IMG/VR virus record: IMGVR_UViG_3300030099_002697
Location: 1-35,679 of that record
Direction: 5' to 3' (one strand)
DNA from: a virus
Length of the DNA stretch: 35,679 bases
The notes under the pieces are model-generated. The model did no database searches, was not told the origin of the DNA, and saw only the letters and a list, made by a program, of their open reading frames with translations. The stretch's first letter is position 1. The number at the start of each line of letters is the position of its first letter. Positions 1-35,679 of this stretch are shown here, piece by piece. The position numbers and the translations under genes were made by a program.

Positions 1-183
1 TGGTGTCATGTTTTATCTTACAAGAATGAAATTAAAATGATATTAATATTCCCTATAGAAGAACTAAAAAGAATAGTTAGGGAGCTAGTAGACAAAAAAG
101 AAGCTAAGGTAGTTATGGGTGGTGATAATAATAAGTCACAGCTCGTACTGGTACCCTTAGATAAACTGAAAGGAGTAGCATGA
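1..183 (+). CDS. Nuclease-like phage protein, C-terminal part (gene begins at 34880 across the junction)
   Basis: Read from base 1, this frame encodes the last 60 residues of the protein that starts at 34880. It runs from the conserved WCHVL segment through a VVMGGDNN motif and ends in VPLDKLKGVA. The fragment is intact here, whereas the copy at the right end loses this tail through a one-base deletion. Its stop TGA (181-183) overlaps the start of the next small gene, and the RBS of that gene (AAAGGAG) lies inside the coding sequence. The GGDNN...LVPL tail is typical of a phage family with a PD-(D/E)XK-like core, so the complete reading here is probably the functional one. Function is inferred. 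Confidence 0.75.
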   Translation, partial: WCHVLSYKNEIKMILIFPIEELKRIVRELVDKKEAKVVMGGDNNKSQLVLVPLDKLKGVA

Positions 184-278
184 GATATAGAGATGAATTA
201 GAGCTAATAATAATGATAGGAATACTGGTAGTAGGAACTATTGCACTTGTAATGTTAGTGAGGTCAGCATGGATATAA
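180..278 (+). CDS. Small single-pass membrane protein (32 aa)
   Basis: The ORF encodes MRYRDELELIIMIGILVVGT followed by IALVMLVRSAWI. A short charged N-terminus leads into about 18 hydrophobic residues (roughly 9-27) and a short basic end, so it should be a single membrane segment. Start ATG 180 is preceded by AAAGGAGTAGC at good spacing. It overlaps the upstream stop by 4 bases and the downstream start by 10, which indicates translational coupling in the early operon. A second, slightly diverged copy lies at 35552-35650, and both copies keep the frame, which supports a real gene. I do not recognise a specific family. Confidence 0.6.
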   Translation: MRYRDELELIIMIGILVVGTIALVMLVRSAWI

Positions 279-625
279 TGAAAAAAATTGAAGAGATATA
301 TCCAGAGTGTACAGATGCCTTAATGAATAACTTTGATAGAGCATACGACCTTTGGGCAAGAAAACAGTCAGACTACGGTGACTCTAATATCCGACTTGGG
401 CTTGACCTAAACTCCTCCTCATCCGAGCGTTCGCAAAACAATAGGTTAGCCCAGTTGGGTGTAGTGATAAGAATGAATGATAAAATTAGCAGATTAATAA
501 ACCTATATAAGAAAAACATGGAAGATACATCTGCTGTAACAGAATCGATAGAAGACACAGCTCTTGATATAATGAACTACGCTAATATGCTGATGGTATT
601 GCGTCAAAATAAGTGGGGTAAGTAA
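269..625 (+). CDS. MazG/DUF1599-like protein (nucleotide modification associated domain type)
   Basis: 118 residues, all-helical in appearance. The motifs DYGDSNIRLG (about 36-45), RMNDKISRLINL (about 68-79) and ESIEDTALDIMNYANM (about 92-107) match the pattern of DUF1599, the nucleotide modification associated domain 1. That family is related to the all-alpha NTP pyrophosphohydrolases (MazG, dUTPase-2). The conserved acidic residues of the two helix motifs (N-D-K and E-x-x-E/D-x-x-x-D) are present and could bind Mg and a nucleotide. No base-hypermodification genes are seen nearby, so a house-cleaning role on noncanonical or excess nucleotides is as likely. The stop overlaps the next ATG (TAATG). 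The family call is from recognised motifs; the substrate is unknown. Confidence 0.7.
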   Translation: MDIMKKIEEIYPECTDALMNNFDRAYDLWARKQSDYGDSNIRLGLDLNSSSSERSQNNRLAQLGVVIRMNDKISRLINLYKKNMEDTSAVTESIEDTALDIMNYANMLMVLRQNKWGK

Positions 626-1086
626 TGAATAATATAGAAAATATGTTTGCAGAGAGATTTACACTACAAGAAGATGAAAATTATGTAGAAAATTTTTTGC
701 AAAAAGCACAAACAAATATAGATAAGAGGTTATTAAAGGATGATGAAGATTATCAAGATACTCGTATTATTATGTATGGACTCTTAGATTTGCATACACC
801 AAATGAAATACTTGATATATTGAATTTACTTATTAAAAGATACACAATTATGAATAGAGAAAGTTTAAATTACTCATCAAATTTTTATATTGTAGCTATT
901 ATAGAATATGTACAAGATAGAAAGGTTAATTTCAATATAAACACAACATCATATACTCAATCTGAATCTGAAGAATGGTTTGATAAGTCTAAGCGACCAT
1001 ATTTTGCTTTTGACGCTAATCATAAATTAGTAAAGATAATTGATAATTTTGATAGAAAATCAAGCAACCTAAATAAAGGAGAATAA
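625..1086 (+). CDS. Hypothetical acidic early protein (153 aa)
   Basis: I do not recognise a family. The protein is acidic and rich in N, Y, I and D, with a predicted helical N-terminal half (to about residue 85) and no membrane segment or cysteine motif. The start ATG overlaps the upstream stop as TAATG. The stop TAA lies one base before the SpoVG-like start, so it belongs to the same operon. Its codons look even more A/T-rich than those of its neighbours, which may point to a separate origin. The SD-like AAGGAG just before the stop serves the next gene. Confidence 0.75.
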   Translation: MNNIENMFAERFTLQEDENYVENFLQKAQTNIDKRLLKDDEDYQDTRIIMYGLLDLHTPNEILDILNLLIKRYTIMNRESLNYSSNFYIVAIIEYVQDRKVNFNINTTSYTQSESEEWFDKSKRPYFAFDANHKLVKIIDNFDRKSSNLNKGE

Positions 1087-1087
1087 A

Positions 1088-1366
1088 ATGACAATTAAAG
1101 ACTTTAGAAAACTAGATAATGGTGGCAAGGTAAAGGGTTTCATGACTATCGTAACTAACGAGGGTTTTGAAATGAAGAACTTTAAGCTGATTGAAGGAGC
1201 TAATGGTTTGTTTGTTGGTGCACCTAGCCAGAAAGGTACTGACAAAGAAGGAAACGAGAAGTGGTATGATATGGTGTGGATTCCTAAGGAACTAAATGAA
1301 CAGCTTGTAGACCTTGTTGCTAATGAGGTAGACATGAACCAAGAGTCAAACCCTGTACCATTTTAA
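1088..1366 (+). CDS. SpoVG-like nucleic-acid-binding protein with an SSB-like C-terminal tail
   Basis: 92 residues. The stretch GKVKGFMTIVTNEGFEMKNF, then KLIEGANGLFVGAPSQKG and a later KWYDMVWIP, follows the beta-sheet core of SpoVG proteins (conserved IEG-x-NGLFV-x-xPS). These are small site-specific DNA- and RNA-binding proteins. After a helix the protein ends in an acidic linker and ESNPVPF. That resembles the acidic D-D-D-I-P-F tail of bacterial single-stranded DNA-binding proteins, which recruits partner proteins. RBS AAAGGAG lies at 1076-1082. It sits in the replication/recombination operon, so a role as a nucleic-acid-binding accessory, possibly replacing SSB, is inferred. Confidence 0.8.
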   Translation: MTIKDFRKLDNGGKVKGFMTIVTNEGFEMKNFKLIEGANGLFVGAPSQKGTDKEGNEKWYDMVWIPKELNEQLVDLVANEVDMNQESNPVPF

Positions 1367-1626
1367 TGTGGACAGGGACAACCACGAGGGGTAAAGTTGT
1401 GTATGTACAGAGAGAAGAACTAGAAAAAGCACACTCTAAAATAATGGAGCAAAATAAACAGCTCTTGAAAAAGATAAGTGAAATGTCTATATTATGGGAG
1501 CAAACATTAAACATACTACTGTCATATAATCCGAAACTTGCAGAACAAACTAAAGAAGAGTTGGAGAAGATTAATGAACAGACAAGCGATATCAACGATA
1601 AATCCAGAAGCGATATTTCTGGATGA
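1366..1626 (+). CDS. Small coiled-coil protein (86 aa)
   Basis: The start ATG overlaps the upstream stop (TAATG at 1364-1368). After about 14 residues the protein becomes a charged helix with heptad-like spacing of L, I and M (about residues 16-75), so a dimeric or trimeric coiled coil is likely. I see no membrane segment, cysteines or enzymatic motif. Its last 53 bases overlap the next gene, whose RBS and start lie inside it. The function is unknown; such short coiled coils are common as adaptors in phage early operons. Confidence 0.65.
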   Translation: MWTGTTTRGKVVYVQREELEKAHSKIMEQNKQLLKKISEMSILWEQTLNILLSYNPKLAEQTKEELEKINEQTSDINDKSRSDISG

Positions 1627-1837
1627 TGCTTTTGACCAAGCAATCCTAGGCGTAGCTAATGACGCTGACGGAGACCTTGTTGCAGTATACAGTCAGAAAG
1701 AATGTATTAGCATTTTAAACGTAGATGGTATACAAGACGAGGACTTTGATTTTTTATGGGCTACGTTTATAGAAACATCCAGAGGTAAGGGAGCTCCAAT
1801 AATATTCACACATCTATGGGAATTTTGTGAACACTAA
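1574..1837 (+). CDS. Conserved-type small phage protein (87 aa, DDAFDQAILGV family)
   Basis: The preferred start is ATG 1574, with GGAGA at 1563-1567 in front of it. The frame is open upstream to 1538, but that extension only repeats the overlapping coiled-coil gene in another frame. The pattern FLDDAFDQAILGVA followed by VAVYSQKECISIL and a hydrophobic end (PIIF) matches a small protein family very common in phages: a LDDAFDxAIxG core, a valine-tyrosine strand, then an acidic helix. Its biochemical role is not known to me. It overlaps both neighbours, which supports translational coupling. Confidence 0.7.
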   Translation: MNRQAISTINPEAIFLDDAFDQAILGVANDADGDLVAVYSQKECISILNVDGIQDEDFDFLWATFIETSRGKGAPIIFTHLWEFCEH

Positions 1838-2018
1838 AACATGGAAGCTTATACAATACTGGAGAAATAAATATAACTCAACACCTAATGGCTGGGCAGT
1901 AGCATATATGGTAGGTGAGGAGTATGTATCAGATGTAAGTAAGCAATCACCATCAAAAAGAAATGTCAAGAGTAACAAGAAGACTAAAGAACCAGCCTTT
2001 GACTTGCAAGATGTGTAA
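1827..2018 (+). CDS. Hypothetical basic protein (63 aa)
   Basis: A GTG start at 1827 overlaps the end of the previous gene. Only a weak SD (GGGA) precedes it. The first half is aromatic (W6, W12, W23, Y27) and the second half is rich in K, S and N and probably disordered, so it may contact nucleic acid. No family is recognised. The end overlaps the next zinc-ribbon gene by 56 bases. It is kept as a gene because the frame bridges its neighbours in the tight operon, but the evidence is moderate. Confidence 0.45.
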   Translation: MNTKTWKLIQYWRNKYNSTPNGWAVAYMVGEEYVSDVSKQSPSKRNVKSNKKTKEPAFDLQDV

Positions 2019-2148
2019 AACCTACACGCTTGGTAAGCCAGTTTACGAGTATGTGTTTTGGGGTGACCCAGAGCCAATAAAAATATGCCAAAAATGTGCA
2101 AAGAGAGAGCATGGAAGTAGAAATAAAAAACCACTACCAGAATTATAG
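1963..2148 (+). CDS. Small zinc-ribbon protein (61 aa)
   Basis: Two CxxC knuckles (C15/C18 in TCKMCK and C42/C45 in ICQKCAK), separated by 23 residues, form a treble-clef or zinc-ribbon pattern. Both flanks are basic. Such small zinc proteins in phage early operons can bind DNA, RNA or host polymerase, but the partner cannot be told from sequence. The start ATG 1963 has a weak purine-rich leader (AAAAAGAA). The gene lies within the recombination and nuclease part of the early operon. Confidence 0.55.
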   Translation: MSRVTRRLKNQPLTCKMCKTYTLGKPVYEYVFWGDPEPIKICQKCAKREHGSRNKKPLPEL

Positions 2149-2247
2149 GTAAGCAGAGATGCTTTCAAGTCGAGAAGGAGAATTGAGGAAGGGCAAATTG
2201 TTAACAGGAGCTTGTTATAATTTGGTGCAAACCTTCCTCTTGACTCC
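2149..2247 (+). other. Gap between early genes with an inverted repeat
   Basis: About 100 bases without a convincing gene in an otherwise gapless operon. GAGGAAGG at 2185-2192 can pair with CCTTCCTC at 2232-2239 around a 39-base loop. AGGAG at 2216-2220 looks like an SD, but only very short frames follow it. The hairpin is not followed by a T run, so it is not an obvious terminator. It could be an RNA processing or regulatory element, or the scar of a lost gene. Confidence 0.3.
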
Positions 2248-2496
2248 ATGATAACAATGTTATCCATATACGTCCCACTGATTTTTACGCTACACGCATC
2301 ACATGAACTATATAATTTTAATAACCCCAGAATCAACCCCAGAGGTACATACGTCCTACTACAATGGGAGCCAGATGATTTTTACGCAGATGTACATAAT
2401 ATTCATAGACCATACTTAAAGGCTAAAGCAGATAACTACTTTAAAAGAAAAGCAAGGATAAAATATTGGCAAAGAAAACAGCTAGGCAGAGAGTAG
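2248..2496 (+). CDS. Hypothetical protein (82 aa), doubtful start
   Basis: An open frame from ATG 2248 that ends inside the start region of the NinG-like gene. The N-terminus is hydrophobic (about residues 3-16), followed by an N/P-rich middle and a basic helical end with YFKRKARIKYWQRK. No SD precedes the ATG, and an alternative in-frame ATG follows at 2257. The RBS of the next gene (AAGGA, 2454-2458) lies within it. The bases near 2273-2295 and 2374-2390 share the string GATTTTTACGC. I cannot assign a function and the N-terminal part may not be translated. Confidence 0.4.
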   Translation: MITMLSIYVPLIFTLHASHELYNFNNPRINPRGTYVLLQWEPDDFYADVHNIHRPYLKAKADNYFKRKARIKYWQRKQLGRE

Positions 2497-2864
2497 TAAA
2501 AAGACTGGATGATGTTACATCCAAATATATTAGAGAGCGTGATGCAAAGTGCGTCCAATGCCAGACCACTGAAAACCTCACAAACGGGCACGTCTTCTCC
2601 AGAAGGTCGTACTCAACGAGGTGGGACATATCTAAGGATGGTAATTGTCATACTCAGTGCTGGGGCTGTAACTTTAAGCATTCTAAAGATAACTACGATT
2701 ATTTTAAATGGTATGTAGATACATTCTCCAAGGATACGTTTGAGAACCTACGCTTTAGATACAAAGAGACTAAGAAGTATACTACAATAGAATTAGAGGA
2801 GTTGTATGAGGAACTAACCTTAGCATATAAGGAGTTACTAAGTGAAAACCAGACTAACCAATAA
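2466..2864 (+). CDS. NinG/Rap-like recombination protein
   Basis: 132 residues with the layout of phage lambda NinG (Rap), a protein that acts on branched recombination intermediates. A C29-x2-C32 knuckle is followed by NGHVFSRRSYSTRWD, which holds H42 and basic residues. Then comes CHTQCWGCNFKHS with C61, H62, C65, C68 and H72, giving an HNH-like zinc-bound nuclease core. The C-terminal half is a charged helix bundle. The start is TTG 2466, chosen because AAGGA (2454-2458) lies at good distance and the MAKKTARQR N-terminus suits the family. It is shorter than lambda NinG (about 200 residues) mainly at the N-terminus. It probably cooperates with the Rad52-like protein and the exonuclease. Confidence 0.8.
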   Translation: MAKKTARQRVVKRLDDVTSKYIRERDAKCVQCQTTENLTNGHVFSRRSYSTRWDISKDGNCHTQCWGCNFKHSKDNYDYFKWYVDTFSKDTFENLRFRYKETKKYTTIELEELYEELTLAYKELLSENQTNQ

Positions 2865-3048
2865 AGATAGGATAATTGATTCATTAGACGCTACCCTAAG
2901 AGACTTAGAGATAAGGGCTTGTTGGGTCGGTTTAAAGGCTACAGAGATGAACTACACACAGAAGCTAGAGTACGTTATGTCATTCTGGAGCGTAAGCAAA
3001 GAAACTGCAGAGAAGGCATTGTATAGTGACAAAACTATCAGCCAGTGA
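2842..3048 (+). CDS. Hypothetical helical protein (68 aa)
   Basis: GTG start at 2842 with AAGGAG (2829-2834) at normal spacing. The gene overlaps the 3' end of the NinG-like gene by 23 bases and the next start by 23 bases, so translation is coupled. The sequence is predicted all-helical. The C-terminal part (FWSVSKETAEKALYSDK) has the look of a small helix-turn-helix: a helix, a short turn with S, and a second helix. No family is recognised. Confidence 0.55.
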   Translation: MKTRLTNKDRIIDSLDATLRDLEIRACWVGLKATEMNYTQKLEYVMSFWSVSKETAEKALYSDKTISQ

Positions 3049-3457
3049 TAAGGGATATGTAGGAGAGCTATTCTGTGTCTTTTATTTAAACTTGCACAAC
3101 TACTCAGCAATGATAGTTCCAAATCGTAGACCCTACGATGTAGCGATGGAACACGATGGAAAGCTTATTAAGGTGCAAGTAAAGACCAGCACCTATAAGA
3201 ACCATGAGAACAAGGGATATGATGCTGGGTACTGCTATAGCATTAACAGACGTAGTAGGATTACCAAGAACAATAAAGTCTTTCACTACTACGAGCACTA
3301 CAATGATTTTGATTGTGATATATTTGCTTTTGTACAGCCTAGACTTTATAAGATTGCATTCTTCCACGTTAAGCAGATTGATGTAAAGTACAGAAAGATA
3401 TTAAGACCAGAGCACTTTGAGGACTATCCGATTGAGAAGGCTTTGGAGTATATGTAA
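3026..3457 (+). CDS. PD-(D/E)XK endonuclease of the group I intron endonuclease (I-Ssp6803I-like) type
   Basis: 143 residues. The expected catalytic order is visible: E14 in KGYVGELF, D38 in NRRPYDVAM, then Q51 and K53 in IKVQVKTST. The Q-x-K variant and the spacing resemble I-Ssp6803I, whose reported active site is E, D, Q, K. The rest is a mixed alpha/beta core followed by aromatic strands. No group I intron surrounds the gene, so it may be a free-standing homing enzyme, or a structure-specific nuclease of the replication system. GTG start 3026 has AGAAGG at 3011-3016. It is the last gene of the early operon, just before the terminator. Confidence 0.75.
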   Translation: MTKLSASDKGYVGELFCVFYLNLHNYSAMIVPNRRPYDVAMEHDGKLIKVQVKTSTYKNHENKGYDAGYCYSINRRSRITKNNKVFHYYEHYNDFDCDIFAFVQPRLYKIAFFHVKQIDVKYRKILRPEHFEDYPIEKALEYM

Positions 3458-3481
3458 AAAAGGGAGCCGAAGCCCCCTTTT
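3458..3481 (+). terminator. Bidirectional hairpin terminator between convergent operons
   Basis: The stem is AAAAGGG-A-GC pairing with GC-C-CCCTTTT around a CGAA tetraloop (3468-3471), with a single A/C mismatch. The A run on one side and T run on the other make it work in both directions. It starts at the stop of the endonuclease gene and faces the end of the leftward block, exactly where two convergent operons should stop. Confidence 0.85.
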
Positions 3482-3504
3482 CTATTGCTGATTTGTGAAC
3501 CTAG

Positions 3505-3651
3505 TTATTGTCGCTCATCTATACACTTAACACATAGAGGTAAATCAAAACCATCATCTTCAGTTTCTAGTATAGGATACCAATCTACATCATCTTTAAG
3601 CTCTTCACAATCAAAGCATCTTTCAAAAGCAGGAAGTATAGTTAAAGCCAT
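3505..3651 (-). CDS. Small acidic zinc-knuckle protein (48 aa)
   Basis: The leftward ORF encodes a protein with C12-x2-C15 (RCFDCE) and C40-x2-C43 (PLCVKC), a two-knuckle zinc site, separated by a strongly acidic loop (EETEDD-like composition). It is the last gene of the leftward block. Its ATG overlaps the stop of the gene before it (TAATG on the minus strand), and GGGGG precedes it. The acidic character and tiny size fit a protein that mimics nucleic acid or binds a host factor, but this is inference. The intergenic stretch up to the terminator holds nothing else. Confidence 0.65.
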   Translation of the reverse strand: MALTILPAFERCFDCEELKDDVDWYPILETEDDGFDLPLCVKCIDERQ

Positions 3652-3845
3652 TACTTACCCCCTTCCACTAGTATGATATTAACTTTACAGCTTTCTGGAT
3701 TATGAGTATCAAACTCTAAGCCATGTTCAAAGGCTAGCTTATATAGTTTGATTTGCTCTAAATCATAATCAGTATCTGGTACCATTGTGATTTCTGTAAC
3801 TCCACTTGTTGGTTCTTTTCTTAGTATTTGTATTGCGTATTTCAT
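3651..3845 (-). CDS. Hypothetical protein (64 aa)
   Basis: The ATG at 3845 is preceded by AAAGGAGTGGC and overlaps the upstream stop, so it is translationally coupled to the ribbon-helix-helix gene. The protein is acidic, with an N-terminal beta strand (MKYAIQIL), a middle helix and a final strand (CKVNIILVEGG). This is consistent with a small alpha/beta fold. No family is recognised. Confidence 0.65.
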   Translation of the reverse strand: MKYAIQILRKEPTSGVTEITMVPDTDYDLEQIKLYKLAFEHGLEFDTHNPESCKVNIILVEGGK

Positions 3846-3979
3846 TATGCCACTCCTTTTAAGTAATTATGTATTATAAAGTTAATGTGCTTACCTACAC
3901 TACGATGGTTCTTTTTAGCATCTTTATCAAGAGCTTTTTTAATTTCTAAGTCCATCATTACATTTACATTTTTTTTCAT
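3845..3979 (-). CDS. Ribbon-helix-helix (Arc/MetJ-type) regulator (44 aa)
   Basis: The protein begins MKKNVNVMMDLEIKKALDK and continues with DAKKNHRSVGKHINFIIHNYL. This is the ribbon-helix-helix layout: a short basic beta strand (residues 2-8), helix A (9-23), a turn, and helix B (27-40). Its 44 residues are close to the minimum for phage Arc-like repressors, which bind operator half-sites as dimers of dimers. It is the only clear DNA-binding regulator in the genome, so it is the natural candidate to act at the palindromes in the divergent control region, or on its own promoter. Start and stop overlap the neighbours. Confidence 0.7.
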   Translation of the reverse strand: MKKNVNVMMDLEIKKALDKDAKKNHRSVGKHINFIIHNYLKGVA

Positions 3980-4102
3980 TTAGTTCTCCAATTCAGTTAA
4001 ATGTTCATCTACATTTTTAGCAACATAATTAGGAATATCAGATAAATATTCTTTTGTGCCATCTTCCCAAGTTATTTTTATAGTCCAATGTATTATTTTC
4101 AT
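3980..4102 (-). CDS. Hypothetical protein (40 aa)
   Basis: The short frame MKIIHWTIKITWEDGTKEYL, then SDIPNYVAKNVDEHLTELEN, looks like a beta hairpin followed by a helix. The ATG overlaps the stop of the preceding gene and AAAGGA lies just upstream. It is one of a run of six coupled tiny genes on the minus strand. Its unbroken coupling on both sides is the main evidence that it is real. No known family. Confidence 0.55.
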   Translation of the reverse strand: MKIIHWTIKITWEDGTKEYLSDIPNYVAKNVDEHLTELEN

Positions 4103-4251
4103 TATGCTATATCCTTTCCAATGTAGATTTGTGTTTCATCTTTTTCACATTCAATAAAAACAACTTTACCTTTTAGTATTTTCTGTATGTCATCTTCAGT
4201 TAAGCTAACACTTACTAAATGACTATCGTTGCAAGATTCTTGTATATTCAT
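4102..4251 (-). CDS. Hypothetical acidic protein (49 aa)
   Basis: The ATG at 4251 is preceded by AAAAGGAGTAGTGAA, a very strong RBS that overlaps the stop of the upstream gene. The protein is acidic, with a central helix (SLTEDDIQKILKG) and two strands (VVFIE and TQIYIG), which suggests a compact fold. The end overlaps the next start (TAATG). Unknown function; its place downstream of ArdC suggests an early, host-directed role. Confidence 0.6.
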   Translation of the reverse strand: MNIQESCNDSHLVSVSLTEDDIQKILKGKVVFIECEKDETQIYIGKDIA

Positions 4252-4255
4252 TTCA

Positions 4256-4456
4256 CTACTCCTTTTCTGTTATTATTTTAATTAAGCAATTTGATGTGAT
4301 TCTTCCCTTATGAAAATCATCTTCAAATTCTTTTGTATCTGTGTATACTTTACCATAACATTCAGCATTTAATTCTGTAAGTAGGTCGTATTTACTGTCA
4401 ATTTGCTCAAAACAATCATCACTACATTCATCTAAGTCTATCATTAATATTTTCAT
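4256..4456 (-). CDS. Hypothetical acidic protein (66 aa)
   Basis: The start is taken as the second ATG (4456) because GGAG lies 8 bases before it and it overlaps the stop of the membrane peptide gene (ATGA). An in-frame ATG at 4468 has no RBS. The protein starts MKILMIDLDECSDDCFEQID, is strongly acidic and carries four cysteines without a clear zinc pattern. The last codons contain the RBS of the next gene. No family recognised. Confidence 0.65.
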   Translation of the reverse strand: MKILMIDLDECSDDCFEQIDSKYDLLTELNAECYGKVYTDTKEFEDDFHKGRITSNCLIKIITEKE

Positions 4457-4551
4457 AGTATGCTCCATTTTATAAGTTTAATTAAGTAGTACCAGATGAC
4501 TAGACTTGAAACAATCAAGCCTAGCCATACCCAACCTCTGGGGCTAATCAT
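4453..4551 (-). CDS. Small single-pass membrane protein (32 aa)
   Basis: The frame encodes MISPRGWVWLGLIVSSLVIW followed by YYLIKLIKWSIL. The hydrophobic core (about residues 7-25) flanked by basic residues is a clear single membrane helix. The ATG overlaps the stop of the preceding gene and AAGGGG precedes it; the stop overlaps the next ATG. A second tiny membrane protein is in the early operon (180-278). Its role is unknown; superinfection or envelope interaction are possible. Confidence 0.6.
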   Translation of the reverse strand: MISPRGWVWLGLIVSSLVIWYYLIKLIKWSIL

Positions 4552-4741
4552 TTTTACCCCTTGTTAGTTTGATAAATTCAATGTGGCACTCTCTTAATGT
4601 GTAGTCTCTATAGTGCTCTGCTTTGAACCTATCTCTTATTATCCAACTCATATCTTCCATCTCTGGTAAGAACTCCATAGTATAACCAAGTTCATAACCA
4701 CCATCTAGTAACCAGTCCTGTGCATAGTCTTTAAGTTTCAT
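4544..4741 (-). CDS. Hypothetical protein (65 aa)
   Basis: First gene of the second leftward unit. ATG 4741 is preceded by AAAAGGAGTAGCAAA, the same leader as the ArdC gene. The protein is rich in acidic and aromatic residues (W10, Y16, Y20, W33, Y44, Y47) and predicted helical. I know no family. Sharing the promoter layout of ArdC suggests that it is expressed at the same time. Confidence 0.65.
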   Translation of the reverse strand: MKLKDYAQDWLLDGGYELGYTMEFLPEMEDMSWIIRDRFKAEHYRDYTLRECHIEFIKLTRGKND

Positions 4742-4762
4742 TTTGCTACTCCTTTTGTTTTA

Positions 4763-4807
4763 TGAACGCTAAATCAATTTATTGCAATTATTTTTAATAT
4801 GCAAGAA
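4763..4807 (-). promoter_or_regulatory. Leftward promoter of the small-gene unit (twin of the ArdC promoter)
   Basis: Read on the minus strand: TTGCAT (4804-4799), a 17-base spacer, then TAAATT (4781-4776), followed at the expected start point by AGCGTTCA (4770-4763). The blocks TTCTTGCAT, AGCGTTCA and GGAGTAGCAAA recur with nearly the same spacing in front of ArdC. Repeats of TTCTTTAA lie just upstream (plus-strand 4811-4828). Confidence 0.6.
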
Positions 4808-4852
4808 CTTTCTTTAACATTCTTTAATTAGTTCCTAGACCTCTCGGTTTCT

Positions 4853-4874
4853 GCACCCCCATTGTTGGAGGTGC
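4853..4874 (-). terminator. Hairpin downstream of ArdC
   Basis: GCACC pairs with GGTGC and CCA with TGG around a TTGT loop, with one internal C/A mismatch. It lies 14 bases beyond the ArdC stop. No long T run follows on the minus strand, so it may be a weak terminator or an mRNA 3' end stabiliser. It separates the ArdC unit from the next promoter. Confidence 0.45.
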
Positions 4875-4888
4875 TTCATCAGTAGGAT

Positions 4889-5839
4889 TTATTTTAGTAT
4901 GAAATCACTAGCTTTTTCAGCTCTGCCACCAGCCCATATAATCCAACTAGGCTCACTCTTTAACTTCTTAGCCCAGCCCTTGCAATAGGCAGATGTATTC
5001 TCCATAACTCTCTCAGATTCTAATCCAGCTTTATAGCATAGTATTGCACTACCAATTTCAGCAACAAGCTCTTCCTTAGAATACTCATGACTACCAAAGT
5101 AATTACTCTTTGTTAAGGTGTCTCTATTCAATCTGCTTTCATGCCCAGTGCTGTGAACCATTTCATGAAACATGGTGCTGTAAAAATGCTGTTTGCCATC
5201 CTCTTCATTTTGACCAACTTGCAACGCTTTTTCAACAGATTGCTCGATAGTAGGAACCACAATCATGTCATCAGATGGAGCATAGTAAGCTCTATCACCA
5301 AGCTTTTCAGTAATCTTAAGAGTTTTGTTTTTAGATTTATAGTTAGAAACTATATCATCTGCAACCTTGATTCTATCAACTGGCTCTGGCTTTTCTGGAG
5401 TTTCTGGCATCTCAATACCCTCGCATTGCTCGATATTGAATACAGTAAAAGTTTTAAGGATAGGTCTATTGTCGGTTACTGGAACCCCATCATCATCTAA
5501 TATCACATTACCAGTAGAGTCTTTAACCTCATACTCAAAGAACTTCCAGAATACAACTGGAGTACCCTTCTCACCACGCTTAACTGAACCACCAAGCTGT
5601 TTAGCTCCATTGTAGGTAACCCATGAATTGAACTGATAACCCTTAGTCATCATAACCATAGTCAAGATGATTGTGTTAGAACCATGATACTCTTTTTTTG
5701 AATTGTAGTTATGAGGGGCACCACCAATCTCTGAACTAGCCCAAGGCTTAATCCAAGGGCAGATATCTTTGTTAAGTCCATCAACAATGATGTCGGTTAC
5801 TTTCTTACAGATGTCTTGTGTTGTTTGTCTCTTTTTCAT
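4889..5839 (-). CDS. ardC: ArdC-like antirestriction protein
   Basis: 316 residues. The N-terminal domain (about 1-130) matches ArdC_N/DUF1738, a single-stranded DNA-binding domain: PWIKPWA, then P-x-N-x-x-x-x-x-x-Y-x-G-x-N, W-x-TY, and LGGSVKRGEKGTPVVFWKF. The C-terminal domain is a zincin metallopeptidase with H225-E-x-x-H229 in FHEMVHSTGHESRLNR and the downstream EELVAEIGSA that supplies a conserved acidic region. ArdC proteins of plasmids and phages protect incoming DNA from restriction. The start ATG has AAGGAGTAGCAAA before it. It is the first gene of the leftward block, as expected for an anti-defence gene expressed early. The size is normal for the family and all key residues are present. 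Confidence 0.9.
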   Translation of the reverse strand: MKKRQTTQDICKKVTDIIVDGLNKDICPWIKPWASSEIGGAPHNYNSKKEYHGSNTIILTMVMMTKGYQFNSWVTYNGAKQLGGSVKRGEKGTPVVFWKFFEYEVKDSTGNVILDDDGVPVTDNRPILKTFTVFNIEQCEGIEMPETPEKPEPVDRIKVADDIVSNYKSKNKTLKITEKLGDRAYYAPSDDMIVVPTIEQSVEKALQVGQNEEDGKQHFYSTMFHEMVHSTGHESRLNRDTLTKSNYFGSHEYSKEELVAEIGSAILCYKAGLESERVMENTSAYCKGWAKKLKSEPSWIIWAGGRAEKASDFILK

Positions 5840-5866
5840 TTTTGCTACTCCTTACTTTGTTAATGT

Positions 5867-5912
5867 TGAACGCTCCACTAAGTTAAAACACTTTAAATAT
5901 TAGATGCAAGAA
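5867..5912 (-). promoter_or_regulatory. Leftward promoter of ArdC
   Basis: On the minus strand: TTGCAT (5909-5904), a 17-base spacer, TTAACT (5886-5881), and AGCGTTCA (5874-5867) at the predicted start of transcription. The -10 is weaker than in the twin promoter at 4763-4807. The shared AGCGTTCA at +1 may be an operator or a feature of the RNA 5' end. Confidence 0.55.
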
Positions 5913-5940
5913 AAATCTTTAAAAAGATTTAAAAAAGATT
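5913..5940. promoter_or_regulatory. Palindrome and direct repeat in the divergent control region
   Basis: AAATCTTT (5913-5920) and AAAGATTT (5923-5930) form a perfect 8-bp inverted repeat with a 2-base spacer. A further AAAGATT (5934-5940) repeats one half-site. It lies just upstream of the ArdC -35 box, where an activator or repressor would bind. The ribbon-helix-helix protein is a candidate ligand; this is inference. Confidence 0.5.
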
Positions 5941-5995
5941 AAATCCTGGACGACAAAATTCATTAAAAAAAATTATTTACTTACTTTTAAATAAG

Positions 5996-6009
5996 GTGAT
6001 TTGTATCAC
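5996..6009. promoter_or_regulatory. GTGAT-N4-ATCAC palindrome upstream of the late block
   Basis: A perfect 5-bp inverted repeat (GTGAT, TTGT, ATCAC) flanked by AA and TT. It covers the -35 position of the presumed late promoter (-10 at 6020-6025). That promoter lacks a good -35 box, which suggests regulation through this site. Confidence 0.45.
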
Positions 6010-6019
6010 TTTTTTGTAT

Positions 6020-6025
6020 TATACT
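6020..6025 (+). promoter_or_regulatory. Candidate -10 box of the rightward late promoter
   Basis: TATACT, overlapped by TATTAT at 6017-6022. The base 17 positions upstream is within TGATTT, a poor -35 match that lies in the palindrome 5996-6009. Transcription would begin near 6032, at the ATG of the first late gene. Confidence 0.45.
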
Positions 6026-6031
6026 ATGCGT

Positions 6032-6304
6032 ATGATAGAAGTATGTTTATTTGCACTGGGCGTTGGTACTGGCTATGGCTTGTCCACGCTCTCTATTTAT
6101 ATGGGCAACAAACTGGCTGACAATATGGTACAGAAATTCACAGCACCAGTCCAGACCGAAGATGAGCCTTCTATCGACACAGAAGTGAACCCCATATATG
6201 ACTTCTCTACATATGAAGAAACACTTAAAGAATACATAGGTACAGACACCACAACCAAAGACAGCTACATCCCAGATGATAGCGAGTTCAAAGAGGTAAA
6301 CTAA
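6032..6304 (+). CDS. Membrane-anchored small protein, first gene of the late block (90 aa)
   Basis: The frame opens at 5996, but ATG 6032 (or 6026) is the likely start because the upstream part overlaps the promoter palindrome. No SD precedes either ATG. The N-terminus MIEVCLFALGVGTGYGLSTL is a membrane or signal-anchor segment (residues 1-28). The rest (about 35-90) is acidic, rich in T, D and E, and probably disordered on one side of the membrane. The stop overlaps the next start (TAATG). No family is recognised. Confidence 0.6.
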   Translation: MIEVCLFALGVGTGYGLSTLSIYMGNKLADNMVQKFTAPVQTEDEPSIDTEVNPIYDFSTYEETLKEYIGTDTTTKDSYIPDDSEFKEVN

Positions 6305-6435
6305 TGATACAAAAAATGATGGGTAAAGCAAACAAAAGAAAGAAGCTTTTAACAATGCTACAGAACAAAGTTAGAAAGGGTGGCATGGCTGGACTTATGG
6401 GTGCTAAGATTAAAAAGAAAGAAATTAATTACTAG
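6304..6435 (+). CDS. Small basic protein (43 aa)
   Basis: ATG overlaps the upstream stop (TAATG). The protein is basic (MIQKMMGKANKRKKLL, then VRKGGMAGLMGAKIKKKE) with a glycine-methionine-rich centre. It is one of several small lysine-rich proteins in the late block. A small inverted repeat (CCTGTT-AA-AACAGG, 6445-6458) follows it; a nearby AACAGGA (6464-6470) could pair with the same left arm. Function unknown. Confidence 0.55.
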   Translation: MIQKMMGKANKRKKLLTMLQNKVRKGGMAGLMGAKIKKKEINY

Positions 6436-6457
6436 CCTGTAAATCCTGTTAAAACAG

Positions 6458-6682
6458 GTGAAGAACAGGAAAAATGCAAGCATTATGAAAGAAAATAAAA
6501 TCGATAGAATCTTGATAAACATCCTTACAAAGTTTAAAAGGACTAGTACAATCATAGAAAATGCGTGTGGAAATGCGTATGAAATAGGCTTTAAAAATGG
6601 AATGATAGAGGGAGCTAAAGTTAATGGAAAAAAGTATGCAAATAAGGTAGCTAAAGCCCTTAAAAATCAATATAAAATATAG
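6458..6682 (+). CDS. Hypothetical basic protein (up to 74 aa)
   Basis: The open frame begins with GTG 6458; an in-frame ATG at 6485 gives 65 residues. Neither has a strong SD: AGGA at 6466-6469 is too far from 6485. The protein is basic, and its last 35 residues (AYEIGFKNGMIEGAKVNGKKYANKVAKALK) form an amphipathic, lysine-rich helix. The start remains undecided. No known family. Confidence 0.5.
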   Translation: MKNRKNASIMKENKIDRILINILTKFKRTSTIIENACGNAYEIGFKNGMIEGAKVNGKKYANKVAKALKNQYKI

Positions 6683-6691
6683 AGGATGACT

Positions 6692-6931
6692 ATGAAGACA
6701 TACAAGAGTAAAAAGGGTGCCAGAAAGTTTAAAGATGGCAAAGAGGTTAAAGAGCCTAAGATGATGCTTAAAAGAAAGAGAGATGGTAAAAGGATGTCAG
6801 CTAGGCAAGCAATGAAAGAGAGGATGCGTGAATTTATGATGGAGCGTGCTGGAGCAAAAACTACAAAAACCTTAAGAGATATTGCTAGGAATCCAAAAAA
6901 TTATAAGCCCTATAAAAGCAAGAAGAAGTGA
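6692..6931 (+). CDS. Highly basic small protein (79 aa)
   Basis: ATG 6692 is preferred over 6686 because AGAGG (6681-6685) is then at normal distance. Lysine and arginine make up about a third of the residues. The C-terminus ends in YKPYKSKKK. It is predicted helical in the middle (KRMSARQAMKERMREFMME). It may bind DNA or RNA, or be a virion component. It lies directly before the terminase genes. Confidence 0.6.
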   Translation: MKTYKSKKGARKFKDGKEVKEPKMMLKRKRDGKRMSARQAMKERMREFMMERAGAKTTKTLRDIARNPKNYKPYKSKKK

Positions 6932-7007
6932 AAGGTAGATATATCTATAGGGATTCTAGTGAACCTATAGCAGATAAGATAAGACAATATTTTAAGAAGG
7001 AATGGAT

Positions 7008-7370
7008 ATGCCAAACTACACAGAAGAAGCACCAGACTATAAGCCAGAAGAAGTAAGGTCAGATGGTAGAGATGCTAAAGGCAAAATAACTAAGGGTCAT
7101 ACATTGAACCCTAATGGCAGACCTAAGAAGGGTAAGTCTACTGCTGAACAGTTTAGAAGTAATCCAAAGGCATTAGATATTTTAAATAAGGTAATACAGA
7201 TAGCATCGACACTAGGCTCAGAGGATGAGCATAAGGATGCAACAAGCTGTGCTAAGGTCGTAGTAGATAAGATTATACCGACACTAAAGGCACAAGATAT
7301 ATCAATAGAGTCAGATTCAGTTACTGGCTTTGTTGTATTACCAAAGGAAGAGCCATCACCGAAGGAGTAA
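7008..7370 (+). CDS. Putative terminase small subunit (DUF5681-type N-terminus)
   Basis: Start ATG 7008 is chosen over 7002 because AAGAAGG (6994-7000) then has a 7-base spacer. Residues about 25-45 (KITKGHTLNPNGRPKKGKS) match the N-x-G-R-P motif of DUF5681. That motif is common at the N-terminus of proteins encoded just before large terminases. It is followed by a helical region (AEQFRSNPKALDILNKVIQI) and an acidic proline-rich tail. By position and family it should recognise the phage DNA and hand it to the large subunit. The stop TAA lies in GAAGGAGTAATATG, the RBS region of the terminase large gene. Confidence 0.65.
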   Translation: MPNYTEEAPDYKPEEVRSDGRDAKGKITKGHTLNPNGRPKKGKSTAEQFRSNPKALDILNKVIQIASTLGSEDEHKDATSCAKVVVDKIIPTLKAQDISIESDSVTGFVVLPKEEPSPKE

Positions 7371-8796
7371 TATGGAAGCCCCATGAAGGTGCTCAGACGT
7401 TTGCATTACAAGTTAGTGATGTATATGAATGCCTTTATGGTGGAGCTTAATTACCCCCATCATTAAGTTGGTGGGGGATTGATTTGCAAGAGGTGGAGGT
7501 AAGACAGATTGTGGAATGGCGTGGCTGTTAAGAGCTACAGACAATCCAGACGCTAGAATGCTAGTAATAAGAAGAAATGCTGATGACCTTGCAGACTGGG
7601 TAGATAGAGCACATAAGATGTACCCTCATGCAAAGGTAACTGGGAAACCAGCAACAATAAAGTTTCCCTCTGGAGCAATAATAAGATGTGGGCATTTAAA
7701 AGATGAGAGTGCCTACACAAAGTATCAGGGACATGAGTACCAAAGAATATTAATAGAGGAGCTCACCCAGATACCATCAGAAGAAAGCTATTTGAAATTG
7801 ATATCAAGTTGTAGAAGTACAGTAAAGGGACTAGAGCCTAAGGTGTTCTGTACAGCAAATCCAGGTGGTAAAGGTCATCAATGGGTAAAAAGACGTTTCA
7901 TACAAGGTCATAAACCAGAGGTGGCGTTTAAAGAGGGTAACTCAAGGTATAGAATGTATATACCAGCGACAGTAGACAATAACCCTACCCTCATGGAGAA
8001 TGACCCAGATTACGTTGATTTCCTAGAGAATCTACCAGAGCCATTACGCTCAGCGTGGAGACATGGAGACTGGGATATATTTGCTGGTCAGTATTTTACT
8101 GAATGGAACCCTAAGATGCACGTCATACCAGAGGATGTAGCTAAGAAGTTCGGATATGGTCAGAGCTTTAATAAAAAGTACATCGGTATAGACTGGGGCT
8201 TTAGTGCACCATTTGCGTGTATATGGATAGAGGTAACACCAAACAATAAAGTATTCTGCTATAGGGAGCTATATGGAACAGAGAAGCACCCTTCACAGTG
8301 GGGACAAGAGATACTAAATTTGACTGGAGATGAAGAGATATTTATGAGTCTAGGTGACCCCTCAATGTGGGCTAAGAATCCTATGAGCTGGAACAACCCA
8401 GCAACACCCATGTACACAGACAAGTCTATAGCAACAGCGTTAGGTCAGTTTGTACCAAACCTAGTACCAGCAAATAACTCTAGGGTAATAGGGTGGAGTA
8501 ACATGGCACAGCTAATGCACTATAAGAAGGGAGTATTGCCAAATTTCTTTATTATAGATGGGACGTGTCCAAACTTAGCAAGGACGCTACCAGAGATGAT
8601 AAGAGATGATAAGAACCCAGAGGATATAGACACTACGCTTGAAGACCATATCTGTGATGCAGTGAGGTACAGCTTAACACATATACAAGCACCTCCACAG
8701 CAACCAGCTAAGAAGCCAATGCTACAGCAACAGATAGAAAAATTATTAGAGTTTGAAGAAAACGATGACACAATAGATTTTAGGGGAATGAATTGA
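7370..8796 (+). CDS. terL: Terminase large subunit, coding sequence interrupted by a 41-nt gap in the P-loop
   Basis: This is the DNA-packaging motor: ATPase plus nuclease. Reading from 7370, the frame gives WKPHEGAQTFAL, then DVYECLYGGA, and stops at TAA 7448. From 7489 another frame gives RGGGKTDCGMAWLL and runs to 8796. Joined, the P-loop reads GGA-RGGGKT. Further motifs are Walker B ILIEE, the coupling motif CTANPGG, and RNase H-like nuclease acids in IGIDWGFS, SLGDPSMW and EDHICDAVRYS. The joined protein has about 460 residues, normal for the family. The frame 7516-8796 alone (426 aa) lacks the P-loop and cannot work. No standard start codon exists in the first frame: ATG 7372, behind GAAGGAG, is in another frame and would need a +1 shift after four codons. 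See the separate entry for the gap. Confidence 0.85.
7448..7488 (+). other. Candidate translational bypass element (coding gap) inside terL
   Basis: The 41 bases start with TAA directly after the alanine codon GCT (7445-7447) and end with GCA (7486-7488), another alanine codon, followed by AGA for the conserved arginine. Inside is a hairpin: CCCCCATCA (7454-7462) pairs with TGGTGGGGG (7469-7477) over a 6-base loop, nine pairs with one G-U. GGGGGA lies 8 bases before the landing codon and could act like an SD. All frames are closed: TAA 7448, TAA 7464 and TGA 7480. A stop after the takeoff codon, a hairpin and synonymous takeoff/landing codons are the hallmarks of T4 gene 60 bypassing. A short insertion or an excised RNA is the alternative. 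Confidence 0.6.
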
Positions 8797-10976
8797 TAAA
8801 CAATTATAAAGCACAGAGAAACGTAAGAGCAGAGCTCGGAGGAGCAGTAGACCTAGGAGAGCCAGTATCCTTGTACATTAAAGAGGATGAGATTAAATTC
8901 TCTTCTAAGAATCTAGCTACTAATGGCAAGTTTCAAGATGGAACTGTAACACCATTCACAACAGGTACTGGTTCTGTCCAGATGGATGCAGTAGAGTTAG
9001 CAACCAATCCAGTATCTGGAAGAACATCTCTTAGATTGCAAGTAGGAGACCCAAATGATGTAGCACATGGTGATTTTGATGTTAGCGTAGGAAAAACATA
9101 CAAATTTAGTTTTAACAGAACAATCCCTAATCACGATAATAACTCTAAATGCAAGTTTAAATTTGGAAATTTCGGTAATTCTCTTTTATATGGAGAAATA
9201 GTATCATTTACAAGTAATGCCACAACAGGAGTTTTTAGAGAATCTTTTATGTTTACAGCATCAGACGCACTTTTTAGATTTAGAATAGTAGAGTCTGGTA
9301 ATGATAATGACGCAGAAATATTTATAGACGATATACAGCTTTACGAGGTAGTAGACCACAGCTACAAGCTTATGGCAATAAACGACACAATCCCATCTAA
9401 AAGTGTAAACACAGAGGCAGTAGGGAGTGAATTAGCGTCTGAAGGTGACTTTGAAAACGCTGGTGCTGCTTGGTCAACCTCAAGTAGTACAATTACAGCA
9501 ACAGTAAACACTGGTGCTTTTGTATCTACGGGCGACTCTGATGGTGGCTTTAGTACATGTTCACAATCTGAAACTTTAATAGCAGGCAGAACCTATAAAT
9601 TACAATTTGATGTGACAGCAGTTACAGGGAGTCCAAGTGTTCATAATTATTGTGGAGCTTTAAATAAAAGTTTAGGAACAGCATCTGTTACAACATTTAC
9701 TGATACTTTTGTAGCTAGTTCATCTGATGCAAGTGAAGGTGGCATTGATGTAAGAACTATTTGTGCTAATGGTGAATCTGTAACTATAGATAATATATCT
9801 TTTAAGGAAGTTTTTGGATACGACTACTACAACGCACCAACGTATAAATTTGGCATTGTATCAAGCGTGTACGACCAATCTACTGGAGCAATGAAAACCT
9901 CAGGAGTGGCAGGAGATGAGGTAGATGTAACAGTACAAGGTGAGTGCACACTGCGTAAATCTGGAACTTATAATACAGTAGCAGGGTACGATATTTCTCA
10001 AATAACTGCAAGTGGTGATGCAATAGATAGAGGTGATGACCTTGCAAAGCCAAATCAAGTGGGAGTTATTGCAGAAACTAATGCAAATGAATCAGCAACC
10101 CAACCTATAATATTATTTCAAGGCGTAGAGTTTTCAGAGCATTTTGTACATAAAAACTCCCTACAGGTAATGGCTAAGTGTTCAGAGACAATAACAAAAT
10201 TTAGACCAGTGTCACTATATTTGGACTCAAATGGAGACCTACTTTGTAGACACGATGATATTCCAGCAGAGCTACCTGATGCAGACACAGACCACACAGG
10301 CGTTGACCCAGGTAAATGGGGCGTAGCCGAACTAGGTGGCGTAAGTGGAGACATAATCCCAGTTACAGTAGCAGGGAAGACTCATATTAATACATCTCAA
10401 AACAGAACAGCAGGTGGAATCATAACAAGGGTCAGAGAAAATGGAACAATGTCAGGAGAGTCTACAAATAATAATGCAGTTCCAAATGCTATAGGCACAG
10501 TTATGGAATCAGGAACTGGTGATGTTCCAATCACAATATTCGGTGGTACACCAATCGGAACCATTACAGACTGGAAACGGACTATTAAGGTAACAGCAAA
10601 GGCAAATGGAGCTATAACTCAATACTGCCCAGTTTCTCTGTATTTGGATGCAAATGGTAACTACAAATGTATATCTGATGACATTCCTAATACAAACACT
10701 AGTTTTGATAATGGAATATGGTGTGATTTTAGAAAATGGGGCGTAGCCCAAGAAACTGTCGCTGATGGAGAAAATGTAGAAATAATAGTGCAAGGACGTA
10801 CAAATGTTGTAGACGCTAGAGATAATGTAGATAGAGGAGAATTTGTTAGAAGAATTTCTTCTGATGGAACTGTATCTGGCATAGATGGAATAGGGTACGC
10901 ACTTTCATCTCTTGGTATAGTAGAAAAAGAATCAAGAATTAATGATGGAGCATATGGAGTAATAATAATATTTTAA
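8793..10976 (+). CDS. Multidomain surface or capsid-decoration protein with carbohydrate-binding-like domains (727 aa)
   Basis: TTG start overlapping the terL stop; AGGGGAA precedes it. The protein has three copies of a small beta unit marked by PVSLY (residues 24, 472, 613). Copies two and three share PVSLYLD-NG, DDIP, KWGVA and a VTVAGKT/IVQGRT strand over a 141-residue period. Between the first and second copies sit two jelly-roll domains, about 39-187 and 210-338. Each starts NGKF/EGDF, has a GKTYKFSF/GRTYKLQF strand and ends IDDIQLYE/IDNISFKE, the pattern of CBM4_9-like carbohydrate-binding modules. The repeats resemble phage decoration or head-fibre proteins, so it may display glycan-binding domains on the particle. 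Its place between terminase and portal is unusual. Tail-fibre function is the alternative. Confidence 0.65.
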   Translation: MINNYKAQRNVRAELGGAVDLGEPVSLYIKEDEIKFSSKNLATNGKFQDGTVTPFTTGTGSVQMDAVELATNPVSGRTSLRLQVGDPNDVAHGDFDVSVGKTYKFSFNRTIPNHDNNSKCKFKFGNFGNSLLYGEIVSFTSNATTGVFRESFMFTASDALFRFRIVESGNDNDAEIFIDDIQLYEVVDHSYKLMAINDTIPSKSVNTEAVGSELASEGDFENAGAAWSTSSSTITATVNTGAFVSTGDSDGGFSTCSQSETLIAGRTYKLQFDVTAVTGSPSVHNYCGALNKSLGTASVTTFTDTFVASSSDASEGGIDVRTICANGESVTIDNISFKEVFGYDYYNAPTYKFGIVSSVYDQSTGAMKTSGVAGDEVDVTVQGECTLRKSGTYNTVAGYDISQITASGDAIDRGDDLAKPNQVGVIAETNANESATQPIILFQGVEFSEHFVHKNSLQVMAKCSETITKFRPVSLYLDSNGDLLCRHDDIPAELPDADTDHTGVDPGKWGVAELGGVSGDIIPVTVAGKTHINTSQNRTAGGIITRVRENGTMSGESTNNNAVPNAIGTVMESGTGDVPITIFGGTPIGTITDWKRTIKVTAKANGAITQYCPVSLYLDANGNYKCISDDIPNTNTSFDNGIWCDFRKWGVAQETVADGENVEIIVQGRTNVVDARDNVDRGEFVRRISSDGTVSGIDGIGYALSSLGIVEKESRINDGAYGVIIIF

Positions 10977-10985
10977 GGAGGTAAT

Positions 10986-11138
10986 ATGCCAGGATTAAGC
11001 AAAAAACAAAAAAATAAACTAAAAGAACATGGTAAGCACCATAGCAAGGGTCATATCAAGAGTATGTTAATTAATATGATGCGTGGGATGAGCTTTAAAG
11101 ATGCTCACAACATAGCAATGAAAAAGGAAGGTAAATAA
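10986..11138 (+). CDS. Small basic protein (50 aa)
   Basis: ATG 10986 follows AAGGAGGTAAT, an almost perfect SD. The protein starts MPGLSKKQKNKLKEHGKHHS and continues with GHIKSMLINMMRGMSFKDAH. It is rich in K and H with a helical C-terminal half. The ending KDAHNIAMKKEGK looks like a small helix-turn-helix or DNA-contacting helix. The stop overlaps the next ATG. Families with this look are frequent as unassigned genes in phage late blocks. Confidence 0.65.
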   Translation: MPGLSKKQKNKLKEHGKHHSKGHIKSMLINMMRGMSFKDAHNIAMKKEGK

Positions 11139-11269
11139 TGGCGTATGGTAAAGTAAAAGTAAAGCTTAAAAAGAAAAAGAAAAAGAAAAAATTAAAGGGT
11201 AATGGCGATAAAGATTATAGTCAGGTACCAACCAACAATGGAACAGAAAATCCAGTAGGTGGAAATTAA
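11138..11269 (+). CDS. Lysine-rich small protein (43 aa)
   Basis: Translationally coupled to the previous gene (TAATG). Residues 5-19 are almost all lysine, encoded by a hexanucleotide repeat GAAAAA (about 11170-11192). The remainder is polar and disordered. It lies directly before the portal gene. The poly-lysine stretch suggests DNA binding or a structural role in DNA compaction. Length variants in the repeat would be expected between strains. Confidence 0.55.
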   Translation: MAYGKVKVKLKKKKKKKKLKGNGDKDYSQVPTNNGTENPVGGN

Positions 11270-11278
11270 GGAGCTTTA

Positions 11279-13075
11279 ATGGCTAACAAAGACTACGACA
11301 AGGTAATGATAGACAAGGGGGATGTAGTAACTCCACAGGGATACGAGCCTAAGCTTGAAGACAAGAAGCTTTTAAAGTATATGGAGCGTATGTTCCAAGA
11401 GGCAAAGCGTGCACGAGCACATAAAGTTCCACGATGGAGACGTAATGAAGAGCTTTATAATGGAGATTTCTTTAAACCCTTTAAGTTACCTAAGTATAAA
11501 ACAAGAATAGTAGCAAACTCTATACACTCTATTGTAGAAACAGTGTACTCTATCCTAACAGACAGAGCACCTAAGGTAGATATTATGCCTAAGCGTGAAG
11601 ACCAAGTAGATTCTGCTAAAAAAGCACAAGAGGCTGTAGAGTCTGAAATGCGTAAAAACAAGGCGTTAAGAGCAGTTAATGGAATGAAGCGAGATGGACT
11701 CATATATGGTGATGGTTTTATGAAATTAAGCTACTCTGAGGGCTCATTAAAGTATTCTACGCCTAGTGTATACACAGTTTTTGTAGACCCACTAGCAACA
11801 AGCATAGAAAACGCTAAATGCGTAACCTTTGCAACACCTACCTACGTTAGAGACCTACATGATATGTATGAAAATGGCAAATTTGTTAAATCTGAAGGAA
11901 AATTAGACGAGTATAAGTCTTTTGTGCAAATGAAATCAGACTCTAGTGGTATCGGACAAGCTACCACAGCATCTGGTGGAACAGCAGGCACATCTTCTGA
12001 AACAGGTGTATCATCATCTGAGGTTAGAACAGATTTTATGCCACTTGGACCCACAACAGAGTACGATGACAAGGAGATGTATGGGGGTCAGGTACTACTA
12101 AAAGAGGCATTTCACTACATTGGAGACACATTGTACCTAACCACATGGGCAGGTAAGGTGCTATTACAGCACGTTGAGTCACCTACAGACTTTATTCCTC
12201 TAGTACATTTTAAGAATTATGCTGATGAGCATCACTTTTGGGGTAAAGGGGAACCAGAGATTGTTGAACCTCTAGCAGTAGGAACAGCTATACTGCTTTC
12301 CCAAAGCCTCGATAACGTAATATATCATGGTAATCCAGCATGGGTAATGAGTAAAACCCTAGCAAAGACACCAGGAAACAGACCTAGTGACAAGCCAGGT
12401 CAAGTATTTTGGACTAATGGACCTCATGAGAACATACAAAGGCTACCAGCAGGTAATATTTCATCATCTAACCTACCTTTGGCTCAGTATATGATGCAGT
12501 TAACAGATACTATTAGTGGCGTACACGACATCACTCAAGGTCGTAACCCTAGTGGGGTAACTGCAGCAAAAGCCATATCAGCACTTCAAGAAGCATCACA
12601 GCAAATCATCCGAGCAAAAGAGCGAGAGGTAGGAACAGATGCGATTATAGATTTATTTAGACATTCACTAAGTATTCTAGTGAACAATTATGAACAAGCC
12701 ATCGTTATAAGGAGAAATAACGAGTCAGGATACGAGTTTGAGACATTTCAACCTTATGAGCTAGATGCAGACATGGACTTCAAGTATGTACCAGGCTCAA
12801 GTATGCCAGAATCAAGAGCACAGCGTATTGACCAAGCATTAGAATATGTACAGCTTGGACTACTTACACCAGAGCAGTTCTGGAGATGGCACGAGAAAGA
12901 TATATCTAGGGATATCCTAGAAGAAATGATAGACCAAAAGAGAATGGCACAAGAAGCCCAACAGGCTGATATGGACATTCTTAATAACTCTACAGATGAA
13001 AATGAGATTATGGAAGCATTATTAAGAAAGCAAGCTCAAATGGGAGCAGTCCCTGGAGAGGAAAAGGAGCAGTAA
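11279..13075 (+). CDS. Portal protein
   Basis: 598 residues; RBS AAGGAG. The start of the conserved part, KVPRWRRNEELYNGDFFKPF followed by NSIHSIVETVYSILTDRAPK, is the stem/wing region of podovirus-type portals. YGDGFMKLSY and FVDPLATSIENAKCV follow the portal family (Y/GDG, DP motifs). The middle has an S/G/T-rich insertion (about 222-245). The C-terminal half has the GVHDITQGRNPSGVTAAKAI segment typical of portals before the crown helices, and ends in a charged helix. As a dodecamer it would form the DNA channel and bind terminase. It lies between the packaging and the capsid genes, as usual. Confidence 0.85.
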   Translation: MANKDYDKVMIDKGDVVTPQGYEPKLEDKKLLKYMERMFQEAKRARAHKVPRWRRNEELYNGDFFKPFKLPKYKTRIVANSIHSIVETVYSILTDRAPKVDIMPKREDQVDSAKKAQEAVESEMRKNKALRAVNGMKRDGLIYGDGFMKLSYSEGSLKYSTPSVYTVFVDPLATSIENAKCVTFATPTYVRDLHDMYENGKFVKSEGKLDEYKSFVQMKSDSSGIGQATTASGGTAGTSSETGVSSSEVRTDFMPLGPTTEYDDKEMYGGQVLLKEAFHYIGDTLYLTTWAGKVLLQHVESPTDFIPLVHFKNYADEHHFWGKGEPEIVEPLAVGTAILLSQSLDNVIYHGNPAWVMSKTLAKTPGNRPSDKPGQVFWTNGPHENIQRLPAGNISSSNLPLAQYMMQLTDTISGVHDITQGRNPSGVTAAKAISALQEASQQIIRAKEREVGTDAIIDLFRHSLSILVNNYEQAIVIRRNNESGYEFETFQPYELDADMDFKYVPGSSMPESRAQRIDQALEYVQLGLLTPEQFWRWHEKDISRDILEEMIDQKRMAQEAQQADMDILNNSTDENEIMEALLRKQAQMGAVPGEEKEQ

Positions 13076-13452
13076 TGGCAAAGCCAAAAAAGAAAAAATC
13101 ACTAGCAGAAAAAATAATATCAAAGTCCTCAAAAGGTCGTAGCACTAGGGGTAGAAGCTCAAAAGCAAGAAAATCCCTTAAAAGCTTTGCATCAAAAAAT
13201 AGAGGAAAATTCCAAAGTCCAGTACACAGTAATGGTTTTAAGCAAGATGTGTTAATTGACTTACATGAAGGTGGAAGAAATTTTACTGGTAATATGTTTG
13301 CAAGATTCTTAACAGGTAACGCAGCAAGAGCAGCTGGGAAAGGCTATTTAAAATTTAACAATGTAGTGTATAAGCTAGGTAAAGGAACTAGTCGTTTTGG
13401 AACTGAATACACAACATTTGCATCAGATGATAAGTCTGGAAGAGTAAAATAA
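13075..13452 (+). CDS. Basic late protein (125 aa), unknown
   Basis: The ATG overlaps the portal stop. The first 50 residues are nearly all K, R, S and G and probably disordered. The second half (about 55-125) looks like a small beta domain (FKQDVLIDLHEGG, FNNVVYKLGKG). I do not recognise it. Placed between portal and scaffold, it could be a head-completion or internal DNA-binding protein. Confidence 0.6.
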   Translation: MAKPKKKKSLAEKIISKSSKGRSTRGRSSKARKSLKSFASKNRGKFQSPVHSNGFKQDVLIDLHEGGRNFTGNMFARFLTGNAARAAGKGYLKFNNVVYKLGKGTSRFGTEYTTFASDDKSGRVK

Positions 13453-13502
13453 AAATTTGAAGACCAACACCAAACAAGCGAGAGCTGAAAGGAGCGTCTG
13501 AG

Positions 13503-14423
13503 ATGCCAAGTCCATATAATGATGTGGAGTTAACAGATACCGAAAAGGGTGCTATCTATGAAAACCCTGGAATGAAAGAGGACCAAAATCCTCAAGAAAA
13601 AGGAGTAGGACAAGATAGTGGATTCGGTGATGAACCCCATAGCGATGAATCTCCTGTAAAGGAAGCCACACCTGCAAAGGTTGAGGAAGACGAGGGAGCA
13701 AGTGAAGAGCTAGGGAGCGATGAGTTCAATCTAGAAGACTATGAAGTCGAGATAGATGGTGAAACTTTTGATGGAGCTGAAATTCTTAAGTGGAGAGAAG
13801 ACTCTGCTAATAAAGAGAATTGGCAAGCGTCCAACACTCAAAAGTCTCAAGAAATCGCAAAATGGTCCAAACTAACCAATAAACTAAGTTCAGATGATGA
13901 GTTCAGAGACTATGTAAAAGATTATTTTTACGAGGATGAAAAGGGCTTAAAAGAACTTGGTTTAAATGGAGAGCTAAAGCCACTTGAACTAGAAGAAGTT
14001 GTGCAAGCCGAGCAAGAAGAAAAAGCAGAAGCTGAAAACTCAAAAATAGATGAGGTTGAAGCTAGGCTAAACGACATGGAGCTAGAGAGAATGGTTGATA
14101 ACTTAGAGTCAGAGCTTAATAGCATAGTTGATAACAATACACATATGTTCCAAGAAGAGGATGCAGAGGATGACTTTCTAAGCTTTATAGAACAGTCTCA
14201 AATGACAAATCTTGAGGATGCATTTAAATTGTGGAGTTATGACAAAATGCAAATACAGATGGACCATCAAAAGAAAATAGATGGAAACAAACAACGCAAT
14301 CAAGGGAAAGTAATACACAATTCAGAGACTGTGGTTAAGGATGTATCAACACCTAAAAGCTACAAGAGTATGAAGGAAATAAATATGGCTGACCCTGATA
14401 TTGCAAAATACTTTAACAAGTAA
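13503..14423 (+). CDS. Scaffolding protein (putative)
   Basis: 306 residues, very acidic, with an N-terminal disordered E/D-rich part (1-80), a short globular segment with YEVEIDGETFDGAEIL, a long coiled coil (about 160-220) and a basic C-terminal segment. Phage scaffolding proteins share this build: helical, elongated, charged, with a capsid-binding basic end. The gene sits directly before the major capsid gene, which is the standard position. RBS AAAGGAG 14 bases from the ATG is rather far; a nearer site is not seen. No sequence family is recognised, so the call rests on composition and context. Confidence 0.7.
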   Translation: MPSPYNDVELTDTEKGAIYENPGMKEDQNPQEKGVGQDSGFGDEPHSDESPVKEATPAKVEEDEGASEELGSDEFNLEDYEVEIDGETFDGAEILKWREDSANKENWQASNTQKSQEIAKWSKLTNKLSSDDEFRDYVKDYFYEDEKGLKELGLNGELKPLELEEVVQAEQEEKAEAENSKIDEVEARLNDMELERMVDNLESELNSIVDNNTHMFQEEDAEDDFLSFIEQSQMTNLEDAFKLWSYDKMQIQMDHQKKIDGNKQRNQGKVIHNSETVVKDVSTPKSYKSMKEINMADPDIAKYFNK

Positions 14424-14435
14424 AGGAGCTAGAAA

Positions 14436-15566
14436 ATGTCAGCAAGTTCAATGACGATTAACTGGGATGCTTTATCCTCGTTAACAAGAGACAAGTTCTT
14501 GCCTGTTTTAGTTGATAATATATTTAACTCTAACCCTATCGCAGTAAAAATGCTTAAAAATGCTGAAGTGCTCGATGGTGGTAGAAAGATTATTACTCCA
14601 CTAGAATATGCTAAGAACACAGCACAAGGCTTCTACTCTGGTTATGACGTATTAGATACAACACCATCTGACCCTATCACTGCAGCAGTATGGGATTGGA
14701 AACAGGCGTATGCTAATATATCAATTTCTGGAGAAGAAGAACTTAAAAACTCAGGTGATAGTATGATTCTATCACTACTTAAATCAAAAATGGGAAATGC
14801 AGAGCGTTCACTTAAAGATTTGTATGGTACAAAGCTTTTCGGTTCAGGTACAGCATCTCCTGGAAGTAATGAAATCACAGCACTTTGTGGTCAAGGTGAT
14901 GTATTTGGTTCAACTGGTGACTACCGAACAGAGACAGCTACTGTAGATGCCTCTGCAAGTGATGGTACATCAAATCACGCCCCTGGCAACATTGATAACT
15001 GTATTATTGGTTACAATAGAAGCTTAGGTGGTGTTAACTCTGATTCAAACTCATGGTGGGAATCTAAGTTTGCATCATTTACAATGGGTGATTCAGCTAA
15101 TGATACAACAGCAGCTACTTTTGATGAATTAACAAATACATCAAATGGTGTTAGTAAGATTGCATCTAGAATGACTAGAATGTATGGTGCTTTAACTATC
15201 GGTGCTGACCAGCCAGACCTTATTGTTTGCTCACAGGTTTTATACGATGCGTATGAGACTGGATTACAAGCTAATAAGAGATTTGTTGGAACAGACGCTA
15301 TGTTAGCAGATGCAGGTTTCTCAACTCTTAAGTTTAAAGGTGCAGATGTTGTTGCAGATTCACATTGCCCAGATGGCGTAATGTTATTCTTAAACACAAA
15401 GTATCTTGACTTTAAAGTTCACAGCAAGAGAAACTTCTCATTTCAGGACTTTCAAAAACCAATTAACCAAGACGCTAGGACAGCCAAAATCTTCTGGATG
15501 GGTCAGTTAGTATGTACTAACCCAAGAATGCAGGGAATGATTGTTGGTGGACCTAGCAGCTACTAG
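14436..15566 (+). CDS. Major capsid protein (HK97-fold, putative)
   Basis: 376 residues, RBS AAAGGAGC. The N-terminal helix and the region NSNPIAVKMLKNAEVLDGGR followed by KIITPLEYAKN resemble the N-arm and E-loop strands of HK97-type capsid proteins. A following GYDVLDTTPSDPITAAVWDW strand and NISISGEEE form the typical E-loop/P-domain entry. The C-terminal half has MYGALTIGADQPDLIVCSQ, a P-domain beta sheet, and TNPRMQGMI at the end. Order portal, scaffold, capsid, decoration supports it. Codon use is richer in T-ending codons than in neighbours, as expected for the most expressed gene. Confidence 0.85.
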   Translation: MSASSMTINWDALSSLTRDKFLPVLVDNIFNSNPIAVKMLKNAEVLDGGRKIITPLEYAKNTAQGFYSGYDVLDTTPSDPITAAVWDWKQAYANISISGEEELKNSGDSMILSLLKSKMGNAERSLKDLYGTKLFGSGTASPGSNEITALCGQGDVFGSTGDYRTETATVDASASDGTSNHAPGNIDNCIIGYNRSLGGVNSDSNSWWESKFASFTMGDSANDTTAATFDELTNTSNGVSKIASRMTRMYGALTIGADQPDLIVCSQVLYDAYETGLQANKRFVGTDAMLADAGFSTLKFKGADVVADSHCPDGVMLFLNTKYLDFKVHSKRNFSFQDFQKPINQDARTAKIFWMGQLVCTNPRMQGMIVGGPSSY

Positions 15567-15581
15567 AAAGGGGGTTGAATA

Positions 15582-16079
15582 ATGGCTTATACTTTTCCAA
15601 CAGTAGAACTATCAGCAGCTCCTAGCGTAGCAGACACTTCTAAGAAGTATGAATTGGGTGCGATAGCTAAAACTGAAGATGGCAATGTGTACAGATATGT
15701 ACAGTGCGATGTTTCAGATGCAGTAGATTGGGCAGTAGGACATCCTGTAGGTATTGTTTCAGGTGGCACATCATATGAAGCTAGTGCAGATTTTTCTGAC
15801 ATTACAGGAGGAAATTGTGCAGGTATCGCAACAGCAGCTGTAGATGTTTCAGCTTTTACAGATGGAACAGATACTGTATATCAGTGGATACAGGTTGCAG
15901 GTAGTGCAGCAGTAACATTACATAGTGGTACTGATGTAACTCATGGACTACACGTTGTGTGGCACGGTGATGGCACAGTTGACCTATTAGCAGCTGGTGA
16001 AGAGCATCTTAGTATGGGATATTGCATTGGAGGTAGTGGTACTACTTCTCTTACAATACAATTACAAGGAATGCTATAG
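15582..16079 (+). CDS. Putative capsid decoration protein (165 aa)
   Basis: RBS AAAGGGGG. The protein is rich in A, G, T, V and D, almost entirely beta in appearance, with no membrane segment. The pattern of strands (ELGAIAKTEDGNVYRYVQC, HPVGIVSGG, AGIATAAVDVS, VYQWIQVAG, GYCIGGSG) resembles small decoration or cement proteins found directly behind capsid genes. A strong hairpin follows its stop. It may trimerise on the capsid surface; this is inferred from context and composition. Confidence 0.6.
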   Translation: MAYTFPTVELSAAPSVADTSKKYELGAIAKTEDGNVYRYVQCDVSDAVDWAVGHPVGIVSGGTSYEASADFSDITGGNCAGIATAAVDVSAFTDGTDTVYQWIQVAGSAAVTLHSGTDVTHGLHVVWHGDGTVDLLAAGEEHLSMGYCIGGSGTTSLTIQLQGML

Positions 16080-16090
16080 AATAACAAGCT

Positions 16091-16112
16091 GGGGGCAGGG
16101 CAACTTGCCCCC
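16091..16112 (+). terminator. Hairpin after the capsid/decoration genes
   Basis: GGGGGCA (16091-16097) pairs perfectly with TGCCCCC (16106-16112) around 8 bases; the inner GGGCA can pair instead with TGCCC. The following bases ATATTTGG have no long T run. It probably protects the 3' end of capsid mRNA or gives partial termination, so that capsid is made in larger amount than the genes behind. Confidence 0.6.
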
Positions 16113-16126
16113 ATATTTGGAGATAA

Positions 16127-16453
16127 ATGATATTAAGAAAAAAAACAGCAGCATGGAAAAGGAAAGAAGGAAAGAACCCTAAAGGTGGATTAAATGAAAC
16201 AGGTAGAAGGTCTTATGAAAAAGAGAACCCTGGCTCTAATTTAAAAGCACCAGTAAAGTCAGGAGATAATCCTAGAAGGGGTAGCTTTTTAGTAAGAATG
16301 GGGAATATGAAGGGTCCAGAAAGAGACTCTAAAGGCAGAGCAACAAGATTATTAAAAGCCCTACAAGCGTGGGGAGCATCATCTAAAGCAGCAGCAAGAA
16401 GAATAGGTACAAATATTTTAATAAGATTAAAGAAGAAAAAGGCTAAGAAATGA
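16127..16453 (+). CDS. Small basic protein of the GGLNxxGR family (DUF6321-like)
   Basis: 108 residues. The core KGGLNETGRRSY, NLKAPVKSGDNPRRGSFLVR and RMGNMKGP matches a family of small basic proteins seen in many aquatic phages and in some large viruses (annotated DUF6321, to my knowledge without known function). K and R dominate, and the C-terminal helix (AWGASSKAAARRIGTNI) is basic too. ATG overlaps nothing, GGAGA lies 5 bases upstream. The stop overlaps the adaptor start. The context suggests a virion or assembly role. Confidence 0.65.
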   Translation: MILRKKTAAWKRKEGKNPKGGLNETGRRSYEKENPGSNLKAPVKSGDNPRRGSFLVRMGNMKGPERDSKGRATRLLKALQAWGASSKAAARRIGTNILIRLKKKKAKK

Positions 16454-17295
16454 CAGGCAATGAAATGATAACAAGCTTAGGTTACAGACTAGAGGATACT
16501 GGTCATGTTAATTTTGCTTTAGCACAAAAATTAGTAGCACTAAATGATGCACAGCGTCAAGCAGTATCAATGCTAACAAATGACGCACTTGTACATTTAC
16601 AGACCTCAAGAAGTATGGGAGGTGCAACATCGGATACAAGTTTAGGGAATTTAACTTTTTTTAGCTTGCCAATAGGGGGAATATTTACAGGAGTAACTTG
16701 TGCTGCATCAAGTGGGTTATTTACAATATCTTCACATGGACTAGTTACTGGAGAAACAGTGACACTTAAAGATTTTGAAGTTGCTGGTGGAGACACTTTA
16801 TTTGATTCAATTAATAATTTAACTTCACAAGTAACTGTAGTAAGTGCTAATCTTTTTCTAGTTGATGGTATAACAGCAGCAGATATTACATCAAATTTAG
16901 ATTCAGGAACAGTAGAAAGAAAAGAAAAATCAATGACTAGAGTAGTAAGCGTATATGACGATACTAACGACAGATTTGTAGAACTAACAACAATAGCAGC
17001 TATTGGAGACAACACAGCGTATAACTACGGAACTAAAGGAGCATTATTTAACAACAGACTTTACGTTTCATCTTCAACAGCTACAACAGACTGTACTTTA
17101 GTATATATAACATCTCCATCGGACATAGTAGCCTCAGATGTAGAGATAACATATTTAAGTGACTCCATACAACAGTTAATAGTAGAGCTAGCAGAAGCAC
17201 TACTTTGGAGACAAGACAATAGACAAAATAGAGCAACTGCAGCAGCTAATAACGCAGCAGCAATGATACAAACAATAAACGCTTCAGGAGTATAA
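16450..17295 (+). CDS. Head-tail adaptor-like protein with an inserted FCCH-like beta domain
   Basis: 281 residues. The helical ends (ALAQKLVALNDAQRQAVSML at about 24-43, and IQQLIVELAEALLWRQDNRQ at about 239-258) are the two helices of a short-tail connector or adaptor ring protein. Between them, about 72-158, lies a beta domain (FTGVTC, FTISSHGLVTGETVTLKDFE, FLVDGI, SGTV) like the E1_FCCH domains found in phage tail proteins. A related domain is in the next gene at almost the same residue position. The start overlaps the upstream stop. It would sit beneath the portal. Confidence 0.6.
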   Translation: MTGNEMITSLGYRLEDTGHVNFALAQKLVALNDAQRQAVSMLTNDALVHLQTSRSMGGATSDTSLGNLTFFSLPIGGIFTGVTCAASSGLFTISSHGLVTGETVTLKDFEVAGGDTLFDSINNLTSQVTVVSANLFLVDGITAADITSNLDSGTVERKEKSMTRVVSVYDDTNDRFVELTTIAAIGDNTAYNYGTKGALFNNRLYVSSSTATTDCTLVYITSPSDIVASDVEITYLSDSIQQLIVELAEALLWRQDNRQNRATAAANNAAAMIQTINASGV

Positions 17296-20200
17296 TGCCG
17301 ACTAAGATTGTAAATATAAATGGAAGTTTAAATACAGAATCTAGTGAATTTGATGTAGGATTTGATGGGTTTACAGAGCTTATTAATTTACGTCAAGAAA
17401 ATGGTAAATTAATTAGAAGAAAAGGAACAGGAGCATTAACTTCATTTTCAAGCAAAGAAATTGATACACTAGGTGCAATAACCCATAGAAAATTATCAGG
17501 AGCTGTATTAGCCCCAGTTTCTGTAAACAATTTAACCTTTGGAGGAGTTTTAACAGGAGTAACTTGTGAAGCTGACGATGGAGTATTTACAAAAAGTTCA
17601 CACAACCTATCAGTAGGAGATACTGTACATTTATCAGGATTTGAAGTCTCAGGACTTGGTGAATTTCAAGGAATATATGGAGAGCATAAAGTATCTACGG
17701 TCCCAGATGCAAATACGTTTACCATAGTAGGAATATCAGCATCAGACATTGGAGCAGACCTTATTTCAGGCATAGTTAAAACACATATAAGAATGAGTCT
17801 TGGGAATGGAACTTTAGGGCTTACAGTTCCAGGTCAAACTGCTGACTTTAGAAATGTTTTTAAAGCAGGGGACACAATAACTATAGGCACAAGTGCAACT
17901 GATGGTAGTGTAGCTTGTGCAAATAAAGATAAAGCGTTAACCATAAAAAGAGTAGATTCGTCAACTGTTATAACATTTATAGCAACAGCATTTCAAAATG
18001 AGACTCTTGACACAGGGACAACAGTTACATTTACGTTCATTATTGATAGATTTGACGATGAGTCAACTCCAAATAATTTACAAATAACAAGTACAGATTC
18101 ATATGATGGAAAAGCATTATGTATTACCTATAATGATTCTAGTGTATCACCAAATGAAAAAAGAATAGCATTAGTAAATGCAAATGATTATGGAGATTTA
18201 GATATATTAGCAGAAAACGATGATGATTCTTCGTACAATGCTTTATCAGGAGCTTTTATTAGGCAAAAAACATATACAGACGGAATTAGATTTGCTTGTG
18301 GGTTAGAACATTCACCATTATTTTTTCAGTATATTAACAGACATCATTTTAATGGCTTACTAAAGCCTGTTTATAATTCTAACGCACACACATTATACCC
18401 TACATGGTATTTAGATACAGCAGTTCCTTTGCTTAAAGATGGTACTTACACATTAGAGACATTTAAAATTGATGATGTAGGTGGCATAGCTGATAGTATA
18501 AGATATATTAATGGAACATTAAATTTAGAAGACAATGATTATACTTATAAGTTTGTACCAGTTTACGATGGAGTCCAAGAAGAGCTATTAGAAAATGCTT
18601 TAACAACAACCTCGACTAATGTACTAAATAGAATCCCTGACAAAAATAATAAAAATAGTGTTACAAGCAATAAAAAAGGATGTATGCTTTCAACTATTAA
18701 AATAGATTTGAGCAAATTAAATCCAAGAACAAGTGCAATAAATGTATACAGAAGCACAAACAATGGAACGTACTACAAAATAAAATCTATATACATGGGA
18801 GATAACGATACTAATCAGCATCAAATAACAAATGGATATATGGAATCTGATAGAGTATGGTTCTCAGGTGGTAATACGCTATCAGGAGGAAGCGAAGGTA
18901 CTCACACATCATTAGATTCATCAGTATTAATGATGGATGGTATAGCTTACAATACAACTAATGGAACAGGGGCAAATAACTTTCAATCTACAGGGTTTAA
19001 ATCTGTGGATTTAGCAACAGGATTTACGGCAAATTTAGGCAATGGTTTATCAAGGTCTGAATACGGTGCAATGAAAACTTGCAAATTTAATCATATATCT
19101 GAAGAAACAGAATCTATATTAGGAGGAGATGATAGCTGTACAGGAGGCTCTCCTAATGGAGGGTGGTATTTTGCAAGCACAGATGAAAAAATACATGATA
19201 GTTTAGGAAGTCCAATACCATTTGATATAACTAACTATGATGGCAATATGGTTAATGATGATGCAATTTATACTACAGGTAATCCTTTTGGTCATCCTAT
19301 AGCTGATGCTGCTTCAACAGGACTAGATTTAATAATATATAATCAAGGGGACTCTAGAAATTTAGCAGGTATATCACACCAATTAAATACTGGTAGTACG
19401 GATTTAACAGGAAATTTCATAATAAGTGGATGGGTAAGAGCAGTAGGCTTAGATGCACCAGATGCTCACTTTTATAGTTATTTAAACACAGTAGGCTACA
19501 CCACAGCAGACCCTAATTCATCAGGTTTAAAAATAGTAGCTAGAGGAAAAGGTGAAAAAAATGGAAACATTCCTTGGACATATTTTCAATATAAAGTCAC
19601 ATTATCAAGTGATGATTTATTTTTAGCAACATTTATAAACATTCCAGATTCTATGCCTGATGACACAGCCTCTACAAGCTCACCTCAATCAAGATGTGTT
19701 CAATATTGGGGATTATCTTTAAGAGAGGAAGTATCAGGATTTGAACTATCTAAAGGATTAAGAGGTTTTATGGGTGAAAATGTTATAGCGTCTTCAGAAA
19801 TAAAAGATTTGCAATTTCCACCTGGGACTTTAAAAGGCAACAGAATACAAGACGATTCTACTAATCGAGGTTCTTTTATGCCAGTTGACGTAGATGATGA
19901 CAGAAGTTACATTTCAGACAACTATGGACCTTTTATAAAATGTGTAGATGGTGTCCCAGGAAATTCGGTAAGTGACAATAATAAAGATAGTTTTATTTTT
20001 GGTAGCTCAAACTATCAATTTTATTGGGATAACGACAATACTTCATCATATGTTAAAATGGACTTTTTTGACCCTGGACTCCCAGACGGAGCTAGACATT
20101 CAAATGAAACATCTACATCAACAGACGTTAAATTTAAATACGCTACAATGCTTAATGGTAGACAGTTTGTAGCTAATGTAAAAATTACTGCAGATGACAA

Positions 20201-21131
20201 TTCAGAAGAATATCCTAACTTTGTTATGTTTTCAAACCCAGGTTCTCCAGATGTAATACCTACAAGCAACTTTATAAAACTAGATGACTTACAGGGAGGT
20301 GAAATAGTAGGAATAGAAACTTTAATGAGCGATATTGTCGTGTTTATGACAAGAGGAATATTTAGAATTAATGTACCTAGTGGCGACCCAACCAACTGGA
20401 GCTTAGTAGAATCTCATCCTAATATTGGGTGTTTACACGACAGAACAATAGCGAAAGGACCTAATGGAATTTATTTTGGTTCAAAAAATGCAATTTACTT
20501 TTTAGATTCAGGATTTACAGTTCAGTCAATAACAGAGCCTATTAAATCAGCGTGGCAAACACAAACAGCAACCTTTAACGAAGAAAAATTAAATTTACAA
20601 TACGACCCTAAATATAATCGCTTGTATGTTAGTTGGTTTCCACAGCCTTCAACTATTATGTATGTATTTGATATAACAAGACAAGTATGGTATCAATATT
20701 TATATAGAGGTAATACCACTGGAATAAAACATATGTCTTTAAATCACAACAATGAACTAATATTTATTGACAGGGGAACAAATTCAAAATTACAGTTAGC
20801 TGAAGGTAGCAATTATAACGATTGCAATAGTGCAAGTAATCCTGTTGAAGTTACAATGAAAACAGGAAAGCAAATACTTTCAACATTAAATAACAAAACT
20901 AGAGTTAGAAGAGTGAACACTATTACAGAAAGAAGTGGTGGCTCAAGAACATTAGATTTAGATGTAATTACAGACCAAGGAACGCAATCTAAAAATTCAT
21001 ATTTAAATGGGACTCAATCAACTAGAGTTCAAAGCACAGGCAAACACGTTCAAATTGAAATTAACAACGATGGGGATTCTCAAGACAATAACAGTTATGA
21101 AATTAAATATGTGGATATAGAATATGAGTAG
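17295..21131 (+). CDS. Tail nozzle/tubular protein B-like, with inserted domains (1278 aa)
   Basis: The N-terminus (NINGSLNTESSEFDVGFDGF, TELINLRQENGKLIRRKGTG) and the C-terminus (VFMTRGIFRINV, GPNGIYFGSKNAIYFLD, YDPKYNRLYVSWF, YVFDITRQVWYQYLYRG) have the layout of T7 gp12 / P22 gp10 nozzle proteins. Those form a propeller-like ring at the end of the short tail. An FCCH-like domain occupies about 78-162. A middle region (about 530-840) looks like a jelly-roll lectin or concanavalin insertion and could bind host glycans. It is longer than T7 gp12 (about 794), because of the inserts. ATG overlaps the adaptor stop. No separate tail spike gene is seen, so this protein may carry receptor binding. 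Confidence 0.65.
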   Translation: MPTKIVNINGSLNTESSEFDVGFDGFTELINLRQENGKLIRRKGTGALTSFSSKEIDTLGAITHRKLSGAVLAPVSVNNLTFGGVLTGVTCEADDGVFTKSSHNLSVGDTVHLSGFEVSGLGEFQGIYGEHKVSTVPDANTFTIVGISASDIGADLISGIVKTHIRMSLGNGTLGLTVPGQTADFRNVFKAGDTITIGTSATDGSVACANKDKALTIKRVDSSTVITFIATAFQNETLDTGTTVTFTFIIDRFDDESTPNNLQITSTDSYDGKALCITYNDSSVSPNEKRIALVNANDYGDLDILAENDDDSSYNALSGAFIRQKTYTDGIRFACGLEHSPLFFQYINRHHFNGLLKPVYNSNAHTLYPTWYLDTAVPLLKDGTYTLETFKIDDVGGIADSIRYINGTLNLEDNDYTYKFVPVYDGVQEELLENALTTTSTNVLNRIPDKNNKNSVTSNKKGCMLSTIKIDLSKLNPRTSAINVYRSTNNGTYYKIKSIYMGDNDTNQHQITNGYMESDRVWFSGGNTLSGGSEGTHTSLDSSVLMMDGIAYNTTNGTGANNFQSTGFKSVDLATGFTANLGNGLSRSEYGAMKTCKFNHISEETESILGGDDSCTGGSPNGGWYFASTDEKIHDSLGSPIPFDITNYDGNMVNDDAIYTTGNPFGHPIADAASTGLDLIIYNQGDSRNLAGISHQLNTGSTDLTGNFIISGWVRAVGLDAPDAHFYSYLNTVGYTTADPNSSGLKIVARGKGEKNGNIPWTYFQYKVTLSSDDLFLATFINIPDSMPDDTASTSSPQSRCVQYWGLSLREEVSGFELSKGLRGFMGENVIASSEIKDLQFPPGTLKGNRIQDDSTNRGSFMPVDVDDDRSYISDNYGPFIKCVDGVPGNSVSDNNKDSFIFGSSNYQFYWDNDNTSSYVKMDFFDPGLPDGARHSNETSTSTDVKFKYATMLNGRQFVANVKITADDNSEEYPNFVMFSNPGSPDVIPTSNFIKLDDLQGGEIVGIETLMSDIVVFMTRGIFRINVPSGDPTNWSLVESHPNIGCLHDRTIAKGPNGIYFGSKNAIYFLDSGFTVQSITEPIKSAWQTQTATFNEEKLNLQYDPKYNRLYVSWFPQPSTIMYVFDITRQVWYQYLYRGNTTGIKHMSLNHNNELIFIDRGTNSKLQLAEGSNYNDCNSASNPVEVTMKTGKQILSTLNNKTRVRRVNTITERSGGSRTLDLDVITDQGTQSKNSYLNGTQSTRVQSTGKHVQIEINNDGDSQDNNSYEIKYVDIEYE

Positions 21132-21240
21132 TATAGGATATAAGTCAACAGACCAAGAAATAAATAAATTAATAGCACGACTACAACAGATAATATCTGA
21201 GTTAGAGGCAAGAATAAAAAAATTAGAACAAGGAAGTTAA
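21124..21240 (+). CDS. Small coiled-coil protein (38 aa)
   Basis: ATG lies within the last codons of the nozzle gene. The protein starts MSSIGYKSTDQEINKLIARL and ends QQIISELEARIKKLEQGS. The second part has clear heptads (I, L, I, L, I, L), so it would form a short parallel coiled coil. The gene fills the space exactly up to the RBS of the next. Similar tiny coiled-coil genes next to tail proteins are unassigned. Confidence 0.6.
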   Translation: MSSIGYKSTDQEINKLIARLQQIISELEARIKKLEQGS

Positions 21241-21241
21241 T

Positions 21242-22255
21242 ATGACATGGGATAAATTAGTAGATAGATGTTTACTCTTTACAGACGCACCAGGTGGTTT
21301 GCTAAAGGAGCTTTTAAAAGAGGCAGAGCAAGAGCTGTCTCATGAGTTAGAGCTGTATGACGCATTGTACACTATTCAGGTATCAAACACACTTACTGGT
21401 GGTGGTATATCAACTCATGCAACATCTCAGCAGTACGTTGACAGGAACTACTTTCATTTGCCTCCAGAGTATGTAAGAGATGTAGCTGTTTATCATGAAG
21501 GAACAAGGTTAAAAAAATTAACAGAAGATGAAATATACAGGCAAAGTAACGACAATACAGTACCAGGTGGAACCCCTACAGGATATTCAATAGCAGGTGA
21601 GTTCATTGTATTTAATAGAGCACCAAAACAGTCAGATAAATTTTTACTACACTACAAAGAATCACTAACAAATAGAAGTGCAGATAGAGTTTTAACAATT
21701 TTATCTTATGTTGAAACAGGTGCAGATAATAATTTTGTAATGTTAAATACAGAGCACAGTTCAGAGCTAGCAGGATTGCAGTATAGATGGGAAAAAACTT
21801 CAGGAGCACTAGCAGCACCAGGGTCAATATTAGGGCAGCCATTTGGTTTTATTACAGGAATACCAGGCTTGCCAGACAAAGGTGATACAAATAATATACA
21901 TGATATGGGTGCATCAGTAGGTCAGCTAGACAGCAACAATGGATTGTCAATATATAAAGTAACGCAGAAACTAGGTTTAGATGCAGGTGCTAATCCAGAA
22001 GGCTCTAGGCTCGCTAATGGAATTACATCAATTAATGGAAGTATGATGATTATTAAAAACTTCAGAAGCATTGCACCATTAATACCAAACAGATTTCATG
22101 CAAGCTTATGCGACTACGCAGTAGCACTAGCAAACGCTAAATCTTCACCAGAACTATATAACACCTATTGGACAAAATGGTCTTTAAGTATGGATAAATA
22201 TGTGAACCAATCATTAGATAGAGACCTTATGCATAGTATTAAGGAGGAAATCTAA
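21242..22255 (+). CDS. Tail tubular protein A / adaptor-like (337 aa)
   Basis: RBS AAGGAAG, start one base after the previous stop. The N-terminal helices (LLKELLKEAEQELSHELELY) are followed by a beta part with YFHLPPEYVRDVAVYHEG and a C-terminal helix bundle (ASLCDYAVALANAKSSPELY). This is the arrangement of T7 gp11-type adaptor/tubular A proteins, which join portal and nozzle. The middle contains an insertion rich in G, N and D (about 155-240). A head-completion role is the alternative. The stop overlaps the next ATG. Confidence 0.6.
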   Translation: MTWDKLVDRCLLFTDAPGGLLKELLKEAEQELSHELELYDALYTIQVSNTLTGGGISTHATSQQYVDRNYFHLPPEYVRDVAVYHEGTRLKKLTEDEIYRQSNDNTVPGGTPTGYSIAGEFIVFNRAPKQSDKFLLHYKESLTNRSADRVLTILSYVETGADNNFVMLNTEHSSELAGLQYRWEKTSGALAAPGSILGQPFGFITGIPGLPDKGDTNNIHDMGASVGQLDSNNGLSIYKVTQKLGLDAGANPEGSRLANGITSINGSMMIIKNFRSIAPLIPNRFHASLCDYAVALANAKSSPELYNTYWTKWSLSMDKYVNQSLDRDLMHSIKEEI

Positions 22256-22905
22256 TGTCATTCCCAGTAGTAGCAGCAATAGCAGCAGCAAAATTAGCAC
22301 AAAAAGCATTGCAACGTAAAAAAAACGTAAAAGCATTAAAATCACAAAGAAAAGAACAACTTAAAGGATTAGACCAAGCAGCCCAAATGACTGCAGAAGA
22401 GCAACAAGCAATGTCTAGAATGCGTAGAGGTGCAGAGCAAGGAACGATGGATGTTGATAGATTAAATATGCAAATGGCACAGCCTTTATACCAGCAGGGC
22501 GAAGCTCAAGAAGCACAGGCAATGCAAAGAATTACTCAGCAAGGATTAGAAGGCTCAATAATAGCACAGGATGTTTCTCGTAGAGTGGGTGCAGATGTAA
22601 GAGCTTCTATAGCACAGCAAGCACGTCAAATAGCTATGGATAATGAAAAAACTAAAGCAGATGCAGCAAGAAATTTATCGCAAGCACAAATGAGAAGAGC
22701 ACAGATACTAAAAGAAATTGCAATGAAACGTGGACAAGTAGAGGCAGATTATAAGGCAGGAAGAGCAGCACAAGGCAGTGACCTTAGTCTGGCTTTAGAT
22801 ACAGGGTTAGAAATGTTTGGGCAACAAGGAACAGCAGCAGCAAATGAATATGTATTTGGAAGAAGCTTATCAGATTTTAGTAATGACCAAGTAAAAGTAA
22901 TGTAG
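22255..22905 (+). CDS. Internal virion/ejection protein, Ala/Gln-rich (216 aa)
   Basis: The ATG overlaps the upstream stop and AAGGAGG precedes it. A hydrophobic, alanine-rich N-terminus (FPVVAAIAAAKLAQKAL) is followed by a long helix rich in Q, A, R and E with little hydrophobic patterning. This build is typical of podovirus internal core or ejection proteins (P22 gp7 / T7 gp14 type). Those are injected with the DNA and help form a channel in the envelope. The two following genes continue the ejection set. Confidence 0.65.
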   Translation: MSFPVVAAIAAAKLAQKALQRKKNVKALKSQRKEQLKGLDQAAQMTAEEQQAMSRMRRGAEQGTMDVDRLNMQMAQPLYQQGEAQEAQAMQRITQQGLEGSIIAQDVSRRVGADVRASIAQQARQIAMDNEKTKADAARNLSQAQMRRAQILKEIAMKRGQVEADYKAGRAAQGSDLSLALDTGLEMFGQQGTAAANEYVFGRSLSDFSNDQVKVM

Positions 22906-22913
22906 GGGAATAT

Positions 22914-23651
22914 ATGACAAGAAAACAAAAAAGATTTATAAAAAATGTAAACAGGTCAAATCGAGACCCTAATACTGGATATCAAGATGAGAGAAGTGGT
23001 CAATATTACATCACAGATAATGATGGTAATTTTTTAAAGTTTGTATCTGAAGAAGAAGCAAGAAATCAAAATAAAAAACAAGAAGTTGATGAACAAGCCA
23101 AAATGCAAATTCTAAAAGAAGAATCTTTATATGATGAAAAATCAAGAAAAAAACTTGAACAAATGAAAAAAAATCCAGCCTTTGCTATGGATACTATTGA
23201 TGAAGCAATTAACGAATATTTTACAAAAAAAGCAAAATTAAGAGAGGAAGTTGCTAAAGTTAGTCTAGATAGTGAAGAATTTATTACAGACGAAGATATC
23301 CAAGAAGCAGCAAAAAAATATCCTAGAATAAGAAATATGGCAAGAAATTCAAAAAAGGCTATGGCTAAAGCATTTAAATTATCAGAAACTACTGATGCAG
23401 TTACAAGACAAGAGGTTATAAACAGAGTAGGAGCTTCCTCAGAATCACCTACAACACCTAAAGATATAATAATGTCTCCAGAATTAAGGGCTGAAACTTC
23501 TATGAAAAAAGAATCTTTAATGAGAAAAAATATGGATGTTCAACCTGGTTCATTTTCAACTAAGCCTAGTTCAAAAGAGCAAATTATGAAAAGAATGCCA
23601 AAGAAAAAATACAGTGACGATGAACTACTAAGGATAATATCAGGTAAATAA
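22914..23651 (+). CDS. Charged helical protein (245 aa), probable virion protein
   Basis: RBS AGGGG 4 bases before the ATG. The protein is very rich in K, E, R and N. The first 40 residues resemble a small beta segment (TGYQDERSGQYYITDNDGNF), the rest is charged helix. No enzymatic motif. The stop overlaps the start of the giant polyvalent gene (TAATG), so the two are probably coexpressed and may be packaged together. No family recognised. Confidence 0.6.
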   Translation: MTRKQKRFIKNVNRSNRDPNTGYQDERSGQYYITDNDGNFLKFVSEEEARNQNKKQEVDEQAKMQILKEESLYDEKSRKKLEQMKKNPAFAMDTIDEAINEYFTKKAKLREEVAKVSLDSEEFITDEDIQEAAKKYPRIRNMARNSKKAMAKAFKLSETTDAVTRQEVINRVGASSESPTTPKDIIMSPELRAETSMKKESLMRKNMDVQPGSFSTKPSSKEQIMKRMPKKKYSDDELLRIISGK

Positions 23652-26600
23652 TGGCTAACCCATTTAAGAATTTATTTAAAAGTAAATATACTACTTTTTA
23701 CTCAGTAGACGATTTAAACGAAGAACAAAAAAATTACATACGAGATGAGTATGCTAAATATCAAGCAAACCCAGAGCAGTTTGATGAACAGTATGGAACA
23801 GCTATAGTAGAGCTAGAGAATCGCTTACGAACCCCAGACCCACTCCTAAGAACATACGAATCTATAGAAGATGATACTACAGGAAGAGGAGCATTCCAAC
23901 AAAGAAGAACAGTAGGGGATAAAAGATTAAGAGTAGCAGCAGAAGCTAAAGAAAGAAAAAAACTTAAAACATCATACCTGTATGGACAAATAGAAGACTA
24001 CGAACCTAAAAATTCATTAACAGATGTACAATCAGTTATAGACCAAAAAGAAGACAAGGGTGAAATACAAAAAGCTGTACAAGAAATTGATAATAAAAAA
24101 AGACAATATTATGCAGAAAGATTTGGTTATGATTTATATGAAGACAATGGTAATCAAGCTTGGAAACAATGGATAGAAGCAGTAAGAGATGACCCTACAT
24201 TATTAGAAAAAGTTTTACAAAAGTCTCCAAAAATTACAGAAGCTGCACGAGAAAAACCTGGAATTGAAGAGAGTATGCTAAGAAAGAAATGGCAAAATTC
24301 TTTACAAAAAGGAACCCTGGAAGAAGATTTTTATGACATAGATATTAAAGATTTACAGCGAGCACAAGAAGAAAGAAATAAAAAAGTTTTTGGAGTAAGT
24401 GATGCCATAGCAGATATAAAAAATAATTGGGAAAAATATATTCCAGGTGGTGGATTTATAGAAGCTAAAGAACTACTTGATATATACGATTTATCAAAAA
24501 GATTTGATGAAAACCCTTCATCATTATCTGACCAAGAATTTAATCAATTAAAAAACTGGGTAGAATATCAAGATTTTCAAGGCACAGCTACATGGGGTGC
24601 ACAGCTTGTGCAAATGTTAGCACAAATGCCATCTTTTGGAATTGAAATAGCAGTGTCTGGTGGAGCAGTATCAATAGCGAGTAAAGCAGGTAGGGAAGCA
24701 ACGATTACTGCAATGCAAAAATATTTAAATGAAGGATTAAAAAGAAAAGTTAGAAATGAAGTAAAAGAAAGAACAGCATTAAAAGTAGCAAAAAGTGCAG
24801 GAACTAAAGTTGCTATTACTACAGTAGGAACATCATTATCTGGAGACGTAGAAGTAAATAAAATACGAAATTTAATGCCTGGATATGAACAGCTAGATGG
24901 AGAGCTATTTAAAATTTATAATGGCATGGATGAACTATCTGCTGAAAGACAAGCATATTGGGGAACATTTTTAGAGTTTGGTTCAGAGCAAATAGGTGGT
25001 GTTCCTGCAAGATTTGCAAAGTATATAAACAAAACTAAGGTAGGCAAATATACAGGAGAAAAGTTTTCTAAAGCTTGGAATAAATTAAATCTTCCTAACA
25101 AAGAATATTTAATGAGCACAGCAGCAATGAGAGCTTTTAAGAAAGTAAATGCAGGGGCAAGCAATAAAGATATAGAAAAAATATTTAGAACCTTTGGTTA
25201 TCATGGTGTAATTGAAGAGATGTTTGAAGAAAGAGCAGCAGACGCAGGAAGACATATTTTAAATCTTTTATCGACAACAAAAGATGAAAATGGGAAACCA
25301 TTAATAGAAGGATTTGAAAACAAAAATTGGCAATGGCAAAATCCTACATGGGAACAGCTATCATTAGAATTAGTAGCTTTTTCTGTCCCAGGCTTTGCAA
25401 AAAGAAAATTATCTCAAGCATACAACAATGTATACGAAGCTAAACAAAATAAAAAAATAGAAGATTTTAATAATAGAAATAAAGACTTTGGCGAAAAAAT
25501 TACAGAGGTAGAGCAAGAAGTAGAGAATAATGAAGTAAGACTTGGAGAGCTATCTAATAAAATTGAAGAGGGTGGCATTGAAAGCTTAGAGCAAGAAGAA
25601 ATTGTAGAAATTAAAACTATAATGGAGACTAAGCAAAAAAAGAATGTCCTTCAGTTTATGAGAGATTTAATTATAAGAGACCCATCATTAGAAAAAGAAG
25701 TTGACCTTGATATAAATTTAGACCAAGAAATGCAAAGAACAAAAGAGCAACTAGAGCAAGAAGGAGTAAGCTTAGAGGGAGAAGGACTATCAGGAGATAT
25801 TAAGTCTGTAAATGTTTTAGGCTTTACAATGTTTAATAATTTAAAGTTAAAATTTGGACTAAGAAAAGGTGCTGATTTAGATACAGCAATAGAAGAATAT
25901 TATGGAGCATATTACAGAGGTGGTCTCACAGAAGAACAAAGCGATACTTTTGAGCAGCATTACGATAGGTACGAATCTGATGAAAGTTATAGAATAGAAG
26001 TAAACGAATTTATTAATGATATGATGGAAGATATGGGTATGTCAGATAAAAAAATTGCTAATGTATCCCAAACCCTTACAGAGCAAGAATTATTTGAAAA
26101 AGAGGGAAAATCATACGAATATAAAAGCACACAAGAGGAAAGAGGTGGCATAGCTGACAAAACTTTTCAATTTATAAGCAATATGTTTAATAGGGCGTTT
26201 AAAAGCGTAAACGTCTCAGCAGGAGTAGCTGATATATATAAGCAGGTACAAAAAAGAAAAGAAAGAATTTCTACAGAGCGTGCACAAAAATTAGAAGCAA
26301 GAAGAGCAAAAAGGCAAGAACGTCAAGAAGAAAAACAGGCAAAGCAAGAAGCTAAAGAAACAGAAAAGCAAGAAAAACGTGAAGCTAAAGAAACTGCTAA
26401 AGAAGAGAAGCGTGAAGCTAAACAAGATAGAAAGCGTAAAAGGTTAAGACCTGGAGTTGAACCTACATTAGATGAAAGATTTGATGACGCACAATATGAA
26501 GAGGTTGCCGAGCCAGAGCTTGAAGACCTACCAGATATAGTACAACCCAAACCTAAAGAAATTAAGGAAAGAAAAAAACAAGCTAAAAAAATTAAGTCAA

Positions 26601-29600
26601 AGCCAAGATTATTTAATTTTCTTAATCGTAGAGCTCGTAAGCTTGCTCGTAAAAAAATTGAAACAATATCTCCTGTAGCGATTAGAGAGGTAAAAATAAA
26701 GCTAGAGCAACAAGCTCCTAAGCAGGTAATACCAGATGACCCTAGACAGCCACTAGAAATACTAAGAGATATACTTGGTGATGAGCAGTTCCAGGAATTG
26801 ACTGGTATATATACAGGTCCAATACAACAAATAGAAACTATAGAGCCACGAATAATAGAGACTCTAAAGGAGAAGTTTGAACCCCTACCATATGAATCAC
26901 TAGACTTCTTTGATGTAATACCAGAAAAGAAACAAGAACAAATACTGAAAGAGGTAGAGAAGAAGGTAGGCAAAGAAACAATCAAACCTATTAGAGACCT
27001 TAAGAAGCCTAAAAAGCCAGGAGCAAGGGTAACTGAAGATGAGACATTTGAAGATGAAACTTACGATGATGTACCAAAACCAAAGCTAGATAAGCTTCCA
27101 AAGATTAAAAAGCCTAAAAAGAAAAGACCATCTTATCAACTTGCTGCAAAAAGAGCATATAAATATTTACCTAAAGATAAAAAGAAACAAGAAGATAGAT
27201 TAAGAAAATCTACAAATAGAGATGAGTCTGTAGCACAGCCTAAAAACCCACCTATAGTTTTTGAAAACGATGACTATAGAATTACTATAGGAAATAAATC
27301 TTTTGAAGATTGGGTAAAAGACACAGAAAAGAATTTAAATCCAGATGAAATTGCAGAAGCAGCAAATTGGTATGATGATGTTTACGATGAAATAGCAAAT
27401 GTTGTTCCAAGAAAAGATGTAGAAAAAGTGTTTATGTCATGGTTAATTGCACAAAAACAAGAATCACCAATAGGAGCATTTGGAGGAACTTTAAAAGTTA
27501 AAGAAGAAGTAGAGTTAGATATTAGGAGAACAAAACCTAAAACAGGTGATTATTTAAAGTCAGGTGGATTATCTGATGAAAATATGAGAAGAATATTTAG
27601 AGATATACCAATAGAAGGTGGAGTTGGTGCAAAACTTTTAGACTTTGTAGATAGTGCAATTAATTCACCTACAAGATTTGTAGTAGGGAATAAGCCAGAG
27701 GGTGGAGCACCATATGTAGTTGATAGACACACATGGAATGGAAGAGGGTATGTTAGCCCTGTATTTTTACGATACATGGAGAAAGCATTTGGTGCTGAAA
27801 AATTAAAAAACTTACAATTAGATAATACAAAAGATGACAAGCCAAGTGATACGCAGTATGACCAAACATCAATATGGGGTAATAACTTAACTAAATATTT
27901 AAATAAAATAAAATGGGGTGGTAAAAGTAATTGGACAGCCCCTCAAATACAAGCTATAGACTGGACAAGTATAGTTAAGTTTAAATCTAATTATGGAAAA
28001 GTCGGAGGAACTATACAAGATGCAATAAAAGAAAATACAGCAGTTATAAATTTTGAAACTGTATTCGGAGAAGGCACAAGCTATGAAAAAGACTACCCAG
28101 AAATAAAAGAATTTAATTATGATGACTTAGCAAAGTTTACAAACACTACAAGCGACTTTATTAATAATGTAGTTGACGAAGTATTAAGACCATTAAACAT
28201 TGCTACAATACAACAGACTGGTGGCTGGTTAGATTATAATATGGCACCAAGTGTTACTAGGCAAGTATTAATACCAAAAGATAGAATAGAGACAGCTTTT
28301 TCTATAATAGGATATTTATCTCAACAAACTAAAATCATGGGCTTTAGACCTAATCCTAAAGGTAAGGATATGGCATTATGGTTTAGCTCTGAGTCCTTTA
28401 GAGACCCTAAAGTTGCAGATACATTTTATAGAACAATGAGAGAGCGACATCCTGATATTTTTCAAGGATACAGCTCTGGAGAGTATGAAGGGTCCCCAGC
28501 TTTAATTGTATATCAAGAAGTAAATGCAAAGGGTAATGCAGAGAAGAAAAAAGAAATACTTGATAATAAAATAAAAGAAGTAGTAGATTTAATAGAATCT
28601 GATATTACTGATTATGCAAAAACATTAGATAATAAGATAGATTACGAAACTCAAATCGTTGATATGTACGCAGTTGAAAACGATTGGAAGGAAAATAAAA
28701 ATGGCGAAAGCTACTTACAAAGGATTAATGAAACCCTCGGACAAGAGGTACAAGATAGGATATCTGGTCAGTACAGGGAGGAATATAAATCCATCCTCGA
28801 CCAAGAAATCAAACAAAAGCAAAAAGCCCCTAAAACAAAACAAAAAGTAAGCTACCAGCTTAAACCACTAGACCAACCTGCAGAACTACCAGACGAAACA
28901 TGGTCAGAAATATTTAAACGTAAAGTAGTAAACAGGTTAAGTCGTTTAGAAAAAGTTACAGCAGAAATAGGGGATGTAGACGAACAAACAAATGCCTACC
29001 TCGCAGCTGTTTTATATGAAGGTAAAACAGAAGACAGAATAGATAGATTCCAAAAATACATAGAAGATTATATTAAGCGTCTTAAAAAAGCTGGCTTTAC
29101 AGTAGATGACATAGGAGAATACCTATACGCTAGACACGCAGAAGAACGTAATGCAAAAGTTAAAGAAGATGACCCTACGTTTGAAGGCACAGGCTCTGGA
29201 ATGACTAATGAAGAAGCTGATGCAATACTAGAAAGATTTGAAGGAACAAAAATACAAAGGTTCGCAAGAGAGTTTGATAGAAAAGTAATTAGAGAAAGAT
29301 TAAACATCCTTAAAAAAGGTGGATTAATAACACAAGAAACATATGATTTCTTTACTGAAGAGTCCCCATACGAAAACTATGTACCATTAAAAGGGACATC
29401 AGAGAAAAAACAAGGTGGTACAGGAACCTCTGGGTTTAGCATAGTAGGCAAAGACATTAAAAGAAAAAGAGGTAGAAACTCTAGAGCTGACAATCCATTT
29501 GTACAAGCACTTGTTGACTATGAGCTAGCTATAGTTAGGGCAGAAAAAAATGAAGTGTCATCTAAGTTTTACTTATTTACATTAGAGAACCCATCTAACC

Positions 29601-31324
29601 TATGGGAGGTTGGAGGTAGAAGATATTTACCTAGATACGACAAAGATGGAGAAGTAGCATTCTTTGACCCCATGACATTACAGGAGAACCAAGTACAAGC
29701 GTTTGTAGATGGTAAGCTAAAAGTAATAACAATAAATGATACAGGCTTATTAAACGCAATGAAAAATCTTGGTACAGGAACAACATTTAGATTTGCACAA
29801 AAATTTAATACATATTTAAGAGCGATTTACACATCATTTAACCCAGAGTTTTTAATAACAAACTTTGAAAGAGATATACAAACAGCTTTGATAAATATGC
29901 AAGCATCTACAGACATAAAAGTAACGTCTAAAATTATGAAAGATATTATGGGTGGTGCACCTATGAGAGCTATATACAGAACAAGGCGTGAAAAAGGCGA
30001 TGCAAAACTATCTATAAATCAAGAAAAGCTTAACGAATATAGAAAATACTACGCAGAGTATAAAAAAGAAGGTGGTGCTATGGGATGGGTAGCAACACAA
30101 TCTGTAGAGGATAAACTTAACGACCTTAAGAAAGTAATCGCAAGAGCACAAAGCTCTCGTAATCCAAAACAATTTTTCAGATATTTAGGTAAATGGGTAG
30201 AAGATATGAATATGACTGTAGAGCAAGCAGTCAGACTAGCAACATACGCTAACCTTAGAAAATCTGGATTGTCTAGAGCAGAAGCTGCAAAAATATCAAA
30301 GGAGCTTACAGTAAACTTTAATCAACAAGGTGAGATGGGTTCACTAATAAATACCCTATACCTATTTTCAAATGCAACCATCCAAGGTAATTACTTTTTA
30401 TATAAAGCTTTTAGGAAAAGCAAAAAAGTTAAAGCAGCATCAGCAGGAATAATACTAGCTACAGTAATACTCAATATATTTAACAGGATGAATGGTGGTG
30501 ATGATTGGGAAAAGTACAGCGATTATGAAAAAGATTTCCACTGGCTATACATACTTCCTAATGGTAATGTTGTAAAAATGAAGGTTCCATATGGCTATAA
30601 TATATTCCATGTGATGGGTAACGTAACAGAGGAAGCTATAGCAGGCAAGATAACATACGATAAAGCATTTACAAGAGTGTTAGAGTCTATTTTACACGCT
30701 GCTAGCCCAATAGGGTATGGAGAAGGATTTTCGCAGTATGTTCCAACAGTATTTGGATTAAAGCCTATGGTAGAAATATGGTTAAATGAAAACTTTATGG
30801 GTGGTAAAATAAGACCAGACCAACCTCATTTTGGTCAAAATAAACCAGATAGTCAACTATATTTTGATTCAATAAATCCTGATATAAAAGCAGTAACTAC
30901 TTGGGTAAATAAAGTAGCAGGGGGTTCTGAAACAGTTAGCCCCAGAGGCATAAGAAGATTGGCTGATGTAAGTCCAGAAACTTTAGAGCATATGTTAGAT
31001 ACATTTACAGGTGGTACTGGTAGATTTATAGAAAGAAGCTACAGGACAGGAAAACAACTCCTTCAAGGTAATGTTCCTCCACTTAAAGAAATACCATTTG
31101 CAAGAACATTTGTTTCAGAGCCAAGCAAATATACAATGCTATATAAAATGTATGATATGTACGAAGAGTCTGCTAGAACAATTTATACTAAAAATGAAAT
31201 AAAAGAATTTAAAAGATATTTATCAAGTAGCGTTAAAGATGGAGCTATAGAAAATAAAAAAGCTCAAAGAATTATGAACACATTTAATAAAAACCAACGT
31301 GAAGCAAGGGCATCAATGAAATGA
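23651..31324 (+). CDS. Giant polyvalent/internal virion protein with LPD38-like domain (2557 aa)
   Basis: One frame covers more than a fifth of the genome. Regions: a charged helical start (1-300); an amphipathic stretch (about 312-350); coiled coils (about 610-700); a K/E/R/A-rich low-complexity helix (874-940); an acidic-proline repeat twice (about 941-970 and 1130-1160, D-E-x-F-x-D...P-x-L-x-x-LP). Next comes a conserved-looking helical domain (about 1230-1600) with WYDDVYDEI and VVDRH. The segment FNPEFLITNFERDIQTALIN (about 2070) resembles LPD38, the large polyvalent protein associated domain; ILATVILNIF is a membrane-like segment. SYQL occurs at 1161 and 1734, before each new part. Phages inject such proteins with their DNA, like T7 gp16 or DarB. 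No catalytic site is certain. Confidence 0.7.
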   Translation: MANPFKNLFKSKYTTFYSVDDLNEEQKNYIRDEYAKYQANPEQFDEQYGTAIVELENRLRTPDPLLRTYESIEDDTTGRGAFQQRRTVGDKRLRVAAEAKERKKLKTSYLYGQIEDYEPKNSLTDVQSVIDQKEDKGEIQKAVQEIDNKKRQYYAERFGYDLYEDNGNQAWKQWIEAVRDDPTLLEKVLQKSPKITEAAREKPGIEESMLRKKWQNSLQKGTLEEDFYDIDIKDLQRAQEERNKKVFGVSDAIADIKNNWEKYIPGGGFIEAKELLDIYDLSKRFDENPSSLSDQEFNQLKNWVEYQDFQGTATWGAQLVQMLAQMPSFGIEIAVSGGAVSIASKAGREATITAMQKYLNEGLKRKVRNEVKERTALKVAKSAGTKVAITTVGTSLSGDVEVNKIRNLMPGYEQLDGELFKIYNGMDELSAERQAYWGTFLEFGSEQIGGVPARFAKYINKTKVGKYTGEKFSKAWNKLNLPNKEYLMSTAAMRAFKKVNAGASNKDIEKIFRTFGYHGVIEEMFEERAADAGRHILNLLSTTKDENGKPLIEGFENKNWQWQNPTWEQLSLELVAFSVPGFAKRKLSQAYNNVYEAKQNKKIEDFNNRNKDFGEKITEVEQEVENNEVRLGELSNKIEEGGIESLEQEEIVEIKTIMETKQKKNVLQFMRDLIIRDPSLEKEVDLDINLDQEMQRTKEQLEQEGVSLEGEGLSGDIKSVNVLGFTMFNNLKLKFGLRKGADLDTAIEEYYGAYYRGGLTEEQSDTFEQHYDRYESDESYRIEVNEFINDMMEDMGMSDKKIANVSQTLTEQELFEKEGKSYEYKSTQEERGGIADKTFQFISNMFNRAFKSVNVSAGVADIYKQVQKRKERISTERAQKLEARRAKRQERQEEKQAKQEAKETEKQEKREAKETAKEEKREAKQDRKRKRLRPGVEPTLDERFDDAQYEEVAEPELEDLPDIVQPKPKEIKERKKQAKKIKSKPRLFNFLNRRARKLARKKIETISPVAIREVKIKLEQQAPKQVIPDDPRQPLEILRDILGDEQFQELTGIYTGPIQQIETIEPRIIETLKEKFEPLPYESLDFFDVIPEKKQEQILKEVEKKVGKETIKPIRDLKKPKKPGARVTEDETFEDETYDDVPKPKLDKLPKIKKPKKKRPSYQLAAKRAYKYLPKDKKKQEDRLRKSTNRDESVAQPKNPPIVFENDDYRITIGNKSFEDWVKDTEKNLNPDEIAEAANWYDDVYDEIANVVPRKDVEKVFMSWLIAQKQESPIGAFGGTLKVKEEVELDIRRTKPKTGDYLKSGGLSDENMRRIFRDIPIEGGVGAKLLDFVDSAINSPTRFVVGNKPEGGAPYVVDRHTWNGRGYVSPVFLRYMEKAFGAEKLKNLQLDNTKDDKPSDTQYDQTSIWGNNLTKYLNKIKWGGKSNWTAPQIQAIDWTSIVKFKSNYGKVGGTIQDAIKENTAVINFETVFGEGTSYEKDYPEIKEFNYDDLAKFTNTTSDFINNVVDEVLRPLNIATIQQTGGWLDYNMAPSVTRQVLIPKDRIETAFSIIGYLSQQTKIMGFRPNPKGKDMALWFSSESFRDPKVADTFYRTMRERHPDIFQGYSSGEYEGSPALIVYQEVNAKGNAEKKKEILDNKIKEVVDLIESDITDYAKTLDNKIDYETQIVDMYAVENDWKENKNGESYLQRINETLGQEVQDRISGQYREEYKSILDQEIKQKQKAPKTKQKVSYQLKPLDQPAELPDETWSEIFKRKVVNRLSRLEKVTAEIGDVDEQTNAYLAAVLYEGKTEDRIDRFQKYIEDYIKRLKKAGFTVDDIGEYLYARHAEERNAKVKEDDPTFEGTGSGMTNEEADAILERFEGTKIQRFAREFDRKVIRERLNILKKGGLITQETYDFFTEESPYENYVPLKGTSEKKQGGTGTSGFSIVGKDIKRKRGRNSRADNPFVQALVDYELAIVRAEKNEVSSKFYLFTLENPSNLWEVGGRRYLPRYDKDGEVAFFDPMTLQENQVQAFVDGKLKVITINDTGLLNAMKNLGTGTTFRFAQKFNTYLRAIYTSFNPEFLITNFERDIQTALINMQASTDIKVTSKIMKDIMGGAPMRAIYRTRREKGDAKLSINQEKLNEYRKYYAEYKKEGGAMGWVATQSVEDKLNDLKKVIARAQSSRNPKQFFRYLGKWVEDMNMTVEQAVRLATYANLRKSGLSRAEAAKISKELTVNFNQQGEMGSLINTLYLFSNATIQGNYFLYKAFRKSKKVKAASAGIILATVILNIFNRMNGGDDWEKYSDYEKDFHWLYILPNGNVVKMKVPYGYNIFHVMGNVTEEAIAGKITYDKAFTRVLESILHAASPIGYGEGFSQYVPTVFGLKPMVEIWLNENFMGGKIRPDQPHFGQNKPDSQLYFDSINPDIKAVTTWVNKVAGGSETVSPRGIRRLADVSPETLEHMLDTFTGGTGRFIERSYRTGKQLLQGNVPPLKEIPFARTFVSEPSKYTMLYKMYDMYEESARTIYTKNEIKEFKRYLSSSVKDGAIENKKAQRIMNTFNKNQREARASMK

Positions 31325-31755
31325 AAAACTCAATTAAAAAAATAATAAGATATGTGCTTAAGGATTTAAATATGTATAGTGAAGATGCAGAGAATCTAGT
31401 CTACAGGACTGGTATGTCTGAGAGTAACTATAAACACCTAGAACAAGTTAAAGGTCCAGCACTAGGTTTCTTTCAGGTAGAACCAGATACCATTAATGAC
31501 ACTATCAATAACTACCTTAAGTACAGACCAGAAAAATTAGAGCATCTTGTTAAGCGTGGCTTAGATTTATCGGACCCAGAAAACAGCGTGCTTTGTAGTA
31601 TATACCTACAGGTAGCTTTTTGCAGATATAAATACTGGAGAAGTCCAAAGCCTATACCAAGTGGCGTAGTGGCACAAGCTAAATACTGGAAAGAAATATA
31701 CAATGGTCCAGGTAAAGGTACTATAGAACATTTTGTAGAAAACAACGAGGACTAA
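31321..31755 (+). CDS. Lysozyme-like peptidoglycan hydrolase (putative endolysin)
   Basis: 144 residues; the start overlaps the giant gene stop (ATGA). The motifs E16-x-x-x-x-L-V-Y-R-T-G-M-S-E and GPALGFFQVEPDT and, near the end, AQAKYWKEIYNGPGKGTIEHF match a phage family with a lysozyme/transglycosylase-like fold. In it the glutamate of TG-x-x-E is the likely acid and GFFQ binds glycan. No signal peptide is visible, so it would need a holin. The following genes encode small membrane proteins, which supports lysis. It could also be a virion-associated enzyme. Confidence 0.65.
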   Translation: MKNSIKKIIRYVLKDLNMYSEDAENLVYRTGMSESNYKHLEQVKGPALGFFQVEPDTINDTINNYLKYRPEKLEHLVKRGLDLSDPENSVLCSIYLQVAFCRYKYWRSPKPIPSGVVAQAKYWKEIYNGPGKGTIEHFVENNED

Positions 31756-31929
31756 ATGGCAATCAAATTCAAAAAGAAAAAGCAAAAAAATAAACCAAAC
31801 AATCCAGGTCTATGGTCAAGAATGAAGTCACTTGCACGTCAAAAGTTTGATGTATACCCATCAGCGTATGCAAATGCATGGGCATCTAAAGAATATAAAA
31901 AGCGTGGTGGGACATGGCGCAAGGTGTAA
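31756..31929 (+). CDS. Small basic protein of the YPSAYANAWASKEYKKRGG family
   Basis: ATG directly after the previous stop. 57 residues: a lysine-rich start, then WSRMKSLARQKFDVYPSAYA and NAWASKEYKKRGGTWRKV. The VYPSAYANAW...EYKKRGG-W signature is found in many aquatic phages and in large eukaryotic viruses (close to DUF5872-like proteins). Its function is unknown to me. It probably binds nucleic acid, given the charge. The next gene of the same style overlaps it by 16 bases. Confidence 0.75.
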   Translation: MAIKFKKKKQKNKPNNPGLWSRMKSLARQKFDVYPSAYANAWASKEYKKRGGTWRKV

Positions 31930-32183
31930 AAGGAAAACTTGGAGAGTGGTTTAAGGAGAATTGGGTAGACATAGGGGCACCCAAAAAGAAAGGTAAGTAC
32001 CAAAAATGTGGTAGGATAAGTGCTAAAGGAGATTCACGCAGATACCCTAAGTGCGTACCACTTGCAAAGGCTAAATCTATGACAAAATCTCAAAAGAAAA
32101 GTGCAGTGCTTAGAAAGAGGTCAAAACCACAAGGTGTAGGGGGTAAGCCTACAAACGTGCCTACATTTAGAAAGAAAAAGTAA
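31914..32183 (+). CDS. Small basic cysteine-containing protein (89 aa), KENWVDIG family
   Basis: Residues 8-40 (LGEWFKENWVDIGAPKKKGK, then YQKCGR) and YPKCVPLAKAKSMTKSQ form the known pattern W-F-x-E-x-W-V-D-I...C-G-R...Y-P-K-C-x-P. It occurs in phage and giant-virus small proteins (DUF5872/DUF6321-like), with two cysteines that may hold a metal in a dimer. The tail is basic (VPTFRKKK). It pairs with the preceding gene. The role is not known; the context is the end of the late block. Confidence 0.7.
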   Translation: MAQGVKGKLGEWFKENWVDIGAPKKKGKYQKCGRISAKGDSRRYPKCVPLAKAKSMTKSQKKSAVLRKRSKPQGVGGKPTNVPTFRKKK

Positions 32184-32468
32184 ATGGACTTTGTTAATTT
32201 AATTGAGACCTTTGGCTTACCAGTGGCTGGCGTTATAGCACTGGGATTCTATGTATCTAGGCAAAATAAATGGATACAGGAGACTCTCATGCAAGAGCTA
32301 GAAGAGAGTCAAAATCGCACAGAAAGCATTCTTATCAAGCTTATAGACCAGCAGAAGCGTCTACAAACAGATGAGTTCCCAGATTTACATAAAGAGCTTG
32401 CACGATTAGAAGGTAGCTACCATTCAATCGTAAGAATAATAAGCAGTTTAAAACAAAAAAATTCATAG
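32184..32468 (+). CDS. Membrane protein with coiled coil, holin-like (94 aa)
   Basis: The N-terminal membrane helix (about residues 8-25, ETFGLPVAGVIALGFYV) is followed by a soluble helical coiled coil (about 30-90). This resembles BhlA/UviB-like small phage membrane proteins, which have been linked to holin activity. It starts immediately after the preceding stop. Position next to the lysozyme-like gene and another membrane protein supports a role in lysis, although a spanin-like or envelope-signalling role is possible. Confidence 0.55.
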   Translation: MDFVNLIETFGLPVAGVIALGFYVSRQNKWIQETLMQELEESQNRTESILIKLIDQQKRLQTDEFPDLHKELARLEGSYHSIVRIISSLKQKNS

Positions 32469-32476
32469 GAGGATAG

Positions 32477-32650
32477 ATGAAAGAAGCAGTTATATCAGTA
32501 GTAGAAAAACCAGTAGTAGGAGCGTGTTGCTCATTTAGTGGAGCACTAATTAATCACATGGAGATGTTAAGCCCATACTTAAACTTTGCATCGGTTTGCG
32601 TAGGTTTGCTTGTGGGATTACTGACACTCAGAAAAATCTGGAAAGGATAA
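32477..32650 (+). CDS. Putative holin (57 aa)
   Basis: RBS AGGAGG at 32468-32473. The protein MKEAVISVVEKPVVGACCSF, then SGALINHMEMLSP, then YLNFASVCVGLLVGLLTL and a basic tail RKIWKG. A moderately hydrophobic first part (8-27) and a strong membrane helix (35-52) with a charged end suit a small class II holin. The genes before and after are also short, so this forms a lysis cassette together with the lysozyme-like gene. No direct proof. Confidence 0.6.
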   Translation: MKEAVISVVEKPVVGACCSFSGALINHMEMLSPYLNFASVCVGLLVGLLTLRKIWKG

Positions 32651-32656
32651 AATAAA

Positions 32657-32833
32657 ATGATAGCTGGACTAATAGTTAATTACCTTAAAGAAAACAAAGA
32701 AGAAATAATAGAAGAAATCAACAAGAAGGTTAACATACCTCTTATATCAGAAGCAAAAGAAGAGGATATATTAAATTCATTGTTTGATGGACTAATGGAA
32801 ATACTTGAAGGAATATTAGCTAAGAAAAAATAG
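32657..32833 (+). CDS. Small acidic helical protein (58 aa), end of the late block
   Basis: AAAGGA lies 9-14 bases before ATG 32657. The protein has a short hydrophobic start (MIAGLIVNYL), an acidic helix (KENKEEIIEEINKK) and an amphipathic helix (NSLFDGLMEILEGILAKKK) at the end. It is the last gene before the early promoter, and no terminator follows. Such amphipathic peptides could assist lysis, but no family is recognised. Confidence 0.55.
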   Translation: MIAGLIVNYLKENKEEIIEEINKKVNIPLISEAKEEDILNSLFDGLMEILEGILAKKK

Positions 32834-32862
32834 TTGTAAAAAACTTCTAGGCGTAGTAAATT
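32834..32862 (+). promoter_or_regulatory. Early rightward promoter
   Basis: TTGTAA (32834-32839), a 17-base spacer and TAAATT (32857-32862). The start of transcription would be near 32869. The first gene follows with GGAGTAGCG (32881-32889). It drives the annealing protein operon, which runs around the junction to the terminator at 3458. The -10 sequence is the same as in the leftward promoter at 4763-4807. Confidence 0.6.
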
Positions 32863-32892
32863 AGATAAACAATTAACTTAGGAGTAGCGACT

Positions 32893-33474
32893 ATGAGTAA
32901 GATAGATTTATCTAAACTAACGCAACCAACACCAGAAGATAGGATTAAACACAGAACCCAAGCAGGGGTAAAGCTGTCGTACGTTGATGCACGATACTGC
33001 ATGGATGTACTTGATGATGTGGTAGGTCCTGAAAACTGGAGTGATGATTACAAAGAAGTAAAGGGTTTGTTGATGTGTGGTGTATCCATCAATGTTAATG
33101 GAGTTAAAGTAACAAAGTGGGACACTGGAACTGAGGCAAACTTTGAAGGAGAAAAGTCTATAGTTAGCGACTCATTTAAACGAGCGTGTGTTAAATGGGG
33201 TATAGCAAGGGATTTATACGATACTAAAAAGGCTGGGGGGAACGCTACTCCGAAACCACAAGGGGTTCCTAATGCCCCAGGTCCCCAGCCAGTCTCTCCA
33301 ACAGCCAAACAATCAGAATACATACTAGACTTTGGTAAGCATAGTGGCAAGTTTATCTCAGATGTTCCTCTTGATTATCTTAAATGGTTTCTAAACCAGA
33401 AGGACAATAAGAAGGATGAGAAAAAGTATAATGTATTTCTAAGTGAATACCACAAAAGAAAAACAAATGATTAA
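32893..33474 (+). CDS. Rad52-like single-strand annealing protein with ExoX-like C-terminal motif
   Basis: 193 residues, RBS AGGAG. The N-terminal domain (1-112) follows Rad52/Rad22-type annealing proteins: LSYVDARYCMDVLDDVVGPE, W49 in ENWS, a strand VSINVNG, then SDSFKRACVKWGIARDLYD with the conserved D-x-x-K-R-A and GIAR-x-LY. A P/G-rich linker (113-140) leads to a C-terminal segment (142-166) DFGKHSGKFISDVPLDYLKW. That matches the short motif at the C-terminus of exodeoxyribonuclease X-like proteins (DUF3820-like, FGKY-G-K). Such phage recombinases pair DNA strands for replication and repair. It is the first gene of the early operon and is followed by an exonuclease gene, the usual pair. 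Confidence 0.85.
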   Translation: MSKIDLSKLTQPTPEDRIKHRTQAGVKLSYVDARYCMDVLDDVVGPENWSDDYKEVKGLLMCGVSINVNGVKVTKWDTGTEANFEGEKSIVSDSFKRACVKWGIARDLYDTKKAGGNATPKPQGVPNAPGPQPVSPTAKQSEYILDFGKHSGKFISDVPLDYLKWFLNQKDNKKDEKKYNVFLSEYHKRKTND

Positions 33475-34201
33475 GCACGTTGAGGGAACAAGGTATGGTA
33501 GGTTCTATGACATTGGGGATGGTATATACGTCCCCAGTGTTACTACTGTTACTAGATATGGATGCCCCACACCTAATTACCTTCTAAAGTACATTGTGAA
33601 CAACTCAAAGGGTGACTATGATAAGTATTTAGAGACTAACTCTGAAGCACTTAGAGTAGGAACTGCTGTACATGATAGCTGTGAGAAGCTTTTGTTAGGT
33701 GAGGACTTACTTATTGAGAACGACCCAGAGGTGCAGAAAGGTGTGATAAGTTTTTGTAAGTGGTATCAAGAGTATTTACCTAAAGTTATATCAGTAGAAG
33801 AGGTACTATACGCTAAGAACCATAGACAAGGTAAGCTTATATGCCCATTTGCTGGTAGATGTGATTTAGTAGTAGAGATGAACGATGAGACATGGATGAT
33901 AGACCTAAAGACATCTAAGAGCTTAGAGGATTATACTTATGTTATTCAACTTAGTATGTACAAGATGCTATGGGATATAAGACATCCAGAGAGACCAATA
34001 GATAGACTGGCTTTAGTACATTGTAAAAAGAACTTTATGGGTGCACAGCCTACAGCAAAAACAAAGCTTTTTAAAGAGGTAGAGTTTGATGAGAAGTCTG
34101 TGAAGGCAGCTGTAAGATTTTTTTATAAGTACCAAGAAGCCTTTGACAATAAAGGGAACCTAAAAACACAACCAAAATTACAGACTGAATTTAAACTATA
34201 G
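33467..34201 (+). CDS. PD-(D/E)XK exonuclease, RecB/Cas4-like
   Basis: I take ATG 33467 (244 residues), which overlaps the previous stop; a GTG at 33443 would add 8 residues. Motifs: GTAVHDSCE with H70, then AGRCDLVVE with D133, then WMIDLKTSK with D146 and K148, and YVIQLSMYKML with Q161 and Y165. These are the RecB-family motif set of phage recombination exonucleases and Cas4. It should resect DNA ends for the annealing protein. No cysteine cluster for an Fe-S site is apparent. The next gene has its own GGAGTAGCG leader. Confidence 0.85.
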   Translation: MIKHVEGTRYGRFYDIGDGIYVPSVTTVTRYGCPTPNYLLKYIVNNSKGDYDKYLETNSEALRVGTAVHDSCEKLLLGEDLLIENDPEVQKGVISFCKWYQEYLPKVISVEEVLYAKNHRQGKLICPFAGRCDLVVEMNDETWMIDLKTSKSLEDYTYVIQLSMYKMLWDIRHPERPIDRLALVHCKKNFMGAQPTAKTKLFKEVEFDEKSVKAAVRFFYKYQEAFDNKGNLKTQPKLQTEFKL

Positions 34202-34209
34202 GAGTAGCG

Positions 34210-34893
34210 ATGAACGATTATATAGTAATACCAGGCAGTATTTTAAGGGATGATAACCTTACCTATATGCAGAAGCTTATATTGGCTAAAATCACTAATT
34301 TAGATAACGATAAGGGGTGTTTTGCAACCAACAAATACTTTGCAAGACTATTATCCACATCTATAAATAGTGTATCAAAGACAATAAACCAGTTAAAAAG
34401 TATGGGATTAATTGAAGTAGAAATAACAAACAATACAGACAGAAGTATAACCCTAGCCAAAAAGTGTAGGGGGGATGTCGTAAAAGTTGAGGGGGGGTCG
34501 CCTAAAAGTGTAGGGTCTTCCGATACTATTAATATAGATACTAATATAGATAATAATAAAATATATAAAAGTTTTATTGATTGGTGGAAATTATATGACA
34601 AAAAAGTTGGTAAGGATAAGGCTCTTAAGTTCTGGACTAAGAAGCTTAACCAGTCTCTAGTGGATGATATTATGAACCACACTAAGCGTTATGTAAAAGC
34701 TACTGATAAGCAGTACAGAAAAAATCCATACACTTACCTGTTTAATAATTCATGGGAAGATGAGATAATGAACGAGGTAGAGGAAGTAAAGTCAAATCCA
34801 ATAGAAGACCAAAAAAGATTAAGGCTATACAATCAAATGAACAATACAGACTTTCAATCGATAGAGGAAGCAAGAGCTCATGCCAATGGTTAA
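34210..34893 (+). CDS. Winged-helix replication initiation/replisome organiser protein (putative)
   Basis: 227 residues, RBS GGAGTAGCG immediately before the ATG. Residues 15-85 (LTYMQKLILAKITNLDNDKG, CFATNKYFARLLSTSINSVS) are a winged helix-turn-helix (HTH_36 type) found at the N-terminus of phage replication proteins. A linker (about 88-120) is rich in N, D and S. The C-terminal part (SFIDWWKLYDKKVGKDKALK, FWTKKLNQS, then NPYTYLFNNSWEDE) is the second, helical domain that such proteins use to contact the replisome or helicase. It should recognise the origin, possibly within this gene as in many phages, but I do not see clear iterons. The last 14 bases overlap the next gene. Confidence 0.75.
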   Translation: MNDYIVIPGSILRDDNLTYMQKLILAKITNLDNDKGCFATNKYFARLLSTSINSVSKTINQLKSMGLIEVEITNNTDRSITLAKKCRGDVVKVEGGSPKSVGSSDTINIDTNIDNNKIYKSFIDWWKLYDKKVGKDKALKFWTKKLNQSLVDDIMNHTKRYVKATDKQYRKNPYTYLFNNSWEDEIMNEVEEVKSNPIEDQKRLRLYNQMNNTDFQSIEEARAHANG

Positions 34894-35215
34894 ACTAGGT
34901 GATGCTATGCGACCACTTACAAGTAAGTTTGATATTGATTTAAGCTTGGGAGAAAAGTATGAAGACTCTCTTGCTCAGATATTAACCATATCCAAGATAG
35001 AAGTAAAAGCAGAAATAGATAAGTGGAGAGATACAGGTAACATAGCTATAGAGATTAGATGTAATGGAAAGCTATCTGGATTATCTGTAACTAAAGCAGA
35101 CCACTGGTGTCATGTTTTATCTTACAAGAATGAAATTAAAATGATATTAATATTCCCTATAGAAGAACTAAAAAGAATAGTTAGGGAGCTAGTAGACAAA
35201 AAGAAGCTAAGGTAG
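34880..35215 (+). CDS. Nuclease-like phage protein (PD-(D/E)XK-like), frameshifted in this copy
   Basis: The ORF as read has 111 residues. Motifs: FDIDLSLGEKYE (E25), KIEVKAE (E41 and K43), TGNIAIEI, and SGLSVTKADHW. These follow a phage family with a PD-(D/E)XK-like core, probably a nuclease or resolvase. Near 35195-35200 five A replace the six A of the left copy (95-100), so the tail is lost. With the missing base the frame would reach 35286 (135 residues), ending VPLDKLKGVA and TAG. That agrees with the left copy. The frameshift is a homopolymer sequencing error or a strain difference. The core residues remain. Confidence 0.7.
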   Translation: MPMVKLGDAMRPLTSKFDIDLSLGEKYEDSLAQILTISKIEVKAEIDKWRDTGNIAIEIRCNGKLSGLSVTKADHWCHVLSYKNEIKMILIFPIEELKRIVRELVDKKKLR

Positions 35216-35285
35216 TTATGGGTGGTGATAATAATAAATCACAGCTCGTACTGGTACCCTTAGATAAACTGAAAGGAGTAGCATA

Positions 35286-35555
35286 GTGGAGATTTATCAA
35301 ATAGTATATGGTTTTAGAGGTCATCATTACAATGAATATTTCATGACCCTAAAAGAAGCAGAGAAAGCTAAAGAAGAAATAGAGAGTAAGTACATTGATT
35401 TAATTGGATGGGTTGGGTTACTTGTTATAGAAGATGTTCCTAAAACGAAAAAAGGAATAGTAGTCCTCTTAAATAACAGCACGATGAGAAGAATAGATTT
35501 TATTAATCATTTAGAAGAATATGCTGAATCAACTAAAGAGAAAGGAGTAGCATGA
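35286..35555 (+). CDS. Hypothetical protein carried by the variable cassette (89 aa)
   Basis: GTG start just behind GGAGTAGCAT; the upstream stop TAG would overlap it. The protein has a beta-alpha start (EIYQIVYGFRGHHYNEYFMT, then LKEAEKAKEEIESKYIDL), a strand WVGLLVIEDV and a final helix. No family recognised. The gene is absent from the left copy of this region, so it is accessory. Its own last bases contain the RBS of the next gene, so cassette insertion does not disturb the operon. Confidence 0.65.
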   Translation: MEIYQIVYGFRGHHYNEYFMTLKEAEKAKEEIESKYIDLIGWVGLLVIEDVPKTKKGIVVLLNNSTMRRIDFINHLEEYAESTKEKGVA

Positions 35556-35650
35556 GATATAAAGATGAATTAGAGCTAATAATAATGATAGGAATACTGG
35601 TAGTAGGAACTATTTCACTTCTAATGTTAGTGAGGTCAGCATGGATATAA
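35552..35650 (+). CDS. Small single-pass membrane protein (right copy)
   Basis: 32 residues: MRYKDELELIIMIGILVVGT followed by ISLLMLVRSAWI. Same gene as 180-278 with three amino-acid changes (R to K at residue 4, A to S and V to L in the membrane segment). All changes are conservative, which suggests selection to keep the peptide. ATG overlaps the cassette gene stop; AAAGGAGTAGC precedes it. Confidence 0.6.
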   Translation: MRYKDELELIIMIGILVVGTISLLMLVRSAWI

Positions 35651-35679
35651 TGAAAAAAATTGAAGAGATATATCCAGAG
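35641..35679 (+). CDS. Start of the MazG/DUF1599-like gene (right copy, partial)
   Basis: The first 13 codons (MDIMKKIEEIYPE) are identical to those of the gene at 269-625. The window ends here, which closes the circle. Confidence 0.8.
   Translation, partial: MDIMKKIEEIYPE

Follow-up and report, generated by a model that had tools for sequence, protein, structure and literature searches.

We identified, in the viral DNA analysed here (IMG/VR record IMGVR_UViG_3300030099_002697, positions 1 to 35,679; the whole 35,679-nucleotide stretch is hereafter the window), a 92-residue open reading frame (ORF; positions 1088-1366, + strand) that probably encodes a SpoVG-fold protein bearing, on a disordered tether, a C-terminal docking peptide of the type carried by bacterial single-stranded DNA-binding protein (SSB), and acting as a hub; we put the probability of this reading at about 60%. 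The phage form would be a member of a tip-bearing SpoVG family whose chromosomal members in Neomarinimicrobiota carry DDDIPF-type tips. More tentatively, at somewhat under even odds, we propose that SSB is split in pelagic Neomarinimicrobiota, with the tip moved to the unrelated SpoVG fold and the OB protein left with its ssDNA-binding domain alone, and that phages, which would use it as a hub in the manner of SSB, and defence-like operons that contain a helicase have acquired the tip-bearing SpoVG.

A SpoVG core with an SSB-type end in a phage replication module

The ORF matches the Pfam SpoVG family (PF04026) over residues 6-77 with 40.4 bits, against a cut-off of 29.6. It does not reach the NCBIfam equivalog ‘septation regulator SpoVG’ (36 bits against a cut-off of 108), so the sequence match places it in the SpoVG family without implying that it is an orthologue of the sporulation/septation protein. 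An AlphaFold model built with 41 relatives predicts with confidence (mean pLDDT 87.8) a SpoVG core of six strands and a C-terminal helix (residues 67-80), together comprising residues 1-80 (positions 1088-1327, + strand). The ten best Foldseek matches of the model in the PDB are all SpoVG chains (2I9Z, 2I9X and 2IA9; E 5.6e-4 to 1.6e-2). Among the PDB matches, OB-fold SSBs come in only at E ~1 and a probability of ~0.1, none of them significant. These results bear out the SpoVG-like core of the original prediction, which had been made from the DNA letters. A weak PDB profile match to an anti-RecBCD protein (E 0.078) was taken as chance.

The core is followed by the tail VDMNQESNPVPF (residues 81-92; positions 1328-1363, + strand), which is predicted to be unstructured (block means of pLDDT 55 and 44) and which, from its low pLDDT and composition, is a putative tether and docking tip. 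The original prediction had described an acidic linker with an end like that of SSB. Acid is present, with two acidic and no basic residues among the last 12, and as there are only two the description holds in a mild sense. The tip has the expected P-F end, and the acid that adjoins P-F in D-D-I-P-F is missing: the window ends in NPVPF with no acid in the last six residues, and its tip is degenerate. Because this acid is absent, the window tip may suit a narrower set of partners or bind more weakly.

A profile search of viral contigs yielded 32 loci, comprising nine close relatives, 13 diverged relatives of the same type and ten SpoVGs of farther types. All nine close loci keep NPVPF, including the P-V-P-F end (positions 1352-1363, + strand in the window), which is weak evidence since they are 86-100% identical. 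The diverged loci are more informative: 11 of the 13 end in P-F (DEGIPF, DDIPF, SDLPF, EDVPF, DEIPF twice, EKIPF, TDLPF, DEGVPF and TMPF twice) on linkers that are unlike in length and letters. The two TMPF loci (L034 and L036) are near copies, and counting them once leaves 12 distinct diverged loci. Among other ORFs, a PF end occurs in only three of 410, taken from the window and from 16 viral loci that include close relatives of one another. The retention of P-F on unlike linkers, at a rate so far above this background, argues that selection acts on the end independently of the linker, and the reading of the SpoVG tail as a docking peptide is well supported by these comparisons. The conservation of the terminal P-F, proposed earlier as a check on the prediction, was thus found across the diverged phage relatives. 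Relatives lacking the motif, which were to count against it, are confined to two of the 13 diverged viral loci (L027, ending in SDSLSF, and L028) and to more distant SpoVGs such as those of Firmicutes and Omnitrophota. No P-F end was found in the ten viral loci of farther types or among the nine loci read of 12 matches in a phage collection.

One phage whose SpoVG has no tip (L058) encodes a 190-residue ORF (3514-4086 of that locus) that has no Pfam or PHROG match and ends in DEEMPF. This protein is a possible second carrier of the tip, judging by its last residues, and a search of viral contigs for its relatives found only itself.

The ends of the window form an imperfect repeat in two blocks (1-181 against 35105-35284, 98.9% identical; 162-307 against 35534-35679, 96.6%), with about 250 bases between the blocks at the right end only, and in two relatives (L050 and L051) the right end is continuous into the left. 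Genes at both ends of the record thus lie in one module, all on the + strand. Upstream of spoVG, across the ends, are genes for an Erf/Rad52-like single-strand annealing protein (32893-33474; phrog_1097, E 3.8e-26, and PF04098; order seen in L050 and L051), a PD-(D/E)XK exonuclease (33443-34201; phrog_298, E 2.7e-29, and PF12705) and a DnaD-like replication initiator (34210-34893; phrog_270, E 9.1e-28, and HTH_36). These are followed by a DUF1599-like, nucleotide-modification-associated ORF (269-625; PF07659 at 21.5 bits, below the cut-off of 25), which also lies just upstream of spoVG in L063. After spoVG come an 86-residue ORF of no family that starts at the spoVG stop (1366-1626; counterpart in L055 only), a NinG-like junction nuclease (2466-2864; phrog_5034, E 3.4e-21, and PF05766; counterparts in L055, L059, L063 and L032) and a PD-(D/E)XK endonuclease (3026-3457; PF11645; counterparts in L055 and L059). 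The order with annealing protein, exonuclease, initiator and NinG was counted for the window, L055, L059 and L063. Two of these, the diverged phages L059 and L063, retain an annealing protein (Sak, Rad52), exonuclease, initiator, spoVG and NinG, and the predicted replication and recombination neighbours are thus present in the window and in both. Ten further diverged loci have at most one or two of the window's module genes in common by sequence, partly because their initiators or other genes belong to other families.

As had been noted for the window, no SSB gene was found: the OB-fold SSB family (PF00436) is absent at E<=0.1 from the window and 19 related viral records, several of which are fragments, and a PHROGs scan of 20 window proteins gave no match to an SSB family. 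We had considered that an OB-SSB might take the place of SpoVG in some phages; a small home-made SSB profile likewise detected none in 20 annealing-protein loci, many of them fragments.

The window also encodes an ArdC-type anti-restriction protein with ArdcN and zincin-like metallopeptidase domains (4889-5839, - strand) and, between virion genes, a single ORF of 2557 residues (23651-31324). Its terminase has only three matches, all distant (31-36% identical), in 245 Neomarinimicrobiota genomes, which assigns no host. A relative of this terminase in one such genome (L417; G072:C231:9453-10520) contains 12 TGA codons in frame and may therefore come from a recoded phage.

Chromosomal SpoVG tips and tipless OB-SSBs in Neomarinimicrobiota

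The original prediction lacked a larger setting, in which chromosomal SpoVGs of Neomarinimicrobiota carry canonical tips beside tipless OB-SSBs. A scan of cellular genome contigs gave more than 597 pattern matches; from the 80 best-matching loci we read 63 SpoVG ORFs (one locus, L097, runs off its contig), 17 of which end in PF. These belong to Neomarinimicrobiota, two bacterium/FCB records and one Melioribacter. On long linkers, these proteins have SSB-like ends such as FSDDDIPF, SDEDVPF, SDEDIPF and DEIPF, and the SpoVG ends of Candidatus Neomarinimicrobiota (SAR406) match the SSB tip letter for letter. The tip is absent from the other SpoVGs read, from Bacillota, Omnitrophota, Elusimicrobia, Armatimonadota and most Melioribacteraceae. 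As a background, five of 1057 ORFs in the cellular loci end in PF, and two of the five are themselves OB-SSBs.

We drew 199 of 245 Neomarinimicrobiota genomes, leaving 46 outside the draw. SpoVG is present in 32 of the 199, and in 30 of these 32 (all except G028 and G100) a copy ends in PF; the SpoVG tail of G117, for example, ends in TDDDIPF. On the SpoVG tree (84 columns, with many open forks) the presence of the tip needs four changes. Placement of SpoVG at the rpsF-ssb-rpsR locus was considered and set aside, as inspection by eye of several Neomarinimicrobiota loci found spoVG adjoining succinate dehydrogenase-like genes instead.

The OB-SSB was found in 172 of the 199 genomes by PF00436 (the 27 without a match are to be read knowing that metagenome-assembled genomes, MAGs, may be incomplete), and its tail was read in these 172 as well as in three further genomes, not part of the draw, that have a SpoVG tip. 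Among the 142 genomes without a tip-bearing SpoVG, the OB-SSB is tipped in 139 and tipless in three. Among the 33 with one, it is tipped in 23, the two tips thus often coexisting, and tipless in ten. In these ten genomes the OB-SSB stops 0-8 residues past the OB domain as a closed ORF, and several tipless OB-SSBs have, by eye, the same neighbours as tipped ones. The association of the tipless state with the SpoVG tip (10/33 against 3/142) has a Fisher p of 3e-6, and within the draw (8/30 against 3/142) a p of 4e-5; both values ignore kinship. The counts keep as tip-bearing two genomes (G014 and G019) whose OB-SSBs fall outside the Neomarinimicrobiota SSB clade and are perhaps contamination, a choice that works against the handover of the tip.

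Tipless OB-SSBs with no SpoVG found occur in G084, in G161, where the SSB is an odd frame of 386 residues, and in G194, a MAG whose OB-SSB groups with that of tipless G156 and whose spoVG may lie outside the assembly. The ten tipless OB-SSBs all belong to a single supported clade, whose 22 rows represent Neomarinimicrobiota SpoVG-tip genomes and G194, and need about four changes on the SSB tree, two of them forced by well-supported branches. An independent-pairs test, which corrects for phylogeny, found two supported pairs, was not significant and has no power.

We then searched the ten tipless genomes and the three exceptions for [DE][DE][FILMV]PF directly before a stop codon. In eight of the ten, the single match is the end of spoVG. 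G156 has two extra matches, neither of them at an ORF end, and G192 has one, the tip of a second SSB that contains unread bases. With the pattern reversed as a control, each genome yielded 0-2 matches, and the ten tipless genomes three in all. In nine of these ten, therefore, no ORF other than spoVG was found to carry such a tip.

E. coli depends for its survival on the recruitment of partners by the SSB tip. If such recruitment is equally vital here, SpoVG, as the sole carrier in nine of the ten genomes, is the obvious supplier of the tip, and the loss of the tip from the OB-SSB suggests that SpoVG most likely provides the hub function of SSB in trans in all ten. Outright replacement of the host SSB was rejected, because the first 19 genomes searched all have an OB-SSB and it is the tip that differs. 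Separately, three Ignavibacteria-type genomes (G011, G012 and G010; loci L164, L166 and L167) each have two OB-SSBs: one, between rpsF-like and rpsR-like ORFs, has no P-F tip and a shared end like FDKFL[ST]DEESDL, and the second ends in DDLPF.

Docking, nucleic-acid binding and competing explanations

A spoVG with a tip or PF end also occurs in three helicase operons, one from Melioribacter (L074, 1-10425) and two from genome G006 (L423, 4951-14523, and L424, 158-10912). In each, spoVG is preceded by an ORF of 195-198 residues ending in H-x-F-G-G-x-K and by a DpdF-like DEAD-box helicase, which in L074 has a RecQ zinc-binding match. The defence-type genes after spoVG differ: L074 encodes a DrmD-like helicase and a type IIG restriction enzyme, L423 a PLD-domain protein and L424, farther on, DUF697 and CHAT proteins. 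From its gene content this looks like a defence-like operon with varying effectors, apparently undescribed. RecQ is a partner of the SSB tip, which fits docking of the helicase on the SpoVG tail.

The SpoVGs of Borrelia burgdorferi, Staphylococcus aureus and Listeria monocytogenes bind DNA, and binding by the S. aureus protein requires two basic residues, K50 and R51, according to the accessible part of PMC3688583. At the position equivalent to K50, the window and 15 of 23 tip-bearing rows have Q, and only one of the 23 has a basic residue (R). The R51 equivalent is K in 21 of the 23 and in the window. A Trp is gained in 19 of the 23 tip-bearing rows, compared with three of 20 tipless rows; the window has Gly there. 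We consider it likely that the tip-bearing SpoVGs bind nucleic acid, perhaps in an altered way, as the first basic residue is not kept and a Trp is gained. SpoVG is known to bind RNA and specific duplex DNA, and the portions of the literature accessible to us describe no coating of ssDNA. For the tip itself, the accessible text of PMC7145534 reports that a nine-residue SSB tip peptide binds partners alone and that the interactions examined there between SSB and its partners require the tails.

We propose that the SpoVG core would hold phage nucleic acid during replication and annealing, as the tested SpoVGs and the gene order suggest, while the hydrophobic-Pro-Phe tail would dock into the SSB-tip pockets of host enzymes. 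The docked enzymes would thereby be brought to phage DNA, instead of or beside the host OB-fold SSB.

The phage tail could instead act as a decoy, occupying the SSB-tip pockets of host enzymes such as recombination or defence helicases and blocking them without delivery to DNA. A degenerate tip might suffice for some of the partners, and the ArdC-like anti-restriction gene indicates that this phage carries other counter-defence functions. However, a decoy leaves unexplained why the same type of tail is found on the chromosomal homologues and on the spoVG copies of the helicase operons, and it sits poorly with a gene order that places spoVG among replication and recombination genes; we regard it as unlikely. 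The tail might also serve autoregulation, folding back on the SpoVG core and competing with nucleic acid, with no partner docked. Such competition has been proposed for the acidic tail of the T7 protein gp2.5 and reportedly also for that of Hfq, and a linker with an acidic end, disordered in the AlphaFold model, would suit it. Autoregulation needs acid rather than a precise hydrophobic-P-F end, yet the window protein has little acid left and keeps P-F, and in Neomarinimicrobiota the end reproduces the whole SSB tip, which makes this explanation distinctly unlikely. That the protein is an ordinary SpoVG transcription or RNA regulator, with a tail of little import whose resemblance to SSB is coincidence or relic, would agree with its family, with the tested SpoVGs being sequence-specific DNA-binding proteins (accessible part of PMC3688583) and with the listing of viral spoVG as a sporulation-related auxiliary gene (accessible parts of PMC8940887 and PMC12713726), but is quite improbable given the excess of PF ends in diverged viral loci over other ORFs and the sole carriage of the tip by spoVG in nine tipless-SSB genomes.

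Relation to known proteins and significance

The window protein has its sequence family and predicted fold in common with the SpoVGs of Bacillus subtilis, S. aureus and B. burgdorferi, to which the tip-bearing proteins add a disordered linker and an SSB-type end, with Q usually replacing the first basic residue. Its likeness to bacterial OB-fold SSB (PF00436) lies in a disordered linker of variable length and an end of D-D-[IVL]-P-F type; the window protein, in contrast, has neither an OB fold nor a PF00436 match, and the tip sits on an unrelated fold. T7 gp2.5 is a phage OB-fold SSB with an acidic tail ending in Phe. Like the window protein, phage SSBs of this type are encoded by the phage within a replication module and bear a short partner motif at the C terminus, but gp2.5 has an OB fold and the window protein a SpoVG fold. 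ThermoDBP is an archaeal, non-OB protein that stands in SSB's place in Thermoproteales. The likeness here is a non-OB protein standing in for SSB; ThermoDBP, however, has another fold, and in the present case the OB domain would be retained and the docking tip alone transferred.

The SpoVG fold and the SSB motif are each known, and their combination and the handover of the tip appear to be undescribed. No description of such a handover was found in the open-licence literature searched on SpoVG together with Marinimicrobia or SAR406, with SSB and bacteriophage, and with ssDNA; subscription papers were mostly outside this scope.

Many replication and repair enzymes dock at the SSB tip, which is regarded as integral to SSB. 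If the handover of the tip is true, the covering of ssDNA and the recruitment of enzymes, both functions of SSB, would be separable in evolution. Viral spoVG genes would then belong with replication and recombination genes, and not with the sporulation-related auxiliary genes among which virome papers place them (accessible parts of PMC8940887 and PMC12713726).

Follow-up and report, generated by a model that had tools for sequence, protein, structure and literature searches.

The phage lineage analyzed here has an SU10-like portal, and its non-structural genes are strung together by a common joint, a short sequence that merges the last codons of the upstream gene, its stop codon, a Shine–Dalgarno site, and the start of the next gene. 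We favor, with some confidence, the interpretation that the joint links these genes, that a whole gene together with one joint can be gained, lost, or replaced, and that the exchange occurs by annealing at the joints. The window, by which we mean the whole 35,679-nucleotide stretch of viral DNA that was analyzed (IMG/VR record IMGVR_UViG_3300030099_002697), carries an occupied and an empty version of one such site at its two ends.

One locus in two states

Direct alignment of the contig ends showed that positions 1–306 correspond to 35105–35679 except for approximately 5 small changes and an extra unit, by which the tail copy is 269 bp longer than the head copy. The first-pass annotation, which had claimed a single locus in two states and a 269-bp cassette with an 89-aa gene flanked on both sides by a leader repeat, was correct on both counts. 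The unit (35272–35540, plus strand) consists of the left joint and the 89-aa gene, and both of its edges are formed by AAAGGAGTAGCAT (35272–35284 and 35541–35553), of which the head copy has a single instance (169–181); a pattern search of the whole window recovered this perfect 13-mer 3 times, namely at the 2 unit edges and in the empty-state copy. With the G that precedes each copy, the exact repeat is 14 bp (GAAAGGAGTAGCAT; left joint, 35271–35284; right joint, 35540–35553; single joint of the empty state, 168–181; all on the plus strand). An exact 14-bp repeat placed exactly at both edges of the unit is not due to chance, and part of it is expected, because the cassette gene and the gene that follows it begin with the same leader.

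The cassette gene (35286–35555, plus strand) starts with GTG, and its product ends in KEKGVA. Upstream lies LEFT (34907–35287, plus strand), a gene encoding 126 aa with the C-terminus LDKLKGVA* in the relative L002; it is frameshifted in the tail copy of the window only (A6 to A5 near 35200) and open in both the head copy and L002. Downstream lies TM (35552–35650, plus strand; 180–278 in the head copy), the translation of which is a 32-aa protein with 1 hydrophobic stretch. Independent contigs display the same 2 arrangements: the site is occupied in 1 (L002/G001) and empty in 3 (G003, at both of its ends, G004, and G005). In addition, G006 lacks the following gene, TM, and L021 lacks the preceding gene, LEFT.

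Relatives of the cassette gene were found in only 2 other viral contigs. In L002/G001, the cassette is located at the same place as in the window and the protein is 87% identical, whereas L003/G002 is a different phage, in which the gene neighbors a SpoVG-like gene and has no left joint. Relative to their G001 counterparts, the flanks in the window show 23 differences in 810 positions, and the cassette shows 26 in 256 (P = 8e-6); the cassette thus has a history separate from that of its flanks. Comparison of the protein with phage records and species genomes revealed no relatives, Pfam and PHROGs returned weak matches only, none above the cut-off, and the AlphaFold model has a mean pLDDT of 61. 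Rfam, tRNA, and RNA-folding searches yielded nothing, and no close isolate of this phage was found. The cassette (35272–35540) lacks both a terminator-like site and a promoter-like site above chance, and presumably depends on the operon; across 34100–35679, promoter-like sites likewise occur at chance level and terminator-like sites are absent.

Anatomy and distribution of the joint

The joint consists of AAAGGAGTAGC, a short spacer, and a start codon, the sequence being AAAGGAGTAGC(A/G) in the window lineage. In the window, it reads AAA GGA GTA GCA T-stop, thus providing both the tail KGVA* of the upstream protein and a ribosome-binding site, and it overlaps or abuts the next start. The core GGAGT(A/G)GC, with the start 8–13 bases from its first G, heads approximately 6–10 non-structural genes per genome, bearing out the earlier suggestion of a leader common to many early genes. 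Joints occur on both strands and in all members of the group (about 10 related contigs), and the clear cases all lie outside the structural block, a few of the listed matches being chance occurrences inside other genes. Within the window, joints with a gene are found at 3.8–5.9 kb and 32.9–35.6 kb, in addition to the head copy at 171. The multi-copy leader is absent from the sister lineage G011, and elsewhere only isolated matches were encountered; searches of viral contigs with exact 17- and 20-base leader patterns gave mostly unrelated single matches and 1 further member, L106. On the minus strand of G011 (30585–31316, within L065), a different leader, AAAGGAGAA(C/T)A, precedes several small genes.

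The joint is read in 3 frames by the genes upstream of it, whose stop codon, where such a gene could be assigned, is usually found within or next to the joint. Counting only listed joints with an assigned upstream open reading frame (ORF), which excludes 25 with none, we found the tail KGVA* encoded by GGA GTA GCA T-stop in 18, KE* encoded by GAG TAG in 5, and RSSK* or similar encoded by AGG AGT AGC AAA TAA in 2, with a stop just ahead of the joint (TAG GAG) in 8. Approximately 17 unrelated protein families have joint-encoded tails. About 9 of these end in KGVA* (LEFT, the cassette, F1, F14, F20, F21, F27, F29, and a 94-aa ORF of L106), about 4 in KE*, and 4 in (G/S)SK*. The tails change with the junction within a single family: the zinc-ribbon protein ends in KPN* in G001 and G007 and in PIKE* in G009, and the F14 protein ends in CKKK* in G005 and in NKGVA* in G010. 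The C-terminal tail thus goes with the joint and not with the gene. No promoter, terminator, or hairpin was detected above chance at the joints tested, and their predicted RNA folding was not significant (z-scores 0.59, −0.75, and 0.02).

Gene exchange at joints among related contigs

The first-pass annotation had proposed looking in relatives for other genes swapped between such leaders, and swaps of this kind were indeed found, involving Mom, a C5-methyltransferase, a zinc-ribbon gene, and many small ORFs. Joint A (34198–34212, plus strand), between the exonuclease and replication-initiation genes, is empty in the window and holds a C5-methyltransferase in G004 (PF00145, 8e-26), Mom in L021 (PF25680, 1.6e-41), a zinc-ribbon ORF in G007 and at one end of G001, and a zinc-ribbon ORF together with a Mom-like ORF in G009. 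Joint C (AAAGGAGTGGCATAATG; 3847–3859, minus strand) is also empty in the window, with 1 cassette in G001 and 2 in tandem in G004. At joint D (4743–4755, minus strand), the sequence upstream of the gene is different in all 7 genomes that have the gene. Joint E (5842–5854, minus strand) heads the gene for an ArdC-type anti-restriction protein (4889–5839, minus strand), and G003 has an extra 43-aa ORF before ArdC. A further joint, of the variant GGAGTAGT (4253–4265, minus strand), heads a 49-aa ORF.

The joint heading the Rad52-like gene (32880–32892, plus strand) has no insertion in close relatives; in L106, a 2-gene unit with a terminator-like hairpin is located just upstream of the Rad52-like gene (3571–4095, minus strand, where 2 joint-headed ORFs are followed by the hairpin). 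The stretch ahead of the first of these L106 joints resembles that ahead of joint D in the window.

The same upstream gene faces different partners across a joint: EXO leads to REPI, a methyltransferase, or Mom; F1 to F3, F6, F20, or F29; and LEFT to TM, the cassette, or MAZ. Gene order can also be reversed, being F12–F11 in G001 and F11–F12 in G005, with F11 85% and F12 69% identical between the genomes. Elsewhere, G001, G003, and G004 have approximately 2.4 kb between the end of the terminase gene and the next gene, which the window lacks (8792–8797), and a 33-bp stretch inside a 2557-aa ORF (26470–26502) marks a 96-bp difference in length from G004.

Association of gene turnover with the joint

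Clean insertions relative to the window were observed at 5 of 7 joints, compared with 2 of the 24 early gene starts that lie elsewhere (Fisher P = 0.002), and with insertions in both directions counted, at 5 of 7 versus 5 of 24 (P = 0.02), the starts and boundaries being hand-curated from the ORF list and the counts not independent, since the genomes are related. Neighboring joints also resemble each other more than non-neighboring ones, with 8.0 versus 6.3 of 13 variable positions alike (P = 0.0008) and, in the minus operon alone, exact runs of 13.0 versus 8.9 (P = 0.015), the joint pairs likewise not being independent. Upstream switching was not significantly more common at joints, more than 1 upstream class being present at 4 of 5 joints versus 9 of 19 other starts (P = 0.33). 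Furthermore, boundaries without a joint (625–1088, 3979, 3651, and 31321) also turn over genes, with repeats of 0–10 bp where measured. Turnover of genes can therefore proceed without the joint. The repeats at joints are mostly 13–36 bp long and partly built in, each gene bringing its own leader; neither the zinc-ribbon unit nor the loss of TM or LEFT is bounded on both sides by a long repeat. In the window, a phage SpoVG-like protein (1088–1366; PF04026, 3.4e-10) is encoded behind upstream sequences of 6 classes among 9 genomes, with no joint.

These results divide the earlier claim that short homologous leaders allow genes to be gained and lost cleanly. The clean, gene-sized difference and the swaps at the leader in relatives stand; repeat homology as the driver and the Rad52-like protein as its helper are not established, given the absence of a significant excess of upstream switching and the turnover at leader-less boundaries.

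Proposed mechanism of exchange

The shared stop, Shine–Dalgarno site, and start probably couple adjacent genes translationally, a role that fits the anatomy of the joint. Because many genes are preceded by the same joint, a whole gene with one joint could be added, lost, or replaced with its neighbors undisturbed. The 89-aa gene would be a unit of this kind, carried by one of the strains in the sampled population and missing from another. Exchange would proceed by annealing at shared joints of 13–20 bp, probably with the help of the phage Rad52-like protein and exonuclease, and selection would keep the clean products. Judged by gene content, annealing at the joints with the Rad52-like protein as the agent is plausible, because the window encodes a Rad52/Erf-like single-strand annealing protein (32893–33474, plus strand; PF04098, 1.4e-10; phrog_1097, 3.8e-26), a PD-(D/E)XK exonuclease (33443–34201, plus strand; phrog_298, 2.7e-29), and a NinG (lambda Rap)-like recombination protein (2466–2864, plus strand; PF05766, 1.8e-07), and no tyrosine integrase (PF00589) was found in any of 6 genomes, the control being positive in 14.

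A competing explanation, possible if rather doubtful, is that the joint is kept for expression alone, as a translation-coupling leader: genes would enter any boundary by illegitimate or ordinary recombination and would acquire the leader by selection or later conversion, leaving the repeats as a by-product. The turnover at boundaries with 0–10 bp repeats, the L003 cassette gene without a left joint, and the tails in 3 frames, which suit a stop/Shine–Dalgarno/start element, are in line with this explanation; the excess of clean insertions at joints, the greater similarity of neighboring joints, and the reversal of F11 and F12 argue against it. A stronger version of exchange by annealing, which we regard as unlikely, would make the joint a homology-directed cassette site, that is, an integrase-free array in which the phage annealing system adds, drops, and reorders accessory and anti-restriction genes with translation left intact.

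Origin of the two states on one contig

End overlaps were also found in 6 other long contigs (G001, G003, G004, G005, G009, and G011), at differing genome positions. In 5 of the 6, the overlap is imperfect (95%–99% identical), whereas that of G009 is identical over 98 bp, and in G001 one end has, exactly at joint A, a 139-bp zinc-ribbon ORF that the other end lacks. The window is thus probably a single consensus walked once around a genome that is polymorphic in the sample, with 2 coexisting strains joined by the assembler, and its ends are best read as representing these strains and not one phage caught in the act.

The recurrence of imperfect overlaps, including the 139-bp difference in G001, could also suggest that the assembler itself produced the 269-bp difference by joining 2 unrelated phages or by misplacing a repeat. 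We consider this very improbable: both arrangements are contiguous in independent contigs, at approximately 95% identity or more, and an artifact would account for the presence of both states on one contig, not for the states themselves. The assembly of unrelated phages, which the first-pass annotation had itself named as fatal to its proposal, is accordingly largely refuted by G001, G003, G004, and G005. Least credible of all is a terminal-redundancy heterozygote of the kind that arises in T-even phages, in which the 2 ends would derive from one packaged molecule after mixed infection; end overlaps at different genome positions are what a permuted genome would give, but the contigs are presumably consensus assemblies, and the 1%–5% differences between ends in relatives are explained just as well by mixed strains.

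Comparison with known systems

In lambdoid phages, morons are small accessory genes that some genomes carry, and others lack, at sites between conserved genes. Small genes likewise come and go between conserved genes here, and the L106 unit ends in a terminator-like hairpin, whereas the cassette at 35272–35540 has neither a terminator-like site nor a promoter-like site above chance. Integron gene cassettes are single-gene units arranged in arrays of variable order; the units described here share both properties and differ in that the 6 genomes lack a tyrosine integrase and the joint has no significant RNA fold.

The nearest described kind is the Start-Associated Sequences (SAS) of cluster K mycobacteriophages, short asymmetric repeats with an AGGAG core located just upstream of many non-structural gene starts; the genes behind them often belong to different families in different relatives, the upstream stop is sometimes inside the repeat, and about half of SAS have a 17-bp imperfect inverted repeat upstream (ESAS) (PMC3203893). 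Like SAS, the joint is located within a few bases upstream of starts, contains a Shine–Dalgarno core, and is restricted to non-structural genes. It differs in sequence, SAS being GGGATAGGAGCCC and the joint AAAGGAGTAGC(A/G), and in encoding the C-terminal tail of the upstream protein in 3 frames, in occurring on both strands, and in the exact pairs of empty and occupied sites. The authors of the SAS study already suggested these repeats as possible recombination targets (PMC3203893). A limited search of open-access papers turned up no account of joint-encoded C-terminal tails.

In T4-type phages, PeSL promoter–terminator motifs have been reported to mediate modular shuffling (Arbiol 2010 and Comeau 2014, as cited in PMC4503421). 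As characterized in that citing paper, PeSLs resemble the joint in being a repeated regulatory element between small genes, but combine an early promoter with a stem-loop, neither of which was detected above chance in the joints tested here. Rad52-like proteins recombine short diverged sequences, with a minimum of 30 bp for Red-beta (PMC3945230). The phage-borne system linked to such mosaicism has a putative counterpart here in the genes for the Rad52/Erf-like protein, exonuclease, and NinG/Rap-like protein, whereas most of the repeats (13–20 bp) are shorter than the Red-beta figure.

Implications

The locus provides a concrete natural case, with empty and occupied sites, of the gene-by-gene exchange of small phage genes, and the exchanged genes include those for the anti-restriction proteins Mom, C5-methyltransferase, and ArdC. 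The tails KGVA*, KE*, and (G/S)SK* offer a simple signature with which to screen other phages. Should the exchange be driven by the joint itself, the old question of mosaic boundaries, namely short shared sequences versus selection on random joins, would become testable.
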